Assembly: GCF_015244745.1 (NCBI RefSeq)
Contig: NZ_JABCQI010000008.1
Location: forward strand, 62,001-126,000
Length of the DNA: 64,000 nt
DNA from: Gluconobacter cadivus
GTDB taxonomy: Bacteria > Pseudomonadota > Alphaproteobacteria > Acetobacterales > Acetobacteraceae
Direction: 5' to 3'
The position numbers and the translations under genes were made by a program. Below are positions 1 to 64,000 of the stretch, piece after piece. Each line of letters opens with the position of its first letter. The first letter of the stretch is position 1. The notes beneath the pieces were generated by a model, which saw only the letters and a list, made by a program, of their open reading frames with translations, did no database searches and had not been told where the DNA came from.

Positions 1-30
1 CAGGTTGAGAGCAAGCAGAAGAGTGGTCAT
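1..30 (-). CDS. secG: Start of a secG-like gene (partial)
   Basis: Only the first ten codons are in the window, reading M-T-T-L-L-L-A-L-N-L. The ATG overlaps the tpiA stop in an ATGA, which suggests translational coupling. A hydrophobic start directly behind tpiA fits SecG, the small SecYEG subunit that commonly follows tpiA in alphaproteobacteria. The identification rests on position and hydrophobicity only. Confidence 0.45.
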   Translation of the reverse strand, partial: MTTLLLALNL

Positions 31-827
31 GAACGATAGGGTCCGGACAGTGGTTGGGCAGACAGGCGGAGAGAGGCTGATTCGGCAATGCGCAGAAAGC
101 TCTTCGCTTCCAGACTGGCACTGCCCACCAGCACCCCTCCGAGCGACCCGATGGAAAAAATGGTCGGCGCCTGAGCCGGTGTTACGGAGCCGCCATACAG
201 GATCGGGACACGAATGTCATCCATCTTGAGACGCGACTGCAACAGTCCGTGAAGCAAAGAGAGGGTCCGTTCAAGCTCCTCAATCGGCGGAACGGAGCCG
301 CTTCCGATGGCCCAAACCGGCTCATAGGCCAGCACGCCATTGAAATTGTCCGTCAGCGACCCTTCGACCTGCGTTGCCAGAACGGTGGTCGTCCGCCCTT
401 CGAGGCGTTCCTCCATCGTCTCGCCGATACAGACGATGGGAATAAGCCCGGCAGCCTCGGCCGCCTCGACCTTCCGGCGGATCAGCGCATCGGTTTCGCC
501 ATGGGCCTGACGACGCTCGGAATGACCGAGGATGACATACTGTACCCCCAGATCGGACAGCATATCCGCCGAGATATCGCCGGTATGTGGACCGGACGAA
601 GTCGTATGACAGTCCTGCGCGCCAAGGTGCAGTAGCGTATCCGGGCCTGCGGCATTGATGATGCCGTGAACACTCGCAAGCTGGGTGAAGGGCGGGCAAA
701 GGACGAGCCGCACATCATCAGGAAGGGCCTCTGCGCCCTCGGCGACGGCACGGGCCAGACGGGTGGACTGCTCACGCAGCCCGTGCATCTTCCAGTTACC
801 AACGACAAGTCTTGGGGATGGGATCAC
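27..827 (-). CDS. tpiA: Triosephosphate isomerase
   Basis: Interconverts dihydroxyacetone phosphate and glyceraldehyde 3-phosphate in the cytosol. The 266-residue protein shows the family signatures: VGNWKM with the substrate lysine near residue 13, ILGHSERR with the electrophilic histidine near residue 100, and AYEPVWAIGSG with the catalytic glutamate near residue 170. The start is GTG, supported by an AAGGAGG ribosome binding site five bases upstream. It is divergent from the ppiD-trp cluster across about 190 bp that should hold both promoters; I see no clear consensus promoter there. Length is slightly above the usual ~250 residues. Confidence 0.95.
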   Translation of the reverse strand: MIPSPRLVVGNWKMHGLREQSTRLARAVAEGAEALPDDVRLVLCPPFTQLASVHGIINAAGPDTLLHLGAQDCHTTSSGPHTGDISADMLSDLGVQYVILGHSERRQAHGETDALIRRKVEAAEAAGLIPIVCIGETMEERLEGRTTTVLATQVEGSLTDNFNGVLAYEPVWAIGSGSVPPIEELERTLSLLHGLLQSRLKMDDIRVPILYGGSVTPAQAPTIFSIGSLGGVLVGSASLEAKSFLRIAESASLRLSAQPLSGPYRS

Positions 828-1017
828 TCTTCCTCCTTCGTGGCGATAGCAGCGGGATAACCGCTCAATCGGGGCTTAAGGACCGGACGGGGGCTAAAAG
901 GATGCTTTCCGTTCCGGTCTGCTTCTGGTCAAGCCGTTCTCACGACATTATGGTGCGGCAAGTTTAGCGGTCCTACCGTGTCCGCACCATCCCGTCATCC
1001 GGATCTGCCCTGACCCC

Positions 1018-2967
1018 ATGATTATCTCGCTCCGCCACCTGTTTGTTGACTCCTGGATTGGCCGTGCCGCCGCTCTTCTGATCTTTCTGGCCTTTATCGG
1101 CTGGGGCGTGGGAGATGTTTACTCCAATCTGGGTGCGACAGGGTCCAACGAAATCGTGCGCATCTATGATCGCAGCATCACTCCGGACGATTTCAGCCGA
1201 GCACTTTCAGCCCAGCTTCCCGCCGTCGCCAAGCAGATCGGACTTGCTGATCCCTCCAAACTGCCCAAGAGCGAGGTGGAGCAGATCGCCCGACAGACGC
1301 TTCAAAATCTCGTGATGCAGAACGAGATCCAGCTTGCCGCCGAGCGCGCAGGCATGATGGTGCCCGACGATCTGGTGCGGCAGGACATCTTCGCGATCCC
1401 CGCTTTCCATGACGCGGCCGGAAAGTTTGACCGAAGCATCTTTAACGACCGTCTGACCCGGATGGGTCTGACTGAAGGCAAACTGATTCAGGTCGTTCGC
1501 GAGGATATTGCATCCCGTGGTCTGTTGCAGGGGATCGGTCAGGCCGTAGTCGCGCCCCCATCACTGACGGAGCGCATGCTGTCTTTCGATGCGAACCAGC
1601 GCGTTTTTGATATGGTGGAAATCCCGTTTGCGAGCGGCGCCGTGACTGCGCCTCCCACAGACGAACAGCTTCACCGCTTTTATGACAACCACCCGCAGAT
1701 GTTCCGCACGACAGAATATCGTCATGCCAAGATGGTCGTCATGACGGCGGACAGCGTTGCCAAGACAATCGAGGTTCCGGACGATGTTCTTCATCGTCTC
1801 TACGATTTTCAGGCGCGCACCTATGACATGCCCGAGACCCGGACGCTTCAGGTTCTGACTTTTACGGATCAGGCGAAAGCCGCTGCGGCAGCGACGGCAT
1901 GGAAAGGCGGACTTTCCTGGGACGATATCCAGAAGAAGTTTCCCGAAGCCGCTGCCGTGGCCCTGCCATCGGTTCGGCAGAGCGATATTCCCAACCCCGA
2001 ACTCGCTAAGGCCGCTTTCGCTGCACAGCCTGACCGCATTTCCGGCCCGGAAAAGACCGGAATGGGATGGGTCGTTTTCAACATCACGGCCATCGTGGCG
2101 CCTCACAAAACAACATTCGAGCAGGCAAAAGGCGATCTGAAAAAGCAGGTCCAGACGCAGGAATCTGCCGAGGCTCTTCAGGCACGCCAGAAGCAGTTTC
2201 AGGACGCGGTTGCCGGTTCTTCGACGCTGGAACAGATCCCGGGCGATCTCGGCGCTGTTCCGGCTGCGGGAACGCTGGACTCCAATGGCATGACACAGGA
2301 CGGTCTGCCCGCACCCATCCCGGGTGATGAAACTCTGCGTCAGGCCATCGTTCATCAGGTCTTCACGCAATCCAAAGGTGCTCAGCCGACAGTGGTCAAC
2401 GGCCCGAATGGCACCTTCTTTTCGGTACTGGTTGACGAGGTCCGCCCCGGAACCCTCAAGCCTTTCGACAGCGTACGCGATCAGGTCGTTCAGGCGTGGA
2501 CGGCAGAACAGAAGCGCCGCGCCGCCAATCTACGCGCAACAGCTCTGTTCGGTACCGCAAAGTCCGGCACGCTTCGCAAGGCCATGGACGGACAGCCGGA
2601 AGCTTCGGCCCTGCGTCAGGACGTGAGCGTCTCGCGCGTTCATCCCGATCAAAGCCTGCCCCAGAACATCCTGCGCGGGATCTTTGATCTCAAGCCGGGT
2701 ACGACCGGGATGTTTGAAACGCCGGATGCGTTCTGGCTCGTTAACGTGACGGCCGATCGCCCTGCTTCGGCAGAAGACCTGAAGTCCCTCGGCACCCGTC
2801 TTGTGGACGATTATCGTCAGTCCATGCAGTCCGATATTCCGATGGTCCTGAGTGCTGCGATGGAAAAGGCTTTCCCGCCTTCGCATATCAATATGGCGCT
2901 CTACAATCAGGTCGTAGCGGCCGCGGCTCCGGCCAGCGCACCCGCAGCAGAAAACGGGGCACACTGA
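1018..2967 (+). CDS. ppiD: PpiD/SurA-type periplasmic chaperone, peptidyl-prolyl isomerase
   Basis: Membrane-anchored folding helper for exported proteins. The 649-residue product starts with a short cytoplasmic stretch and one membrane segment (about residues 15-35, rich in A, L, I and F), followed by a SurA-N-like helical region and a central parvulin-like domain (about 240-370). Ala/Pro-rich C-terminus. Its TGA overlaps the trpE ATG (TGATG), so it heads the tryptophan cluster; a ppiD-like gene before trpE is a familiar alphaproteobacterial arrangement. Whether the parvulin domain is catalytically active cannot be judged by eye. Confidence 0.85.
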   Translation: MIISLRHLFVDSWIGRAAALLIFLAFIGWGVGDVYSNLGATGSNEIVRIYDRSITPDDFSRALSAQLPAVAKQIGLADPSKLPKSEVEQIARQTLQNLVMQNEIQLAAERAGMMVPDDLVRQDIFAIPAFHDAAGKFDRSIFNDRLTRMGLTEGKLIQVVREDIASRGLLQGIGQAVVAPPSLTERMLSFDANQRVFDMVEIPFASGAVTAPPTDEQLHRFYDNHPQMFRTTEYRHAKMVVMTADSVAKTIEVPDDVLHRLYDFQARTYDMPETRTLQVLTFTDQAKAAAAATAWKGGLSWDDIQKKFPEAAAVALPSVRQSDIPNPELAKAAFAAQPDRISGPEKTGMGWVVFNITAIVAPHKTTFEQAKGDLKKQVQTQESAEALQARQKQFQDAVAGSSTLEQIPGDLGAVPAAGTLDSNGMTQDGLPAPIPGDETLRQAIVHQVFTQSKGAQPTVVNGPNGTFFSVLVDEVRPGTLKPFDSVRDQVVQAWTAEQKRRAANLRATALFGTAKSGTLRKAMDGQPEASALRQDVSVSRVHPDQSLPQNILRGIFDLKPGTTGMFETPDAFWLVNVTADRPASAEDLKSLGTRLVDDYRQSMQSDIPMVLSAAMEKAFPPSHINMALYNQVVAAAAPASAPAAENGAH

Positions 2968-4379
2968 TGGGCATTGTCTACAGCATCGAGGCCGCCGATC
3001 TCCTGACGCCCGTTTCGGCATTTCTCAGACTTTCGAACCTGTCGGATGATCCGTATCGGCTTCTGTTTGAAAGCGTCGAAGGTGGTGCTGCACGCGGGCG
3101 TTATTCCGTCATAGCTCTACTGCCGGATCTGGTCTGGAAGTCCCGGGACGGGAAGGTCACGCTCGACGGCAAACCCATCGACGGAATACCGCTCGAGACA
3201 CTCAAGGCCATCGTGGACGAAAGCCAGATGGATCTTCCGAGCGGAATGCCTCCCATGATCGGTGGCGTGTTCGGCGTGCTGGGCTACGACATGGTGCGTC
3301 AGATGGAGCGTCTGCCGAATGCTCCGGTCAACGATCTGGGGCTGCCGGAAGGGATTATGATCCGTCCGCGCCTGTTCGCGGTCTTTGATTCCGTGCGGGA
3401 CGAACTGACACTGGCCGTGCCGGTCCGTGGAGACACGACGGACACGGAAGCTCACGCACTTCTGGACAGGGCGCGGTCTGCTCTGTCCGCTCCGTTAGGA
3501 GACGCGCGCGAGACACTGCCTGCCGGTACGGAACTGGAAGCTCCGGTCTCCAACATGACGCAGCAGCAGTTTGAAGACCATGTCCGCAAGGCGCAGGACT
3601 ATATTGCGGCGGGCGATGCTTTCCAGATCGTGCCGAGCCAGCGCTTTACGACACCATTCCCCCTCTCGCCGCTCTCGCTCTATCGCAGCCTCCGGCGCGT
3701 CAATCCGGCACCGTTCCTGTTTGTGATGGAGCTTGAGGACTACGCTCTCGTGGGTTCCTCGCCGGAAATTCTAGTACGACTGCGGGACGGCGAAGTCACG
3801 GTGCGGCCGCTGGCGGGCACCCGTCCGCGCGGTGCAGACCGCGATGAGGATCTGGCTCTGGAAAAAGAGCTTCTGGCAGACCGCAAGGAACTGGCCGAGC
3901 ATCTGATGCTGATTGATCTGGGACGCAATGACGTAGGCCGCGTCTCGAAGCTTGGTACCGTCGCAGTGCCGGAGCAGTTCGTCGTCGAGCGCTACAGCCA
4001 TGTGATGCATATTTCCTCGACCGTCACGGGCCAGATCAAGGATGGCAGCACGGCGATGGACGCGCTCGTGGCCGCATTCCCCGCAGGAACCCTGACAGGT
4101 GCGCCCAAGATCCGCGCCATGGAGATCATCGACGAACTGGAGCCGACACGACGCGGGCCGTATTCCGGCTGCGTCGGATATTTCGGCGCGGACGGCGAGA
4201 TGGATACCTGCATCGGGCTGCGCATGGCCGTTCTCAAGGACGGCAACATGTATGTGCAGGCCGGATGCGGCGTCGTGGCGGACAGCGATCCGAATGCTGA
4301 GTTCCGCGAGACACAGGCCAAGGCCCGCGCACTCTTCAGGGCGGCAGAAATCGCGGTCGCAACCGCGGCCAAAGCCTGA
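2967..4379 (+). CDS. trpE: Anthranilate synthase component I
   Basis: Converts chorismate to anthranilate using ammonia supplied by TrpG, the first step of tryptophan synthesis. 470 residues. The N-terminal region has an LFES element like the feedback-binding LLES motif of TrpE. The C-terminal chorismate-binding domain shows FQIVPSQRF, GRNDVGRVS and the GTLTGAPKIRAM signature. Start ATG overlaps the ppiD stop by one base. No leader peptide with tandem Trp codons precedes it, so classical attenuation at this gene is not supported. Confidence 0.95.
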   Translation: MGIVYSIEAADLLTPVSAFLRLSNLSDDPYRLLFESVEGGAARGRYSVIALLPDLVWKSRDGKVTLDGKPIDGIPLETLKAIVDESQMDLPSGMPPMIGGVFGVLGYDMVRQMERLPNAPVNDLGLPEGIMIRPRLFAVFDSVRDELTLAVPVRGDTTDTEAHALLDRARSALSAPLGDARETLPAGTELEAPVSNMTQQQFEDHVRKAQDYIAAGDAFQIVPSQRFTTPFPLSPLSLYRSLRRVNPAPFLFVMELEDYALVGSSPEILVRLRDGEVTVRPLAGTRPRGADRDEDLALEKELLADRKELAEHLMLIDLGRNDVGRVSKLGTVAVPEQFVVERYSHVMHISSTVTGQIKDGSTAMDALVAAFPAGTLTGAPKIRAMEIIDELEPTRRGPYSGCVGYFGADGEMDTCIGLRMAVLKDGNMYVQAGCGVVADSDPNAEFRETQAKARALFRAAEIAVATAAKA

Positions 4380-4395
4380 CGGAGGATAGCTCACG

Positions 4396-4443
4396 ATGTG
4401 TTGTTTGACGAAAAGAGACGTGAAGGTCATTCTGTTGCCATGA
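4396..4443 (+). CDS. Possible 15-codon leader ORF coupled to trpG
   Basis: Reading from ATG at 4396 gives MCCLTKRDVKVILLP followed by TGA. A GGAGG sits ten bases upstream, the best ribosome binding site in the trpE-trpG gap. The stop overlaps the trpG ATG in an ATGA. This could be a translational coupling device. Alternatively the same GGAGG serves a GTG at 4398, which would give TrpG a 14-residue N-terminal extension. No Trp codons are present. Low to moderate confidence that it is translated. Confidence 0.35.
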   Translation: MCCLTKRDVKVILLP

Positions 4444-5036
4444 TCCTTCTCATCGACAATTACGACAGCTTCACGTTCAACATCGTCCATCATCTGGGCG
4501 CGCTTGGAGCAGCATGTGACGTGCGTCGCAACGATGCGCTGAGCGTTGAAGAGGCTCTGGCGCTCAATCCGGCTGCCATCGTAATCTCACCCGGTCCCGG
4601 TGCCCCTGCGGAAGCGGGGATCTGCTGTGATCTGATCCGCGCAGCCGCGGGGCGAGTGCCGGTTTTCGGTGTCTGCCTTGGTCATCAGGCCATCGGGCAG
4701 GTCTTCGGTGCAGAAGTCGTGCGGGCGCCGGTGCCGATGCACGGCAAGATCAGCGCCGTTCACCATGACGGAACGGGGGTTTTTGCCGGATTACCCGATC
4801 CGGTCGATGTCGTGCGTTATCACAGCCTGACGCTTCGGCCCGACAGCATTCCCGAGACTCTGGTCGTCAATGCGCGGACGGAAGATGGGGTCATCATGGG
4901 TGTGCGCCATCGCGACTATCCCATACATGGCGTTCAGTTCCATCCAGAGAGCATCGCTTCCGTCGCTGGACGCGAACTGCTGGCCAACTTCCTAACGATT
5001 GCCGGGATTCCGGTCGTAACCTCGCAGGCCGCCTGA
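4440..5036 (+). CDS. trpG: Anthranilate synthase glutaminase component
   Basis: Class I glutamine amidotransferase that delivers ammonia to TrpE; in many bacteria the same subunit also serves aminodeoxychorismate synthase (PabA). 198 residues from MILLIDNYDSFTFN. The oxyanion/nucleophile motif FGVCLGHQAIG holds the catalytic cysteine near residue 79, and the HPES motif near the C-terminus gives the His-Glu pair. I chose the ATG at 4440 because the family starts exactly here; a GTG at 4398 in frame is the alternative. trpD follows after two bases. Confidence 0.93.
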   Translation: MILLIDNYDSFTFNIVHHLGALGAACDVRRNDALSVEEALALNPAAIVISPGPGAPAEAGICCDLIRAAAGRVPVFGVCLGHQAIGQVFGAEVVRAPVPMHGKISAVHHDGTGVFAGLPDPVDVVRYHSLTLRPDSIPETLVVNARTEDGVIMGVRHRDYPIHGVQFHPESIASVAGRELLANFLTIAGIPVVTSQAA

Positions 5037-5038
5037 CG

Positions 5039-6136
5039 GTGGGAATTGAGTTTACAACGCTTTTGCAAAAAGCTGTTTCGGGGCAGGTTCTCAGCAATCA
5101 GGAAGCAGAAACTGCTTTTCACGCCATCATGGCAGGAACAGTTGATCCAGTTCATCTTTCGGCTTTTCTGACGGCTCTGAAACTCCGTGGAGAGACTCTG
5201 GCCGAGCTGACGGGTGCCGTGAAAGCTGTCCGGCATCACATGACGCTCCTGCCGGATGTTCCGTCTGGAGCGATTGATGTTTGCGGAACGGGCGGGGATG
5301 GTCTGAAGACGCTGAACGTCTCGACGGCCGTGGCCTTCGTGCTGGCCGGTCTGGGCGTTCCAGTCGCCAAACACGGCAACCGCGCGCTCTCGTCAGCCAC
5401 GGGCGCAACGGATGTTCTGGAAGTTCTGGGCATTCCACCAACCGATGATCTGGCCCTGCAAGGCAGGCGTCTGCGCGAAGACGGTCTGGTCTTTCTGGCA
5501 GCCCCCCAGCATCATCCTGCCATGCGCCATGCGGCGCCGGTGCGTAAGGCGCTGGGTTTTCGGACATTGTTCAATCTGCTCGGACCACTGTGCAATCCCG
5601 CTCAGGTGCGCCATCAGCTGATCGGCGTATTTGATGGACGCTGGTGCGAGCCGGTGGCGAAAGCCCTTGGCGCATTGGGGAGCCTGTCTGTCTGGGTCGT
5701 GCATGGCGCGACCCCTGAAGGTGGCAGTGACGAACTGACCCTCGCTGGCCTCTCTCAGGTCTCGGCCTGGGAGAAAGACGCTCTTTTTTCGTTTGAGATC
5801 GAACCGGATATGGCAGGCCTGAAGGCAGCTCCGATCTCCGCCATCCGGGGCGGTGATGCCCAGACCAACGCGACCGCACTGCTTTCCCTGCTGGAAGGCA
5901 CTATTGGTGCTTACCGTGATACGGTTCTTCTCAACGCAGCCGCGGCCCTGCATGTGGCAGGACGCGGCGATATCGTGAAGGGCGGGACGATTGACGTTCC
6001 GGCTTTCCGTCGCAATGTAGGTCTGGCGGCAGAGTCCATCGACCGTGGGCTCGCCCGCGCCGCGCTTGAGCGGGCGCGTCTGTCAGCTCATTCCCCGACT
6101 CATTCCATTGCTTCCACAGACGCAGGACGATCATGA
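5039..6136 (+). CDS. trpD: Anthranilate phosphoribosyltransferase
   Basis: Attaches phosphoribose from PRPP to anthranilate, the second tryptophan step. 365 residues. The PRPP-binding motif GTGGDG is followed by KTLNVST, and KHGNRALSS is also present, all as in TrpD. Starts at GTG two bases after the trpG stop; the stop overlaps trpC in an ATGA. The C-terminus past about residue 345 is Ser/Ala-rich and probably outside the fold. Confidence 0.95.
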   Translation: MGIEFTTLLQKAVSGQVLSNQEAETAFHAIMAGTVDPVHLSAFLTALKLRGETLAELTGAVKAVRHHMTLLPDVPSGAIDVCGTGGDGLKTLNVSTAVAFVLAGLGVPVAKHGNRALSSATGATDVLEVLGIPPTDDLALQGRRLREDGLVFLAAPQHHPAMRHAAPVRKALGFRTLFNLLGPLCNPAQVRHQLIGVFDGRWCEPVAKALGALGSLSVWVVHGATPEGGSDELTLAGLSQVSAWEKDALFSFEIEPDMAGLKAAPISAIRGGDAQTNATALLSLLEGTIGAYRDTVLLNAAAALHVAGRGDIVKGGTIDVPAFRRNVGLAAESIDRGLARAALERARLSAHSPTHSIASTDAGRS

Positions 6137-7059
6137 CATTCATGCACCATCGACCGGCGATGACATATTCGCCCGAGGGAACAGAACAGTTTCCGGACCC
6201 GGAAGTTCCGGAAACGACGACCCCTCCCATCAAAAATCCGGAAGCGGAAACCGCTGCCGACCGGAGTGATGTTCTGGCACGCATCTGCGCGCGTACGCGG
6301 GTGGACATCGAACAGCGCTCGCAGATCATGTCTCTCAAGGACGTCACGGCGCGGGCGCGGGAAGTCACCACTCCCACACGGGGGTTCGGGCAAGCGCTTC
6401 AGCATCTGACGGCAGACCGTCAGGTCGGACTGATTGCCGAAATCAAGAAAGCATCTCCCTCCGCAGGAATCCTGCGTCCGGACTATGATCCGGTGAAAAT
6501 TGCGCAGGACTATCAGGCCGCTGGCGCCACCTGCTTGTCCGTTCTGACGGAAGGCTCGTGCTTTCATGGCAGCACGGAAGATATCCGCGTTGTTCGCGAA
6601 GCCTGCAGTCTGCCGATTTTGCGCAAGGACTTTATCCTTGACCCTTGGCAGGTCCATGAAAGCCGTCTGATCGGGGCCGACTGCATTCTGCTGATCATGG
6701 CGGTGCTAACGGAAACGCAGGCCGCCGAACTGATCGCGATTGCACGTGGACTAGATATGGATGTCCTGCTGGAAGTCCATGATGAAGCCGAACTGAACCG
6801 GGCGCTGGCACTCGATACATTCCTGATCGGGATCAACAACCGTAACCTGCGCACTCTGAAAACCGATATCCAGACGACGATCGATCTGGCGCCGATGGTG
6901 CCGCCGGATCGTCTGGTCGTCTCTGAAAGTGGCATCCGGACGCAGGATGACATGATGAAGGTTGGCGCAGTTGGCGCGAGCGCCGTGCTGGTCGGTGAGA
7001 GCCTGCTGCGTGAGCCCGATCCGGGCGTGGCGGCACGTCGACTGCTCGGTTTTATTTAA
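6133..7059 (+). CDS. trpC: Indole-3-glycerol phosphate synthase
   Basis: Ring-closure step of tryptophan synthesis. 308 residues; the conserved barrel starts around residue 46 (DVLARICARTRVDIEQR) with EIKKASPSAG and ILRKDFI as catalytic motifs, and VSESGI near the end. The first ~45 residues are Pro/Glu/Thr-rich and unusual for TrpC. The upstream ATG overlaps the trpD stop (ATGA), which supports it as the true start, so the extension is probably translated. trpF, trpB and trpA are not adjacent. A terminator follows. Confidence 0.93.
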   Translation: MTFMHHRPAMTYSPEGTEQFPDPEVPETTTPPIKNPEAETAADRSDVLARICARTRVDIEQRSQIMSLKDVTARAREVTTPTRGFGQALQHLTADRQVGLIAEIKKASPSAGILRPDYDPVKIAQDYQAAGATCLSVLTEGSCFHGSTEDIRVVREACSLPILRKDFILDPWQVHESRLIGADCILLIMAVLTETQAAELIAIARGLDMDVLLEVHDEAELNRALALDTFLIGINNRNLRTLKTDIQTTIDLAPMVPPDRLVVSESGIRTQDDMMKVGAVGASAVLVGESLLREPDPGVAARRLLGFI

Positions 7060-7063
7060 ACTC

Positions 7064-7097
7064 CGGCCGCCTTTCGGGGCGGTCAGGGCCGTTTTTT
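7064..7097 (+). terminator. Intrinsic terminator after trpC
   Basis: CGGCC and GGCCG arms enclose an inner CCGCC/GGCGG stem, and the hairpin is followed directly by six T residues. It lies five bases past the trpC stop and separates the trp cluster from the pdh operon. Confidence 0.75.
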
Positions 7098-7212
7098 CAC
7101 GGCATATCCCCCAGATCGAGGCGTTTCGCGCAAGCGGAACGTGGTCTGGCTTTTGGTGGCTTCTGCCGCTAAGAGCATGCGGGATTTTATGCATTTCCAT
7201 CAGGAGACCGTC

Positions 7213-8217
7213 ATGGACGAGACACCGTCCGCTTCAGGCCGGAGCAACGGTCCGGCCCTTTCGCCGGAGACCATGAAGCGCGCTTACAGGGACATGCTTC
7301 TTGTCCGGCGTTTCGAGGAAAAAGCCGGACAGCTTTACGGCATGGGTCTGATCGGCGGCTTCTGCCATCTTTATATCGGGCAGGAAGCCGTTGTGGTCGG
7401 GATCGGCCTCAACATGAAGCAGGGCGACAAGTCCATCACGTCCTATCGTGACCACGGACAGATGCTCGTAGCAGGTATGACGCCGCGCGGTGTGATGGCG
7501 GAACTGACGGGCCGGTCCGGCGGGTATTCCCGCGGCAAGGGTGGCTCCATGCATATGTTCTCCCGTGAAAAGGAGTTCTACGGTGGTCATGGTATCGTCG
7601 GCGCGCAGGTCGCACTGGGTACGGGTCTAGCTTTCGCGAACAAGTATCGCGGTACGGATGAAGTCTCGATCGTGTATTTCGGCGAAGGCGCATCGGCACA
7701 GGGCCAGGTCTATGAGAGCTTCAATCTCGCGGCCCTGCACAAGCTGCCCTGCATCTATGTGATCGAGAACAACCGCTACGGCATGGGCACGTCCATTGAG
7801 CGCGCCTCGGCTTCCAAAGATCTGTCGCGCAATGGCGAACCCTGGGGCATTGCCAGCCGCAAGGTCGACGGCATGGACATTTTTGCCGTTCATGAAGCTG
7901 CGCAGGAAGCTGTGGAATACTGCCGTGCGGGTAAGGGGCCGTTCCTGCTGGAAATGGAAACCTATCGCTATCGTGGGCACTCCATGTCGGACCCGGCGAA
8001 GTATCGCCAGCGTTCGGAAGTCGAGGAAATGCGCCGGACGCGCGACCCGATCGACACGCTGAAGGCCGAGATGCTGCGCAGCGGGATCGAAGAGAGCGTG
8101 TTCAAGGACATTGAGACGGACGTGAAAGCCATTGTCGCTGACGCGGCCGAATTTGCGCAGACAAGCCCCGAGCCGGATCATTCCGAACTCTGGACTGACA
8201 TTCTGGTGGAGGCCTGA
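7213..8217 (+). CDS. pdhA: Pyruvate dehydrogenase E1 alpha
   Basis: Thiamine-diphosphate subunit that, with E1 beta, decarboxylates pyruvate and reductively acetylates lipoyl groups. 334 residues from MDETPSASG, which has AGGAG upstream; the reading frame is open further 5' but the extra residues do not fit the family. Family features: RRFEEKAGQLYGMG, SYRDHGQML, RSGGYSRGKGGSMHM and the ThDP-binding GEGASAQGQVYE...NNRYGMGTS stretch. First gene of pdhA-pdhB-pdhC-lpd-lipA; three bases separate it from pdhB. Confidence 0.95.
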   Translation: MDETPSASGRSNGPALSPETMKRAYRDMLLVRRFEEKAGQLYGMGLIGGFCHLYIGQEAVVVGIGLNMKQGDKSITSYRDHGQMLVAGMTPRGVMAELTGRSGGYSRGKGGSMHMFSREKEFYGGHGIVGAQVALGTGLAFANKYRGTDEVSIVYFGEGASAQGQVYESFNLAALHKLPCIYVIENNRYGMGTSIERASASKDLSRNGEPWGIASRKVDGMDIFAVHEAAQEAVEYCRAGKGPFLLEMETYRYRGHSMSDPAKYRQRSEVEEMRRTRDPIDTLKAEMLRSGIEESVFKDIETDVKAIVADAAEFAQTSPEPDHSELWTDILVEA

Positions 8218-8220
8218 TCC

Positions 8221-9588
8221 ATGGCATCTCTGATTCTGATGCCGGCTCTCTCGCCGACCATGACCGAAGGGACGCTTGCGCGCTGGGTCAAGACGGCGGG
8301 TGAAACCGTTTCCGCCGGAGACGTGATCGCCGAGATCGAGACCGACAAGGCGACCATGGAAGTGGAAGCCGTGGACGAAGGCGTGATTGGCAAGACGCTG
8401 GTTGCCGAAGGGACTCAGAACATTGCAGTCAACACGCCGATCGCCGTGCTTCTGGCGGAAGGCGAGGACGCTTCGGCAGCGGACACCGTAACCCGTTCTG
8501 CCGATCCAGCTGCGGGCGCTTCTGTCGCGATTGAAACACCGGCTGATCCGGGGATTGTGGAAGCACCGGAAGTCGCACAGGCCGAGAATGACCGGGACTG
8601 GGGCGAGACCAGCGAAATCACCGTCCGTCAGGCCCTGCGTGACGCCATGGCGGCCGAGCTTCGTCGTGATGAGGACGTGTTCCTGATCGGTGAGGAAGTG
8701 GCGCAGTATCAGGGTGCCTACAAGGTCAGTCAGGGCCTGCTGGACGAGTTCGGCGAGAAGCGCGTCATCGATACGCCGATCACGGAACATGGCTTCACGG
8801 GCATGGCCGTAGGTGCGGCGCTGACCGGGCTCAAGCCGATCGTCGAGTTCATGACCATGAACTTCTCGCTGCAAGCCGTTGATCATATTATCAACTCTGC
8901 CGCCAAGACGCTCTACATGTCCGGCGGTCAGATGGGCTGTCCCATCGTGTTCCGTGGCCCGAATGGTGCAGCGGCGCGTGTCGGCGCACAGCACTCGCAG
9001 TGTTTCGCAAGCTGGTTTGCACATATTCCGGGCCTGAAGGTGGTCGCCCCCTGGTCGTCTGCAGATGCGAAGGGATTGCTACGGGCCGCCATTCGCGATC
9101 CGAACCCGGTGATCGTGCTGGAAAACGAGATCCTTTACGGCCAGAAGTTTCCGTGCCCCGTAGATGAAGACTTCATCCTGCCGATCGGTCGCGCGAAGAT
9201 CGAACGGGAAGGGACGGACGTAACGCTCGTGGCCTTTTCCATCATGGTCGGTGTGGCGCTGGAAGCCGCAGCTCTTCTGGCAGAAGAAGGCATTTCGGCC
9301 GAAGTCATCAACCTGCGCTCGATCCGTCCTCTGGATACCGAGACAATCGTACGCAGTGTGAAGAAGACGAACCGCATTGTCTCCGTCGAAGAAGGCTGGC
9401 CGGTTGCGGGCATTGGGGCGGAAATCTGCACGGTGGCCGTCGAGCAGGCTTTTGACTGGCTCGATGCTCCGCCAGCGCGTGTCTGCGGGCTTGACCTACC
9501 CATGCCCTATGCGGCCAATCTCGAAAAACTGGCGCTTCCGAAACCTGAATGGGTTGTGGATGCGGTTCGCAAGCAGCTGCGGGACTGA
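8221..9588 (+). CDS. pdhB: Pyruvate dehydrogenase E1 beta with N-terminal lipoyl domain
   Basis: Partner of E1 alpha. 455 residues, about 120 longer than a bare E1 beta because residues 1-78 are a lipoyl domain with the modified lysine in [12 protein letters not shown]. After an Ala/Pro/Glu linker the E1 beta domain begins near residue 135 ([12 protein letters not shown]) and includes [18 protein letters not shown] and [17 protein letters not shown]. The lipoyl-E1 beta fusion is known in alphaproteobacteria. Its lipoyl DNA is nearly a copy of that in the following pdhC. Confidence 0.95.
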
Positions 9589-9593
9589 CAACG

Positions 9594-10808
9594 ATGGCTA
9601 CCGATATTCTGATGCCGGCGCTGTCGCCGACCATGACCGAAGGCAAACTGGCCCGCTGGCTCAAAGCCGAGGGCGATACCGTCGCTGCGGGTGACGTGAT
9701 TGCTGAAATCGAGACCGACAAAGCGACCATGGAAGTGGAAGCCGTGGACGAGGGCATCCTTGGCCGCATCCTGATTCAGGAAGGCGTTGAGGGGATTCCC
9801 GTCAACACGCCGATTGCGATTCTTGTGGAAAACGGCGAGGCCCTGCCTGACGTCTCTTCCGCGCAGGCCGCAGCGCCTCCCAAGGCTGAGACGGCAACCG
9901 CAAAAACAACGCCTGCTGCTCCGGCTGAGGACAAAGGAGAGCGGATTTTCGTCTCTCCGCTCGCCAAGCGTATGGCGCGTGAGCGAGGCATTGCCCTTGA
10001 CGCCCTGACAGGAAGTGGTCCGAACGGACGCATTCTCAAGCGCGACGTTGAAAAAGGCCCAACTGCGCCCAAGACAGCTCCGAAAGCTGCTTCTACGCCC
10101 GTCATCACCGCATCGGAAGAGACGGTCCGTCGGGTGCCGAACTCGACGATGCGGAAAGTGATCGCGCGTCGCCTAACGGAATCCAAGACGCAGGTTCCGC
10201 ATTTCTATGTTTCGGTGGATATCGAGCTGGATGCGCTGCTGGCCCTGCGTTCGAAACTGAATGCGACGGCGCAGGAAAACAGCTTCAAGATCTCGGTCAA
10301 TGACATGATGATCAAAGCCGTGGCGCTGGCACTGAAGAAAGTTCCGGGCGTGAACGTTCAGTTCACGGATGCCGAGACATTGCATTTCGAGAATGTTGAT
10401 ATCTCGATGGCCGTCTCAATTCCGGACGGGCTGATTACTCCGATTATCCGCAATGCCGATCGCAAATCCCTGCGCGACATCAGCGTCGAAGCCAAGGATC
10501 TAGCCAAGCGCGCGCGTGCCGGAAAGCTCAAACCCGAGGAATTCCAGGGCGGGACGTTCTCCGTTTCCAATATGGGGATGTTCGGCGTGCGTGACTTCGC
10601 TGCGATCATCAATCCGCCCCAGGCCGGAATTCTGGCAATTGCGTCCGGCGAAAAGCGGGCCGTGGTCCGTAGCTCGGAGATTGCGATTGCAACCGTGATG
10701 ACGGCGACGCTGTCGGTCGATCATCGTGCGGTGGATGGGGCCCTTGGGGCCGAGTGGCTGAATGCGCTGCGCGATATCGTGCAGAATCCTTACTTTCTGG
10801 TGGTCTGA
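9594..10808 (+). CDS. pdhC: Dihydrolipoamide acetyltransferase (PDH E2)
   Basis: Core of the pyruvate dehydrogenase complex; moves acetyl groups from lipoamide to CoA. 404 residues: one lipoyl domain (1-78, lysine in [12 protein letters not shown]), an Ala/Pro linker, a peripheral-subunit-binding domain (about 117-155, VSPLAKRMARERGI) and the catalytic domain with DHRAVDGALGAEWL near the C-terminus. ATG at 9594 fits the family start ([17 protein letters not shown]). Five bases after pdhB and three before lpd. Confidence 0.96.
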   Translation: MATDILMPALSPTMTEGKLARWLKAEGDTVAAGDVIAEIETDKATMEVEAVDEGILGRILIQEGVEGIPVNTPIAILVENGEALPDVSSAQAAAPPKAETATAKTTPAAPAEDKGERIFVSPLAKRMARERGIALDALTGSGPNGRILKRDVEKGPTAPKTAPKAASTPVITASEETVRRVPNSTMRKVIARRLTESKTQVPHFYVSVDIELDALLALRSKLNATAQENSFKISVNDMMIKAVALALKKVPGVNVQFTDAETLHFENVDISMAVSIPDGLITPIIRNADRKSLRDISVEAKDLAKRARAGKLKPEEFQGGTFSVSNMGMFGVRDFAAIINPPQAGILAIASGEKRAVVRSSEIAIATVMTATLSVDHRAVDGALGAEWLNALRDIVQNPYFLVV

Positions 10809-10811
10809 ACC

Positions 10812-12218
10812 ATGTCCGAGACTTTCGATCTGATTGTTGTTGGTGGCGGCCCCGGCGGCTATGTGGCGGCGCTGCGAGCCAGCCAGCTCGGCATGAGCGT
10901 GGCGCTCGTGGAAAGCACGCATTTTGGTGGCGTCTGCCTGAACTGGGGTTGTATTCCGACCAAGGCGCTTCTGCGCTCTTCGGAAATCCATCATCTTCTA
11001 CATGAACTAGGTACGTTCGGCCTGTCCGCAGACAATATCTCGTTCGACCTGTCCAAGATCGTGGGCCGCTCACGCAGCATTGCGCGCCGGATGGGGGGAG
11101 GGATTGCCCATCTTCTGAAGAAAGCCAAGGTCACGACCTTTGACGGCCGCGCCAAACTGGCCGGTCGTTCGGGCGAGGCGCATCAAGTTGCCATCACGAA
11201 GGATGGCGCGGCGGTTGCGACCATCAAAGCCCCGCATGTCATTCTGGCAACGGGTGCGCGGGGGCGTCAGCTTCCGGGACTGGAAACGGATGGCACCCTG
11301 ATCTGGGGGGCACGCGAGGCCATGACGCCGAAGGAGTTGCCGAAGCGTCTTCTAGTCATCGGATCGGGTGCGATCGGTATCGAATTTGCGTCGTTCTACC
11401 GGAACATGGGCAGTGAGGTCACGATCGCCGAAGTGGCGGATCGGATCCTGATCGCCGAAGATCCGGAAATCAGTGCAGCAGCCCGCAAAGCTTTTGAAAA
11501 GCAGGGGATGACGATCATCACCAGCGCGAAGGTCGGCCCGCTGAACAAGGGTGAGAACGAGGTTTCCACGACGATCGAGAGCCCAACAGGCAAAATCGAT
11601 CTGACGGTGGACCGCGTGATCTGTGCGGTTGGCATCGTGGGCAATGTCGAGGATCTGGGGCTTGAAGGCACCAAGGTTCAGGTGGACCGGACCCATATCG
11701 TCACGGACGGCTTCTGCCGGACAGGCGAGCCGGGTGTCTATGCGATCGGTGATGTGGCCGGAGCACCGTGGCTGGCCCATAAGGCGAGCCACGAAGCCAT
11801 CCTGTGCGTTGAAAAAATTGCCGGACGTTCGCCGCAGCCCTTGCATCCGCTGAACATTCCGGGCTGCACCTATTCGCGTCCACAGATCGCGTCTGTCGGG
11901 CTCAGTGAAGAGAAGGCCATTGCCGCAGGACACAAGGTCAAGGTTGGCCGTTTCCCGTTCATCGCCAACGGCAAGGCTGTTGCGATGGGTGAGACGGACG
12001 GCATGGTCAAGACCGTTTTCGACGCGACGAGTGGCGAACTTCTGGGTGCGCACATGATCGGCGCGGAAGTAACGGAAATGATTCAGGGTTATGTCATTGC
12101 CCGGACCGGGGAACTGACAGAGGCGGAACTGATCGAAACGGTCTTCCCGCATCCGACCATTTCCGAGACCATGCACGAGGCAACACTGGCGGCCTTCGAC
12201 GGCCCGCTGCATATCTGA
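10812..12218 (+). CDS. lpd: Dihydrolipoamide dehydrogenase (E3)
   Basis: Flavoprotein that reoxidises dihydrolipoamide with NAD+. 468 residues: FAD-binding [13 protein letters not shown] at the N-terminus, redox-active disulfide [16 protein letters not shown] (Cys near 40 and 45), NAD-binding [13 protein letters not shown] around residue 180, second FAD site YAIGDVAG, and the C-terminal interface with HPTISET. Cotranscribed with pdhC by position, so it is the PDH-dedicated E3. Confidence 0.96.
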
Positions 12219-12223
12219 GCACC

Positions 12224-13192
12224 ATGTCCCAGCGCATCACCATCGACCACCGCGCAGCACCCGCGCTCCGTCACCCGGAAAAGGCGCATCGGCCTGACAA
12301 TCCGATCCAGCGCAAGCCGTCCTGGATCCGGGTCAAGGCGCCGAACCATCCCGTGTATCACGAGACGCGGGCGCTGATGCGCGATGCAGGCCTCGTGACG
12401 GTCTGCGAAGAAGCAGCATGCCCCAATATCGGGGAATGCTGGTCGCAACGTCATGCCACGATGATGATCATGGGCGAGATCTGCACCCGGGCCTGTGCGT
12501 TCTGCAACGTCACGACCGGGATGCCAAAGCATCTTGATGCGGACGAACCCCGGCGTGTTGGCGAGGCTGTGGCGAAGCTTGGACTACGACATGTCGTCAT
12601 CACGTCCGTGGATCGCGACGATCTGGCAGATGGTGGCGCGGAGCATTTCGCACAGGTCATCCGTTCGATCCGGCAGACCTCTCCAGAGACTACGATTGAA
12701 ATCCTCACTCCTGATTTCCTTCGCAAAGATGGAGCGCTGGAGGTCGTCGTGGCTGCACGTCCCGACGTGTTCAATCACAATATCGAGACCGTACCCCGAC
12801 TTTATCCCACCATCCGGCCGGGTGCGCGTTACTATCAGTCCGTTCGATTGCTGGACGGAGTAAAGAAACTCGATCCTTCCATTTTTACCAAGTCCGGCCT
12901 GATGCTTGGGCTGGGCGAGGAGCGTATGGAAGTGGCTCAGGTCATGGATGATTTCAGGATCGCGGACGTCGATTTCCTGACACTTGGGCAATATCTTCAG
13001 CCCTCCGCAAAACATGCGGCCGTTGAAAAGTTTATTACCCCCGACGAGTTTGACGGCTATGCTGCGGCTGCCCGTTCAAAAGGATTTCTTCAGGTCAGTG
13101 CCAGTCCGCTGACCCGGTCCTCCTATCATGCGGACAGCGACTTCGCGAAGCTTCAGGCTGCGCGGAAAAGCCGTCTGAAAGAAAGTCTCTGA
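12224..13192 (+). CDS. lipA: Lipoyl synthase
   Basis: Radical-SAM enzyme that inserts two sulfurs into octanoyl groups, making the lipoyl cofactor of PDH. 322 residues. It shows both [4Fe-4S] motifs: the auxiliary cluster [12 protein letters not shown] and the radical-SAM CTRACAFC. The C-terminal [10 protein letters not shown] carries the conserved serine that ligates the auxiliary cluster. Placement in the pdh operon couples cofactor supply to the enzyme. Stop overlaps the next gene's start (TGATG). Confidence 0.96.
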
Positions 13193-13671
13193 TGCCGACA
13201 CATGCCGAGCAAAGGTTGATCGCCTACACTCCGGACCAGCTCTTTGATCTTGTGGCGGATGTCGAGAAGTATCCGCAGTTTCTGCCCTGGTGCGTGAAGG
13301 CGAGCATCCGCACCCAGACGGAACAGGAGCTTGTGGCGGATCTGACGATCGGGTTTGGCCCCTTCCGCGAGACCTTCACGAGCCGTGTGACGCTGGAGAG
13401 GCCGTCGCGCATCCGGGTGCGTTATGAAAAAGGGCCTTTCCGTTATCTGAACAATGTGTGGACGTTCAGCCCGGACCCTCGTGGCTGTCTGGTCGATTTC
13501 TTTGTGGATTTCGAATTCAAGTCGCGCCTGTTACAAAACGCGATGGGCGTGGTGTTCAATGAGGGTGTGCGCCTTATGGTGTCCGCCTTCATCAAGCGCG
13601 CACGAGATATTTACGGTGCGCAGGGGGCAAAGGCTGCTCCTTCTACGCCCGGTCTTTCCCAAAGGACATAA
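13192..13671 (+). CDS. COQ10/RatA-like START-domain protein
   Basis: 159 residues. The N-terminus TPDQLFDLVADVEKYPQFLPWC is the hallmark of the polyketide cyclase/START group that includes yeast COQ10 (ubiquinone chaperone) and bacterial RatA. Overlaps lipA by one base. A neighbour of lipA in many alphaproteobacteria. The sequence does not separate a quinone-binding role from a ribosome-associated one; given the heavy respiratory life of acetic acid bacteria a quinone role is attractive but only inferred. Confidence 0.85.
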   Translation: MPTHAEQRLIAYTPDQLFDLVADVEKYPQFLPWCVKASIRTQTEQELVADLTIGFGPFRETFTSRVTLERPSRIRVRYEKGPFRYLNNVWTFSPDPRGCLVDFFVDFEFKSRLLQNAMGVVFNEGVRLMVSAFIKRARDIYGAQGAKAAPSTPGLSQRT

Positions 13672-13755
13672 AATTTCATAGTGTTGCCAGAACCATTTGC
13701 GGGTTGAGTCGTTACACAGTCAAACACCGCGATGGTGACAGGAAAGGATTACGTT

Positions 13756-14058
13756 ATGAAAAAGATTTCTTTTGGCGCATTCGCTCTGACTGCACTGGTC
13801 GCTGCGGCCTCTCCGGCCATGGCCGCGCATCATCACGGCAAGCATCATGACAAGGGCGAGCATGCTGCAAAAGCCAGCGGCTCCCCCACGACGGAAGATC
13901 TGAACGCACGTTCGCTGCAGCAGGCCCAGACGCCGGTTTCTCCGACCGCTCCGACAGCAGCAGTTCCGCCCGCTGCTCCGACCGCGATCCCGACCGCTCC
14001 CAGCCTTCAGGCAGCTCCGGCAGCTTCAACGATGCCAGCTCCGACGCAGGGCAACTGA
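13756..14058 (+). CDS. Small exported His/Pro/Ala-rich protein
   Basis: 100 residues from MKKISFGAFALTALVAAASP, a clear signal peptide with cleavage expected after AMA. The mature part opens with a histidine cluster (HHHGKHHDKGEH) and continues as Pro/Ala/Thr-rich low-complexity sequence. Probably periplasmic and unstructured; the histidines could bind metal, which is inference only. I do not recognise the family. Followed by a terminator. Confidence 0.6.
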   Translation: MKKISFGAFALTALVAAASPAMAAHHHGKHHDKGEHAAKASGSPTTEDLNARSLQQAQTPVSPTAPTAAVPPAAPTAIPTAPSLQAAPAASTMPAPTQGN

Positions 14059-14101
14059 GGCTGTAAACAGATCGGTGGTCTGTTGCAGGTTTGCAGAAAA
14101 G

Positions 14102-14133
14102 GGCGGCCCCGTTCATTCGGAGCCGCCTTTTTT
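14102..14133 (+). terminator. Intrinsic terminator between convergent genes
   Basis: Ten-base arms GGCGGCCCCG and CGGAGCCGCC (one mismatch) with a 6-base loop, then six T residues. Lies between the exported protein gene and the leftward pncC gene. Confidence 0.8.
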
Positions 14134-14136
14134 ACG

Positions 14137-14622
14137 TCAGGCGTTCAGAACCATCTGAAGGGCTTGCTGCACAGCCTGAGAGCGAATGCTGGTGCGATCT
14201 CCGACGAAGTGACACTGAACGACCGAAGGCAAGCCGGTGCGAACAGCCAGCCCGAAACAGACGGTGCCGACCGGTTTGGCAACGCTACCACCGCCTGGGC
14301 CTGCGATGCCTGTCACAGAGACGGCAATATCAGCATCCACGACATTCAGAAGGCCACCTTCCGCCATGGCCTGAGCCGTCTGGAGGCTGACGGCTCCGTA
14401 TTGTGCGAGAACCGTTTCTGGCACGCTCACGGCGCTTATTTTCAGAGCATTGGAATAGGTGATGAAGCCGCCTTCCAAAACGTCTGACGAACCGGGAATA
14501 TCACTGAGAGCAGCGCCGATCAGGCCGCCTGTGCAGCTTTCCACTGTCACCAGCCTGCGACCGGATCGGCGCAGATGCTCCAGAACCTCTCCAGCAAGGA
14601 TTGCAATGTCATTATCCGGCAT
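14137..14622 (-). CDS. pncC: CinA C-terminal-type NMN amidohydrolase
   Basis: 161 residues of the CinA C-terminal family (PncC/YgaD), which deamidates nicotinamide mononucleotide to recycle pyridine nucleotides. Motifs: VTVESCTGGLIGAALSDIPGSSDVLEGGFITYSN and AGPGGGSVAKPVGTVCFG. I start it at ATG 14622, where AGGA lies about 6 bases upstream; an in-frame upstream start at 14637 is less likely. Overlaps the 3' end of the transglycosylase gene. Confidence 0.88.
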   Translation of the reverse strand: MPDNDIAILAGEVLEHLRRSGRRLVTVESCTGGLIGAALSDIPGSSDVLEGGFITYSNALKISAVSVPETVLAQYGAVSLQTAQAMAEGGLLNVVDADIAVSVTGIAGPGGGSVAKPVGTVCFGLAVRTGLPSVVQCHFVGDRTSIRSQAVQQALQMVLNA

Positions 14623-16504
14623 GAAGATTCCTGACACGATAGACCATCATTCCTGCTTCGATGTTCTCGATATAAAGGCGGGTTTCCCGGTAGGGCAGGC
14701 GCTCGATCCAGTCCAGAACGCCGTCTTCTGACAACGGGTCGGAAGGTGGGTTTGCTTTGAGCCAGAGGTCCACTCGATGCGGGCCCGCGTTATAAGCAGC
14801 CAATGCGTAGGGGATTACATTCCCGAAGCGTTCGAGAAGCTGCGAGACATAGGCGTTGCCGATTTTCAGGTTTGTCTGAGGATCGGTCAGGGACGCAGGA
14901 GAGACATTGATCGGCCCCAGATGCCCCTTGCGCACCACGTCTCTGGCTGCGGCAGGTAGGAGTTGCAGCAGGCCCACGGCCTTGGCGCCGCTTAGTGCGT
15001 TCGGATCGAAACCACTTTCCTGTCGGATGATGGCGGGAAGCAGGCCGTCCGGAACAGTTGATGCGGCTGGGTAGGGATCGGGGAAGCCCTGCGGGTAAAG
15101 GGCGATGCCCTTGCGGGCCAAGGCATAGGAGGCAAAGACTTCCGGCGCGGGTAACCCAAGGCGGGATGCAGCATCGGCAACGGCTTTCTGACCTTCCGGA
15201 GACGGATTGACGGCTTCCAGCATCATGAGGAAATCCCGTGCATGATCGGGATCACCTGCCTGCACGAGATCCGTGGCGGCTTCGAGCAGATCAGGTCGGC
15301 TGAGCGTTCCGGCGGGTGGAGTGGGCAGAGACTGAAGGGCCTGTAACAGGGCGTCGTCAAAGGCCGATGACGACCGACCTGAGACCAGAATGGCGTTGTT
15401 CTGCGTCAGGGATGCCAGAGCGAGCTGACCCGGAAACGTCGTGGGGAAGGTCGCGGCTTTTTGAAAAGCAGCTTCGGCATCCTGATGTTTTTCAGCGGCC
15501 TGAAGGGCGCGGCCTGTCCAGTAATAGCCGCGCGCCTGCATCTGAAGCGAGGTTGCGCTCTGAAGAAGGGCAAAGAACTGTTCCGCGCGCACAGGGTCAT
15601 GAAGCTCTCTGAGCGCAATGAAGCCGCTGAGAAGAGCCGCTTCCTGACGGTCTGTGGTGTCCGGAGGCAGGGTGGTGTCATCTGCGAGATCGGCCGCCTC
15701 TTTCGGACGACCGGCCAGAAGCAGGGCGCGGGCGAGGCTGATCCGTTCGGAAGACCAGTCATGGGATGGGTGCGCCTGCTGCAGAGCTACGCCCTGCGTG
15801 GTCCAGAGAAACAGCGCTTCATCCAGCCGATCCCCGCGACGCAGCGCACGCAGGCGATAGCGGATCAGGGTCGGATCGGATTGCAGGTCTGATGGCAGGG
15901 AGGTGAACAGGGAATCGGCATCGGGAGACGCCAGACGTTCGGCCAGTCTGGCGCGGGCAAGAAGCTGCTGATCGGCGGAAAGGCGCTCGATCTGTCTGGA
16001 GGCCGCCGAAAACTGCCCCCGTAGTTCGAGCGCTTCATAGCGGGTCCATTGATCGGCGGGCGTGAATGTCTGACCAAACCGCGTGAGCAGGGTCTGCTCT
16101 TCGGCAGTGGTCAGGGCACTGCCGGACAGCCAGAGACGGCGCGCTGTGGAAGCCGGGTCCGGGAGATGGTCTGCACAGGCTGTAATAAACGCCGCTGGCA
16201 ATGTGAGCGGATAAAGCGGGCAGAGAGCGTTCAGGGTCTGCGGATCGGATGTCTGGGACAGGGCGTTCTGAAAACGCCACAGAATACGCACTCTCTGCGG
16301 CCATTGCGGCGTCTGTGCGAGGAAACTGGAGTAACGCTGTGCCGGGAAACTGCTTCCCTCCGGCCCGACGAGGATCAGCCACTCCGCCAGCCGCTCCTGA
16401 ACAGGCGAGGGGGTAATCTCCATCGGGGGCGCAGCGAGGACTGATGACGTAACAAGCAGCGTCATCAGTCCAGCAAAAAGAGTTTTGTCAGCTCGGAAGA
16501 ACAT
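14612..16504 (-). CDS. slt: Soluble lytic murein transglycosylase
   Basis: Periplasmic enzyme that cleaves peptidoglycan to 1,6-anhydromuropeptides. 630 residues from MFFRADKTLFAGLMTLLV, a signal peptide ending near VLAAPP. A long helical, TPR-like superhelix occupies roughly 40-450. The C-terminal lysozyme-like domain shows LLPAIIRQESGFDPNALSGAKAVGLLQLLP with the catalytic Glu, then YNAGPHRV. The frame is open upstream but the signal peptide decides the start. Overlaps the TerC gene by 17 bases. Confidence 0.9.
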   Translation of the reverse strand: MFFRADKTLFAGLMTLLVTSSVLAAPPMEITPSPVQERLAEWLILVGPEGSSFPAQRYSSFLAQTPQWPQRVRILWRFQNALSQTSDPQTLNALCPLYPLTLPAAFITACADHLPDPASTARRLWLSGSALTTAEEQTLLTRFGQTFTPADQWTRYEALELRGQFSAASRQIERLSADQQLLARARLAERLASPDADSLFTSLPSDLQSDPTLIRYRLRALRRGDRLDEALFLWTTQGVALQQAHPSHDWSSERISLARALLLAGRPKEAADLADDTTLPPDTTDRQEAALLSGFIALRELHDPVRAEQFFALLQSATSLQMQARGYYWTGRALQAAEKHQDAEAAFQKAATFPTTFPGQLALASLTQNNAILVSGRSSSAFDDALLQALQSLPTPPAGTLSRPDLLEAATDLVQAGDPDHARDFLMMLEAVNPSPEGQKAVADAASRLGLPAPEVFASYALARKGIALYPQGFPDPYPAASTVPDGLLPAIIRQESGFDPNALSGAKAVGLLQLLPAAARDVVRKGHLGPINVSPASLTDPQTNLKIGNAYVSQLLERFGNVIPYALAAYNAGPHRVDLWLKANPPSDPLSEDGVLDWIERLPYRETRLYIENIEAGMMVYRVRNLHAG

Positions 16505-17090
16505 GCGTCCAGACCTCCCCGCCGCCGCGGATGATGAGTTCGATTGCAACACCCAGAACCACCAGCAGACCGATCCATGCAATCCAGCGATATCTGGCCA
16601 GAAGATTGGCGACGACCGATGCAGCAAGCCCCATCAGCAGCACCGACAGCACGAGCCCCGCAACCAGAATCCACGGATGACCGACAGCCGCTCCGGCAAC
16701 CGCCAGCACGTTGTCCAGACTCATGGACAGATCAGCCACAACAATTTTAAGCACGGCAGGGCCGAGCCGGGGCGGAGCAGCCTCGACGTCCTCATGATGC
16801 TCGCCTCCTCGAAGCTCACGATACATCTTCCAGCAGACCCACAGAAGCAGAAATCCACCCGCCAGAGTCAGACCGACCACGGCGAGCAGCGTGGTCGCCA
16901 GCAGGGCCAGCCCCACACGCAGAATGGCGGCGAACCCCGTTCCAAACAGAATGGCGAGACGGCGCTGCCGACCTTCCAGATTGCGCACGGCCATCCCGAT
17001 AACGACCGCATTGTCACCGGCAAGGGTGATGTCGATCAGAGTGATCTGGCCGAGGGCTATAAGTGCGTGAAGCAGAGAGTCAGGGGCCAA
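16488..17090 (-). CDS. TerC family integral membrane protein
   Basis: 200 residues with about seven hydrophobic segments. The first contains IDITLAGDNAVVIGMAVRNL, the TerC/YjbE signature with acidic residues inside the membrane; a second copy-like motif is DLSMSLDNVLAVAG. Members are implicated in metal (manganese) or tellurium-related transport and in feeding exported metalloproteins. Starts at TTG with GGAAG nine bases upstream; no in-frame ATG fits. Divergent from purB. Confidence 0.85.
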   Translation of the reverse strand: MAPDSLLHALIALGQITLIDITLAGDNAVVIGMAVRNLEGRQRRLAILFGTGFAAILRVGLALLATTLLAVVGLTLAGGFLLLWVCWKMYRELRGGEHHEDVEAAPPRLGPAVLKIVVADLSMSLDNVLAVAGAAVGHPWILVAGLVLSVLLMGLAASVVANLLARYRWIAWIGLLVVLGVAIELIIRGGGEVWTHVLPS

Positions 17091-17181
17091 GGTGTCATTC
17101 TTCCGAAAAGGGGTCCGTGCAATGTCTTCGTATTTGGTCTAAGGAGCCTCCGTAAAGCCCCACCTCGCATCCGGAGTTCCC

Positions 17182-18513
17182 ATGGTACCCCGTTACAGCC
17201 GTCCGCAGATGACTGCCATCTGGTCTCCCGCCAACCGTTTTCGCATCTGGTTCGAGATCGAAGCCCTTGCCTGCGAAGCCATGGCACAACGGGGTGACAT
17301 TCCCGCCGAATCAGCAAAGACCATCCGCGAAAAGGGTGACGTCGCCATGGCGGCGTTCTCCGATGCGGATCTGGCCCGCATCGACGAGATCGAAGCCGAA
17401 ACGCGCCATGACGTCATCGCGTTCCTGACCTGGCTTGCGGAAAAAGTCGGTCCGGACAGCCGTTTCGTCCATCTGGGCATGACGTCTTCGGATGTGCTGG
17501 ACACCTGCCTGTCCGTTCAGATGACGCAGGCCGCTGATCTGCTGCTGGAGGATCTGGACCGGGTTCTCGCCGCACTCAAAGAGCGCGCCTACGAGCATCG
17601 CAACACGGTGACGATCGGCCGCAGCCATGCAATTCATGCCGAGCCGACCAGCTTTGGCCTGAAGATTGCGGGGCACTATGCCGAGTTCGCTCGTAACCGC
17701 GAGCGTCTGATGCAGGCCCGCAAGGAAATTGCGGTCTGCGCGATTTCCGGCGCTGTTGGCACCTATGCCCATATCGACCCGGAAATCGAGGAATACGTCG
17801 CCGACAAGCTGGGTCTGGCTGTCGAGAGCGTGTCAACGCAGGTCATTCCGCGCGACCGCCATGCAGCGTTCTTCTGCACGCTCGGCGTGATCGCCAGCGG
17901 CATCGAGCGTCTGGCGATCGAGGTCCGTCATCTTCAGCGTTCTGAAGTCCGGGAAGCGGAAGAGTTCTTCCACAAGGGACAGAAGGGCAGTTCGGCCATG
18001 CCGCACAAGCGCAACCCTGTCCTGTCGGAGAACCTGACGGGTCTGGCGCGCCTGATCCGCTCGCATGTCGTCCCCGCTCTGGAAAACGTCGCATTGTGGC
18101 ACGAGCGGGACATCAGCCACTCCGCCGTCGAACGCAACATCTGCCCCGACGCCACGATCGGGCTGGATTTTGCGCTGATGCGTCTGGCCGGGATGATGGA
18201 AAAGCTGGTCGTTTATCCCGAGCAGATGATCGCCAACATGGAAAGCCTCGGTGGCGTCGTCCATTCCGGCGAAGTCCTGCTCACGCTGGCTCGTGCTGGG
18301 ATTTCCCGCGAGGACGCCTATCGGATCGTGCAGCGTAACGCCATGGAAACATGGACCAAGCTGAACAAGCCGGGCTTCAAGACGTTCCGTGAAAACCTTG
18401 AAGCCGACCCGGAAGTGGCCGGTCGTGTCAGCAAGGACATTCTCGATCAGGCGTTCGACCCGGCACAGCATCTGCGCGCCGTGGACCGCATCTTCGCCCG
18501 TATCTTTAACTGA
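17182..18513 (+). CDS. purB: Adenylosuccinate lyase
   Basis: Cleaves SAICAR to AICAR and adenylosuccinate to AMP in purine synthesis. 443 residues. The fumarase/aspartase superfamily signature GSSAMPHKRNPVLSEN lies near residue 275, with TSSDVLDTCLSVQM and GRSHAIHAEPTSFG as other active-site regions. ATG has GGAG upstream. First gene of a purine block; a stem-loop but no terminator separates it from purC. Confidence 0.96.
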   Translation: MVPRYSRPQMTAIWSPANRFRIWFEIEALACEAMAQRGDIPAESAKTIREKGDVAMAAFSDADLARIDEIEAETRHDVIAFLTWLAEKVGPDSRFVHLGMTSSDVLDTCLSVQMTQAADLLLEDLDRVLAALKERAYEHRNTVTIGRSHAIHAEPTSFGLKIAGHYAEFARNRERLMQARKEIAVCAISGAVGTYAHIDPEIEEYVADKLGLAVESVSTQVIPRDRHAAFFCTLGVIASGIERLAIEVRHLQRSEVREAEEFFHKGQKGSSAMPHKRNPVLSENLTGLARLIRSHVVPALENVALWHERDISHSAVERNICPDATIGLDFALMRLAGMMEKLVVYPEQMIANMESLGGVVHSGEVLLTLARAGISREDAYRIVQRNAMETWTKLNKPGFKTFRENLEADPEVAGRVSKDILDQAFDPAQHLRAVDRIFARIFN

Positions 18514-18518
18514 GAAGG

Positions 18519-18559
18519 GTGCGGGACGCAGACCTCCTGCGATTTCCTGCGTTCCGCAC
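18519..18559 (+). repeat. Long stem-loop between purB and purC
   Basis: Arms GTGCGGGACGCAG and CTGCGTTCCGCAC pair over 13 bases with one G-T wobble around a 15-base loop. No T tract follows, so it is not a standard terminator. It could act as an RNA stabiliser, attenuator or processing site between purB and purC. Confidence 0.5.
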
Positions 18560-18658
18560 ACTCGCAGTTCCGGTTCCGCAATGCTATGGAACCACAATTC
18601 GTCGCTGCTCCAGCCGTCCGCATTTCCTGTCAGGACGGCGCAACGCTAAGGATTGCTC

Positions 18659-19423
18659 ATGGCTCGCCGCCGCCAGCTCTATGAGGGCAAAGCCAAGGTT
18701 CTTTTTGAAGGCCCAGAACCCGGCACACTCGTTCAGTACTTCAAGGATGACGCCACCGCCGGAAACGGCGCGAAGAGCGGCATCATCACCGGGAAGGGCG
18801 TCCTGAACAACCGCATCAGCGAATACCTGATGCTCAAGCTTCACGAGATCAACATCCCGACCCACTTCATCCGTCGGCTGAACATGCGCGAGCAGCTCAT
18901 CCGCGAAGTGGAGATCATCCCGCTTGAAGTTGTGATACGCAATGTGGCGGCGGGCTCGCTGGCTAAGCGGCTTGGCATCCCCGAGGGGACGCGCCTGCCG
19001 CGCACGATCATCGAATATTACTACAAGAACGACGCGCTCAACGACCCGATGGTGTCGGAAGAGCATATCGCAGCGTTCAACTGGGCCGCGCCGCAGGACA
19101 TGGATGACATGAACCAGCTTGCACTCAGAACAAATGATTTCCTGATGGGCATGTTCACGGCTGTCGGCATCACGCTTGTCGATTTCAAGCTGGAATTCGG
19201 CCGGATCTGGGAAGGCGAGGAGATGCGTATTCTTCTGGCCGACGAAATCTCGCCGGATAACTGCCGTCTGTGGGATTCCAAGACGAACGAGAAGTTGGAC
19301 AAGGATCGTTTCCGCCGCGACATGGGTCGCGTCGAAGAAGCGTATCAGGAAGTAGCAAAGCGTCTCGGGATTCTGCCCGAGTCCGGGAATGGTGACCTCA
19401 AGGGTCCGGAGGCAGTTCAGTGA
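18659..19423 (+). CDS. purC: SAICAR synthetase
   Basis: ATP-dependent ligation of aspartate to CAIR. 254 residues from [18 protein letters not shown]; the N-terminal YEGKAK is typical, followed by [14 protein letters not shown] and [12 protein letters not shown]. An ATG two codons earlier is possible. The TGA overlaps the purS GTG, so the two genes are coupled. Confidence 0.95.
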
Positions 19424-19662
19424 AAATCCGTGTTTTTGTTTCCCTGAAAGACGGCGTTCTCGATCCGCAGGGCAAGGCCGTGGGTCATGCTCTCGAAACC
19501 CTAGGCTTCAAGGGTCTGGGCGAAGTCCGCATCAATCGCGTCGTTGAACTTGATGTTCCGGCCGACAATGCCGCCGACGCACTGGCGCAGGGCGAGGCCA
19601 TGGCGCGCGCGCTTCTGGCCAATGAGGTCATTGAGGATTTCAGCGTCGAGGTGGCCGGATGA
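19420..19662 (+). CDS. purS: FGAM synthase subunit PurS
   Basis: 80-residue subunit of the three-part formylglycinamidine synthase (PurS-PurQ-small PurL). Starts with GTG overlapping the purC stop. Sequence [20 protein letters not shown] and [16 protein letters not shown] match the family. Normally followed directly by purQ, but here a small exported-protein gene intervenes. Confidence 0.95.
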
Positions 19663-20063
19663 CCCGTCTTTCCACGATCTTCCTGCTGGCCGGTCTCGCA
19701 GTTGCTCCGGCTCTCGTGGCAGCCCCGGCTCACGCACAGCGCGTGTCCAAGGTTTCAGGCAAGGCTCTAGGCCAGATGTGCTCCAGCAAGTCCTCCATCG
19801 GCATGTGCGATGCCTATCTGTCGGGTCTGATGGATGGTGAAGCCTGGGCGAAGAAGTACGACAGCTTTGCCCATGACGAGTCCGCCCCGGTGGCATTCTG
19901 CGTTCCGGCCCAGCAGACAGCCCCGCAAATCCGCGGGCTGGTCGTCGCCTGGCTGCATGCCCACAACGACGCGCTGACAGAGCCTGCGGGCAAGGCTGTC
20001 TATCGCGCCCTGCATGACACTTATCCGTGCCATGCGTCCGCTCCGGCGGAGGGCCAGAAATGA
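19659..20063 (+). CDS. Exported Rap1a/Tai-like small protein inside the purine operon
   Basis: 134 residues with a signal peptide (cleavage expected after AHA near residue 26). The mature part has four cysteines ([22 protein letters not shown]) and the YLSGLMDGE pattern of the Rap1a/Tai immunity fold, a family of small periplasmic proteins named for Serratia T6SS immunity proteins. No T6SS effector is nearby. Its ATG overlaps the purS stop and its stop overlaps the purQ ATG, so it is embedded in the pur operon. Function here unknown; family call is by eye. Confidence 0.65.
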
Positions 20064-20761
20064 AGGCAGGTATCGTCGTATTTCCCGGCACGAACCGGGA
20101 GCGCGACATGGTCCATGCCCTGAAGCTGGTGACGGGGCAGACGCCGCGTCTGATCTGGCACGGGGAAACCTCTCTGGGGGATCTGGACCTCGTGGTGCTG
20201 CCGGGCGGTTTCAGTTTCGGGGACTATCTGCGCAGCGGGGCCATGGCCGCGCATTCGCCGATCATGCGTGACGTCAAGGCGTTCGCAGGCAAGGGCGGTC
20301 ATGTTCTGGGTGTCTGCAATGGCTTCCAGATCCTGACGGAATCCCATCTGCTGCCGGGCGCACTGCTTCGCAATGCAGGGTTGCGTTTCCTGTCGCAGGA
20401 TTGCCATCTGAAGGTTGAGAATGCGTCGTCGCCCTATACGCGGGGCTGGGCGCGCGGTGATGTGTTCCGCGCGCCGCTGGCACATGGTGACGGGAACTAC
20501 ACGGCCTCTCCCGAGACGCTGAAGCGTCTTGAAGGCGAAGGCCGCGTGGCGTTCCGTTATTGTGGGGCGGATAGTGTGGTTTCGGACGATGATCGTGCGA
20601 CCAACCCCAACGGGAGCACACGTTCCATCGCCGGGATTCTGAGCGAGAATGGCCGTGTCTGTGGCCTGATGCCGCACCCGGAGAACCTGACTGACCCCGA
20701 AATCGGCGCAACCGACGGCGTGCCGCTTTTCAAAGGCCTTGTGGAGGCTCTTGTCGGATGA
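20060..20761 (+). CDS. purQ: FGAM synthase glutaminase subunit
   Basis: Releases ammonia from glutamine for PurL. 233 residues from [16 protein letters not shown]. Catalytic cysteine in [11 protein letters not shown] near residue 88; the His-Glu pair in MPHPENL near the C-terminus. Four-base overlap with both neighbours. The frame is open upstream but that part is shadow of the preceding gene. Confidence 0.95.
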
Positions 20762-22962
20762 GTGTGACGATTGATGCCCAGCTTGCCCAGTCTTTCGGAC
20801 TGACCGGCGAGGAATACGACAAGCTTGTCACGATCATGGGACGGACGCCGAGCTTTACGGAGCTTGGAATTTTCTCCGTCATGTGGTCCGAGCACTGCTC
20901 TTACAAATCGTCCCGCATTCATCTCAAGACGCTGCCGACCAAGGCGCCTTGGGTCATCCATGGGCCGGGCGAGAACGCAGGCGTCGTGGATATTGGCGAG
21001 GGTCTGGCTGCCGTCTTCAAGATGGAAAGCCACAACCATCCGTCCTTCATCGAGCCCTATCAGGGCGCGGCGACGGGCGTGGGCGGCATTCTGCGTGACG
21101 TATTCACGATGGGCGCACGTCCAGTTGCGAACCTCAACGCCCTGCGTTTCGGTGATCCGAAACATGCAGGAACGCGTCGTATCGTCGATGGCGTCGTGCG
21201 TGGTGTTGGCGGTTATGGCAACTGCGTCGGTGTTCCGACCGTGGGTGGTGAGGTCAACTTCCACAAGGCGTATGACGGCAATCCGCTCGTCAATGCCATG
21301 ACGGTCGGTGTGGCCAAGCAGGACAAGATCTTCCTGTCGGCTGCGGCTGGCGTGGGCAATCCGGTCGTGTATGTCGGCTCCAAGACGGGACGTGACGGCA
21401 TTCACGGTGCGACCATGTCTTCGTCGGAATTCGACGAGGAAGCGGCGTCCAAGCGTCCGACCGTTCAGGTTGGTGATCCGTTTATCGAGAAGCTGCTGAT
21501 CGAGGCCTGCCTCGAACTGATGGCCACCGATGCGATCGTCGCCATTCAGGACATGGGTGCAGCAGGCCTGACCTCTTCCGCCGTTGAAATGGCGGGTAAG
21601 GGCGGCGTTGGCATTGAACTGAATCTTGATGCCGTTCCGCAGCGCGAGCCGAACATGTCGGCTTACGAGATGATGCTGTCCGAGAGCCAGGAGCGCATGC
21701 TCATGGTCCTCAAGCCCGAACGAACCGAAGTTGCCCGTGCGATTTTCGCAAAGTGGGAACTGGATTTCGCCATCATCGGTGTGCTGACCGATACGGGCCG
21801 CATCACGATCCGTCATCATGGCGAAATCGAAGCCGATATTCCGCTGGCTCCGCTGGCGGATGAAGCTCCGCTCTATAACCGTCCGACCGTGCCGCTGACG
21901 GCACCTGCACGGATTGAAACGCCTGCTGACCCGGAAGGGATCGAAAAGGCGCTGCTGACGCTGATCGGCTGCCCGGATCTGGCGTCCCGCGCCTGGGTCT
22001 GGAACCAGTATGACGGCTCGGTCGGTGGCAACACGGCGCGTCGTCCGGGTGCAGCCGATGCGGCAGTCGTCCGCGTTGACGATACGCGTCTGGGTCTCGC
22101 CCTGACGACGGACTGTACGCCGCGTTACTGTCAGGCCGATCCGAAGACTGGCGGTGCGCAGGCCGTGGCCGAAGCCTGGCGGAATCTGACAGCAACGGGT
22201 GCCACACCGCTGGCCGTGACGGACAACCTGAACTTCGGCAATCCGGAACGGCCGGAAATCATGGCGCAGTTCGCCGATGCCATCAAAGGCATGGGCGATG
22301 CCTGCCGTGCGCTCGACTTCCCGGTCGTGAGCGGCAACGTCTCGCTGTATAACGAGACGCGCTCACCGTCCGGCGAGGCTCAGGCAATTCTGCCGACGCC
22401 CGCGATCGGTGCGCTTGGCGTGCTCGCGGATGCGTCCAAGTCCATCGGGCTTGCGATGCCGGATGCCCATGATCTGGTGCTGGTCGGCTCTATCCGGGGC
22501 GAACTCGGACAGTCTCTGTGGCTGCGCGAAATCTGCCAACGTGAAGACGGAGCACCGCCGGTCGTTGATCTCGCGGTCGAACGTCGTAACGGGGACTTTG
22601 TGCGCAGCCAGATTACGGCAGGCGAGGTTGCGGCCTGTCATGACATCGCCGATGGCGGTCTGCTGGTGACAGTTGCGGAAATGGTCATGGCGAGCGGCGT
22701 CGGCTGCACGCTTGAAGCCGCTCCGACAAACATTCCCGCGCACGCCTTCTGGTTCGGTGAGGATCAGGGCTGCTACGTGGTTGCAACTCCCGATGGCGCA
22801 GCCCTTGTCGAAGCAGCAGGGAAGGCCAATGTACCGGCAATCCGTCTGGGACGTTCGGGCGGCAGTGATCTGGTCGTGCCGGGAACCGTCAGTGTCAGCG
22901 CGGAGCGTCTCAGCGAGATCAATGCCGCGTTCTTCCCGCAGTTCATGGGTGAGGGAGCCTGA
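20758..22962 (+). CDS. purL: FGAM synthase subunit, small PurL type
   Basis: ATP-dependent synthesis of formylglycinamidine ribonucleotide. 734 residues, the Bacillus-type small PurL that needs PurS and PurQ, both encoded just upstream. Signatures: [12 protein letters not shown] at the N-terminus, [25 protein letters not shown] and later SGNVSLYNE plus DIADGGLLV. Starts in a 4-base overlap with purQ. Confidence 0.96.
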
Positions 22963-22967
22963 TTTTT

Positions 22968-23198
22968 ATGCCGATGGCAGCTTCTGAAATCGAACGCACG
23001 ATCCTCGCCGCCATCCCTGACGCCCGGATCGAGATCGAAGATCTCGCCGGGGACGGGGATCATTACGCCTGCCAGGTTACAAGCGAAGCCTTCCGCGGGC
23101 TTTCGCGTGTACGCCAGCACAAACTGGTTTATGATGCGTTCGGAACCCGCATGGGCACCGAACTGCATGCGATGGCCCTCAAGACGCTCACCCCTTAA
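22968..23198 (+). CDS. bolA: BolA family protein
   Basis: 76-residue stress/iron regulator that partners a monothiol glutaredoxin through a shared [2Fe-2S] cluster. Shows the BolA helix and the invariant histidine region RGLSRVRQHKLVYDAF, ending with HAMALKTLTP. Five bases after purL and before grxD, the usual pairing. Confidence 0.9.
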   Translation: MPMAASEIERTILAAIPDARIEIEDLAGDGDHYACQVTSEAFRGLSRVRQHKLVYDAFGTRMGTELHAMALKTLTP

Positions 23199-23285
23199 GA
23201 GCCGGGGCTGACGTCTTTTTTTCCAGACGAGCACTGACAGCAGGAGCGGACGTTCTGTCCGCCCTGCCGAACCAAGGAAAATCCA

Positions 23286-23621
23286 ATGTCCGAAACCGTG
23301 TTCCAGCATATCCAGACCCTGATCGACGCCAATCCGGTCATGCTGTTCATGAAGGGTGACAAGCTCTTCCCGCAGTGCGGCTTTTCCGCGCGCGTGGTCC
23401 AGATTCTCAACCATCTTGGCGTCCCGTTTGCGACCTGCAACATCCTTGAGAGCGCTGAACTGCGTCAGGGCATCAAGGACTTCTCGCAGTGGCCGACCGT
23501 GCCGCAGCTTTATATCAAGGGCGAGTTCGTGGGCGGCTGCGATATCGTGACCGACATGTACCAGAGCGGCGAGCTTGAGACTCTGCTGACCGAAAAAGGC
23601 ATCACGACTGCCAACGCCTGA
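23286..23621 (+). CDS. grxD: Monothiol glutaredoxin (Grx4 type)
   Basis: 111 residues; binds and transfers [2Fe-2S] clusters together with BolA. The monothiol active site reads FPQCGFSARVVQ, with WPTVPQLYIKGEFVGGCDI as glutathione-binding region. AAGGAAA lies just upstream of the ATG. Followed by a strong terminator. Confidence 0.94.
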   Translation: MSETVFQHIQTLIDANPVMLFMKGDKLFPQCGFSARVVQILNHLGVPFATCNILESAELRQGIKDFSQWPTVPQLYIKGEFVGGCDIVTDMYQSGELETLLTEKGITTANA

Positions 23622-23655
23622 CCGACACGCGCCTGATTCGGGCGCGATTGTGACG

Positions 23656-23680
23656 AAAAGTGCTGAATTCAGCACTTTTT
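23656..23680 (+). terminator. Perfect palindromic terminator after grxD
   Basis: AAAAGTGCTGAA is followed directly by its exact complement, then an extra T; a 24-base perfect palindrome with A-rich and T-rich ends that can work in both directions. It closes the purine-bolA-grxD block. Confidence 0.75.
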
Positions 23681-23827
23681 AAGCATTGCTCCTGCCACAA
23701 TTCAGCCATGAAACGACGAAAAGTGGCAGGACCTTGATTTTTTCGGAAACTTTCCCATCAGGGGTTGCCGGACCCCGAGTTCAGCGCATAGGCTGTTTCC
23801 ATCAGAACGGGATGGGACACAACGTCA

Positions 23828-24154
23828 ATGGCGCGCAACTGGGTCGGCAGAATTGCTCTGGGTATCATGGGTGTCGGTATCTGCATGGGGGCAGGCAAGG
23901 CCTATGCCCGTCCGGCCATCACCGATTACGAAGCCAGCAAGCTGACCTTTGACGCATTGACTGCAACGCCGGTTTATCACCGCGCCGTTTTCCATCATGC
24001 GCTTGCGCGCCGCGCAACGTCGCATAACACAGCCGTTGCCTGGAGCAGTTCACACGCTGTTATCCGCAACGTTGCTTATCGCCCACATGCAACCGCTCAT
24101 GCCCATATCGCAGTGGCGTCCGCTCATCACCACGCCCGCGTCCGTCGCACCTGA
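23828..24154 (+). CDS. Small exported His/Ala-rich protein
   Basis: 108 residues. N-terminal signal-like segment (WVGRIALGIMGVGICMGAGKAYA) and a mature part with many His and Ala residues (VFHHALARRA, ASAHHHARVRR). No family recognised. It is convergent with yraN, four bases away. Could be an envelope protein; evidence is only the signal peptide and an open frame. Confidence 0.5.
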   Translation: MARNWVGRIALGIMGVGICMGAGKAYARPAITDYEASKLTFDALTATPVYHRAVFHHALARRATSHNTAVAWSSSHAVIRNVAYRPHATAHAHIAVASAHHHARVRRT

Positions 24155-24158
24155 TTTT

Positions 24159-26984
<2,826 letters not shown>

Positions 26985-27076
26985 GAAGGATCCTCGTTTG
27001 TTAGGCGGATTGTTTTTGCCGAGGCAGGCAATCTGGGCTAGTCACATGCCGAACTCACCCTGGAGAATGGACCACG

Positions 27077-28381
27077 ATGTCGGAACACGCCAGCCAGTCC
27101 ACGCTGAATCGTTTCTTTCATGCCCCCCTCAAGGAGGTTGATGCCGAAGTTGCCACCATTCTGAACGAGGAGCTGACGCGCCAGCAGGACGGCATCGAGC
27201 TCATCGCTTCGGAGAACATGGCCTCTTTCGCCGTCATGGAAGCACAGGGTTCGGTGCTGACGAACAAGTATGCGGAAGGCCTTCCGGGCAAGCGCTATTA
27301 CGGCGGCTGCGTGGATGTGGACCGTGTTGAGAACCTCGCCATCGAGCGTTTGAAGAAGATGTTTGGCGCAGATTTCGCAAACGTGCAGCCGCATTCCGGC
27401 GCCAATGCCAATCAGGCGGCGTTCATGGCGCTGGCCAAGCCGGGCGATACGATTCTCGGTCTGAGCCTCGCGGCTGGTGGACATCTGACGCATGGCGCGG
27501 CTCCGAACTATTCGGGCAAGTGGTTCAACTCCGTACAGTATGGCGTTCGCGCAGAAGATGGTCTGATCGATTACGACCAGATGGAAGCGCTGGCCCGCGA
27601 GCATAAGCCGAAGATCATCGTGGCGGGTAGCTCCGCCTATCCGCGCGTCATCGACTTTGCCCGGTTCCGCAAGATCGCTGATGAAGTCGGCGCATATCTG
27701 ATGGTGGATATGGCCCATTTCGCCGGTCTGGTTGCGGCTGGTCTGTATCCGAATCCGGTTCCGGTTGCGGACATTACGACATCCACGACGCACAAGACGC
27801 TGCGTGGTCCGCGTGGCGGCATTATCCTGACGAACGATCCGGAACTTGCGAAGAAGGTAAACTCCGCCGTGTTCCCCGGTCTGCAGGGTGGTCCGCTCAT
27901 GCATGTCATCGCGGGCAAAGCCGTTGCGTTCGGTGAAGCGCTTTCGGACGAGTTCAAGGACTATCAGAAGCGTGTTCTCGCCAATGCCCGCGCGCTGGCG
28001 GACGAACTCCAGAACCGCGGCTTCGATATTGTTACGGGTGGGACGGACAGCCATCTGATCCTCGTGGATCTGCGTCCGAAGAAGGTGACGGGCAAGCTGG
28101 CCGAAGCCATTCTGGAACGTGCCGGCATTACGGCGAACAAGAACGCCATTCCGTTCGATCCGGAAAAGCCGTTTGTGACATCCGGCATCCGTCTGGGCAG
28201 CCCGGCGGCAACGGCGCGCGGTTTCGGAGAAGCCGAGTTCCGCGAAGTTGGCCGCATGATCGACGAAGTGCTGACAGCGGCTCTTGAGGAAGAAAACTCT
28301 GAAGCCGTCACGGCCCGCGTCCATGAAGAAGTGAAGGCCCTGTGCCGTCGCTTCCCGATCTATGACCGCGCTTCGGCCTAA
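27077..28381 (+). CDS. glyA: Serine hydroxymethyltransferase
   Basis: Makes glycine and methylene-tetrahydrofolate from serine. 434 residues. PLP lysine in [13 protein letters not shown] near residue 240; substrate motifs [10 protein letters not shown] and [23 protein letters not shown] upstream. Its stop overlaps the stop of the convergent deacylase gene by four bases. No glycine riboswitch is visible in the ~90-base leader. Confidence 0.96.
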
Positions 28382-29427
28382 GATCTGAACGGTGATGCGG
28401 TCCGTCTGGCCAGACGGACCGCAAGTTGTCCCCGACGGGGACGCAGATTGGGCATGATCAGCAGGCACTCGTCATACGGGGTGTAGATCAGATCATGCCC
28501 GTCATGGGCGAGGGGCGTTCCCGCTTTAGGAATCGTGACCCCGCCCTCCCATGGCCTGACGAAACTGAAATCCGAATGCCGGGCAATGATGTTGTCGGTC
28601 ACGACGGCCAATTCGGGCTCGCAGGCTTCCTGCGTGGCATGTCCTCGCAGATGAATGGCCTCAGCCTGCGCCAGAAGACGCTCGATGGCGCTTTCCATGA
28701 CCGTGACGGTCCCAGGCTCCCAGTGAGATCCGGCTTCCAGAAGACAGCTTCGTCCGGTCCCACCCGGCGACATGAAATGCGCGTGCTCGATCAGGCGTGA
28801 ACCGCCCTGATGCCCCAGATCCGTCAGAACCGTTTGAGGCAGATTTCGCCCTGCCGCCAGAGCGCAGGCCAGTTCTGCCGATCGATGACGGGGAGAGGCG
28901 ATGAACAGGGGCTCGGACGGCCAGAGCGTGGAATGCAGATCCAGCAACAGATCCGCCCGAGCGATATAAGGCTGAAGCTGTCTGGCCCGTTCAAGCTCGC
29001 TGGAATGGTCGCGACCACTTAGTCGTGTGCTGTGCCACAGGCGGTTCAGATCTTCGTCGACATGGCGGGCCATGACGGGGTTTCTGATATCAAACCGGTC
29101 GAAGGCTTCCAGATTGGCCACAATGAAGGTCAGACGCCCCGATGTCAGGGACACGCCTCGTCGGCGAAAGTTCTCAAGCGCCCATCCCCCGGCATATTCG
29201 TTGCCATGGACCATAGCGGTGATAACGATTTCAGGGCCGGAGCGCCCCGAATCGAAGATCCATACGCCCGGTACGCCTGAAGGCGGCAGACGCCACATGG
29301 CAAGATCGGGCGGGGGCAGGGTCACTTTAAAGACGGGCGGGGTCTGTCCGAAACCGGGCAGCGTTTCCGACAGACGGGGCTGACGGATCCGCACGGGGTG
29401 ATGCCGCTGTCCCGCCTTGCAACTCAT
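28378..29427 (-). CDS. Succinylglutamate desuccinylase/aspartoacylase-type M14 hydrolase
   Basis: Zinc-dependent amidohydrolase fold. About 349 residues from [16 protein letters not shown]; start uncertain because the frame is open to 29598. Zinc ligands are in [11 protein letters not shown] (His and Glu) and [16 protein letters not shown] (His). EDLNRLWH and the C-terminal Glu region [11 protein letters not shown] support the family. Substrate unknown; convergent with glyA. Confidence 0.8.
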
Positions 29428-29583
29428 GCCATCCCCCACCGTCGCGGACTGACGCGACAACAGGCACCCTCCGTCCGGCAGCCCGGCGAAGCCATACCTG
29501 CACCACAGAGCGTAGGACATGGATCGGTCATGGATTGTAGTGTAAGCACGTTGGGCGCAGGTCGCCAGAGAGGGAACATCGCC

Positions 29584-29610
29584 TTTCTTTCCTTCCATAT
29601 CGGAAAGAAA
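29584..29610. promoter_or_regulatory. Inverted repeat upstream of the glycosyltransferase pair
   Basis: TTTCTTTCC and its exact complement GGAAAGAAA are separated by nine bases. It sits in the 300-base gap between the leftward deacylase and the rightward glycosyltransferase gene, about 120 bases before the latter, in a region with no convincing gene. Spacing suits an operator; a weak leftward terminator is less likely. Confidence 0.35.
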
Positions 29611-29727
29611 TCACATTTTTCCGAGGCCGGTCTGATAGCATCGTTTTCTGTTTTCCGCCCGGTTTTCCAGAGATTTCGGCTCCTTGCCCATGTTTGCGAC
29701 CAAGGACAGACGCCCCATGAACGGACG

Positions 29728-30921
29728 ATGAAACAGTCTCTCTCCATTTTTCACAAAGTATGGCAGTGCTTCCCTGCTGACGCCCGACGACGCTTTTTCG
29801 TTCGGGCCACCGCTCTGGCTGTGCCTCCGGTCAGACCGCAGAAACCTGTTGCGGCACTGGGGATGATCGTTGCTGGCGAATTCAGCCGTAGTTCCGGGCT
29901 GGGCGAAGGCGCGCGGCTGATGGTCCGGGCGCTGCGGGAGATGGGGATTCCCTGCGCGACATGGGATATTGACCGTCGCGTCCTCGAAGGAGACAGGACC
30001 GGACCGGGAGCGCCGCTGGTCATGCATGTGAATGCTCCCATGCTGCCTTATGCCCAGTTCTTCATGCCACGCCCACTGCGGACAGGGCGCCGGATTGTCG
30101 GATACTGGGCGTGGGAACTCCCGGTCGTCCCGGACATATGGCGCATCGCCCGGCGGCATGTACATGAAATCTGGGCACCTTCGCGGTTTACGGCGGATGC
30201 GCTGCGCTCTCTTGGACGTCCGGTGCGGGTTGTGGAACATCCGGTTGGTCTTGCGGAGGAAAAATCTTCCGGACGGGATCGGGCGTCGTTCGGGTTGCCG
30301 GAGAACTGCGTGATTGTTCTCGTTTCGTTCAGCCTATCGTCCAGCATGGTTCGCAAAAGCCCGATCGAGACAATCCATGCCTTCAGGAAAGCCTTTGGAG
30401 ACCGCAAGGACCGGCTTCTGCTCCTGAAAATTGGTCATACCGCGCATTACCCCGAGGATCTGGCGACGATCCGGGCGGCCATCGGAGGAGCCCCCAATAT
30501 CCGTATCGAAACCGGACAGCTTGATGGTGCCGACAGACTTGCTCTGACGGAATGTGCAGATATCGTGCTGTCCCTGCATCGAAGCGAAGGCTTCGGACTT
30601 GTCGTGGCGGAAGCCATGGCGCTCGGGCGGTGCGTGATTGCAACGGACTGGTCCGCAACAGCCGAGTTTATGGACGAAATTTGTGGCCTGCCGGTTTCCT
30701 ATACGCTCGTTTCTGCCCGTGATCCTCGCGGGATCTGGGACATGCCCGATACGCAGTGGGCACTGCCTGACATGGAGGCTGCCGTGCAGGCCCTTCGGAC
30801 AGCGGCTGATGATCCGGATCTGCGAGCCCGTCTGGGCGCGCATGCTAGACACAGAATTGCGACACGCCTGAATGGTGCGACATTGCGCGAAGCCGCGCAG
30901 GCCGTTGGAGCGCGACCGTGA
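29728..30921 (+). CDS. Glycosyltransferase family 4-like
   Basis: 397 residues from MKQSLSIFHKVWQ; the frame is open upstream but the conserved part starts near residue 40 (GMIVAGEFSRSSGLGEGARLM). C-terminal donor-binding motif HRSEGFGLVVAEAMALGRCVIATDWSATAEF carries the two glutamates typical of GT-B retaining transferases. Likely builds an envelope polysaccharide. The TGA overlaps the GTG start of the next transferase gene. Confidence 0.82.
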   Translation: MKQSLSIFHKVWQCFPADARRRFFVRATALAVPPVRPQKPVAALGMIVAGEFSRSSGLGEGARLMVRALREMGIPCATWDIDRRVLEGDRTGPGAPLVMHVNAPMLPYAQFFMPRPLRTGRRIVGYWAWELPVVPDIWRIARRHVHEIWAPSRFTADALRSLGRPVRVVEHPVGLAEEKSSGRDRASFGLPENCVIVLVSFSLSSSMVRKSPIETIHAFRKAFGDRKDRLLLLKIGHTAHYPEDLATIRAAIGGAPNIRIETGQLDGADRLALTECADIVLSLHRSEGFGLVVAEAMALGRCVIATDWSATAEFMDEICGLPVSYTLVSARDPRGIWDMPDTQWALPDMEAAVQALRTAADDPDLRARLGAHARHRIATRLNGATLREAAQAVGARP

Positions 30922-32006
30922 GCAGACGTTCCGAAGGCAGTCCGGCCAGACGCATTCTCGTCTGGCAGTGGGGACGGCGGGGCGCAGGGCCACGCATTGC
31001 GGTGGATCTGGCGGATGGCCTGAAAAGACTGCCAGAGACGGAGGTTCTGCTCTGCCTGTCAGAACGGGCCGAAATCCTGCGAAGCAAAAATGCCCCGGAA
31101 GCCGTGGTCAAGGTCGCGACATACAGCTCGGTGCGCGGATTGCTAAAACGACTTCTGACGGCTCCCTGGCTTCGTAGGCAGCTTGCACGGATCGTGCGGG
31201 ATTTCCGCCCGGATGTCGCCATCTGTGCCATGCCGGGGCCACTGGACATGCTGATGACGCAGGTACTCCACAGAGCAGGCGTCTGGACCGTTGTTATCGT
31301 GCATGATGCACAGCCGCATCCGGGAGATGGATATCCGTTGCAGGCCCTGTTGCAGCGCCGGTTGATCCGGCACGCCGATCAGATCGTCACGTTCAGCCGT
31401 CATGTTGCCGACGGGCTGACGTCAGGGCCGCATGCCGTGTCGTGTCCCATAACTGCGCTTGCACACCCACCCTTTATCGGCGGGACAGGCACAGTGCCAT
31501 TTGCTCATGGAGGCGCGCCCCGCATTCTCATGTTCGGGCGCCTTCTGCCTTACAAGGGGCTGGACCTTCTGGCGGAGGCTCTGCCCCACGTCCGTCATAC
31601 CTTTGAATGCCGAGTTGTCGGACATGGCCCGCAAAGCCCCGAACTCAGCAGGCTTGGGACGCTCGAAACTGTCCGTGTCGAGAACCGCTGGGTTGAGGAA
31701 GACGCTCTGCCCGCGCTTGTCGAATGGGCCGATATCGTGGTTCTGCCCTATCGTGAGGCGTCCCAGAGTGGCGTGGGCGCGATGGCGATTGCCAGCGGGC
31801 GCTACGTGGTCGCAACGCGTGTAGGCGGGCTGGTCGAGCAGTTTGCCGACGATCCGCAGGCTGTACTGTGCGATCCGGACCCCGCAGCGATTGCACGGGC
31901 GCTGAAGACACTCCTTGAAGCCCCTCCGCCCATACGGCCCCGCGTTGATAATGCTCAGGAATGGGAAAATCTGGCGAGGGACATTCTCGCCAGCCGCAAC
32001 GCTTAA
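30918..32006 (+). CDS. Glycosyltransferase, GT-B fold
   Basis: 362 residues starting at GTG that overlaps the preceding stop. Rossmann-like halves: N-terminal RRILVWQWGRRGAGPRIAVDLA and C-terminal ILMFGRLLPYKGLDLLAEALPHV, VVLPYREASQSGVGAMAIASGRYVVATRVGGL. Translationally coupled with the upstream transferase, so the two probably act in one pathway. Its end overlaps the convergent helicase gene by four bases. Confidence 0.82.
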   Translation: MSRRSEGSPARRILVWQWGRRGAGPRIAVDLADGLKRLPETEVLLCLSERAEILRSKNAPEAVVKVATYSSVRGLLKRLLTAPWLRRQLARIVRDFRPDVAICAMPGPLDMLMTQVLHRAGVWTVVIVHDAQPHPGDGYPLQALLQRRLIRHADQIVTFSRHVADGLTSGPHAVSCPITALAHPPFIGGTGTVPFAHGGAPRILMFGRLLPYKGLDLLAEALPHVRHTFECRVVGHGPQSPELSRLGTLETVRVENRWVEEDALPALVEWADIVVLPYREASQSGVGAMAIASGRYVVATRVGGLVEQFADDPQAVLCDPDPAAIARALKTLLEAPPPIRPRVDNAQEWENLARDILASRNA

Positions 32007-33184
32007 CGGTCCAGCGAGTCTTCCGTCGCGATCCGGACGCGGTAGCCGATATGTTTCTCGACATCACGCAGAAAAGTCCGCTCATCGATATTGATGAGTG
32101 AAAACGCCACGCCCTTGCGTCCGGCACGGGCTGTCCGGCCGATACGATGGACATAAGCCTCCGGCGTTTCAGGCATATCCATGTTGATGACAAGATCCAC
32201 GTCCGGGATATCGAGACCGCGCGAGGCGATGTCGGTCGTCACCAGAATGGGAACGCGCCCCTGACGGAACAGATCAAGCGCCTTGTTGCGAGCGCCCTGC
32301 GTACGATCCCCATGCAGGGTTTCGATCCGCAAATTGTGTCGCCGCAGGATTTTGGCGAGCGCGTCCACCGTGTTCTTCGTCCGCGCGAACACGATGCTTC
32401 GGCCTTCGAAATGCTTCAGTAGACGGGCCACGGTTTCGGGCTTGTCGTCTTTTTCCACGAAGATCGCCCGCTGGCGAATATTTTTAGGCGTGAAAGACTC
32501 CGCCGCGATTTCCACACGAACGGGATCGCGCGTCACCCGCTTGGCCAGATCCATCACAGGCTCAGGCAATGTCGCCGAGCAGAAAACGGTCTGAGGAGGA
32601 TGATCGGGGAAATAGGGCGTGAGAGCAGTCATACTAGCCGAAAAATCTTCGTCCAGCAGGCGGTCAGCTTCGTCCAGAACGAGATAGGTCAGATGTTCCA
32701 GAACAAGATCGGCCTGCATAACCAGATCCAGAAGACGGCCATGCGTGGCAACGATGATATCCACGCCATCGCTGACAGACTGGACCTGCTGCTCACGGGA
32801 AGTTCCACCACATACGACGCGCGTTTTCAGGGGAAGCCTGCGCCCGAGCTGACGGCATACGGCGGCGGTCTGGGCGGCGAGTTCGCGTGTCGGCTCAAGA
32901 ATAAGCGCGCGAGGGCCGGGCGCCGGGCCCGCTTCTTCGAGCTTCTGAAGCATGGGCAGTACGAACGCCGCCGTCTTGCCGCTACCGGTCTGGGAGCCGA
33001 CCAGAACATCCTTGCCTTCAAGCAGGGGAGGAATGGCCTGTGCCTGGATCAGGCTCGGGCGTTTGTGGCCGGCCTGAGCGAGAGTTGCCAGCAGGGGCGC
33101 AATCAGCCCAAGCTCCTCAAATCCGGGAGCAGGAGCGGCTGGGGTTGTATTCGAGGAGGCAGGGGGCGTCTGGGACGTTGTCAT
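32003..33184 (-). CDS. rhlE: DEAD-box RNA helicase, RhlE-like
   Basis: 393 residues from MTTSQTPPASSN with a short Pro/Ala-rich N-terminus. All core motifs are present: Q-motif around IQAQAIPPLL, motif I GSQTGSGKTAAF, DEAD, SAT, and HRIGRTARAG. It lacks the long basic tail of some RhlE/DeaD proteins. Acts in ribosome assembly or RNA decay. An upstream in-frame ATG at 33223 is possible. Confidence 0.9.
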   Translation of the reverse strand: MTTSQTPPASSNTTPAAPAPGFEELGLIAPLLATLAQAGHKRPSLIQAQAIPPLLEGKDVLVGSQTGSGKTAAFVLPMLQKLEEAGPAPGPRALILEPTRELAAQTAAVCRQLGRRLPLKTRVVCGGTSREQQVQSVSDGVDIIVATHGRLLDLVMQADLVLEHLTYLVLDEADRLLDEDFSASMTALTPYFPDHPPQTVFCSATLPEPVMDLAKRVTRDPVRVEIAAESFTPKNIRQRAIFVEKDDKPETVARLLKHFEGRSIVFARTKNTVDALAKILRRHNLRIETLHGDRTQGARNKALDLFRQGRVPILVTTDIASRGLDIPDVDLVINMDMPETPEAYVHRIGRTARAGRKGVAFSLINIDERTFLRDVEKHIGYRVRIATEDSLDR

Positions 33185-33246
33185 ATGCGCTTCTTGCCAA
33201 ATTTCTCGCAGTTCGGGAAACACCTTCTTTTTTGCGGAGTTCCGTT

Positions 33247-34179
33247 ATGAAAGCCATCATCATCGCGGAGGACTTCGCCGGCATGCGCGCGCAGGGTGCG
33301 GGACTGGCCGAAAAGGCAGGTCTGGAATGGGATTTTCGACCAGTTCGCATCCAGCCATTCTGGTCGCGCTTTCCTGCACGGTACTGGCCGTTTCCCTTAA
33401 AGCGGGTCGATCCGATCAGGATTCCCGAAGACACACGTCTCATCATCTGCATCGGAGGAACCGGAGGCGTTGTTGGAAGGGCTGTCGCACGGCGCGAAGG
33501 GCTGCCCGTTGTGCAGATCCAGAACCCGCGTATGCCGGTCCGAAAGTTCGATCTGGTGATTGCCAATACGCATGATGGCATCAATGGGCCGAACGTCTTG
33601 ATCTCGCGCAATGCGCTTCATCCCGTAACGCAGCAGAAGCTCGATCTGGCGCGTGCCCAGTGGGAAGAGCGGCTGAAACGGGATGACCGCCCGCTTCTGT
33701 CTGTTCTGATAGGGGGCGCCAACGGCCGTTTCACACTGGGTGCGGCCGAAGCGGAGCGGATAGCGGAAGGGATCATCGCTTTTACCATGCGCAACACCAT
33801 GCAGGCCGTTCTTACGCCATCGCGCCGAACCGATCCGGCTGCCGTGGATATTTTTCGCAAACGGCTGGAGCCGCACGGCATCGCGGTTCTAACGGGGAGC
33901 AGCGACGACAATCCCTATATGGGGATGCTGGCCTGTGCTGACGTCATTGCCGTGACGACCGATAGCGTTTCCATGATGTCCGAAGCCGTGGCGACATCCG
34001 CGCCCGTTCTGGTTTTTCCGCTGCCGGGGCGTTCGAGCCGGATTTCACGCTTTGTCAAAACTCTCGAAGACGCCGGGCGTGTGAAAATGTTCGATCCCAA
34101 ACAGATCCCGTGGGACGTGACCCCGCTTGACGATACCCCCCTCGTGGCGAGAGAAATGCGCCGACGTCTGAAGCTCTGA
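33247..34179 (+). CDS. ELM1/GtrOC1-like putative nucleoside-diphosphate-sugar epimerase family protein
   Basis: 310 residues from MKAIIIAEDFAGM. Motifs GGTGGVVGRAVARREGLPVVQIQNPR, FDLVIANTHDGINGPNVL, LIGGANGRF and the C-terminal VTTDSVSMMSEAVATSAPVLVFPLPG match the ELM1/DUF1022 family, whose fold resembles GT-B transferases. Function in bacteria is unsettled; a role in envelope sugar transfer is suggested by the neighbouring glycosyltransferases. The frame is open to 33040 but this start fits the family. Confidence 0.75.
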   Translation: MKAIIIAEDFAGMRAQGAGLAEKAGLEWDFRPVRIQPFWSRFPARYWPFPLKRVDPIRIPEDTRLIICIGGTGGVVGRAVARREGLPVVQIQNPRMPVRKFDLVIANTHDGINGPNVLISRNALHPVTQQKLDLARAQWEERLKRDDRPLLSVLIGGANGRFTLGAAEAERIAEGIIAFTMRNTMQAVLTPSRRTDPAAVDIFRKRLEPHGIAVLTGSSDDNPYMGMLACADVIAVTTDSVSMMSEAVATSAPVLVFPLPGRSSRISRFVKTLEDAGRVKMFDPKQIPWDVTPLDDTPLVAREMRRRLKL

Positions 34180-34192
34180 AAGGGCCCCCTGT

Positions 34193-36079
34193 ATGCTCGA
34201 TATCCGCACCTTTGGTCCGCAGGGTGGCAATATTCTGTATAAGGCACTGGCGCATCCGCTGGCCGCTGAAGCTCTCGTTCGCATGGAAGCCGAATTCTCG
34301 GGCCGGACACTGGCGGTCTACGACCCGGATGATGCCGCCCGTACACTGGCTGCTCTCTACCCGGGCCTGAAACCGGCGCATGTCTATGTTCATGACACCG
34401 AACAGGTCGGAAAGCCGGATGGTTTTGGCGGTACGCTGCGGGCACTGGTGGATCTTCCCGCGACGGAAGCGGATGTCATTCTCGCGCTGTCATTTGAAGA
34501 TGCAAAAATGCGGACGCGCCTGAAGGGGCTTCTCAACGGACGTGAACTCCAGACCCTCGCACCCGCTCGCCTGCCAGATGATATGCTGGTCAAGGGGCGA
34601 CCCTATCTGGACAAGCTGAACTTCGCGACCAATTTTGCCTTTTTCCGCGAAACAGAACGCTTTTCCTGCCGGATCGTGACGGCCAACTACTGGTCCAGCT
34701 ACGCCGCCGAAAACCTGCGCTACTGGATGCGGCTTTATGACGAAACCGGCAAAATTCTGGCGCAATGGGAGCAGCCGGTGACGGAAGCCGGTGCGGGAAT
34801 TACGGTCGATAGCGCCGCAGTACGGCGGCGGTTTGATCTGCCTGAGTTTACGGGACAGCTTTTCATTCACGTTCTCGGTGCACGCGGTCATGACGTCGTG
34901 AAATATGCGCTCGATAGCTGGGGCAAGAACGGCGATCCGAGCCTGTCCGTCACGCACGACGCCAATGCATGGCCTTCGGTGCGTTACGCAACCCTGCCGG
35001 CGCCGGAGCCTGACGAGACGCTGATCGTGTGGGTCCAGAACAGTCACGCGACGACAATCCCGGCTGGCGCGATTACCTTCAACCGTATGGGAGAAGACGC
35101 CCCACGCGCGCTCGATCGCTCCGTAAAGCCGTTTGAAACGGTCGCTGTAAATGTCGGTGCACTTTTTCCTGACCTGCACTGGCCCGCACAGCTTGAACTA
35201 CGTTCCGGCCGACATCTGGTCCGTCCGCGCTATGAAATCACCCAACGTGGTCGAACCCGCATTGCGCATCTGAACGTGGAGCGGGACAACCTGCGCCCAG
35301 ATCCCGCCATCCGTCAGTTCCCACCGTCGCTGGGCCGTGGCTTCCTGCTGCCGTTCCCGATCCTCGATCCAAAACGCTTCGAGACTTTTCTTCAACCCAA
35401 TCCGATGTCCGAAGCACTGGAAACGCTGCCTGTCAGACTGGACGTGTTTGATGAATCCGGCGAAAAAACCGGATCGCATTTTCTGGGAAACCTTCCTCGC
35501 AATCATGACACGGCCGTTGCTCTGCACGATCTGACGGACCGGACCGGCCATGCGGATCTGGTCTATGATTTCCGCGATGGCGGCGAGGCGGATGGATGGC
35601 TGCACGCCATGATGCGATACCGCCACCGTGAGAGCGACCATGCCGCCGAAACCAGCTTCGGGGCCCATATCTTCAATACGCTCATGACATGGCGTTCGGA
35701 GCCACAATCCTATTCCGGGCCGCCGCCGGGCCTGACAACACGGCTGTTCCTGAAACTGGGTCAGAAAACTGCTCAGGACACATTCCGCAGCTTCTGTTGC
35801 CTGATCCATCCGGCTTCCGTTGAAGGAACTGACGCCTCCGAAACAGTCCTGCTGCTTCATGCAGCAAATGGTGCGTTGCTGGCCCAGACGACGATCAGGA
35901 TCGCGCCCAATGGCTCTTTCATGGTGCGTCCACACGAACTTTTCGAAGCATCGAATCTCGATCACGCAGGGGTGGGCGGCTACGTCCTCATCCGTGATCT
36001 GACATGCCGTCTCTTCGGCTATCACGGACTGGAAAACGGGGGCGGAGCTTTCTCCCTCGACCATATGTTCGGTTTCTGA
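34193..36079 (+). CDS. Uncharacterised 628-residue protein
   Basis: No family recognised. Begins MLDIRTFGPQGGNILYK, no signal peptide or membrane segments. The first ~140 residues look like an alpha/beta domain; the middle (about 150-330) is rich in Tyr/Trp and beta-like stretches (RIVTANYWSSYAAENLRYWMR), and the rest has repeated beta-rich segments ending FSLDHMFGF. Thirteen bases after the ELM1-like gene, so likely one transcription unit and perhaps a cell-surface carbohydrate role. Codon use and composition match the chromosome, so it does not look newly acquired. Confidence 0.75.
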   Translation: MLDIRTFGPQGGNILYKALAHPLAAEALVRMEAEFSGRTLAVYDPDDAARTLAALYPGLKPAHVYVHDTEQVGKPDGFGGTLRALVDLPATEADVILALSFEDAKMRTRLKGLLNGRELQTLAPARLPDDMLVKGRPYLDKLNFATNFAFFRETERFSCRIVTANYWSSYAAENLRYWMRLYDETGKILAQWEQPVTEAGAGITVDSAAVRRRFDLPEFTGQLFIHVLGARGHDVVKYALDSWGKNGDPSLSVTHDANAWPSVRYATLPAPEPDETLIVWVQNSHATTIPAGAITFNRMGEDAPRALDRSVKPFETVAVNVGALFPDLHWPAQLELRSGRHLVRPRYEITQRGRTRIAHLNVERDNLRPDPAIRQFPPSLGRGFLLPFPILDPKRFETFLQPNPMSEALETLPVRLDVFDESGEKTGSHFLGNLPRNHDTAVALHDLTDRTGHADLVYDFRDGGEADGWLHAMMRYRHRESDHAAETSFGAHIFNTLMTWRSEPQSYSGPPPGLTTRLFLKLGQKTAQDTFRSFCCLIHPASVEGTDASETVLLLHAANGALLAQTTIRIAPNGSFMVRPHELFEASNLDHAGVGGYVLIRDLTCRLFGYHGLENGGGAFSLDHMFGF

Positions 36080-36091
36080 GCGCCCGATAAG

Positions 36092-36119
36092 GGAAGCCGG
36101 AGCGGACAAACCGGCTTCC
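36092..36119 (+). terminator. Hairpin after the 628-residue gene
   Basis: GGAAGCCGG and CCGGCTTCC form a perfect nine-base stem with a ten-base loop. It lies 12 bases past the stop and before the tRNA promoter. No T run follows, so it may be a weak or factor-dependent terminator. Confidence 0.55.
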
Positions 36120-36132
36120 TGCGAAAAAGATC

Positions 36133-36161
36133 TTGTCAGAAAAACAACATCTTGTTAGAAG
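36133..36161 (+). promoter_or_regulatory. Possible promoter of tRNA-Val
   Basis: TTGTCA and TAGAAG separated by 17 bases, 14 bases before the tRNA 5' end. The region also contains the direct repeat ATCTTGTYAGAA at 36130 and 36149. Match to consensus is fair. Confidence 0.4.
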
Positions 36162-36175
36162 CCCGTCCAACGGAT

Positions 36176-36250
36176 GGGCGCGTAGCTCAGCGGTAGAGCA
36201 CTGCCTTCACACGGCAGGGGTCACAGGTTCAATCCCTGTCGCGCCCACCA
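36176..36250 (+). tRNA. tRNA-Val (anticodon CAC)
   Basis: Cloverleaf is readable: acceptor GGGCGCG pairs with CGCGCCC, D-arm AGCTCAGCGGTAGAGC, anticodon stem CTGCC/GGCAG around TTCACAC (anticodon CAC), T-arm CAGGTTCAATCCCTG, then discriminator A and encoded CCA. It is intact and marks the left edge of the prophage. Confidence 0.95.
36214..36250 (+). other. Probable attL core within the 3' half of tRNA-Val
   Basis: Tyrosine integrases of temperate phages commonly use tRNA 3' halves and restore them on integration. The intact tRNA directly beside phage cargo and integrase fits this. The exact core cannot be defined without attR, which should repeat part of this stretch beyond the window. Confidence 0.5.
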
Positions 36251-36394
36251 TCCTAAATCCCTGAAAATTAAAAATATTTTCTCTGTTTTCTTGTCCCTCT
36301 CGGGAATGGCATATGCGGCACGATGCAAGTCTAACCCTTTGCGAATCGGTTTGAGTTTGCAAGAACTGCAACAGATTTTTTACGGCCCGTGGGT

Positions 36395-37186
36395 TCAAAA
36401 TAGCGAATCCTGCTCTGTTTCATTGAGCCTAATTATCCCAATCAATAACCACGTATCAGACCAACGGCTGTGCGTACCCATCGCAAACACCACCCCTCTT
36501 TTAGGGTATTCCTCTTCAAATCTCAGACGAATGGTTTTCAATACCTCTTTTTCTCCATACTTTGGACATAAGTTATGGAACATTGCAGGGATTTCCCAAT
36601 CCTCGGAAATGTTCTGATGCGATTTTCCTTCTGCATCCGTCCAAGAAAATATGAATTTATATGGGCATGGCGTAATTGATTTCAGCTCTTGCCCATCTCT
36701 ACTATCAAATAATCCTCTCTGCCTTCCAACCTCTTTATAATGATCCGATTCTTCTTTTAATTCTTCGGGTTTTTTCTTTATTATTTTAAGCTTGATATTA
36801 CGCGGCCGGACCAACGCCAGACTCATTCCAAGTTCGGATGCGTGTCGTGTAGAAGGAACAATCACCTTCTCCAGAAAGCGAGACTTTTCGCTTTCTTTAA
36901 TTTTTCCTTTTGGAAAAATCGTGTTTTCCTGAACTCGTCTACTTTCTGTTCTCTTGTCTTGGCTGGGGTCTGGAAGTTTGTACTTATATTCAATCCATTC
37001 CCATCGATCGAATTTTTCTTTTAAGCGCCGGAAGGGAATTGGATATTGCCTTCTCCATTGCCCCTCTCTAGTCACTCCGGCACAACAAACAGTCTCTCCA
37101 TGTTTTGCGCCAGGCAACGGATAAGCCTTTGCGAGTATCAAAACTTCTTCAGAGAAAATTTCCGTCAGACTTAATTTTTTGTCCAA
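36395..37186 (-). CDS. AT-rich prophage cargo protein, partner of the DUF488 gene
   Basis: 263 residues, family not named with certainty. The N-terminal part reads VLILAKAYPLPGAKHGETVCCAGVTREG followed by WRRQYPIPFRRLK, RWEWIEYKYKLP and DKRTESRRV, a pattern I associate with genes paired to DUF488, but this is from memory. The C-terminal half (FIFSWTDAEGKSHQN, MGTHSRWSDTWLLIGIIRL) is also well structured. Markedly more AT-rich than both the chromosome and the phage genes. Start overlaps the DUF488 stop by 38 bases, so the two are one operon. Not a phage structural or replication gene; likely cargo. Confidence 0.7.
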   Translation of the reverse strand: MDKKLSLTEIFSEEVLILAKAYPLPGAKHGETVCCAGVTREGQWRRQYPIPFRRLKEKFDRWEWIEYKYKLPDPSQDKRTESRRVQENTIFPKGKIKESEKSRFLEKVIVPSTRHASELGMSLALVRPRNIKLKIIKKKPEELKEESDHYKEVGRQRGLFDSRDGQELKSITPCPYKFIFSWTDAEGKSHQNISEDWEIPAMFHNLCPKYGEKEVLKTIRLRFEEEYPKRGVVFAMGTHSRWSDTWLLIGIIRLNETEQDSLF

Positions 37187-37676
37187 TTCCCGATCTCACG
37201 CTTACATGCCTCAGATGTATTGAAACACTATCAGAGATCATTCTTGCCACAATGCTTCTATGACAGGACTTGTGATCATACTCGTAACACATCAGGCACA
37301 CTACCTCTTGCCCGACGATAGCCTCTAATTGCCGAAGACCGTCTTGAGCAATTTCCGTTTGCATGTGGCTGGTAAAGATGTTCACAAATAAGCGGTAATT
37401 TCCCGCCTTTGCAGCATCTCTTCCTTCTTTTGGATCACCTAAAGACCGAAAATGTGCATAACGAATCCCTTCGCTCTCTAGGGCTTGAGAAAGTGCGGTC
37501 TTTGCAAAACCTTTTCGCCTTGAAATAGGCAACTGGCGAATATCAGCCAAGCACGTAACACCTAGATTCTTCAAGGTAAGCACAAAGTCCTTTAGATCGG
37601 CTCCTTCATAGCCTATCGTAAATAAATTCTGCTTTTTGTTTTCTACTGTTTCTTTCAATGCGCTATGGCCTATCAT
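37149..37676 (-). CDS. DUF488 family protein (prophage cargo)
   Basis: 175 residues. N-terminal FTIGYEGADLKDFVLTLKNLGVTCLADIRQLPISRRKGF and the C-terminal motif VCLMCYEYDHKSCHRSIVARMI match DUF488, with the family's CxE...CHR signature. Biochemical role of the family is unsettled; members often sit in mobile or defence-type islands. AT-rich. Lies three bases after the integrase end on the same strand and upstream of its partner gene. Confidence 0.8.
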   Translation of the reverse strand: MIGHSALKETVENKKQNLFTIGYEGADLKDFVLTLKNLGVTCLADIRQLPISRRKGFAKTALSQALESEGIRYAHFRSLGDPKEGRDAAKAGNYRLFVNIFTSHMQTEIAQDGLRQLEAIVGQEVVCLMCYEYDHKSCHRSIVARMISDSVSIHLRHVSVRSGIGQKIKSDGNFL

Positions 37677-37679
37677 CGC

Positions 37680-38810
37680 TCAACTATTTAGATTCTCAAT
37701 CAGATTTTGATCAGACGACCAATCTTCGATTTCTTTCCGGTAAGACGCCGGCATCTGCTTTGCATACCGTGTCACCATGCCAATTGTCTCCCATCCCCCT
37801 TCATCTTTCAGCCGAAGAATGTCGTGATGAAGGCAGTAGTGCCAAGTGGCCCATGTATGTCTGAGATCGTGGGGGGTAAAATCAGGAACGAATGTCCGGC
37901 GCTCTGACAAGTGCCCTTTAGGTACCCACACTCGGTAGTGTCCTGGTAACCCCGCCTTTCTGCATGCTGCAGCCCAGCCAGATTTAATCTGCCCACCACT
38001 GGTCCGACCATTGTTATGATATCGCTCTCCAATCATTCGCTGGGGATCGGCGCCGAGGGTAGGGCGACGAATCTGAACCGGCCGGAACACATGACCAAGT
38101 CGGTGAGGTAGCGCGGACAGCGCTTTGATGACAATTGGCGGCAGATCAAGGCGGCGTTCAGTACCCTGCTTTTGCCAAACCACGGCCTGCATATGAGGCA
38201 GATCAACATCCTTCCATTCCAGATCCAAAGCTTCGGACATCCGAACCCCTGTTCCCACAAGAAAAGTCAGCAATGGCTTCAGGTGAGGGGCTGCGCACTC
38301 GATTAAGCGCTTAACCTGAGCAGGCTTGAGATAAGTAGTCCTCGCCCTCGGAATGCGCGGCGTGTCAAAAGCCGGTCGATCACACCAGCGCCGAATCGCG
38401 GCAAATTCCAAAATAGCTCTCAGCGGCGTTAGGACGCCTCGCATCTTCGTGGCCGGACTTGCATCCATGCCTTCCCTCAAGATTTTCCGATACGCCTCAT
38501 CGAGCTCGTTTTGCGCGATGTCGATAAGTCTCCTGGTCCCAAAATGATTCAGTAGCCGGCGGAGATGAAATTTCGTGGTCTCTGATCGCTCTTCCGCCTC
38601 AAGGTAGGCCGCTACGGCATGAGCGAATGTGACGACTGCTTTTTTGCCGTAGACGCTCTCCTGCCAGAGCTCTGCTTCGCGTTTCGCCCGGATCTCTTCT
38701 GCCCGTTGGGGGTCAGCAGTGCCTGTGCTTTCGCTAACGCGTTGTCCGCCGACGGTGCCGCTGAGGTAGAGGCGTTTCGTACCGTGACGTTTGACGATTT
38801 TAAGGGACAT
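37680..38810 (-). CDS. int: Phage tyrosine integrase
   Basis: 376 residues. N-terminal arm-binding part (MSLKIVKRHGTKRLYLSG), core-binding SAM-like domain (about 60-150), then the catalytic domain with the first Arg in VGTGVRMSEALDLEW, HxxR in HDLRHTWATW and the nucleophile Tyr in GMVTRYAKQMP. Integrates the phage at tRNA-Val. It is the last gene of the leftward operon and starts 199 bases inside the preceding ORF, with only a weak ribosome binding site, so its translation is probably coupled. Confidence 0.92.
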   Translation of the reverse strand: MSLKIVKRHGTKRLYLSGTVGGQRVSESTGTADPQRAEEIRAKREAELWQESVYGKKAVVTFAHAVAAYLEAEERSETTKFHLRRLLNHFGTRRLIDIAQNELDEAYRKILREGMDASPATKMRGVLTPLRAILEFAAIRRWCDRPAFDTPRIPRARTTYLKPAQVKRLIECAAPHLKPLLTFLVGTGVRMSEALDLEWKDVDLPHMQAVVWQKQGTERRLDLPPIVIKALSALPHRLGHVFRPVQIRRPTLGADPQRMIGERYHNNGRTSGGQIKSGWAAACRKAGLPGHYRVWVPKGHLSERRTFVPDFTPHDLRHTWATWHYCLHHDILRLKDEGGWETIGMVTRYAKQMPASYRKEIEDWSSDQNLIENLNS

Positions 38811-39010
38811 TCGAGACTCAGCAGTAAGCGGTTGTAATCATCTGGATGGAACATAATCCGATTGGACCAACGTCGATGGGTTGGCCCATCGGCATAGGCA
38901 GGTACCGCTTTCAGGTGATCCAGAAGCTTCCTGCGGCCGATCCGACCCTTCAAATGGGTTAGGATTTCTTTGAAGGTGAAAATTTGAGGTAGAGGAATAC
39001 TGTCGCTCAT
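38612..39010 (-). CDS. Excisionase-like small DNA-binding protein
   Basis: 132 codons. The first ~65 residues (IFTFKEILTHLKGRIGRRKLLDHLKAVPAY, RWSNRIMFHPDDYNRLL) look like a MerR/excisionase-type winged helix. The rest, in a different frame over the integrase start, is Ser/Ala/Lys-rich and low complexity. ATG overlaps the stop of the preceding tiny ORF (TAATG). Position beside int suggests recombination directionality or int regulation; inferred. Confidence 0.6.
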   Translation of the reverse strand: MSDSIPLPQIFTFKEILTHLKGRIGRRKLLDHLKAVPAYADGPTHRRWSNRIMFHPDDYNRLLLSLECPLKSSNVTVRNASTSAAPSADNALAKAQALLTPNGQKRSGRNAKQSSGRRASTAKKQSSHSLMP

Positions 39011-39114
39011 TACTCACCTCGAGCGCCACTGTGAGAACTGGCATAAGAGAACCGGGCCTTGTATCCGCAGTCGCCATTCAAAACGATGAGAATGCTCTGT
39101 TCGGTCTGGCTCAT
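39010..39114 (-). CDS. Tiny phage ORF (34 residues)
   Basis: Starts MSQTEQSILIVLNGDCGYKA and ends SGARGE. Start overlaps the previous stop in an ATGA; its TAA overlaps the excisionase-like ATG. No family recognised. The exact stop/start interlocking on both sides is the main support. Confidence 0.5.
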   Translation of the reverse strand: MSQTEQSILIVLNGDCGYKARFSYASSHSGARGE

Positions 39115-39233
39115 CGGTAGTGCCCCATGTCATCGCGGTCGGGATTGAAGTCGTCATGATCGTTCGTGAGCCAGCGCCACAGGTCACGAATTGAACGCGC
39201 CGCGAACTGGATCGGGCGGAAGAGTTTGGTCAT
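39111..39233 (-). CDS. Tiny phage ORF (40 residues)
   Basis: Reads MTKLFRPIQFAARSIRDLWR then WLTNDHDDFNPDRDDMGHYR: an amphipathic basic N-half and an acidic tail. ATGA overlap with the preceding ORF and with the following one. Unrecognised; could bind a host protein. Confidence 0.5.
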   Translation of the reverse strand: MTKLFRPIQFAARSIRDLWRWLTNDHDDFNPDRDDMGHYR

Positions 39234-39328
39234 CACCATGTGTTCCTCTGGGCTACGTCTTCGGGAGTTTCGTCGCGGGTGGCGTATGGCTCTGTGAAGA
39301 ACCGCCAGATTTTCTTGAGGAAGCTCAT
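39233..39328 (-). CDS. Tiny phage ORF (31 residues)
   Basis: Reads MSFLKKIWRFFTEPYATRDE and ends PEDVAQRNTW. Basic aromatic N-terminus like a short amphipathic or membrane-associating helix. Its ATG overlaps the upstream stop (TGATG) and its stop overlaps the next ATG. Unrecognised. Confidence 0.5.
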   Translation of the reverse strand: MSFLKKIWRFFTEPYATRDETPEDVAQRNTW

Positions 39329-39882
39329 CACGACAGATCCTCCGTGAATGAGCTGAAGGACGTGGGGTGCCATTCGGCGTTCGCCTCCACGATCATGGCG
39401 CGCAAATCTTCAAGTTTTGCACGTCTGACATGCTTCTCTGGCCCAACATCTGCGGGCGTGAGCTCCAGAAGCGTGTGCCTGGGAACGTGTGCCAGGACGT
39501 CCTCAGTCGCCATGTTCGGCAGATAGGTGTCAGCATTGACGATCGCGCCGATCAGCTCGCCGACCTGATAGGATTCAGCCGGTCGGCCAGCGCTTGTGCG
39601 CTTGTACGGAGGAATGATCTGTGTGAGCCGCTGGATCGTCTCGATCGCGATGTCCTCGACGTCGACCTGCTCCATGCGACGAAATCCGCCGTCACCGTCC
39701 CGGCCCGTGATGCGGTCCAGTATGACCTTGTAGTCATATTTTCCGCCGATCAGCAGGACCACCAGAGAGATCATGATCTCTTCAGTCGTCCGAGGCCCCT
39801 CCAGCAATGCTGTATCAAGGGCGTGCTTCATCTTCCGGGCCAGAACGTCCTGGCCGGCCTTTGTGATCAGGATCTTGCTCAT
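39328..39882 (-). CDS. Uncharacterised phage protein (184 residues)
   Basis: From MSKILITKAGQDVLARKM; chosen over an upstream in-frame ATG because this one overlaps the HicA-like gene's stop in an ATGA. Contains TTEEIMISLVVLLIGGKYDYK and GRPAESYQVGELIGAIVNAD. No membrane segments or known motifs identified. Confidence 0.65.
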   Translation of the reverse strand: MSKILITKAGQDVLARKMKHALDTALLEGPRTTEEIMISLVVLLIGGKYDYKVILDRITGRDGDGGFRRMEQVDVEDIAIETIQRLTQIIPPYKRTSAGRPAESYQVGELIGAIVNADTYLPNMATEDVLAHVPRHTLLELTPADVGPEKHVRRAKLEDLRAMIVEANAEWHPTSFSSFTEDLS

Positions 39883-40091
39883 GATGCCTGTGCTTTCAGC
39901 GCGGGAGTCGAGCGCTTTAATTGTGCCAGAGTGTTTTTGCGTGAACGGCAATCACTTGGGGTGGACGGGGCGAATACAATTGCGCCGCACGCATGACGCC
40001 AGCGGATATGGCCGCCATTGGTCTTTGATGGCTTCCAGCCCATGCAGGCCGCCTGGGCGCGCAGGCTTCGGAAATCAGAAGACGTCCTCAT
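39879..40091 (-). CDS. HicA-like mRNA interferase-fold protein
   Basis: 70 residues. GWKPSKTNGGHIRWRH followed by GAIVFAPSTPSDCRSRKNTLAQLKR follows the HicA double-stranded-RNA-binding fold with the conserved His after a Gly-Gly. No HicB antitoxin is adjacent on either side. In phage operons such proteins may be regulators rather than toxins; inferred. Confidence 0.65.
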   Translation of the reverse strand: MRTSSDFRSLRAQAACMGWKPSKTNGGHIRWRHACGAIVFAPSTPSDCRSRKNTLAQLKRSTPALKAQAS

Positions 40092-40768
40092 GCTACGTCC
40101 TCCACGACTGGGTCTTTGGCTGCTTCTCCGTTCTCCGGCTCCAACATTGTCCAGTCGGGGAAAATGATCTCCATGCCTTGCTCACATGAAACGGGGACGA
40201 TCAGGCCGCCGACTCCTGGCGTGGCGGGCAGAACGGCAACAATCGGTTGTCCCGGACCTGGGGAGGCCAGACGCAGGGTGCAGGCAACGTCGCCTTGGTA
40301 ATTGTCGACGGCGCGGCAGAGCCAGCGTATCGGCTTGTGCCAGACATCAATCGGTATTGGTGAGACAGGAACCGGACTGCGGGGCAGAAGGGCCCGCCAT
40401 TCGGGAAAGGGATCTTCAGCGTCCAGCAACTCAACAAATCCGCGTTCGATCACGGTGCCGTTCATGCGCTCGATTGCCCAGACCGCCTCTCCATCCGGAC
40501 CGATAGTGATTGAGACCATGGGGCCCATCTTGCGCGCGCAGACGAACAGGCGCCCGCTCTTGCGAAAATTCAGGGTGAATGGCTCGAACGGATCCGTCTG
40601 GAAGGAAGACCGCGCAAACAGAAGCATGAGGCCATCAGTGGCTATACAGACGGCGTGACCGGCATGATGCTCGATCCGCACTCCACGCAGATGGTAGCGA
40701 TTGCTGTCGGGGTTAACGGCGAATGAAGCAAACGCAAGTGCGCGAGCCTCAATGAGAATTCGAGACAT
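40088..40768 (-). CDS. Sliding-clamp-like phage protein
   Basis: 226 residues. RYHLRGVRIEHHAGHAVCIA continuing TDGLMLLFA closely resembles the RYYLNGVLLE...VATDGHRLA motif that starts domain III of bacterial DNA polymerase beta clamps. Here it lies near residue 24, so the order or number of clamp domains differs from the 370-residue host DnaN. The second half has beta-rich segments (IRWLCRAVDNYQGDVACTLR). It may be a clamp mimic or a reduced clamp in phage replication; the call is by motif only. Confidence 0.55.
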   Translation of the reverse strand: MSRILIEARALAFASFAVNPDSNRYHLRGVRIEHHAGHAVCIATDGLMLLFARSSFQTDPFEPFTLNFRKSGRLFVCARKMGPMVSITIGPDGEAVWAIERMNGTVIERGFVELLDAEDPFPEWRALLPRSPVPVSPIPIDVWHKPIRWLCRAVDNYQGDVACTLRLASPGPGQPIVAVLPATPGVGGLIVPVSCEQGMEIIFPDWTMLEPENGEAAKDPVVEDVA

Positions 40769-40769
40769 G

Positions 40770-41240
40770 TCAGGGTTTCCTGAATTTTGAGACCGGGAGA
40801 AGGCTGGCGTCCTCGAATTTCCGGCGGCGCTGCGAAACCGTGGCAGTTGTCACGTTCAGCATTCGGGAGACTTCGGCGGTACCGCGCCCTTCCTTGAGGA
40901 GGCGGAGCATTTCCTGGTGAAGAGGACTCATCTTCGAAGGGTCGGAACTGTGGCTGGGCACCGGCCGTCCGCCTTTTGGGCGTCCAGTAGGGGGCGGATC
41001 GCCTTTTCGCCGCGGCTTGGCGGCCGCCAGTTCAGTGATGCCTTCTGGCGCGCTCGTTTTGACGGCGGCGGGTTCGGTAACCTCGGTCGGATACACCGTC
41101 GCGGCAGCAATCCCGCACTCGAACAGATTATCCCACACCTCGTGGACAGCTGTTTCTGGGATTTCAAAGAAAGCCGCTACAGCAACAGGCTCTTTCCGGC
41201 GCCGGAGTGCCTGAAGGATATCGACGATCGTGACGGTCAT
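40770..41240 (-). CDS. Phage HTH regulator
   Basis: 156 residues from MTVTIVDILQALRRRKEPV, whose N-terminal half resembles a winged-helix (FFEIPETAVHEVWDNLFECG). A Pro/Arg-rich linker leads to a C-terminal helix-turn-helix, LHQEMLRLLKEGRGTAEVSRM followed by LNVTTATVSQRRRKFE. ATG at 41240 overlaps the upstream stop in an ATGA. DNA target unknown. Confidence 0.65.
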   Translation of the reverse strand: MTVTIVDILQALRRRKEPVAVAAFFEIPETAVHEVWDNLFECGIAAATVYPTEVTEPAAVKTSAPEGITELAAAKPRRKGDPPPTGRPKGGRPVPSHSSDPSKMSPLHQEMLRLLKEGRGTAEVSRMLNVTTATVSQRRRKFEDASLLPVSKFRKP

Positions 41241-41470
41241 AGCGCCAGCTCCTGGGCATCGCCCCAGTCGAGCGTGACGCGACCGCCTTCGATGGGGCGC
41301 GCGATGGCGACGATCTTGCATCCCTTGCGGACAGGGACGGAGACGCGCTTCTGCCGACACCATGCGGAGGCAGCCATATGGGCATGCCAAAGCGTGCTGT
41401 ACCGGGCAGCAATCTGTCCTCGGCCATCACAGATCGAGAATGGCTTGTTGCTGCGACGCTTGCCGGCCAT
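41237..41470 (-). CDS. Small phage protein (77 residues)
   Basis: From MAGKRRSNKPFSICDGRGQI; overlaps both neighbours (TGATG upstream, ATGA downstream). Basic N-terminus, then a mix of charged and hydrophobic residues ending LDWGDAQELAL. Not recognised. Confidence 0.6.
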   Translation of the reverse strand: MAGKRRSNKPFSICDGRGQIAARYSTLWHAHMAASAWCRQKRVSVPVRKGCKIVAIARPIEGGRVTLDWGDAQELAL

Positions 41471-41895
41471 CACAAGCCCTCCCGCGGCGCGGCGTAAGCC
41501 AGCACTCTCAGATTGCGGACAGCCTTGTCGCACCACGTCCGCAGACGCGCTCTTTCGTGAGAGGACTGACGTGCCACGGGAGGCGTGCTCTGAACGGCAT
41601 GGGCGGGGACGGGTGGAATGCCCGGGACAGGATCCGGAAGCCGGTTCGCATAAAGAAGCAGTATGAGCTGCTCTTCCAGACTGTCGGCTGACTCGCTCCA
41701 TGTTTTCGCCATGACAGTGAACCGTTCAGTTCGCGGCTCAATGGAGCCGTAGTCATTGGCCAACATGTGGCACCAGTCCATGCGCGTCCGAAGGTCGCGG
41801 GCCTGCTCACGGATGTCCGGATGATATCCGCGCAGGAAGCCGTCGAAGCTTTCCTGCGTGTGTCCACCAACGGCGGGATGAGGCTTGCGGATCAT
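41470..41895 (-). CDS. Phage protein (141 residues)
   Basis: Starts MIRKPHPAVGGHTQESFDGF. Helical and charged (DIREQARDLRTRMDWCHML, TWSESADSLEEQLILLLYANR). Start overlaps the preceding stop (ATGA). No known motif found. Confidence 0.6.
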   Translation of the reverse strand: MIRKPHPAVGGHTQESFDGFLRGYHPDIREQARDLRTRMDWCHMLANDYGSIEPRTERFTVMAKTWSESADSLEEQLILLLYANRLPDPVPGIPPVPAHAVQSTPPVARQSSHERARLRTWCDKAVRNLRVLAYAAPREGL

Positions 41896-42182
41896 GCCGC
41901 ACCTCGATCATGCGCGATCTGGCGTGACGGGGCGCGGCAGCGCCATCTGTCGGCGAGATCGCGGAACAGGACGGCGAGGGGATTACCTGCGGGCTGCACG
42001 TCGCAGAACCGCGCCGCTTCGTCATATCTGTCCGCCTGGGCGAGGAACGCCTCGGTCGGCAGCGCCGCTATACGGGCAAGGCTGCGACTGCGGTGATAGC
42101 TACGGAAGATCTTCGGGAAAAAGCACTGGACCGTGTCCAGGGCGGACCGCAAGTGATGTCCGCGGGTCGACTGAAACGACAT
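41892..42182 (-). CDS. First gene of the leftward phage operon (96 residues)
   Basis: Starts MSFQSTRGHHLRSALDTVQC with a GGAGAGG ribosome binding site five bases upstream. A basic helical stretch, FRSYHRSRSLARIAALPTEAF, recalls DUF1127-type small proteins but I would not assign it. Preceded by a promoter and two operators, so it should be silent in a lysogen. Confidence 0.65.
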   Translation of the reverse strand: MSFQSTRGHHLRSALDTVQCFFPKIFRSYHRSRSLARIAALPTEAFLAQADRYDEAARFCDVQPAGNPLAVLFRDLADRWRCRAPSRQIAHDRGAA

Positions 42183-42215
42183 GAAACCTCTCCATCGCGG
42201 GTGGCGATGGGAAGA

Positions 42216-42244
42216 ATGTGCATTTCGTGCACATTATCTGTCAA
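42216..42244 (-). promoter_or_regulatory. Promoter of the leftward operon
   Basis: On the minus strand TTGACA (42244-42239) is followed after 17 bases by GCACAT, the same -35 and spacer as at the cro promoter; with an 18-base spacer the -10 is CACATT. It lies between and partly within two repressor palindromes. Confidence 0.55.
42217..42233. promoter_or_regulatory. Operator OL1
   Basis: Perfect palindrome TGTGCA-TTTCG-TGCACA. It covers the -10 area of the leftward promoter, where binding would block transcription. Confidence 0.7.
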
Positions 42245-42251
42245 CCTAAAT

Positions 42252-42268
42252 TGTGCACATCATGCACA
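42252..42268. promoter_or_regulatory. Operator OL2
   Basis: Perfect palindrome TGTGCA-CATCA-TGCACA, just upstream of the leftward -35. Centre-to-centre distance to OL1 is 35 bases, suitable for cooperative binding of two repressor dimers. Confidence 0.7.
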
Positions 42269-42275
42269 TATAAAT

Positions 42276-42596
42276 TTATGAACTGAGCTTCTTCCCGATT
42301 TCGAGCCAGTGTCTAAGCGTCTCAGGACTCATGTTCCGGACTATTTCATATGTTTCATGCAGGACTCGGACGGAGGCTGCGTCAGGTGGCGCGACAAGGA
42401 GTTCAGCTGGAGAAACCTCGAAAATCCGGGCCAAATGCTCGAATTGGTCGGACGTAAGTGGCACTTCTCCACGCTCCCATCGGCCTACAGTTGTATGCGC
42501 GACATCCATTTTGTTCCCTAATTGTTCTTGTGACAACCCTACTTGTTTGCGCCATGCGCGTAGGTGGGACTGAAGGGAGAGGTTCATCTTAGGCAT
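42276..42596 (-). CDS. CI-like phage repressor, short form
   Basis: 106 residues. The XRE helix-turn-helix (SHLRAWRKQVGLSQEQLGNK, then MDVAHTTVGRWERGEVPL) fills the N-terminal two thirds; the remaining ~35 residues are helical (MSPETLRHWLEIGKKL). It lacks the LexA-like peptidase domain, so RecA-triggered self-cleavage is not expected. The gene sits between two operator pairs, which makes it the best candidate for the lysogeny repressor. Start could also be the ATG three codons in. Confidence 0.8.
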   Translation of the reverse strand: MPKMNLSLQSHLRAWRKQVGLSQEQLGNKMDVAHTTVGRWERGEVPLTSDQFEHLARIFEVSPAELLVAPPDAASVRVLHETYEIVRNMSPETLRHWLEIGKKLSS

Positions 42597-42647
42597 ATCA
42601 CAGTCTCACGCTCCTTTCAGGGAGATGCCACGCCGCCCCACGCACAA

Positions 42648-42664
42648 TGTGCTTGACATGCACA
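42648..42664. promoter_or_regulatory. Operator OR1
   Basis: TGTGCT-TGACA-TGCACA, one mismatch from the palindrome. It contains the TTGACA -35 of the rightward promoter. Confidence 0.65.
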
Positions 42665-42681
42665 GTGCATGGGGTGCACAT
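42653..42681 (+). promoter_or_regulatory. Rightward (cro) promoter
   Basis: TTGACA, 17 bases, GCACAT, with alternatives CACATA or ACATAA one or two bases later. The -35 and -10 both lie inside operator sequence. The transcript would start just before or at the cro ATG. Confidence 0.5.
42664..42680. promoter_or_regulatory. Operator OR2
   Basis: AGTGCA-TGGGG-TGCACA, one mismatch from the palindrome; shares its first base with OR1 and covers the -10 area of the rightward promoter. Confidence 0.65.
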
Positions 42682-42688
42682 AACTTGC

Positions 42689-42907
42689 ATGAAGCTCGAA
42701 GCATGGATGATGGCGAACGGAGAAAACCAAATGTCGCTGGCGCGGCGTTTGGGGGTGTCCCATACGACTGTGTCGCGGTGGATTTCAAAACAAACTATCC
42801 CGTCTCCGCGTATGCTGAGCGCAATACACACGGCAACGTCTGGACAGGTCACGGCGAGTGATCTCATCCATGGTGCCGCTGGCGTAGAGCAGGGGCGTGC
42901 AGCGTGA
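42689..42907 (+). CDS. Cro-like HTH regulator
   Basis: 72 residues from MKLEAWMMANGENQMSLARR; the helix-turn-helix is MSLARRLGVSHTTVSRWISK. Divergent from the CI-like gene, the classical immunity layout. No good ribosome binding site precedes the ATG and the promoter is very close, so the message may be leaderless; ATG 42707 is an alternative start. Confidence 0.75.
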   Translation: MKLEAWMMANGENQMSLARRLGVSHTTVSRWISKQTIPSPRMLSAIHTATSGQVTASDLIHGAAGVEQGRAA

Positions 42908-42921
42908 AGCGGCCAATGAGC

Positions 42922-43425
42922 TCAATCAGTAGGCTGTCCCTTATCACGATCAATAAAATGAACGATCCTATTGTCGTCTTCGATCTCATCGGGCGGAAAG
43001 CGTTCCACGCGCCACGCATGATAATCAGCCAAGGTGAAACCAGTAATACCATAGTGACGCTTTCGGCTTCTCATTTCCTTCTCAGCATTCTTGATTTTAG
43101 AAGAAGTGAGAAATTCATGCGGAAGACTGGTTACGACTTCTCCGGTGTCCAAATTCCAAATCTCGATAATGAGATCAGTATCAAGGCCAAGCCGTACCGG
43201 GGCATCGAGATGTTTGATGCGAAGTCTCGTTACCGTAGCCGGGGCATCATCCGGGACTATGAAGCTTCCTCCTTCGACCTCAGCTTGCAGGTCGAGAGGA
43301 TCGCCCGTGAAGCGTCGGACGCGAAGAGCGTAGCGCTTCAGAGTAGAGAAAATCTCAAAGCCAAACTGTGGATAAAATTCCCGATTTTCTGGGGAAAGGG
43401 AAATGATGATGCGCGGCTCGTTCAT
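42922..43425 (-). CDS. Uncharacterised protein (167 residues)
   Basis: From MNEPRIIISLSPENREFYPQ. Residue pattern is protein-like: alternating beta-type segments (RYALRVRRFTGDPLDL, TDLIIEIWNLDTGEVVTSLP) and a charged C-terminus. It opposes the early rightward genes, so it may be a lysogen-expressed (moron-type) gene. The opposite-strand frame (42904-43431) is less convincing. Confidence 0.5.
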   Translation of the reverse strand: MNEPRIIISLSPENREFYPQFGFEIFSTLKRYALRVRRFTGDPLDLQAEVEGGSFIVPDDAPATVTRLRIKHLDAPVRLGLDTDLIIEIWNLDTGEVVTSLPHEFLTSSKIKNAEKEMRSRKRHYGITGFTLADYHAWRVERFPPDEIEDDNRIVHFIDRDKGQPTD

Positions 43426-43822
43426 GCGTAAATTCCTGAAATTCTCTCCGGGTAGAGGGGCTAACGGCAAACGTTCGGAGCAAAAGAAAACGGCGGAAGG
43501 CGGCTCCGAATGCTGGTTCGAAGCAATGGCTAAGCGCCGCGAGGAAATGAAGCGGTTCATGGCGCTTGGTGTAGTCGGGGCGGCTGATGAACGGGCGGAA
43601 CTGCTTCGCGCGCTGAACCATGCACGTCGTGCGATCGATGCCTGTGCGCCGTATGCCGAGACCGTTGAGGCGATGAGTGCTCCTGAGTTTCGGGAGCAGA
43701 TCAATCGCCTCATGCAGCATCTCAGCGGCGTCACGATGAGGCGCCCGGATGATCGCGCGAGTGAATGGACTATCGAGCGTGGGTATCCGCGTTTGGTCCA
43801 GTCTCCTAGTGAGTCTTGTTAA
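43424..43822 (+). CDS. Small early phage protein (132 residues)
   Basis: MRKFLKFSPGRGANGKRSEQ start overlaps the start codon of the opposing gene; ATG 43526 is an alternative. The body is helical (DERAELLRALNHARRAIDAC, APEFREQINRLMQHLSG). Not recognised. Confidence 0.45.
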   Translation: MRKFLKFSPGRGANGKRSEQKKTAEGGSECWFEAMAKRREEMKRFMALGVVGAADERAELLRALNHARRAIDACAPYAETVEAMSAPEFREQINRLMQHLSGVTMRRPDDRASEWTIERGYPRLVQSPSESC

Positions 43823-44051
43823 GGCGCACACAGGCCATGTTAACGTCGCCAGCCAATCGCTTTAGTTCGGCAGCAATGCTTTCACGGGTGGGTTCGCCTA
43901 TTCCGCTTCCCTCGACGGGTAGAAAGAAGGTGAGTTCGTGCCCATCGCGTCCTTCTTTGGTCGTAGGAAGGTACAGTCGAACTTTCAGTCTCCCATCTTC
44001 CTGTAGCTTTACGCTGCGGATAACGGGCAGGCCTGCATATTGGTCGGACAT
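43806..44051 (-). CDS. Small uncharacterised protein (81 residues)
   Basis: From MSDQYAGLPVIRSVKLQEDG; balanced beta/alpha pattern with KVRLYLPTTKEGRDGHELTF. Opposes the rightward genes on both sides and overlaps the preceding one by 17 bases at the 3' end. A second minus-strand frame with a strong ribosome binding site (ATG 44190) overlaps it. Confidence 0.45.
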   Translation of the reverse strand: MSDQYAGLPVIRSVKLQEDGRLKVRLYLPTTKEGRDGHELTFFLPVEGSGIGEPTRESIAAELKRLAGDVNMACVRLNKTH

Positions 44052-44095
44052 CAGAGTCTCCATAGGTTTGGTTGATATCTTCCATGGTGATCCGA

Positions 44096-44125
44096 AATGG
44101 CCGGGGTGTCGAATCCCCGGCCATT
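44096..44125. repeat. Perfect 11-bp stem-loop
   Basis: AATGGCCGGGG and its exact complement enclose an eight-base loop. It lies in the 209-base gap between the leftward small gene (start 44051) and the rightward gene at 44261. No T run on either side, so not a plain intrinsic terminator. Confidence 0.55.
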
Positions 44126-44260
44126 ACTGGAAAATTCGCAATCCTGAACCGGGCTTCACTATATCCCGCGTAAAGGCTGCTCTTCGTCATTTGGTCTCCT
44201 TCTTCCTGTCAACTGTTCCGGCTCTCAACACCCGGAACAATGACAGGAAGGACGCCCAAG

Positions 44261-44590
44261 ATGTTGGGTATTTCACCCAAGCGCGCGGGTATTTCACCCA
44301 AGGCCCGGTTCATCGCCATGTCTGATGCACTGACCGAACGCTTCCAGGACATGGTGAATGAGGAGGTTCGCGATCGGCGCGGCCTCGGGCTGAAGGGCGC
44401 ATTCCGTGAGGTTGCGCGTCTGTTCGGCCTGACGGAGCGCCGCGTTCGCGCCTGCTGGCACCATGAGATCCGTTCGGTCACGGCTGGCGAATGGGAAGCC
44501 GTTCGCGAGGCCCGCATCCAGACACTTCAGGCGCGGCAGCTCCGGCTCCAGCAGCAGTTGGACAGCCTCAATGACAGGGGCGCCGCATGA
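44261..44590 (+). CDS. Phage DNA-binding protein (109 residues)
   Basis: ATG at 44261 is preceded by GGAAGGA. Starts MLGISPKRAGISPKARFIAM, where a DNA repeat encodes GISPK twice. The body has a helix-turn-helix-like region (GAFREVARLFGLTERRVRAC) and a C-terminal coiled coil (RQLRLQQQLDSLND). A start at MSDALTERF (44318) is possible. Confidence 0.6.
   Translation: MLGISPKRAGISPKARFIAMSDALTERFQDMVNEEVRDRRGLGLKGAFREVARLFGLTERRVRACWHHEIRSVTAGEWEAVREARIQTLQARQLRLQQQLDSLNDRGAA
44266..44301. repeat. Two direct copies of GGGTATTTCACCCAA
   Basis: Copies at 44266-44280 and 44287-44301, repeating every 21 bases; each also has GGGT/ACCC dyad arms. They fall in the 5' end of the gene at 44261. Two-turn spacing suits a dimeric binding site. 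Confidence 0.4.
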
Positions 44591-44778
44591 CAGTTCTCGT
44601 TTTTCTGTTCGGTCCCATTGCTGAAAACTGGCTGATTTATGCGCGCTTCAGGGCGCGCGGTGTCGTCATTTTCATTGTGCAGTGGTGGATCGGACGGGAG
44701 ATCCAATCAATCCAGCGTCGAGACAGGCGCATCCGCAAAGTGATGCGTCTCCTCGAAGGCTGGATCCAGACCCTCTGA
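44587..44778 (+). CDS. Small membrane-type phage protein
   Basis: 63 residues, MTVLVFLFGPIAENWLIYAR start with hydrophobic stretches and a basic C-terminal helix (RRDRRIRKVMRLLEGW). Overlaps the previous gene in an ATGA. Too early for a holin; function unknown. Confidence 0.55.
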   Translation: MTVLVFLFGPIAENWLIYARFRARGVVIFIVQWWIGREIQSIQRRDRRIRKVMRLLEGWIQTL

Positions 44779-44782
44779 GGAA

Positions 44783-45025
44783 ATGATGGCCCGACCCTCC
44801 CATGATTACACTCGTCTCGAACCTATGGTGCGTCGCCTTCATGCGGACGGCCATGGTGTGCAGCGCATCGCGCGCCAGGCGGGGATCTCCGTTGGCAGCG
44901 CTCACGGCCTGATTGGCCGTCTGGGGCTGACGCGACCGGTCGTCGCGACCTCGGCGCGGCGGCGTCCAGTTCGTCGGCCGATGCCTGTTGGAATGGGTCT
45001 CGTGCTGGGAGGCGTCAATGCTTGA
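44783..45025 (+). CDS. Small HTH protein (80 residues)
   Basis: Helix-turn-helix of the resolvase/GcrA-like kind: MVRRLHADGHGVQRIARQAG followed by ISVGSAHGLIGRLGL, then a basic Arg/Pro tail. GAGG just upstream. Overlaps the next gene. Confidence 0.6.
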   Translation: MMARPSHDYTRLEPMVRRLHADGHGVQRIARQAGISVGSAHGLIGRLGLTRPVVATSARRRPVRRPMPVGMGLVLGGVNA

Positions 45026-45296
45026 TCGCGTAGGCATGACCGAGGCTGTGGCAGAAGGCTTAATCCAAGGCGAGTGCGCGCCGCCTGTTGAGGGTTCGCG
45101 CCATGAGAAATGGCCGGTCGGAGGGAAGGGAGCTTACGTTCGGTTCCCCGAACCTCTCGATGCCAAAGCGATCCGCGAGAGTGCGCGCATCAGGCCCGAT
45201 CTGCACAATCAGGTGCGGCGCTTCTCGTCCGGCATGACGCTCGTCGAGGGTGGGCGCATGAAGATGCCGGCGCAGTGGGGTTCAGGGCGTGGCTGA
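45018..45296 (+). CDS. Uncharacterised phage protein (92 residues)
   Basis: From MLDRVGMTEAVAEGLIQGEC. Contains AYVRFPEPLDAKAIRESARIR; no known motif. Overlaps both neighbours by eight bases. Confidence 0.5.
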   Translation: MLDRVGMTEAVAEGLIQGECAPPVEGSRHEKWPVGGKGAYVRFPEPLDAKAIRESARIRPDLHNQVRRFSSGMTLVEGGRMKMPAQWGSGRG

Positions 45297-45738
45297 CATT
45301 CTGGATTTCATTGGATTTTGTGCGGAACTGGAAACAGACGTCAGCGCGGCTGGAAATCAGGTTCGATATGCCGAGCAGATCGGCATGTCGCATACGACGG
45401 TTTCGCAGATCCTGAACGGCAGACGGCTCCCGTCGGCTGCTTTCTTGGATGCAGCTGGTTTTGATTGCTTTCCGCGCTATCGCGCGGTCGGCGGCGGGAA
45501 AGATGCTTCGCTGATCAATAACTTCCAGTTTTTTACAAAAGTGGAAACACGCATTCGCACTGTGGGCTCGTTGCGCGGCTTTTGTCGGGTGAACGGCCTC
45601 AACGCTTCGAGCGTCTCCAAATTCCTCAATGATGAAGCCAAGGCGACGGACGATCTGCTCCGCGTCATGGGCTATGTGCGGCTGACCTGCTACCGGCGTC
45701 GCCCCACGAAACCGGCCGGGGAGGCCGTCGCGGCATGA
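45289..45738 (+). CDS. Protein with two tandem HTH-like units
   Basis: 149 residues. Unit one: NQVRYAEQIGMSHTTVSQIL then NGRRLPSAAFLDAAGFDCF. Unit two: SLRGFCRVNGLNASSVSKFL then NDEAKATDDLLRVMGYVRL. The two align over about 35 residues, suggesting an internal duplication. Its stop overlaps the dnaB-like ATG, so a replication-linked DNA-binding role is likely. Confidence 0.6.
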   Translation: MADILDFIGFCAELETDVSAAGNQVRYAEQIGMSHTTVSQILNGRRLPSAAFLDAAGFDCFPRYRAVGGGKDASLINNFQFFTKVETRIRTVGSLRGFCRVNGLNASSVSKFLNDEAKATDDLLRVMGYVRLTCYRRRPTKPAGEAVAA

Positions 45739-47285
45739 GTATTCATAAACCCGTTGATCCCGGCCTGTTCGGTGGCGCTTTGCGGTCGGTGCCGCAGAAC
45801 CTTGGGTGTGAGCATGGTTTGCTGGGTTCGGTTCTGGTCGACTCAAAGAAGACACTGGAAGCCGTGGAAGAGATCCTGCGGCCTGAACATTTCTCGGATC
45901 CGGTGAACGCCCAGATCTATGAGAAGGCTCTCCTCATGTACAATGAGGCGCGCAAGGTCGATATCCTGACGATTATCCGGCATTTCGAGCATCCGGATGA
46001 ACTGATCTGGGGCAAACTGAACCCCCGGGAATATCTCGCCAAGCTGATGAATGCCTATGTCAGCCCGCTGGTCGCACTGGATTATGCCCGTGAGATCCGC
46101 GACGCTGCGATGCGTCGTGAGTTAATGACGCTGTGTCAGCAGACATCAGATCTGTGCAGTCGGCCGGAAGATCAGCGCGCTGAAGATATTGTCGAAGGGC
46201 ATGAATCAGCACTGCTGCACATTGCCATGGGCATGTCTGACAGTCAGCCGAACGTCACGTTCCATGAGGCTCTGTGCAATGCCCTGATCTCGGCCCGTGA
46301 GGCGGTCGAGCGCGGCTCGGCGCTGGCCGGTCTGTCCTGGGGATATCGGTCGCTGGATCGGCTGACCAATGGTCTGGTCGGCGGGAATATGTATGTGATC
46401 GGGGCACGTCCAGCGATGGGCAAGACGTCGATCGGCCTCGGGATCGCATTGCGCGTCGCATCAGCTGGTCTGCGGTGCCTGTTCTGGTCAGGTGAAATGA
46501 CGGCCGAACAGGTCGGCGCGCGTGGTGGCGCCGCCAAATCCAGCCTGAACCTACGTTCTGTTTTTTCGGGTCGCCGTTGGGACGTGCCGGAAGAAGCCGC
46601 AACCGGTCAGCAGCCAGAGCTGGAAGGCTGGCAATGGAATGCGCTTCAGGGTGCCTGTGACGAAGCGCAGAAGCTGCCACTGGAAATCGATACCCGTGGT
46701 GGACTGACGGTCGCGCAGCTCCGCTCCCGCGCGCGTCGTATGAAGCGCTCGAAGCGTGGGTTGAACGCAATCGTTCTGGATTACGTCCAGCTGATGCGCG
46801 GCTCGCCGCGCGTCCGTGGTCGCATGCGCTATGAGGAAATGACGGAAATCAGCAATGAGCTGAAGATCCTGGCCAAGGAGCTGGATGTTCCCATCATCGT
46901 CCTCGCCCAGCTGAACCGTGAATCGGAAAAGCGGGAGAACAAGCGTCCGGCCATGTCCGATCTGCGAGACACCGGCGCACTGGAACAGGATGCAGACGTC
47001 ATCGCCCTGATCCATCGCGAACATTACTACATCCAAAAAGAGGCATCGTCGGGTGGTCTCGTCAAACGCGACAAGGAAACCCACGACGCCTTCAATGTGC
47101 GCTGTCAAGAGTTTCAGGAGCGCCTCGATGCCGCGCGCGGAAAAGGGGATGTGTTCGTCGTGAAGAACCGGCACGGACCTGAAGGCCGCTGCCGGATGCT
47201 GTTCGACAATGAGACGACATGGTTCCGCGATGCGGGCGAGGACATGCGCAGCCCGGCATGGGGTGCGGGTCTGGAGTTCGCCTGA
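45735..47285 (+). CDS. dnaB: Replicative DNA helicase, DnaB family
   Basis: 516 residues. DnaB N-terminal domain (CEHGLLGSVLVDSKKTLEAV, about 25-130), linker, and RecA-like motor with Walker A GARPAMGKTS, Walker B NAIVLDYVQLM and PIIVLAQLNRESEKR followed by SDLRDTGALEQDADVIALIHRE. Unwinds DNA at the phage fork. Stop overlaps the next ATG by one base. Confidence 0.92.
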   Translation: MSIHKPVDPGLFGGALRSVPQNLGCEHGLLGSVLVDSKKTLEAVEEILRPEHFSDPVNAQIYEKALLMYNEARKVDILTIIRHFEHPDELIWGKLNPREYLAKLMNAYVSPLVALDYAREIRDAAMRRELMTLCQQTSDLCSRPEDQRAEDIVEGHESALLHIAMGMSDSQPNVTFHEALCNALISAREAVERGSALAGLSWGYRSLDRLTNGLVGGNMYVIGARPAMGKTSIGLGIALRVASAGLRCLFWSGEMTAEQVGARGGAAKSSLNLRSVFSGRRWDVPEEAATGQQPELEGWQWNALQGACDEAQKLPLEIDTRGGLTVAQLRSRARRMKRSKRGLNAIVLDYVQLMRGSPRVRGRMRYEEMTEISNELKILAKELDVPIIVLAQLNRESEKRENKRPAMSDLRDTGALEQDADVIALIHREHYYIQKEASSGGLVKRDKETHDAFNVRCQEFQERLDAARGKGDVFVVKNRHGPEGRCRMLFDNETTWFRDAGEDMRSPAWGAGLEFA

Positions 47286-47566
47286 TGTCGCGCCGCGAGC
47301 GTCCGGGAAAGCACGCGCGGGCCGTCATGTCCGATCGACGCTGGCAGCCCCTGTCGCTCGCGGCGCGCGCCATCTGGCTGGGCCTGACGGATGTCGGGGA
47401 CGTCGTGCCAAGCATCCGCGCGCCTGGTCGCACCGGTGCCACGTCAGACGACATCGCCCGCTATCTGGCGGCGGATGCCGGTGCGGTTCGCGATGCTCTG
47501 CCCTCACTCGTCCAGTGTGGCGTGCTTGAGCCGGTCGGATCCGGATACCGGCTCGCATCCTATTAG
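47285..47566 (+). CDS. Small winged-helix-like replication accessory protein
   Basis: 93 residues from MSRRERPGKHARAVMSDRRW. LSLAARAIWLGLTDVGD and SDDIARYLAADAGAVRDALP then LVQCGVLEP look like a winged helix of phage replisome organisers. Coupled to dnaB. Followed by a short CCCGCC/GGCGGG hairpin (47585-47601). Confidence 0.55.
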   Translation: MSRRERPGKHARAVMSDRRWQPLSLAARAIWLGLTDVGDVVPSIRAPGRTGATSDDIARYLAADAGAVRDALPSLVQCGVLEPVGSGYRLASY

Positions 47567-47617
47567 GTTTTCTAGGTTTTCAATCCCGCCACGCTGGCGG
47601 GTGCAGGAGTTTCTGAC

Positions 47618-48562
47618 GTGAAGGTCAGTGCAACACATCGCGACCAACTGTCCCGGATAGCCCTGATGCAGGTCGAAAATCTGGCGCTCAATGCTCTGGA
47701 GGCCGTTCAGGTGCTGTCCTGGGTGCGTCTGGTCACATATCTGATCCTCAACACGGCAGACGGCGTGCTGGACGTGTCGTTTCCGGGCGCGCTGGCGGCG
47801 TTGGCGCGGACAAAGGTTTTCTGTGACGTAAACCTGATGGAAACCTACCTCGAAACCTACGCCAAAACCCAGCTGATAACCTGGAACCGCGATGCGCAGA
47901 CCATTGGCCTCCCGGCTGGCCTCGGGATGACAGCACGGCAGATTGCGTCCCGTGCGAATGGCGCAAAGGGCGGAAGACCGCGAAAAACACCGAAAACAGG
48001 CGTCGTGGCGGATCAGCGCCAGGGCAACATTGTTCTACCCATTTCCGGAGGCAAAGACGTGGCACGCGAAAACCCAGCGAAAACCCACCTCACGGGTGCG
48101 CGCGATAAGCTTAGCTTAGCTTCTAAATCTTCTTCAGAAGATAAGCTTAGGCTGGACGCGATGTTCAAACGCATTGGACCCAAGGCGTTCGCTGCGGCTG
48201 GTTTCGATGACGCGAAGGATATGCCGAACTGGGGCATCACGCGGACCTGGTGCGCTACGGCTGTCGCGAAAGGCCTGACGGATGATCAGACTGAACTGCT
48301 GGTGACATCCGTCGTGGCAGCGGTGGCAGAGAGGCAGCGTGAACGCGGTTCTCCGGTCTCGCATCTGGGCTACTTCACGAAGGCGGTCGAACAGGCGATT
48401 GCTCAAGGCGATATCCCTGAAGCGCCGAAAACTGCAGAACAGCGCAAGGCGGAGCGTGCATGGGAGCAAGCCATGCAGGACTATTCCAGCGCCATCGCGA
48501 GTGGTGAAACCGGCCTGCGTCGTCCGGAACTGGCTGACTTCATTGTTCAGGCAGCAGCATGA
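47618..48562 (+). CDS. Phage replication protein, likely initiator-like
   Basis: 314 residues, GTG start with AGGAG ten bases upstream. N-terminal helix-rich domain (about 1-105), a basic patch GAKGGRPRKTPK, a low-complexity Ser/Lys linker (RDKLSLASKSSSEDKLRL) coded by AT-rich repeats, and a C-terminal helical domain. Family not identified; position after dnaB and the internal repeat array suggest an initiator or helicase loader. Confidence 0.55.
   Translation: MKVSATHRDQLSRIALMQVENLALNALEAVQVLSWVRLVTYLILNTADGVLDVSFPGALAALARTKVFCDVNLMETYLETYAKTQLITWNRDAQTIGLPAGLGMTARQIASRANGAKGGRPRKTPKTGVVADQRQGNIVLPISGGKDVARENPAKTHLTGARDKLSLASKSSSEDKLRLDAMFKRIGPKAFAAAGFDDAKDMPNWGITRTWCATAVAKGLTDDQTELLVTSVVAAVAERQRERGSPVSHLGYFTKAVEQAIAQGDIPEAPKTAEQRKAERAWEQAMQDYSSAIASGETGLRRPELADFIVQAAA
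48104..48150. other. Candidate phage replication origin repeats
   Basis: GATAAGCTTAG occurs at 48104-48114 and 48140-48150, with extra AGCTTAGCTT units and a TCTTCTTCAGAAGA dyad between them. The stretch is more AT-rich than its surroundings and sits inside the replication gene, as the lambda origin sits inside gene O. Confidence 0.45.
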
Positions 48563-49032
48563 AGGGCGTCAAGCGCATTGATCTCGGGCGCGATGTGCCG
48601 GAACAGGTGGCAGAATGGCTGACTGATGCGGCTTTCACGCTGGCAGCCATGCCGTCGAACGGATGCTGGCCGGGTGGAATGCGATCCTACTGGCCTGACA
48701 TTGTCGCCGACCGTGATGATCTCGACTGGCCAATGGAGAGCGACATCCGGCCACCCATGCCGACATCGGATGAAGTGAGCCGCATGGATCTGGCCCTATC
48801 ATGGGTGCCGATGGTGACTGACCGGGGGCAAAAGGCCGTGGTCAACATGAGGCTGATCGTCCATCCGATCTCGGGGCAATATCGGTGGACATGGCGGAAA
48901 ATCGGCGGAAAATTGGGGATTAACCATGAGACCGCAAAGGACTGGCATGCAGAGGCATGTGCCGAGGTAGGAAAAAAAATCAGCCGCAGCGCATTTTTCT
49001 CTCGCCACATCCGCCATTTTGAACATATGTAA
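48559..49032 (+). CDS. DUF6362-like phage protein
   Basis: 157 residues, ATGA overlap with the preceding gene. Features PSNGCWPGGMRSYWPDIVAD, SRMDLALSWVPMVTDRGQKA and a C-terminal HTH-like WRKIGGKLGINHETAKDWHA. This type commonly stands just before phage terminase genes and may be an antiterminator-like late regulator (inferred). Confidence 0.7.
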   Translation: MKGVKRIDLGRDVPEQVAEWLTDAAFTLAAMPSNGCWPGGMRSYWPDIVADRDDLDWPMESDIRPPMPTSDEVSRMDLALSWVPMVTDRGQKAVVNMRLIVHPISGQYRWTWRKIGGKLGINHETAKDWHAEACAEVGKKISRSAFFSRHIRHFEHM

Positions 49033-49271
49033 TTGGCATAATGAGGGGACGTATGCTCGCGAGGGCTGCGTCCCCTTTCTCGTTGGGTCGCTCTGATGCG
49101 CGACCAAGAGGTCGGGGCGGGGTCGTGTGGCCTGAAAGCCACAGAATTCGTGGGTCCCTCCTGAAGGGGTAGCCGTCCGGGGGTAATTCGCACCCCGGTA
49201 AGAGGCAGTTTTCGAGCAAATCTGAAAATGGGTTGGTGTTGTTGTTGTTGTCGTCTCATGAGGAACCGGCA
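49033..49271 (+). other. Non-coding gap before the terminase genes, possible cos/pac region
   Basis: About 240 bases with no convincing gene. It has a hairpin (AGGGGACG/CGTCCCCT, 49044-49080), a second dyad near 49168-49192 with CCGGGG/CCCCGG arms, and a GTT repeat near 49235. In lambda-type phages the cos site lies directly upstream of the small terminase gene, so this is the place to expect it. No cohesive end can be defined by eye. Confidence 0.4.
49044..49080 (+). terminator. Possible terminator of the early operon
   Basis: Eight-base perfect arms AGGGGACG and CGTCCCCT with a 17-base loop, followed by TTTCT. It starts 12 bases past the DUF6362-like stop. Confidence 0.45.
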
Positions 49272-49874
49272 ATGGAAGCGCATGACACCGTCACGCTGAA
49301 CAAGGCCCAGATGGCCAAGCGGTTGAAGGTCTCGCTTCCGACCCTCACCAACTGGATCGATCGGTGGCCAGACTTCCCTGCTGATCACCGGGGCACCAAC
49401 GGCAAGAGCTGGCGCTTCAACCCTCACGCCGTCTTCGATTTCCTCGCCGCAAGGCGGGAAGAGGAAGAAAAGGCGACCATCGGCCGCGACGAAAAACTCA
49501 TGGAGCTGCAGCTGCAGTTCGATGATCTGTTCGCGGAAGAGGAGCAGCCTGCACGGTCCAGCTTCGTCTCCACCAAAGAACAGATTGATATCTGGCGCCT
49601 TCGCGACCTGAAGCGGAAAGAGGCCGAGCGTTGCGGCAAACTGGTCATCGCAGATCAGATGCAGGACATGATGGCCACGGCCTTCGCGATGCTGGCTCGG
49701 GACACCGGAGCGTTTCTGCGTCAGCTGGCCCGGGACCAGAATTGGCCTGACGCAGTCCTGCGACAGGCTGAGAGCCGCCTAAAGGACGTTCAGGTAAAGT
49801 CTGTCAACAGCGTTCTGACCATGCTCAAACAGGATACAGACACTGAACATGAGCGACAGCTTCATCTCACCTGA
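49272..49874 (+). CDS. Terminase small subunit (Nu1-like)
   Basis: 200 residues from MEAHDTVTLNKAQMAKRLKV, with GAGGA eight bases upstream. N-terminal winged helix with LKVSLPTLTNWIDRWPDFPA, as in lambda Nu1; then a charged helical region (KEQIDIWRLRDLKRKEAERC) and an oligomerising C-terminus. Recognises the packaging site. Overlaps the large subunit by 26 bases. Confidence 0.85.
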   Translation: MEAHDTVTLNKAQMAKRLKVSLPTLTNWIDRWPDFPADHRGTNGKSWRFNPHAVFDFLAARREEEEKATIGRDEKLMELQLQFDDLFAEEEQPARSSFVSTKEQIDIWRLRDLKRKEAERCGKLVIADQMQDMMATAFAMLARDTGAFLRQLARDQNWPDAVLRQAESRLKDVQVKSVNSVLTMLKQDTDTEHERQLHLT

Positions 49875-52002
49875 GGAAGTCCTGTTCGCAGATCCACGCT
49901 CCATCATCGCCCAAGCGATCGAATCATACCGTCCTGCCGAAGAGATCAATGTTGCCGACTATGCTGCGAAGCATCGGATTCTGGACAACAGGGGCGGCGG
50001 CTTCGTTGGTCGTTGGAGCCATGATGAGGCCCCCTACCTCGTAGGGCCCATGGAAGCCCTGACAGAGCAGCAATACCTCACGACGGCCGTGGTCGGGCCT
50101 GCGCGGTCGGGCAAGACGACGATTGGGCAGAACTGGCTTCTTCAATCAGTGGACGTCGACCCTGCAGACTTCTTGGTCTATGCCCAGACCGACGACGTCA
50201 TCGAAAGTTACGTCAAGCGCGAAATCGCGCCCATGATCGATGCCCATCTTTCAATGAAGGAAAAGCTGGGTACGCGGCCGGTCGACAATTCACTCAAGTT
50301 CAAGCGCTTCCGCTCCATGTGGATCGAGTTTCTGGCGGCCGCCTACAACAACCTGATCAACAAGTCCGCACCGCGGATCATCATGACCGAAATCGACGCC
50401 TATCCGGCCAATCTCGGTGATGCTTACGCTCTGGCGTCGATCAGGCGTGAGACCTTCGGGCAAGAGAGCATGGTGCTTGCCGAGAGTCATCCTGACGCCG
50501 CTCTGGGCAGCGACCCGTCTAGGTGGACGAACGGGATCATGAAGCTCTATCGGGACAGCGATCGCCGCGTCTGGTGGTGGCCATGCCCGCATTGCAACGG
50601 CTTCTCCAGTCCAAACCCGACATCATCTGTGCCGATGACACTGCACTGGAATGCAGACGCGCCGCTCGATGAGATCCGCGACAGCGCGGCGCTCCTGTGC
50701 CCGCATTGTGGAACGCTGATCGAGGACAAGTGGCGTCGCGCCATGAACCGGGACGGGGTCTGGGTCGGCAAAGGTCAGGACATCAGCCATGATGGTGAGG
50801 TGTCTGGCGAACTGGTGGCGAGCACCACGGCCGGTTTCTGGATCACAGGCCTTATGTCGCCCTTCATCATCGGCGGCATGGGATCGCTCGCCTATGACAT
50901 GGTCAAAGCGCAGCGTGACTTCGAGACAACAGGTGATGACAAAGACCTCCGGGCCGTCACGGTCAAGCGCTGGGGCCTTCCATACCAGCCGCCTCGGGCG
51001 GCTGGATCATTAGACTCACAGGCAATTGCCAACCGGGCCGAACCAGGGCTTCGTCTCGGCTTTATCCCTGAGGGTGTCCGGTTCCTTACGGCCGCCGTGG
51101 ACGTTCAGTCCAATCGCTTCGAGTATATGGTGCGTGGTTGGGGGGTCGATGGCGAAAGCTGGATCATCGATTACCAGAAGGTCGCTGCAGATCCTGCGAC
51201 AAGCCAGAAGGACTGGGATGATCTGCTGACCTTTCTCGATGAGGCCAGATACCCTCTTGTCGATGGCTCAAGTCGCGCCATGAAGATCCTCGCGGTCGGA
51301 TACGACAGCGGCGGTCAGGACGGCGTGACACTGCAGGCCTATGGCGCATGGAGGCGGGCCCGCAGGCGGCGTAGCGCAAAGCGGATGGGGCGGTTTGACG
51401 GGCGGGACGGCTGGTCCCTCCTTCCACTCAAGGGCGCGAGCACAATCAACGCTCCGGCGCTGGTGGTCACCTATCCGGACACTCAAAGAAAAGACCGATC
51501 TGCGGCTGCTCGTGGCGAGATCCCGGTCGGGTTCTTCAACCCGAACCGCTTCAAGGATGATGCCTCGACCCAGTTGCAGGTCGCTGACATCGGCGCTTGG
51601 CGCGTTCATTTTCCGGCAGGATTGCTAGCGAATGAACCACCGCATCCCTTTTTCGAGCAGTTGGTGGCGGAACAGAGGCGTCCAGACGGACGGTGGGCGA
51701 AAGTCACGCCATCGGCCCGGAATGAGGCGCTGGATCTGATGGTTATGACGAACGTTCTGGCTTTCCTGTTCGGAATTGCCCGGATGCCATGGAACTCTCC
51801 GCCCGTCTGGGCAGCTCCATGGGACGAGAACAGTAATGTGGTCTCATCGACAGAAACCCTTGTGGAAAATCTGTCGAAAGTTACGCGGGCCGTAAGTAGC
51901 TGGAATGGCGAGAAAAGGGCTGAAGCACCGACGCCTGTAGAAACAGCTCGCCAGTCTCGACAGGAACGATTGCGCCGCTTGATCAAACGTCTCCCGGGAT
52001 AG
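49849..52002 (+). CDS. Terminase large subunit (lambda gpA family)
   Basis: 717 residues. Packaging ATPase with Walker A TAVVGPARSGKTTIGQNWL near residue 90, Walker B-like RIIMTEIDAYP near 185, and a zinc-like CPHCN...CPHC pair in the linker. C-terminal nuclease domain (LTAAVDVQSNRFEYMVRGWG). Cuts and pumps the genome into the prohead; gpA-type enzymes usually act at cos. Confidence 0.93.
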   Translation: MSDSFISPEEVLFADPRSIIAQAIESYRPAEEINVADYAAKHRILDNRGGGFVGRWSHDEAPYLVGPMEALTEQQYLTTAVVGPARSGKTTIGQNWLLQSVDVDPADFLVYAQTDDVIESYVKREIAPMIDAHLSMKEKLGTRPVDNSLKFKRFRSMWIEFLAAAYNNLINKSAPRIIMTEIDAYPANLGDAYALASIRRETFGQESMVLAESHPDAALGSDPSRWTNGIMKLYRDSDRRVWWWPCPHCNGFSSPNPTSSVPMTLHWNADAPLDEIRDSAALLCPHCGTLIEDKWRRAMNRDGVWVGKGQDISHDGEVSGELVASTTAGFWITGLMSPFIIGGMGSLAYDMVKAQRDFETTGDDKDLRAVTVKRWGLPYQPPRAAGSLDSQAIANRAEPGLRLGFIPEGVRFLTAAVDVQSNRFEYMVRGWGVDGESWIIDYQKVAADPATSQKDWDDLLTFLDEARYPLVDGSSRAMKILAVGYDSGGQDGVTLQAYGAWRRARRRRSAKRMGRFDGRDGWSLLPLKGASTINAPALVVTYPDTQRKDRSAAARGEIPVGFFNPNRFKDDASTQLQVADIGAWRVHFPAGLLANEPPHPFFEQLVAEQRRPDGRWAKVTPSARNEALDLMVMTNVLAFLFGIARMPWNSPPVWAAPWDENSNVVSSTETLVENLSKVTRAVSSWNGEKRAEAPTPVETARQSRQERLRRLIKRLPG

Positions 52003-52012
52003 GAAATTCAAG

Positions 52013-52765
52013 ATGCCGATGGATCTCAAAGTCGGCCTCGATGCTAAGGCGCTCCAGCGAGATCTGAGCGCCTTGGCGGAAAACGAAATTCCTAGGGCAG
52101 CAGCCTCTGCCCTGAACCGCTTGGCTACTGGAGCTCGCCTGAAGGTCGTTGACCGGATGAAAGAGGTCTTCGACCGGCCTAATGCTTTCACGTTGAACGG
52201 GTTCTTTACGAGGCCTGCGACGGGGAAAAATCTGGAAGCCTGGGTGGCGACCCGGGATTTTGCGCGCCGTGGGACGCCTGCGATTACCTATCTCGGACCA
52301 CAGATCCGTGGCGGCGAACGCGACATGAAGCGGTTTGAAAAGGCGCTTCGAACTGTATCAGGCGGTCAATATGTCGTTCCTGGGAAAGACTGTCCGCTTG
52401 ACGAAAATGGAAACATCAAGCGCGGCATCATCATCCAGATCCTGAGCCGCTTGAGCCTCATGCAGGATCCTACGTCAAACATGGGCGATCGGACGGCACG
52501 ACGGATTGCCAAACAGCTTAAAAATGCCCGTGGATCTCGCAGCGAATATTTTGTGGGGTATGAGCGCGGAAATCGACGCCCTCGGGGGATTTTCAAGCTG
52601 ATTGGGCCGGGGAAGGTCGGAGAGATCCTCAGATTTGTATCACAGCCTCACTACAAAGCGCGGCTGCCTGTCGAGCAGATCGTCAATGAGACAATCGCAC
52701 GCCGTCAGGACCGGATCGTCAATGAAGAGATCATCAAAGTTTTCCGTAGAAGAGGTTTGCGATGA
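52013..52765 (+). CDS. Phage protein, possibly gpZ-like tail completion
   Basis: 250 residues. The N-terminus, LKVGLDAKALQRDLSALAEN then IPRAAASALNRLATGAR, resembles the start of minor tail protein Z. Its location between terminase and gpW is not the lambda position, so it may have moved or be a different head-tail factor. ATGA overlap with gpW. Confidence 0.5.
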   Translation: MPMDLKVGLDAKALQRDLSALAENEIPRAAASALNRLATGARLKVVDRMKEVFDRPNAFTLNGFFTRPATGKNLEAWVATRDFARRGTPAITYLGPQIRGGERDMKRFEKALRTVSGGQYVVPGKDCPLDENGNIKRGIIIQILSRLSLMQDPTSNMGDRTARRIAKQLKNARGSRSEYFVGYERGNRRPRGIFKLIGPGKVGEILRFVSQPHYKARLPVEQIVNETIARRQDRIVNEEIIKVFRRRGLR

Positions 52766-53049
52766 TATCCCTTACCGGGCGCGGACAGTATGTCCGCAGG
52801 CCTCCCCAAACCAGCATGTCTGGGCTCACAACAGCGCAGCTTCAGGCCAATCTTGCTTCAGCACAACAGGCCTATAATGACCTGATGATCGGCGGAAAGC
52901 CAGTTGCAGTCTCATACTCGCAGGTGAACGGATCCCGATCTGTCACCTATACCGCAGCCAACAAGACGGACCTTCTTCAGTACATCCAGCTTCTCCAGAA
53001 GCAGCTGGGGATCTCTCGCAGGCGTCCAGTAAGGTTTGTATTCCGATGA
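52762..53049 (+). CDS. Head-tail joining protein gpW-like
   Basis: 95 residues; the conserved part begins at MSGLTTAQLQANLASAQQAY with NDLMIGGKPVAVSYSQVNG and DLLQYIQLLQKQLG, matching lambda gpW. AGAGG precedes the ATG at 52762; a start at 52816 would give a size closer to lambda gpW. gpW closes the filled head. Confidence 0.85.
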   Translation: MISLTGRGQYVRRPPQTSMSGLTTAQLQANLASAQQAYNDLMIGGKPVAVSYSQVNGSRSVTYTAANKTDLLQYIQLLQKQLGISRRRPVRFVFR

Positions 53050-54734
53050 CAGAACGCAGCGCAGTCATCCTTGGGCCTGATGGAAAAGGAATGCCCCGGA
53101 CGCCTGCGTTGCCACGTCGTCGTCGGGCGATGGGACTGGCGGGCGGCTGGGGGCAAACCCCGTACGATGCCGCGGACATCACCGGGCCTCACATGGAGGC
53201 CTGGAATCCGCTGCTGTGGTCGCCGGACGTTGAGCTGAATGTCTATCGTGACCGGATCGTCTCCCGCATCAGGGACCTGGTTCGAAACGATGGCTGGGCC
53301 TCGGGCACAATCACCCGTGTCCTGGACAACGCGATCGGCGGTTCCTTTCGCGCGATCAGCAAGCCCGACTATCGAGCATTGCGCGTAAAGACCGGTCTGT
53401 CGTTCGATGCAGTATGGGCAGATGAATGGGGTAGGGCGGTCGACAGCCACTGGCGGGGGTTTGCAGAAGACGAAAACCGGTATTGTGATGTCGGGCGCAG
53501 GCTTAGTTTTACGCAAATGTGCTGGACAGGTCTGCGGCACGACCTGGTGGATGGTGACAGCCTTGCTCAGGTCTGCTGGCTTCCAGAGCGGATCGGGGAA
53601 GGGCGGGCCGAATATGCGACCTGTTTCAACCTGATCGATCCGGATCGGCTGTCTGTCCCTCAGAACAACTGGGATCTGAAATACTGCCGCGGTGGTGTTC
53701 AGATCGATGAATGGGGGGCGCCTCTCGGCTACCATATCCGTCGGGCGCATCAGGGAGACTGGTTCTCGGCAGCTGAGACGCAGGAATGGGACTATATCGA
53801 GCGCGAGACCGAATGGGGCCGTGCGAATATGGTGCATCATTTCCAGACTGAGCGTGCGGGTCAGCATCGCGGCGGAGCGGGAATTCTCGCGCCAGTCGTT
53901 CAGCGGCTGAAGATGCTCATCAAGTATGATGGGACTGAACTAGACGCCGCGATCGTCAATTCCATTTTCGGGGCGTACGTCGAATCCCCTTACGATCAGG
54001 AGATGGTGGCGGACGCCCTAGGAGCAGGTGGAGGCGACGGCGTCATGGCCTATCAAGACGTCCGGACGGCCTTCCATGAAGAAAACCGGGTCATGCTGGG
54101 TGGGGTTCGCATGCCGATGCTGGCCCCGGGCGAGAAGATCAACACCGTTGATGCGGCGCGTCCGAATTCCAACTTCGCAGCCTTCGAGAGCGCCGTTCTT
54201 AGAAATGTTGCCTCCGGCGCTGGAGTGTCATCCATGCAGGTCAGTAACAACTGGTCAGACGTAAACTACTCGTCTGCTCGAGCCGCCATGCTCGAGGCCT
54301 GGAAGACCATGGATCGCCGACGGAAGAACTTCGCCCAGGGCTATGCGTCTCCCATGCGGACGGCATGGCTTGAAGAATGCGTAGCTCTTTATGACGAACT
54401 GCCATTGCCGGCAGGCGCGCCGCGCGGGTTTCTCGCCAAGTATTTCCCGCGCCTGCGAACGCCGCTTTCGCGGTGCAACTGGCTCGGCCCCGGGCGTGGC
54501 TGGATTGATCCTGTGGCCGAGCGGAAGGGCTCAATCATGGGCATTGATGCCGGTCTCACGACGCTCGAAGACGAGATCGCAGAGAACAGCGGCGCTGACT
54601 GGGAAGAAAAGGTCGATCAGCGCGCTGTCGAGGTCAATCGCTTCAGAGAACTGGGGCTCACACCCCCGGAATGGGCGCTGAGCGGCGTTGCGGCAGAGGA
54701 TGCTGCTCAACCAAAGGAAGAGGACGCGAAATGA
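53046..54734 (+). CDS. Portal protein (lambda gpB family)
   Basis: 562 residues. Characteristic stretches: MEAWNPLLWSPDVELNVYRD, RDLVRNDGWASGTITRVLDN, NDVDYSSAR-like NNWSDVNYSSARAAMLEAWK. Forms the dodecameric DNA gate of the capsid. Overlaps both neighbours in ATGA junctions. Confidence 0.93.
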   Translation: MTERSAVILGPDGKGMPRTPALPRRRRAMGLAGGWGQTPYDAADITGPHMEAWNPLLWSPDVELNVYRDRIVSRIRDLVRNDGWASGTITRVLDNAIGGSFRAISKPDYRALRVKTGLSFDAVWADEWGRAVDSHWRGFAEDENRYCDVGRRLSFTQMCWTGLRHDLVDGDSLAQVCWLPERIGEGRAEYATCFNLIDPDRLSVPQNNWDLKYCRGGVQIDEWGAPLGYHIRRAHQGDWFSAAETQEWDYIERETEWGRANMVHHFQTERAGQHRGGAGILAPVVQRLKMLIKYDGTELDAAIVNSIFGAYVESPYDQEMVADALGAGGGDGVMAYQDVRTAFHEENRVMLGGVRMPMLAPGEKINTVDAARPNSNFAAFESAVLRNVASGAGVSSMQVSNNWSDVNYSSARAAMLEAWKTMDRRRKNFAQGYASPMRTAWLEECVALYDELPLPAGAPRGFLAKYFPRLRTPLSRCNWLGPGRGWIDPVAERKGSIMGIDAGLTTLEDEIAENSGADWEEKVDQRAVEVNRFRELGLTPPEWALSGVAAEDAAQPKEEDAK

Positions 54735-55528
54735 CACAGGCCTCATCTCTTTTCCTGAACAGGCCACTGATGCTTTCAAGCGCGCGATCGGCCTTGCTGA
54801 AGCGCTCGTTCGAGGCTGGCGCAGGAGCAGAGGCCTTCTTCGGCGAGCGGGATACTGACTCCCAGTCGTATGAAGTGGTGCAGGGTGTCGCTCTGATCCC
54901 GGTTTCAGGGATTCTTCTTCCGGGGCGTGGGTGGAGCTGGTCGGGAGCCACATACTATCAGGACATCCGCAAGGCCCTCAATTCGGCTCTCGACGATGCA
55001 GCCGTCAGCCGTATCGCGCTGATGGTGAATTCTCCTGGTGGTACGGTTAGCGAATGCTTTGATACTGCCGAGATGATCTACCAGGCGCGGGGCGAGAAGC
55101 CGATCTGGGCAATCCTGAACGATGCAGCCTATTCGGCCGCTTACGCGATCGCCTCGGCTGCGGATTTCATCACGGTCCCTCAGATGGGCGGTACAGGCTC
55201 GATCGGTTGTGTGGGTATGCACGTCGACATCACGGATGCGCTAGACAAGGCTGGTATCAAGGTGACGACGTTCCAGTACGGTGCCCGCAAAACTGATGGG
55301 TATCCAACCACGCCACTGACGGATCCTGCTCGTGAGCGGGCGCAGGCAGAAATCGACGAAATGGGCGATTTCTTTGTCCAGACAGTCGCACGTAATCGCG
55401 GGATAGCAGCGGACGTGGTGAGAAATACCCAGGCCGGAACCTATCTGGGGCGGCATGGGGTGGAGATCGGCCTGGCAGACGAGATCGCCACGCCGGAAGA
55501 GGCCATAGCCGCCTTTCTCAAGCTCTGA
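54731..55528 (+). CDS. Capsid maturation protease, S49 family (gpC-like)
   Basis: 265 residues from MTQASSLFLNRPLMLSSARS. SppA-type motifs: IALMVNSPGGTVSECFDTAE, and MGGTGSIGCVGMHVDI with the nucleophilic Ser. In lambda the scaffold is fused to or nested in gene C; here the protease ends early and a separate scaffold-like gene follows after a terminator. Confidence 0.9.
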   Translation: MTQASSLFLNRPLMLSSARSALLKRSFEAGAGAEAFFGERDTDSQSYEVVQGVALIPVSGILLPGRGWSWSGATYYQDIRKALNSALDDAAVSRIALMVNSPGGTVSECFDTAEMIYQARGEKPIWAILNDAAYSAAYAIASAADFITVPQMGGTGSIGCVGMHVDITDALDKAGIKVTTFQYGARKTDGYPTTPLTDPARERAQAEIDEMGDFFVQTVARNRGIAADVVRNTQAGTYLGRHGVEIGLADEIATPEEAIAAFLKL

Positions 55529-55540
55529 ACTTCAAAATCC

Positions 55541-55560
55541 GGCCCCTCTGGGGCCTTTTT
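55541..55560 (+). terminator. Short terminator inside the head operon
   Basis: GGCCCC and GGGGCC with a three-base loop, then five T residues. It lies between the protease and the scaffold-like gene and could reduce readthrough within the late operon. Confidence 0.65.
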
Positions 55561-55579
55561 CATGTCTGGGAGACAGTCT

Positions 55580-56257
55580 ATGGCCAAGCCTTCCCGGTTT
55601 GCTCACCTTTTTCGCGTGCCTGTTCGGGCCTCGGAAGACGATGAGAACAACACCGACGATCATAACGCCAACTCGGCTGAGAGCGAGGGCGGTGAGGACG
55701 AGGGTGAAGACGACAAGCCTAAGAACCGTAAGGCGCGTCGCGCTGACAAGTCCAAGAAAGCCAAAAAGGCCAAGAAAGCGGGTCGCGCCGATGATGACGG
55801 CGACGAGGATTCGGACGGACAGGACGATGAAGTCGCTGAAGAAGAGGGCGATGACGCTTCCGACGAAGAGGATGAGGACGACGGAGATAAAGCCTCAGCC
55901 CGCGCCCGTGAGCGTGGCCGTGGGGCGGCAATCTTCTCCGCGCCCGGTGCTGCCGCGAACCCCGCGCTCGCGGCGCAGCTGGCCTTCACGACGAACCTGC
56001 CGCGCAGCAAGGCCATCAGCATTCTGAATGGATCGATGGCGTCTGGCGGCCGTGTGCCGGCAAAGGCGTCTCCGGCCGAGGCTGAATTTGAGGAAGAGAA
56101 CCAGCCTTCCGCAATCAGCGCCCTTGATCAGCGCATGTCTCGCTCCCGCCGCCCCCCGGTCCCTGCGCAGGAAGAGCGGCAGGGGAGCCCTGATCCGTCA
56201 TCACCGAGATCCGTCGCGGCCCGCATGGTTGAGCGCGCTCGCGCCTTCAGGAAGTAA
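55580..56257 (+). CDS. Scaffold-like protein with charged low-complexity region
   Basis: 225 residues from MAKPSRFAHLFRVPVRASED; GGGAG upstream supports this ATG over 55562. Residues 18-115 are mostly Asp/Glu with a Lys/Ala-rich block (KSKKAKKAKKAG). The C-terminal part NPALAAQLAFTTNLPRSKAI resembles the tail of S49-scaffold fusions, so it is probably the separated capsid scaffold. Inferred from position and that motif. Confidence 0.6.
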   Translation: MAKPSRFAHLFRVPVRASEDDENNTDDHNANSAESEGGEDEGEDDKPKNRKARRADKSKKAKKAKKAGRADDDGDEDSDGQDDEVAEEEGDDASDEEDEDDGDKASARARERGRGAAIFSAPGAAANPALAAQLAFTTNLPRSKAISILNGSMASGGRVPAKASPAEAEFEEENQPSAISALDQRMSRSRRPPVPAQEERQGSPDPSSPRSVAARMVERARAFRK

Positions 56258-56262
56258 GCATC

Positions 56263-56685
56263 ATGAGTGATACCAACTCCGTAAACGGCATCTATCCCCA
56301 GACGCCAGCCATGTTCGATGCCACGTATCAGCCCGATCAGCTGATCGCCGGCGTCTACCCTCGGGTCACCGACAACGTCACACTTGCGGGCGCAAATGGC
56401 ATTGTGACGCGAGGAACAGCCCTTGGGCTCGTGACGGCCTCCGGCAAGTATATTCCGTCTGCATCAGCAGCCACCGATGGCAGTCAGACGCCGGTAGCGA
56501 TCCTGGCCGACACCTATGACACGACCAGCGGAGACGTTGTCGGAGCAGGTGTTTATCTGACAGGCGAGTTCAATGAAAACGCCGTCACCATGGGCGCGGG
56601 TTGGACAGCTGCAACCCTGAAATCCGCCTTCCGCCCGAATAACATCTACCTGAAGTCTGCCGTAAGCGCGGCTGACCCGACCTGA
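56263..56685 (+). CDS. Head decoration protein (gpD-like)
   Basis: 140 residues. YQPDQLIAGVYPRVTDNVTL, then PVAILADTYDTTSGDVVGAG and VYLTGEFNENAVTMG match lambda gpD, which trimerises on the capsid surface and stabilises it. Confidence 0.9.
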   Translation: MSDTNSVNGIYPQTPAMFDATYQPDQLIAGVYPRVTDNVTLAGANGIVTRGTALGLVTASGKYIPSASAATDGSQTPVAILADTYDTTSGDVVGAGVYLTGEFNENAVTMGAGWTAATLKSAFRPNNIYLKSAVSAADPT

Positions 56686-56696
56686 GGAATAGCGTT

Positions 56697-57776
56697 GTGA
56701 ATCCAACGATCTCCATCTTTGACACAAACGTCCTCATTCAGGTCGTCGCCAACCTCAAGGTGGCTCAGACCTTCCTGCTGGACGGCTTCTTTCCGAACAT
56801 CGTGGAAAGCGACACGCAGTACGTCTCGATCGATGTCGACGTCGGCAAGCGCCGGATGTCGCCGTTCGTCAGTCCGCTCGTTGAAGGCAGGCTTGTCGAA
56901 GCACGTCGTATCCAGACGAACGTCTTCGAGCCGCCCTACATTAAGGACAAGCGCGCTCCGGATCTGATGCGACCCGTCCGCCGTATGCTTGGCGAGCGCA
57001 TCGCGGGCGGTGAGTTGATCAACGGCGGCGCTCCACTCACGGCTGGCGAGCGTATGGAGGCCAACCTGGTCTTCGAACTGGCTGACCAGGTCGACATGCT
57101 CAAGCGTCGTCAGGAATGGATGGCTGCCCAGGCGCTCGTTACGGGCAAGCTGACGGTCTCGGGAGATGGTTTCCCGACCTCGACCATTGATTTCCAGCGC
57201 GACCCGAGCCTGACGATCGTCGAAACCGGGACAAGCCTGTGGGACGCCGCGGGCACCGTAGCCAACCCGACGAACAGCGTCCGGGAGTGGTCGGTTCAGA
57301 TGCTGAAGGCCAGTGGAGCCCAGATCACCGACCTGATCTTCACCAATTCGCCTTATAACGCCCTCATCAAGGATGATGAGGTCAAGAACGCCATCCTGAA
57401 CTCTGCGGTACGGGCCAACGACGACACCCGTCTCATGCAGGGCCCCGTGGCTGCTCCCGGTGCAGTTCTGATGGGATACTGGGGTACCTATCGCGTCTGG
57501 TTGTATAACGACTGGTACGTCGACGACGACAACAAGGAACTGCCGATGATCCCGGATGGGACTGTTCTGGCTGTTTCTGACCAGCTGAATGGCAGTCGTG
57601 CTTATGGCGCCATCAAGGATCCTGCTCTAGGTTATGTGGCTACGGCCTATGCGCCGAAGTCCTGGATGCAGGAAGACCCGGCTCAGCGCTTCCTGATGAT
57701 GCAGTCGGCGCCGCTCGTCATTCCCAGCCGGGTTAATGCCTGTCTGGCGGCCACTGTCACCAGCTCGGCGGCCTGA
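56697..57776 (+). CDS. Major capsid protein (gpE family)
   Basis: 359 residues, GTG start with GAGGAA upstream. SIFDTNVLIQVVANLKVAQT then FLLDGFFPNIVESDTQYVSI and a C-terminal RVNACLAATVT are typical of lambda E. Forms the icosahedral shell. Confidence 0.93.
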   Translation: MNPTISIFDTNVLIQVVANLKVAQTFLLDGFFPNIVESDTQYVSIDVDVGKRRMSPFVSPLVEGRLVEARRIQTNVFEPPYIKDKRAPDLMRPVRRMLGERIAGGELINGGAPLTAGERMEANLVFELADQVDMLKRRQEWMAAQALVTGKLTVSGDGFPTSTIDFQRDPSLTIVETGTSLWDAAGTVANPTNSVREWSVQMLKASGAQITDLIFTNSPYNALIKDDEVKNAILNSAVRANDDTRLMQGPVAAPGAVLMGYWGTYRVWLYNDWYVDDDNKELPMIPDGTVLAVSDQLNGSRAYGAIKDPALGYVATAYAPKSWMQEDPAQRFLMMQSAPLVIPSRVNACLAATVTSSAA

Positions 57777-57778
57777 TC

Positions 57779-58093
57779 ATGACCCGGAAAGATCGTAAAC
57801 TCGCAGTTGAGGTCGCGCCTGGACGCCGTTTCAGGCACGACGGTGAGCTCCTCGAGGAGGGGGACATTGTCGTGCTTGCCGCGAAGGAAGCACGACAGAT
57901 GGTGGCTTGTGGGCACTGTTTTCCGGCACGCATGCCGACGACGGAAGAAGACATGACAGGCCCTGATCTCGATCCTGATGATCAGGATGAGGAAAACGAG
58001 GGCGGCAAGGATCTGGGCGATCCTGTTTCGGGGGGTAAGGCCATGCCGCCTCCTATTGATCCTCCCCCACCAAAGCCGCCTGTCGCGGCCTAA
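57779..58093 (+). CDS. Small phage protein after the capsid gene
   Basis: 104 residues. RRFRHDGELLEEGDIVVLAA and EARQMVACGHCFPARM, then an acidic (LDPDDQDEENEGG) and a Pro-rich tail. Occupies the position of lambda FI but shows no clear similarity. Confidence 0.6.
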   Translation: MTRKDRKLAVEVAPGRRFRHDGELLEEGDIVVLAAKEARQMVACGHCFPARMPTTEEDMTGPDLDPDDQDEENEGGKDLGDPVSGGKAMPPPIDPPPPKPPVAA

Positions 58094-58117
58094 TTCATCT
58101 CGAAAGCAGGGCCATCA

Positions 58118-58483
58118 ATGATTGATTTCGACAAGCTGGCGCTTGGGCCCTGTATGGAGACCTTCGCGGAGCCTGCAAGGTGGCAGTCCGGGCGCTTGGG
58201 CGACTGGGTAGCGATTACGGGCGTATACGATGACGCTTATTATCCTCTGGATCCGCTTGGTGGGGATGATGGGATGGGCGGTGTTCACGTCACGACCTCC
58301 CGTCCGGTTCTCGGGGTTCAGTTGAGCGCGCTGGCAGTTGAGCCTGATCAGGGGGACCTGATCGAGATGCGCGGCAAAATGTATCGCATTCATGAGGTGC
58401 AGCCTGACGGGCGGGGCGGAGCTCTACTCATTCTGAATGATGCGACCGGAGAAAACGATGCTCTACCGGGTGATTATCCGTGA
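58118..58483 (+). CDS. Head-tail joining protein, gpFII-like
   Basis: 121 residues. VLGVQLSALAVEPDQGDLIE and MYRIHEVQPDGRGGALLILN resemble the small beta-barrel joiners of FII type. Assignment rests on position and this pattern. Confidence 0.55.
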   Translation: MIDFDKLALGPCMETFAEPARWQSGRLGDWVAITGVYDDAYYPLDPLGGDDGMGGVHVTTSRPVLGVQLSALAVEPDQGDLIEMRGKMYRIHEVQPDGRGGALLILNDATGENDALPGDYP

Positions 58484-58979
58484 CCTCGCAGTCGCGGCGC
58501 TCAAGTGTGCCGACACAATGGCTGGCGAGAATGTCTTCGTAGGCCGATCTTTGCCAATCGGGGAGCGAAACCTCCCTGCATTATACCTGCAGATCTATGA
58601 GGATCGCGGGGAAAGCCCGGGTCCAGCCCAAGTCCAGTTCGAACGCACGTCCACGATGGGAATCAGGGGATACGTTTCAGCGGGGACGCCTTCGAAAGTT
58701 GAAGCTTTACTCGACAGGTTCGCCGAAGAAATCGAACTCGCTCTGATGCGGGATGTGACCCTGCAGGCCGCAATCTGTCAGGTTTCCGAATTTTCCACCG
58801 CGACGGAAGTCACCAGCGAGGGAAGCGCGCACATCGGCGAGTTCAAGATGATCCTTGGCTTCCAGTATATCGAGACCTACCCGCCTGACGGCGTACCGCT
58901 CACCGAAATTGATGCAACTCTCAGGACGGCAGACCAGCCCGTATTCGCGGGTATGACGGTTGAGTTCCCGTCCGAATAG
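58458..58979 (+). CDS. Putative tail terminator (gpU-like)
   Basis: 173 residues from MLYRVIIRDLAVAALKCADT, with GGAGA seven bases upstream; the frame starts earlier but that start lacks support. Segments such as GERNLPALYLQIYEDRGESP and KMILGFQYIETYPPDGVPLT fit tail terminators that cap the tail tube. Tentative. Confidence 0.5.
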   Translation: MLYRVIIRDLAVAALKCADTMAGENVFVGRSLPIGERNLPALYLQIYEDRGESPGPAQVQFERTSTMGIRGYVSAGTPSKVEALLDRFAEEIELALMRDVTLQAAICQVSEFSTATEVTSEGSAHIGEFKMILGFQYIETYPPDGVPLTEIDATLRTADQPVFAGMTVEFPSE

Positions 58980-58987
58980 GGAAATCC

Positions 58988-59203
58988 ATGATTGTAAAAC
59001 CAGCTGACGGGCGAGCGGTGCGCTGGCCCGGATCCATGCGGCTGCTCAAGTCAGCCGGTGAAAGCGTGCCCGAAACCTCTTTCTGGCTTCTCGCCCTGAA
59101 GCACGGCGATATCGAAGAGGTTAAAGAGCAGGCCTCCCCAGCCGCGCCGGAAGTGGCTGCGTCTCCTGAAACCTCTGAGCCCGAAAAGGAACCCGCGGCA
59201 TGA
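58988..59203 (+). CDS. DUF2635 family protein (Mu gp38-like)
   Basis: 71 residues. IVKPADGRAVRWPGSMRLLK followed by a Trp-containing stretch is the DUF2635 pattern, almost always directly before a Mu-type sheath gene, as here. Ends in an Ala/Pro/Glu tail. ATGA overlap with the sheath gene. Confidence 0.8.
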   Translation: MIVKPADGRAVRWPGSMRLLKSAGESVPETSFWLLALKHGDIEEVKEQASPAAPEVAASPETSEPEKEPAA

Positions 59204-60678
59204 GCGGATCCATCACGGTACCGAATTACTCGGACACAAACCGGGTTCCGGGTCTTTATTTCGCCTTGGACAACTCCAAGGCGAACACTGCAGCCGCCAC
59301 GCGGCGGGTGCTGATTATCGGTCAGATGGCCGCAGGTAGCGCTGTTGCTGGCGTTGCCACGCTCTCGGGTGGATATTCCGACGCGGTCAGCAAATATGGT
59401 GCGGCTTCTCAGTGCGCGCGTCTGGTCAAGGCCTACCGGGCTATCGACACGCAAGGTGAGATCTGGGTTCTTCCGCTGGCTGACGATTCATCAGCTACTG
59501 CTGCGAGCGGCACATTCACGATTTCCGGGACCGCGACAGAAGCGGGAACGCTTCCGCTATACGTCGGCGATCAGCTGATCAGTGTCGCGGTCAATGCGGG
59601 CGATACTGCCGCGACGGTTGCTTCTGATGTCGCTACCGCTGCGGCGGCCGTCTTGGGCCTGCCGGTATCTGTGACATCGTCAACGGGGACGGTTACGCTG
59701 ACCGCGATCAACAAGGGGATGTCCGGCAACGATATTCTTCTGGGCGTTGCTGTGCTCGGAACGGCTGGTGGCCAGTCGGTTCCGTCCGGTCTGGCTGTTG
59801 CTCTGGGCCAGATGTCCGGAGGCGCGACAAATCCGACGGCGTTACCGACGGCCCTCGCGACACAGGGTGAGCGCGTCTATGACCTTATCATCCATCCCTA
59901 TACGGACAGCGGTTCTCTGACGGCGCTCAAGACCTGGCTGAATGATACCGCAGGCCGGTGGTCGCCGATGCTTCAGCTCTACGGGCATGTCATCACGGCA
60001 TATCGCGGAACATATGGCCAAGCGACAGCTTTCGGGCTGACACAGAACGATCAGCACGCGACGGTCATGCCGATCGGGGACAGCCCGTCTGATCCTCTTT
60101 CCTGGGCGGCTCAGGTGGCGGCACGAACCGCTATGAGCATGCGGAACAATCCTGCTCTACCGATCACGGCACTGTCCCTGACTGTCATGCCGCCGACCGA
60201 TGCTGGTCGCTACTCGACAGAGCAGCGCAATAGCCTCCTGTATGATGGCCTCTCGACCTTCACGGTCGATGACAGCGGCACGGTTAATATCGAGCGACTG
60301 GTTACAACCTACCAGACGAACGCAGCAGGCCTGCCTGACAACAGCTACCTCGATATCGAGACCATGCTGACGGCAGAGATCTGCATGCAGGACATGCGGA
60401 TTTTTCTCGGTAGCCAGTATGGCGGGTGCATCCTTGTCGCTGATGGGACAAAGATCGCGGCCGGGGCCAAGGCAACCACGGCCAAGCTGATCGGTAAGGC
60501 CTGTGCCTCGCGATATCGCTGGCAGACGACTCAGCTCTGGGTTCAGAATGCCGACACGTTCGCCGCCAACATCGTTGCGGAGAATGCGGGCAACGGCGTC
60601 GTCAAGTTGCTGATGCCGTACGACTTTGCCAATCAGCTCCGGATCATCGCCGGCAGCGTCCAGTTCGTAAAATCCTAA
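59200..60678 (+). CDS. Contractile tail sheath protein (Mu gpL-like)
   Basis: 492 residues. VPNYSDTNRVPGLYFALDNS start, RRVLIIGQMAAGSAVAG, YDLIIHPYTDSGSLTALKTW and ADTFAANIVAENAGNGVVKL match Mu-type sheaths. Marks the phage as a myovirus. Followed by a strong AAGGAGG for the tube gene. Confidence 0.9.
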   Translation: MSGSITVPNYSDTNRVPGLYFALDNSKANTAAATRRVLIIGQMAAGSAVAGVATLSGGYSDAVSKYGAASQCARLVKAYRAIDTQGEIWVLPLADDSSATAASGTFTISGTATEAGTLPLYVGDQLISVAVNAGDTAATVASDVATAAAAVLGLPVSVTSSTGTVTLTAINKGMSGNDILLGVAVLGTAGGQSVPSGLAVALGQMSGGATNPTALPTALATQGERVYDLIIHPYTDSGSLTALKTWLNDTAGRWSPMLQLYGHVITAYRGTYGQATAFGLTQNDQHATVMPIGDSPSDPLSWAAQVAARTAMSMRNNPALPITALSLTVMPPTDAGRYSTEQRNSLLYDGLSTFTVDDSGTVNIERLVTTYQTNAAGLPDNSYLDIETMLTAEICMQDMRIFLGSQYGGCILVADGTKIAAGAKATTAKLIGKACASRYRWQTTQLWVQNADTFAANIVAENAGNGVVKLLMPYDFANQLRIIAGSVQFVKS

Positions 60679-60687
60679 GGAGGGCCC

Positions 60688-61074
60688 ATGTCGGGATCCG
60701 TATATCGTGGCCCCCTTGCGGGTACCGCGACCGCAACCATCAACGGCGTTGTCTATAACGTCGTCGGTGAGTGTCAGTATCAGGCGGCAGGGATGCAGAA
60801 CGAAACCCTCAAGGGGCAGTCCGCTGTCGAGGGTTTCTCGCAGATGCCGACGCAGGGTTTCGCTCAGATGACCCTGCGTGACCGTCGCGACACGAACCCG
60901 CTGGATTTTCAGGGGGCAAGCGGACTGACCGTGATTATCGAGCAGGCAAACGGCAAGGTCGTGACTGTCGATAACGGCTGGCAGACCGAAAATATCAACA
61001 TCAACACTCAGGAAGGCACGTTCGAGCTGCACGTCGAAAGTGATAGTGTGACCGTGGATGTGGTGTCGTCATGA
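60688..61074 (+). CDS. Tail tube protein (Mu gpM-like)
   Basis: 128 residues. GPLAGTATATINGVVYNVVG, LKGQSAVEGFSQMPTQGFAQ and LTVIIEQANGKVVTVDNGW fit the Mu-type tube. Builds the inner channel inside the sheath. ATGA overlap with the chaperone gene. Confidence 0.88.
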   Translation: MSGSVYRGPLAGTATATINGVVYNVVGECQYQAAGMQNETLKGQSAVEGFSQMPTQGFAQMTLRDRRDTNPLDFQGASGLTVIIEQANGKVVTVDNGWQTENININTQEGTFELHVESDSVTVDVVSS

Positions 61075-61757
61075 AGCATGAAGCGTCTGATGCTGAGCTG
61101 CTTGAGATCTGCTCTCTTGGCGGCTTAGAGGATATCGGGGGCCACGAAGAAGACAACGGCGTCGTCATACTCGATGCTTCGATTTTGCATCAGGGGAAGG
61201 AGTATGATCGGCTCAATCTCTGCGAGCCTTCATTGTATGACGTCCTTGGTGCTGCCCAGGTGATTGGCAAACGTCCGTCGCTCCAGTCCATTTATGACAG
61301 TCAGATTGCCCTTGTCGCCAAAGCGGCTGGAGTGCCGCAGATGGTTATCCAGAAGCTGCCGTCGCGGGCGCTGGATCGTGCTGTTGAATACGTGACCGCG
61401 TTTGAGCGTGGCGCACGTCGGGAAATACATGATCCCGATCTGCAGGATGGCCTCGATCTCCGTCCTGAAAAGGTCCTGATCTTTAGGGAATCTATTCCAG
61501 GCGGCGGCAAAGAATTTAGCGAAATGAGGCTGCGTGAGCCTTCTGTTGCTGAACGCCGGCGCTTCAAATCTGGGGAAGGTGCCGGCACCATTGAGGCTGC
61601 GCTCCGGGCTGAAATGGCCCTGGTCGAAGAAATCAGCGAATGGCACCGCGCTGCGTTGCTGCGGCTGCCGATCAGTAAGTTTGCGGAGGCAGCAGATTAC
61701 GTGACGGGTTTTTTTATACCTGGCCCGCCAATTGGGACAGCCTACCGGGAGATCTGA
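61071..61757 (+). CDS. Tail assembly chaperone, short form (Mu gp41-like)
   Basis: 228 residues in the zero frame. LNLCEPSLYDVLGA, then REPSVAERRRFKSGEGAGTI and LPISKFAEAADYVTGFF agree with Mu gp41-type chaperones, which coat the tape measure during tail assembly. A slippery T7 at codons 213-215 allows a -1 shift to the long form. Confidence 0.85.
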   Translation: MKHEASDAELLEICSLGGLEDIGGHEEDNGVVILDASILHQGKEYDRLNLCEPSLYDVLGAAQVIGKRPSLQSIYDSQIALVAKAAGVPQMVIQKLPSRALDRAVEYVTAFERGARREIHDPDLQDGLDLRPEKVLIFRESIPGGGKEFSEMRLREPSVAERRRFKSGEGAGTIEAALRAEMALVEEISEWHRAALLRLPISKFAEAADYVTGFFIPGPPIGTAYREI

Positions 61758-61897
61758 GCCAGTTCTTCGCGGGCTGGAATAGGTCGGAAACTGAAGGGCT
61801 GACTGGGTCAGATCTCTGGCGATACGTCGAAGAAGCGAACCGGATCTCGGAGCAGCGGCAAAAGGAAACCAGGCGCAATGGCCAACAAAGGCGTTAA
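61071..61897 (+). CDS. Tail assembly chaperone, long form by -1 frameshift
   Basis: After 215 codons the ribosome can slip on T-TTT-TTT (61709-61715) and continue at TAT 61715. The new frame stays open for 60 codons, YTWPANWDSLPGDLSQFFAG then WNRSETEGLTGSDLWRYVEE and a basic tail, to TAA at 61895-61897: a 275-residue product. Frameshifted chaperone pairs (lambda G/GT, and Mu) are established. The extension fills an otherwise empty gap and overlaps the tape measure start by 20 bases. Confidence 0.8.
61709..61715 (+). promoter_or_regulatory. -1 ribosomal frameshift site
   Basis: T TTT TTT read in the zero frame as ggT-TTT-TTT; both Phe tRNAs re-pair perfectly after slipping back one base. The zero frame stops 42 bases later. 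Confidence 0.8.
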
Positions 61898-63740
61898 GGT
61901 AACGATCTCGGCTGTCGATCGGGCTTCTCAGACGCTCGAGCGCATCAATGCCAGAATCGCGGCCATTCAGGCTCCTGTTCGGCGGACAATGGCCGCCGTC
62001 AATCGCTTTTCGAGCGTTACGGGCCTGACGCGCCTCCAAAGCGGTGTCGGCAAGGTTGCCCGCGCTGGTCTTGGCATGTTTCGCTCGCTTTCGCAGATCG
62101 TTCCTGTTCTCGGGACAATTACGGGGGCAGCGTCCGTAGCGGGCATCTATAAGCTGGCAAGTGCCTGGGGCCAGTTCGGAACGAACTTGAGAACCGCGGC
62201 AAATTCCATGGGGATGGCACCTAATCGTCTTATGGCGATGCAAAACGCGACGCGTCTGTCAGGTGGCTCTGGAGAGGCGATGTCCAGCGCTTTGCAGGGA
62301 CTTTCGCAGACCCGTTGGGAAGCTACGCATGGCTTTGCTCCGGAAGCTATTGTCCAGTTCAAGGCTCTTGGAATCAGCCTGCAGGAACTGCAGAGGATGA
62401 AGCCCGATGAAATGTTCGAACGGGTCGCCAAGCGTATCCGTTCGATCCGTGACCCGGCCGCCAAGGTTATCGCGGCAACGCAGATCTTTGGTGGTGCGGC
62501 GCAAGGGTTGATGCCAATCCTGCAACAAACCGAAGAGCAGTATCAGGCCAACGTAAAGGAAGCTGAACGGCTGGGCGTCATGAACCGGGCCGGAGCTGAC
62601 GCCGCTGATCGGCTTCGTCAGGCTCAGACGGGACTTACGGAAGCAGTTGAAGGGTTTGGGTATTCGCTGGCTCAGGCTGTTGAGCCAGTGATCACGCCTG
62701 TCGTCAATGAGATGCGAGACTGGATTGCGGCAAACCGGGAATGGATTGCCCAGGATATCGCAGGATATGTTCACCGCTTCATCACTTGGCTTCGGACAGG
62801 CGGATGGAGCCAAATCAAGAGTGATATCAGGAGCGTGTATGACGAAGTTCTGCACGTCGTGGATGGTTTGGGTGGTTGGAAAACTGCTGGAAAAATCGCG
62901 TTAGGTGGAATCGCCGCGTTGTATGCCGCGCCAGTTATCGCGGGTATAGCTACTCTTTCGACCGCCCTATTGGGAATCTCGGGAGCATTTAATGGCATAG
63001 CTTTTGCGGCGGCTGGGGCAGTAGTGGCCTACAAGACTTGGCAGGATGTTCATCATCCAGAGCGAGCTCCGCAAAATCATCTTGTAACTGGTTTGCGCCG
63101 GCTATTTGGTTACGATCGAGATCCTGCCCAGCACGCATATGATTATTTCCGTTCACAAAATTGGACGCGACCGCAGGCGCTAGGAATAGTCGCGAGCTTG
63201 GATAGAGAGAGCCAAGGATTCACTCCGAATATTGAAGGCGACAAGGTAAACGGGAAATATACGGCGTACGGCTATGCCCAATGGCATAAGGCGCGACAGG
63301 ATCAGTTTAAATCAGTATTCGGCCACGACATTCGTACATCGACACCTGATGAGCAGCTCCAGTTTGTTCAATGGGAACTGACCCATGGAAAGTATGCAGC
63401 GGCCGGAAACGCTCTTCGAGGTGTCAATACAATTCGAGGTGCAGCTGACGTAATTACGCGGCAGTATGAAATACCTCAACATCCGGACGCAGAGTCGTCA
63501 ATCAGAGGCGATATTGCTGAAAAATGGGCCAGCAAGCTGGGGGATGCCACGCTTGCTCCATCACCCGCGGCGGCGCAGGGTCTTGATCAGAAGATTGCTC
63601 AGCTGCGTGTAGAGATTGATCACCGCAATGCTCCTCCTGGCTCGTCGGTGCAGGTGAAAAGCACCACACCGGGGCTGCAGGTCCACGCCATCAGCCAGCA
63701 TCGGGCGATGGACCCGGCGCTGACGACCGTTGGGAATTAA
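61878..63740 (+). CDS. Tape measure protein with tail-lysozyme domain
   Basis: 620 residues. N-terminal coiled region (VTISAVDRASQTLERINARI), a hydrophobic middle (about 340-385), then from about residue 415 a lysozyme-like domain: HAYDYFRSQNWTRPQALGIV followed by LDRESQGF with the likely catalytic Glu, and YGYAQWHKARQDQF. This is the phage-tail lysozyme type. It sets tail length and may open peptidoglycan during injection. Short for a tape measure, suggesting a short tail. Confidence 0.88.
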   Translation: MANKGVKVTISAVDRASQTLERINARIAAIQAPVRRTMAAVNRFSSVTGLTRLQSGVGKVARAGLGMFRSLSQIVPVLGTITGAASVAGIYKLASAWGQFGTNLRTAANSMGMAPNRLMAMQNATRLSGGSGEAMSSALQGLSQTRWEATHGFAPEAIVQFKALGISLQELQRMKPDEMFERVAKRIRSIRDPAAKVIAATQIFGGAAQGLMPILQQTEEQYQANVKEAERLGVMNRAGADAADRLRQAQTGLTEAVEGFGYSLAQAVEPVITPVVNEMRDWIAANREWIAQDIAGYVHRFITWLRTGGWSQIKSDIRSVYDEVLHVVDGLGGWKTAGKIALGGIAALYAAPVIAGIATLSTALLGISGAFNGIAFAAAGAVVAYKTWQDVHHPERAPQNHLVTGLRRLFGYDRDPAQHAYDYFRSQNWTRPQALGIVASLDRESQGFTPNIEGDKVNGKYTAYGYAQWHKARQDQFKSVFGHDIRTSTPDEQLQFVQWELTHGKYAAAGNALRGVNTIRGAADVITRQYEIPQHPDAESSIRGDIAEKWASKLGDATLAPSPAAAQGLDQKIAQLRVEIDHRNAPPGSSVQVKSTTPGLQVHAISQHRAMDPALTTVGN

Positions 63741-63767
63741 CCCTCAAATCAGGGATGAAAAATTAAC

Positions 63768-64000
63768 ATGAGCGGCACTCTCGCCAGAACGGCGGCTGAA
63801 TATCTTCAGTGCTCGTTCCGTGGGGTGCCGTTTGCCGTGATCGGCAGCGGCGGCTCCAGTGGGCGCAAACAGGCTGAGCACGGTTATCCTGGACGCGCCG
63901 GTGTCTGGGTTGAAGACCTTGGCAAGAAGGCGCGGCGATATCGGATCCTTGGCTTTGTGGTCGGTGATTTGGCCTACGTGCAACGAGACGCTCTGGTGGC
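63768..64000 (+). CDS. DNA circularisation/baseplate protein, Mu gpN-like (partial)
   Basis: First 77 codons only. SFRGVPFAVIGSGGSSGRKQ, then AEHGYPGRAGVWVEDLGKKA and RRYRILGFVVGDLAYVQRD match the N-terminal domain of Mu gpN (DNA circularisation protein family). It runs off the window; baseplate genes should follow. Confidence 0.85.
   Translation, partial: MSGTLARTAAEYLQCSFRGVPFAVIGSGGSSGRKQAEHGYPGRAGVWVEDLGKKARRYRILGFVVGDLAYVQRDALV

Follow-up and report, generated by a model that had tools for sequence, protein, structure and literature searches.

The two overlapping genes that lie between tRNA-Val and the integrase in the window, by which we mean the whole 64,000-nucleotide stretch of Gluconobacter cadivus DNA analysed here, belong, as judged from profile E-values and adjacency, to the candidate defence system PDC-M19, which is already in PADLOC. 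They form a two-gene, AT-rich module that moves as a unit on mobile elements. New here are the predicted OB folds of one of the two proteins, called B, and two conserved motifs in the B family that resemble those bound by the bacterial sliding clamp, DnaN; the first-pass annotation of this DNA had neither these features nor the PDC-M19 match. As a tentative proposal that falls somewhat short of being probable, we read PDC-M19 as lysogeny cargo in which a clamp-docked, OB-fold B would bring a DUF488 enzyme to new DNA and block the replication of rivals.

The locus and its mobile element

The features on which the analysis draws are the following.

36176 to 36250, forward strand: tRNA-Val (CAC), the integration target (ARAGORN)
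36201 to 36253, forward strand: attL, a 53-bp direct repeat (own-genome pattern search and base-by-base comparison)
36395 to 37186, reverse strand: protein B, 263 aa, TTG start; PDC-M19B/phrog_25907 family, with predicted OB folds (probably two)
36398 to 36412, reverse strand: C-terminal clamp-type motif QDSLF, residues 259-263 (the last five) of B (alignment; AlphaFold2 pLDDT)
36707 to 36721, reverse strand: internal clamp-type motif QRGLF, residues 156-160 of B (alignment; AlphaFold2 pLDDT)
37149 to 37676, reverse strand: DUF488 protein (PDC-M19A), 175 aa, ATG start (Pfam PF04343, E 2.7e-29; PADLOC, E 1.9e-31)
37257 to 37289, reverse strand: motif C130-x-E132-x5-C138-H139-R140 (CYEYDHKSCHR), the putative active site (invariant in 96 aligned sequences)
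37680 to 38810, reverse strand: tyrosine integrase, int (Pfam Phage_integrase, E 1.4e-16; phrog_1)

The genes for int, the DUF488 protein and B lie on one strand, with 3 nt between the end of int and the start codon of DUF488 and an overlap of 38 nt between DUF488 and B, provided that the TTG start of B is correct. The attL repeat is the 3' part of tRNA-Val, and a second identical copy of the 53 bp was found beyond the window, 45.7 kb away on the same contig (C8:143944-143996). Since the two repeats bound an element of about 45.7 kb, the pair is cargo of that element, placed between attL and int. The first-pass annotation had described two ORFs overlapping by 38 nt between tRNA-Val and int, and its coordinates hold, inside an att-bounded element. 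Its remark that the pair is more AT-rich than phage and host was borne out as well: the GC content is 42.3% in the pair against 54.5% in int, 57.7% in the prophage within the window and 60.0% on the host side. The pair nearly coincides with the GC-poorest 1282-nt segment of the stretch (42.2%; lowest elsewhere 51.4%; mean 59.0, sd 3.0). Promoter and terminator searches gave 2 and 5 sites, respectively, against 3.2 and 3.7 expected, and none stands out. In a plasmid DNA search with the locus only the tRNA part matched.

Outside the window, near attR, the element carries a second AT-rich cargo (about 37% GC over a 1.3-kb stretch) with a 295-aa ORF (L165:15063-15950) that appears by eye to be a trypsin-like protease. 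Just inside attR of the same element there is also a UmuC-like polymerase (IMS_C match; L165:16087-17741, at about 142.1-143.7 kb of C8), accompanied by a UmuD-like gene that was recognized by eye.

Assignment to PDC-M19, pairing and distribution

The window pair matched PDC-M19A (E 1.9e-31) and PDC-M19B (E 6.8e-43) with adjacent, overlapping genes, and membership was judged from these profile E-values together with the adjacency. The pair thus resembles PDC-M19 in that both protein models are matched in the same adjacency; it differs in length, as the PDC-M19A models have 234 and 294 positions and the shorter window DUF488 matches only their C-terminal part. B, which the first-pass annotation had called unrecognised, also matched phrog_25907 (E 2.2e-28) and had no match in Pfam, and all 22 of a set of diverse aligned B proteins matched the PDC-M19B model. 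The PADLOC entry for PDC-M19 gives no description, and the terms PDC-M19, PDC-M19A and PDC-M19B were absent from the open-licence literature searched. According to the excerpted text of PMC12988326, PDCs are candidates from a guilt-by-embedding preprint (Payne et al. 2024) and are mostly unvalidated.

Relatives were grouped on the C-terminal 150 residues of B, keeping the longest stretch, into 137 distinct loci, which omit the window record itself and include its copy from the genome search. From the genome-contig search 80 of 142 relatives were taken in, mostly from Alphaproteobacteria to judge by their titles. DUF488 adjoins B in 132 of the 137 loci, with DUF488 followed by B on one strand in 125, the two genes convergent in 6 and B followed by DUF488 in 1. 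The remaining five loci, in which no DUF488 was found, comprise a broken one (L013), two with a truncated B (L018 and L029), one at a contig edge (L158) and one with a complete B (L051). The partners are hence not apart in most genomes, an outcome that the first-pass annotation had named as telling against a cargo pair. The distance matrices of B and DUF488 were correlated over 86 loci (Mantel r 0.61; best of 2000 permutations 0.08), with host kinship uncontrolled. Base composition was compared in 128 loci, after dropping those with no DUF488, with a flank of less than 2 kb or with genes more than 3 kb apart, and the pair was AT-richer than its flanks in 125 of them, by 7.5 points on average.

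The distribution of B is sporadic: with the own genome counted each time, it was found in one genome among the 26 of the genus, and wider surveys gave 11 of 299 for the family and 10 of 398 for the phylum. A single DUF488 and a single B were found in the 32 contigs of the own genome. The other outcome that had been named against the cargo reading, that both are housekeeping chromosomal genes, is rejected, these being the sole DUF488 and the sole B found in those contigs and B occurring in one genome of the 26. On mobile DNA, B was found in 37 loci of viral contigs and in 25 of 72,556 plasmid records. The 25 records run from Rhizobium to Streptomyces and include cyanobacteria and Sulfolobus, and 12 of them are typed as conjugative. 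B was also found in 7 of 50,697 phage records, all of them Gordonia phages reached via distant queries; the window's own B found none. The viral contigs gave no relative when Sulfolobus, Calothrix or Pseudomonas B, or the Sulfolobus ParB-DUF488 protein, was used as the query.

The gene neighbourhoods are varied. Counts of neighbours are lower bounds, obtained with one seed per marker on short stretches: a terminase is nearby in at least 19 of the 137 loci and a serine recombinase in at least 21 (one of each was Pfam-checked), while RuvC-like resolvases (at least 11) and C5-methyltransferase-like proteins (at least 10) were labelled by eye. An integrase like that of the window was present in at least two loci, one being the window's own copy. 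The terminases near the pair in at least 19 loci, in place of a lysogeny module, count against our reading, as does the low count of integrases like that of the window.

Two further observations concern these neighbourhoods. On three plasmids (L022, L027 and L031) the neighbours of the pair include genes for copper, heavy-metal or cation transport, which may be chance. In two terminase-linked phage contexts the pair is closely preceded by a DNA methyltransferase gene (L143:3862-5169 and L141:3848-5257) whose product has, as judged by eye, a ParB-like N-terminus; the enzyme was assigned to N6_N4_Mtase by Pfam in the former and by eye in the latter, and its N-terminus recalls the ParB-DUF488 fusions of Sulfolobus.

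Predicted structures of the two proteins

The AlphaFold2 model of B has a mean pLDDT of 92.5. A Foldseek comparison with the PDB gave seven matches at E <= 0.001, namely CST, five telomere end-binding entries and one HIN-200 domain, with RPA, POT1 and SSB among the matches at higher E-values. Whole-length TM-scores were low, mostly 0.2-0.3; a single OB of B superposes on the Rim1 SSB with a TMt of 0.68 (E 0.011). Among viral structure models the best matches were to the ssDNA-binding protein LEF-3, likewise at low TM. One OB fold in B is well supported by the model and two are probable, and the resemblances make it reasonably probable that B handles single-stranded DNA. Searches of PDB sequences with B or DUF488, as single sequences or as profiles, gave no convincing match.

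The DUF488 protein scored 102.7 bits against Pfam PF04343 (gathering cut-off 22.2) and 35.6 bits against PF22751, DUF488-N3a, the "active subclade" (cut-off 27), the latter over positions 55-116 of 118 only; its weaker PADLOC matches were to PDC-M45B and PDC-M45C. The first-pass annotation had noted that it keeps a CYEYD...CHR motif, and C130, E132, C138, H139 and R140 are indeed invariant in the 96 aligned sequences, where the invariant residues also include T20, G22, Y23, D45, R47, S52 and R53. The model is an alpha/beta protein (AlphaFold2 mean pLDDT 91.5) in which C130, C138 and R140 belong to a strand-Cys loop-helix arrangement. Foldseek gave no PDB match to it at E <= 0.001, the weak ones including several tetrapyrrole-methylase-like proteins, and a comparison with DUF4326 was weak (7% probability). 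The alpha/beta model and the Cys loop are suggestive of a relation to the rhodanese-phosphatase superfamily, in which DUF488 has, we take it, already been placed in print. On balance we lean slightly towards DUF488 as the putative effector enzyme of the pair.

The DuOB family (PF22557) was considered for B and rejected, as the window B gave no match at E 0.1. The DuOB profile matched 3 of the 22 aligned B members weakly (best E 5.8e-4, short of the cut-off), and the B profile gave probabilities of only 2.3% and 0.8% against two DuOB proteins. These two came from a Pfam DuOB search of 120 genomes, which gave two matches, one of them above the cut-off. Both DuOB genes (L166 and L167) adjoin a DUF488 gene and an mSLOG-DUF4326 gene; for the DUF488 proteins of these operons the best match is PDC-M45C, and of the DuOB proteins one matches PDC-M45A and the other nothing. 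The PDC-M45-like operon is like the window pair in combining a dual-OB protein with DUF488, and the one DUF488 compared is homologous to that of the window type (hhalign probability 98%). It differs in its third gene, mSLOG-DUF4326, and in that inspection by eye revealed no clamp motif in either DuOB protein. The occurrence of dual-OB protein and DUF488 in this second form supports a working partnership between the two.

Clamp-type motifs in B

Two short motifs are conserved in the B family. At the internal site, with the consensus Q-x-[DS]-[LFM]-[FL], 86 of 88 aligned B proteins have Q and all 88 have F or L at position 160. At the C-terminal site, which reads Q-x-x-L-[FL] or a six-residue variant, Q is found in 83 of the 88 (it is absent from the column in the other 5) and L in 80. 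Regular expressions recovered both sites in 62 of the 88 proteins, the C-terminal site alone in 24, the internal site alone in 1 and neither in 1; the expression for the internal site failed in 25, many of which read QxSFF or QxSFL. The B proteins of Arthrobacter and of genome G040 have the internal motif and lack the C-terminal one.

Among 131 distinct B proteins, 82 have QxxL[FL] within their last 12 residues, against 1 of 130 DUF488 proteins and 7 of 2188 other ORFs, the last being stop-to-stop frames of which many are not genes; in 500 shuffles it was found in at most 13 of the 131. With the six-residue form included, the counts are 111 of 131, 1 of 130 and 15 of 2188, with at most 22 of 131 in the shuffles, and with a stricter published consensus they are 35 of 131, 0 of 130 and 5 of 2186. 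A few of the 131 proteins, among them L013, L121 and L073, are truncated or broken and were counted as motif-negative. The peptide patterns used to retrieve loci from the contig collections lay outside the two motifs.

The two sites fall within, or border on, less confident parts of the B model, where pLDDT is 80 for residues 151-160, 70 for residues 161-170, 82 for residues 251-260 and 54, the lowest of the model, for the last three. Other low values are 79 at the N-terminus and 83 for residues 51-60.

In the excerpted text of PMC13254535, bacterial clamp motifs read QL[SD]LF or Q-aliphatic-x-[LM]-[FL], the latter also in a six-residue form, and one internal and one C-terminal motif, QADMF and QVELEF, are described for Pol III alpha. 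B is like Pol III alpha in this internal plus C-terminal layout, and like Pol III alpha, translesion polymerases and RecB in having short motifs of the Qxx[LM][FL] type; no family relation to bacterial clamp binders was seen. Resemblance to the motif is not proof of binding: QALRF, a RecB peptide of similar sequence, failed to bind the clamp (PMC13254535).

The window B carries the relaxed DnaN-client motif Qxx[LM][FL] at the conserved sites, and QRGLF and QDSLF depart from the stricter consensus, having R and D at position 2 instead of an aliphatic residue. Two other motifs depart from it too, QTGLF, which lies 231 residues before the end of the host's Pol III alpha, and QGQMF in the UmuC-like protein of the prophage, so that the QRGLF of B fits local usage. 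The protein adjoining a second Pol III-like gene, probably ImuB, has QLDLL. We take the positions of these named motifs to be those of the known E. coli sites. The scan of host clamp partners covered seven loci, of which L172 and L174 were uninformative since the frame read was not that of the polymerase; it also picked up further sites, one of them in Pol III alpha, one in the UmuC-like protein and three in the second Pol III-like protein, and found none in MutS. Given the conservation, position and local form of the motifs, docking of B on DnaN is likely.

Relatives in archaea and in Gordonia phages

On Sulfolobus and Saccharolobus plasmids a relative of B follows a gene for a ParB-DUF488 fusion, unlike the window, where DUF488 has no ParB domain. 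A ParB-CTPase fold protein of archaea, fused to DUF488-HTH, is reported in the excerpted text of PMC12704722 to bind CTP. The bacterial form of the motifs is absent from the two distinct archaeal B proteins. At the corresponding places these have AQATLDQYI or AQATLEQYI internally and GIDKWL or GIDRWL at the end, sequences that we take to be PCNA-box-like (PIP-box consensus). On the sequences of two proteins, it appears that PCNA-type tags have taken over from the bacterial clamp tags at both places.

Nymphadora, a Gordonia phage with an integrase and an immunity repressor, encodes a PDC-M19B protein, gp43, with the motifs QEVLF and QISLF. Its gene lies directly behind that of the repressor, gp44, and near the integrase, and gp42 is a DUF488 protein; the HipA toxin label carried by gp42 (L159:9810-10262) was rejected on a DUF488 match of 103.9 bits in Pfam. 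In contrast to the window arrangement, the two genes converge and B has the repressor, not int, as its immediate neighbour. In the portion of Pope et al. (PMC5559632) that was available, the Gordonia pair is listed among candidate prophage-defence genes, as a candidate toxin-antitoxin system. Nymphadora was a target phage in the CarolAnn study (PMC6426606), the available part of which contains no test of Nymphadora's own pair. The anti-phage function that the first-pass annotation had offered as a guess agrees, by analogy, with the PADLOC candidate models for PDC-M19 and with this repressor-linked copy.

Alternative explanations

A clamp-docked pair could instead serve as a replication or repair accessory that protects, repairs or processes the element's own DNA rather than acting on that of rivals. 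Proteins of DNA repair and replication typically bind the clamp, according to the excerpted text of PMC13254535, and several of the contexts described above would suit such a role: the terminases (at least 19 of 137 loci), the RuvC-like resolvases seen by eye (at least 11 of 137), the 25 plasmid records with 12 typed as conjugative, and the ParB-DUF488 fusions on Sulfolobus and Saccharolobus plasmids. We consider this explanation rather unlikely, since B is sporadic at every rank surveyed (1 of 26, 11 of 299 and 10 of 398 genomes, own genome counted), the pair exceeds its flanks in AT content in 125 of 128 loci, and the contexts seem too varied for a single replication machinery.

A toxin-antitoxin module, in which one partner would poison replication via the clamp, the other would restrain it and the benefit would be maintenance of the element, is improbable. 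Typical antitoxins are smaller and less well conserved than either protein, the gene order is variable (convergent in 6 of 137 loci), and the Gordonia protein labelled as a HipA toxin is a DUF488 protein. What speaks for such a module is the make-up of the pair, two small AT-rich genes that often overlap and are carried by plasmids and prophages, the possibility that a binder with two clamp motifs could compete with the polymerase, and the listing of the Gordonia pair as a candidate toxin-antitoxin system by the authors of PMC5559632, in the part available. Conservation alone cannot name the partner of a motif, so the QxxLF motifs might instead be structural hydrophobic contacts within the family, for example for binding of B to DUF488, unrelated to the clamp; their absence in bacterial form from the two archaeal members would fit this. 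We give it little credence, given that both sites fall within or border on the parts of the model with the lowest pLDDT (80, 70 and 54, with 79 at the N-terminus and 83 at residues 51-60), that the C-terminal site consists of the last residues of B, and that two such sites per protein seem unlikely otherwise. Their sequences, moreover, resemble the Pol III clamp motifs both of this host and of PMC13254535, as excerpted there.

Proposed function and implications

In the mechanism that we propose for PDC-M19 as lysogeny cargo, B would be an OB-fold adaptor, resembling ssDNA-binding proteins, that handles single-stranded or junction DNA and docks on the host DnaN via its internal and C-terminal motifs. 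Through B, the DUF488 enzyme, with its invariant Cys, Glu and Cys-His-Arg, would reach newly replicated DNA. The pair would then block or damage the replication of superinfecting phages or other elements, either directly or by halting the cell. The near-constant pairing, the mobility, the conserved motifs and the predicted folds are what the data show, from which docking, DNA binding, catalysis and defence are inferred. Against this mechanism speak the low whole-length TM-scores of B, the weaker PDC-M45B/C matches of DUF488 and its lack of a PDB match at E <= 0.001, together with the position-2 residues of the window motifs, the B proteins that depart from the motif at either site and the further sites found in the scan of host clamp partners. 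Protection against other phages is the likeliest benefit of the pair, a candidate that we hold about evenly with its negation. A more specific version, in which PDC-M19 would be an immune module at the replication fork, a cysteine enzyme plugged into both pockets of the host clamp via B, is doubtful.

A statement that partners of DUF488 bind the clamp was not found in the open-licence literature searched, as far as its available text goes, and no defence system docking on the sliding clamp appeared among the titles and opening lines of abstracts of the matches listed. PDC-M19 has so far been only a name in a defence database, and the conserved motifs and predicted OB folds described here give it a sharp question, that of DnaN binding and of whether any phenotype depends on it. 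If our reading is true, an accessory system would use the replication clamp of the host to get at invading DNA, and the widespread DUF488 domain would gain a site of action. Were the version at the replication fork also true, any DNA copied with the host clamp, that of an invader included, could be inspected or attacked.
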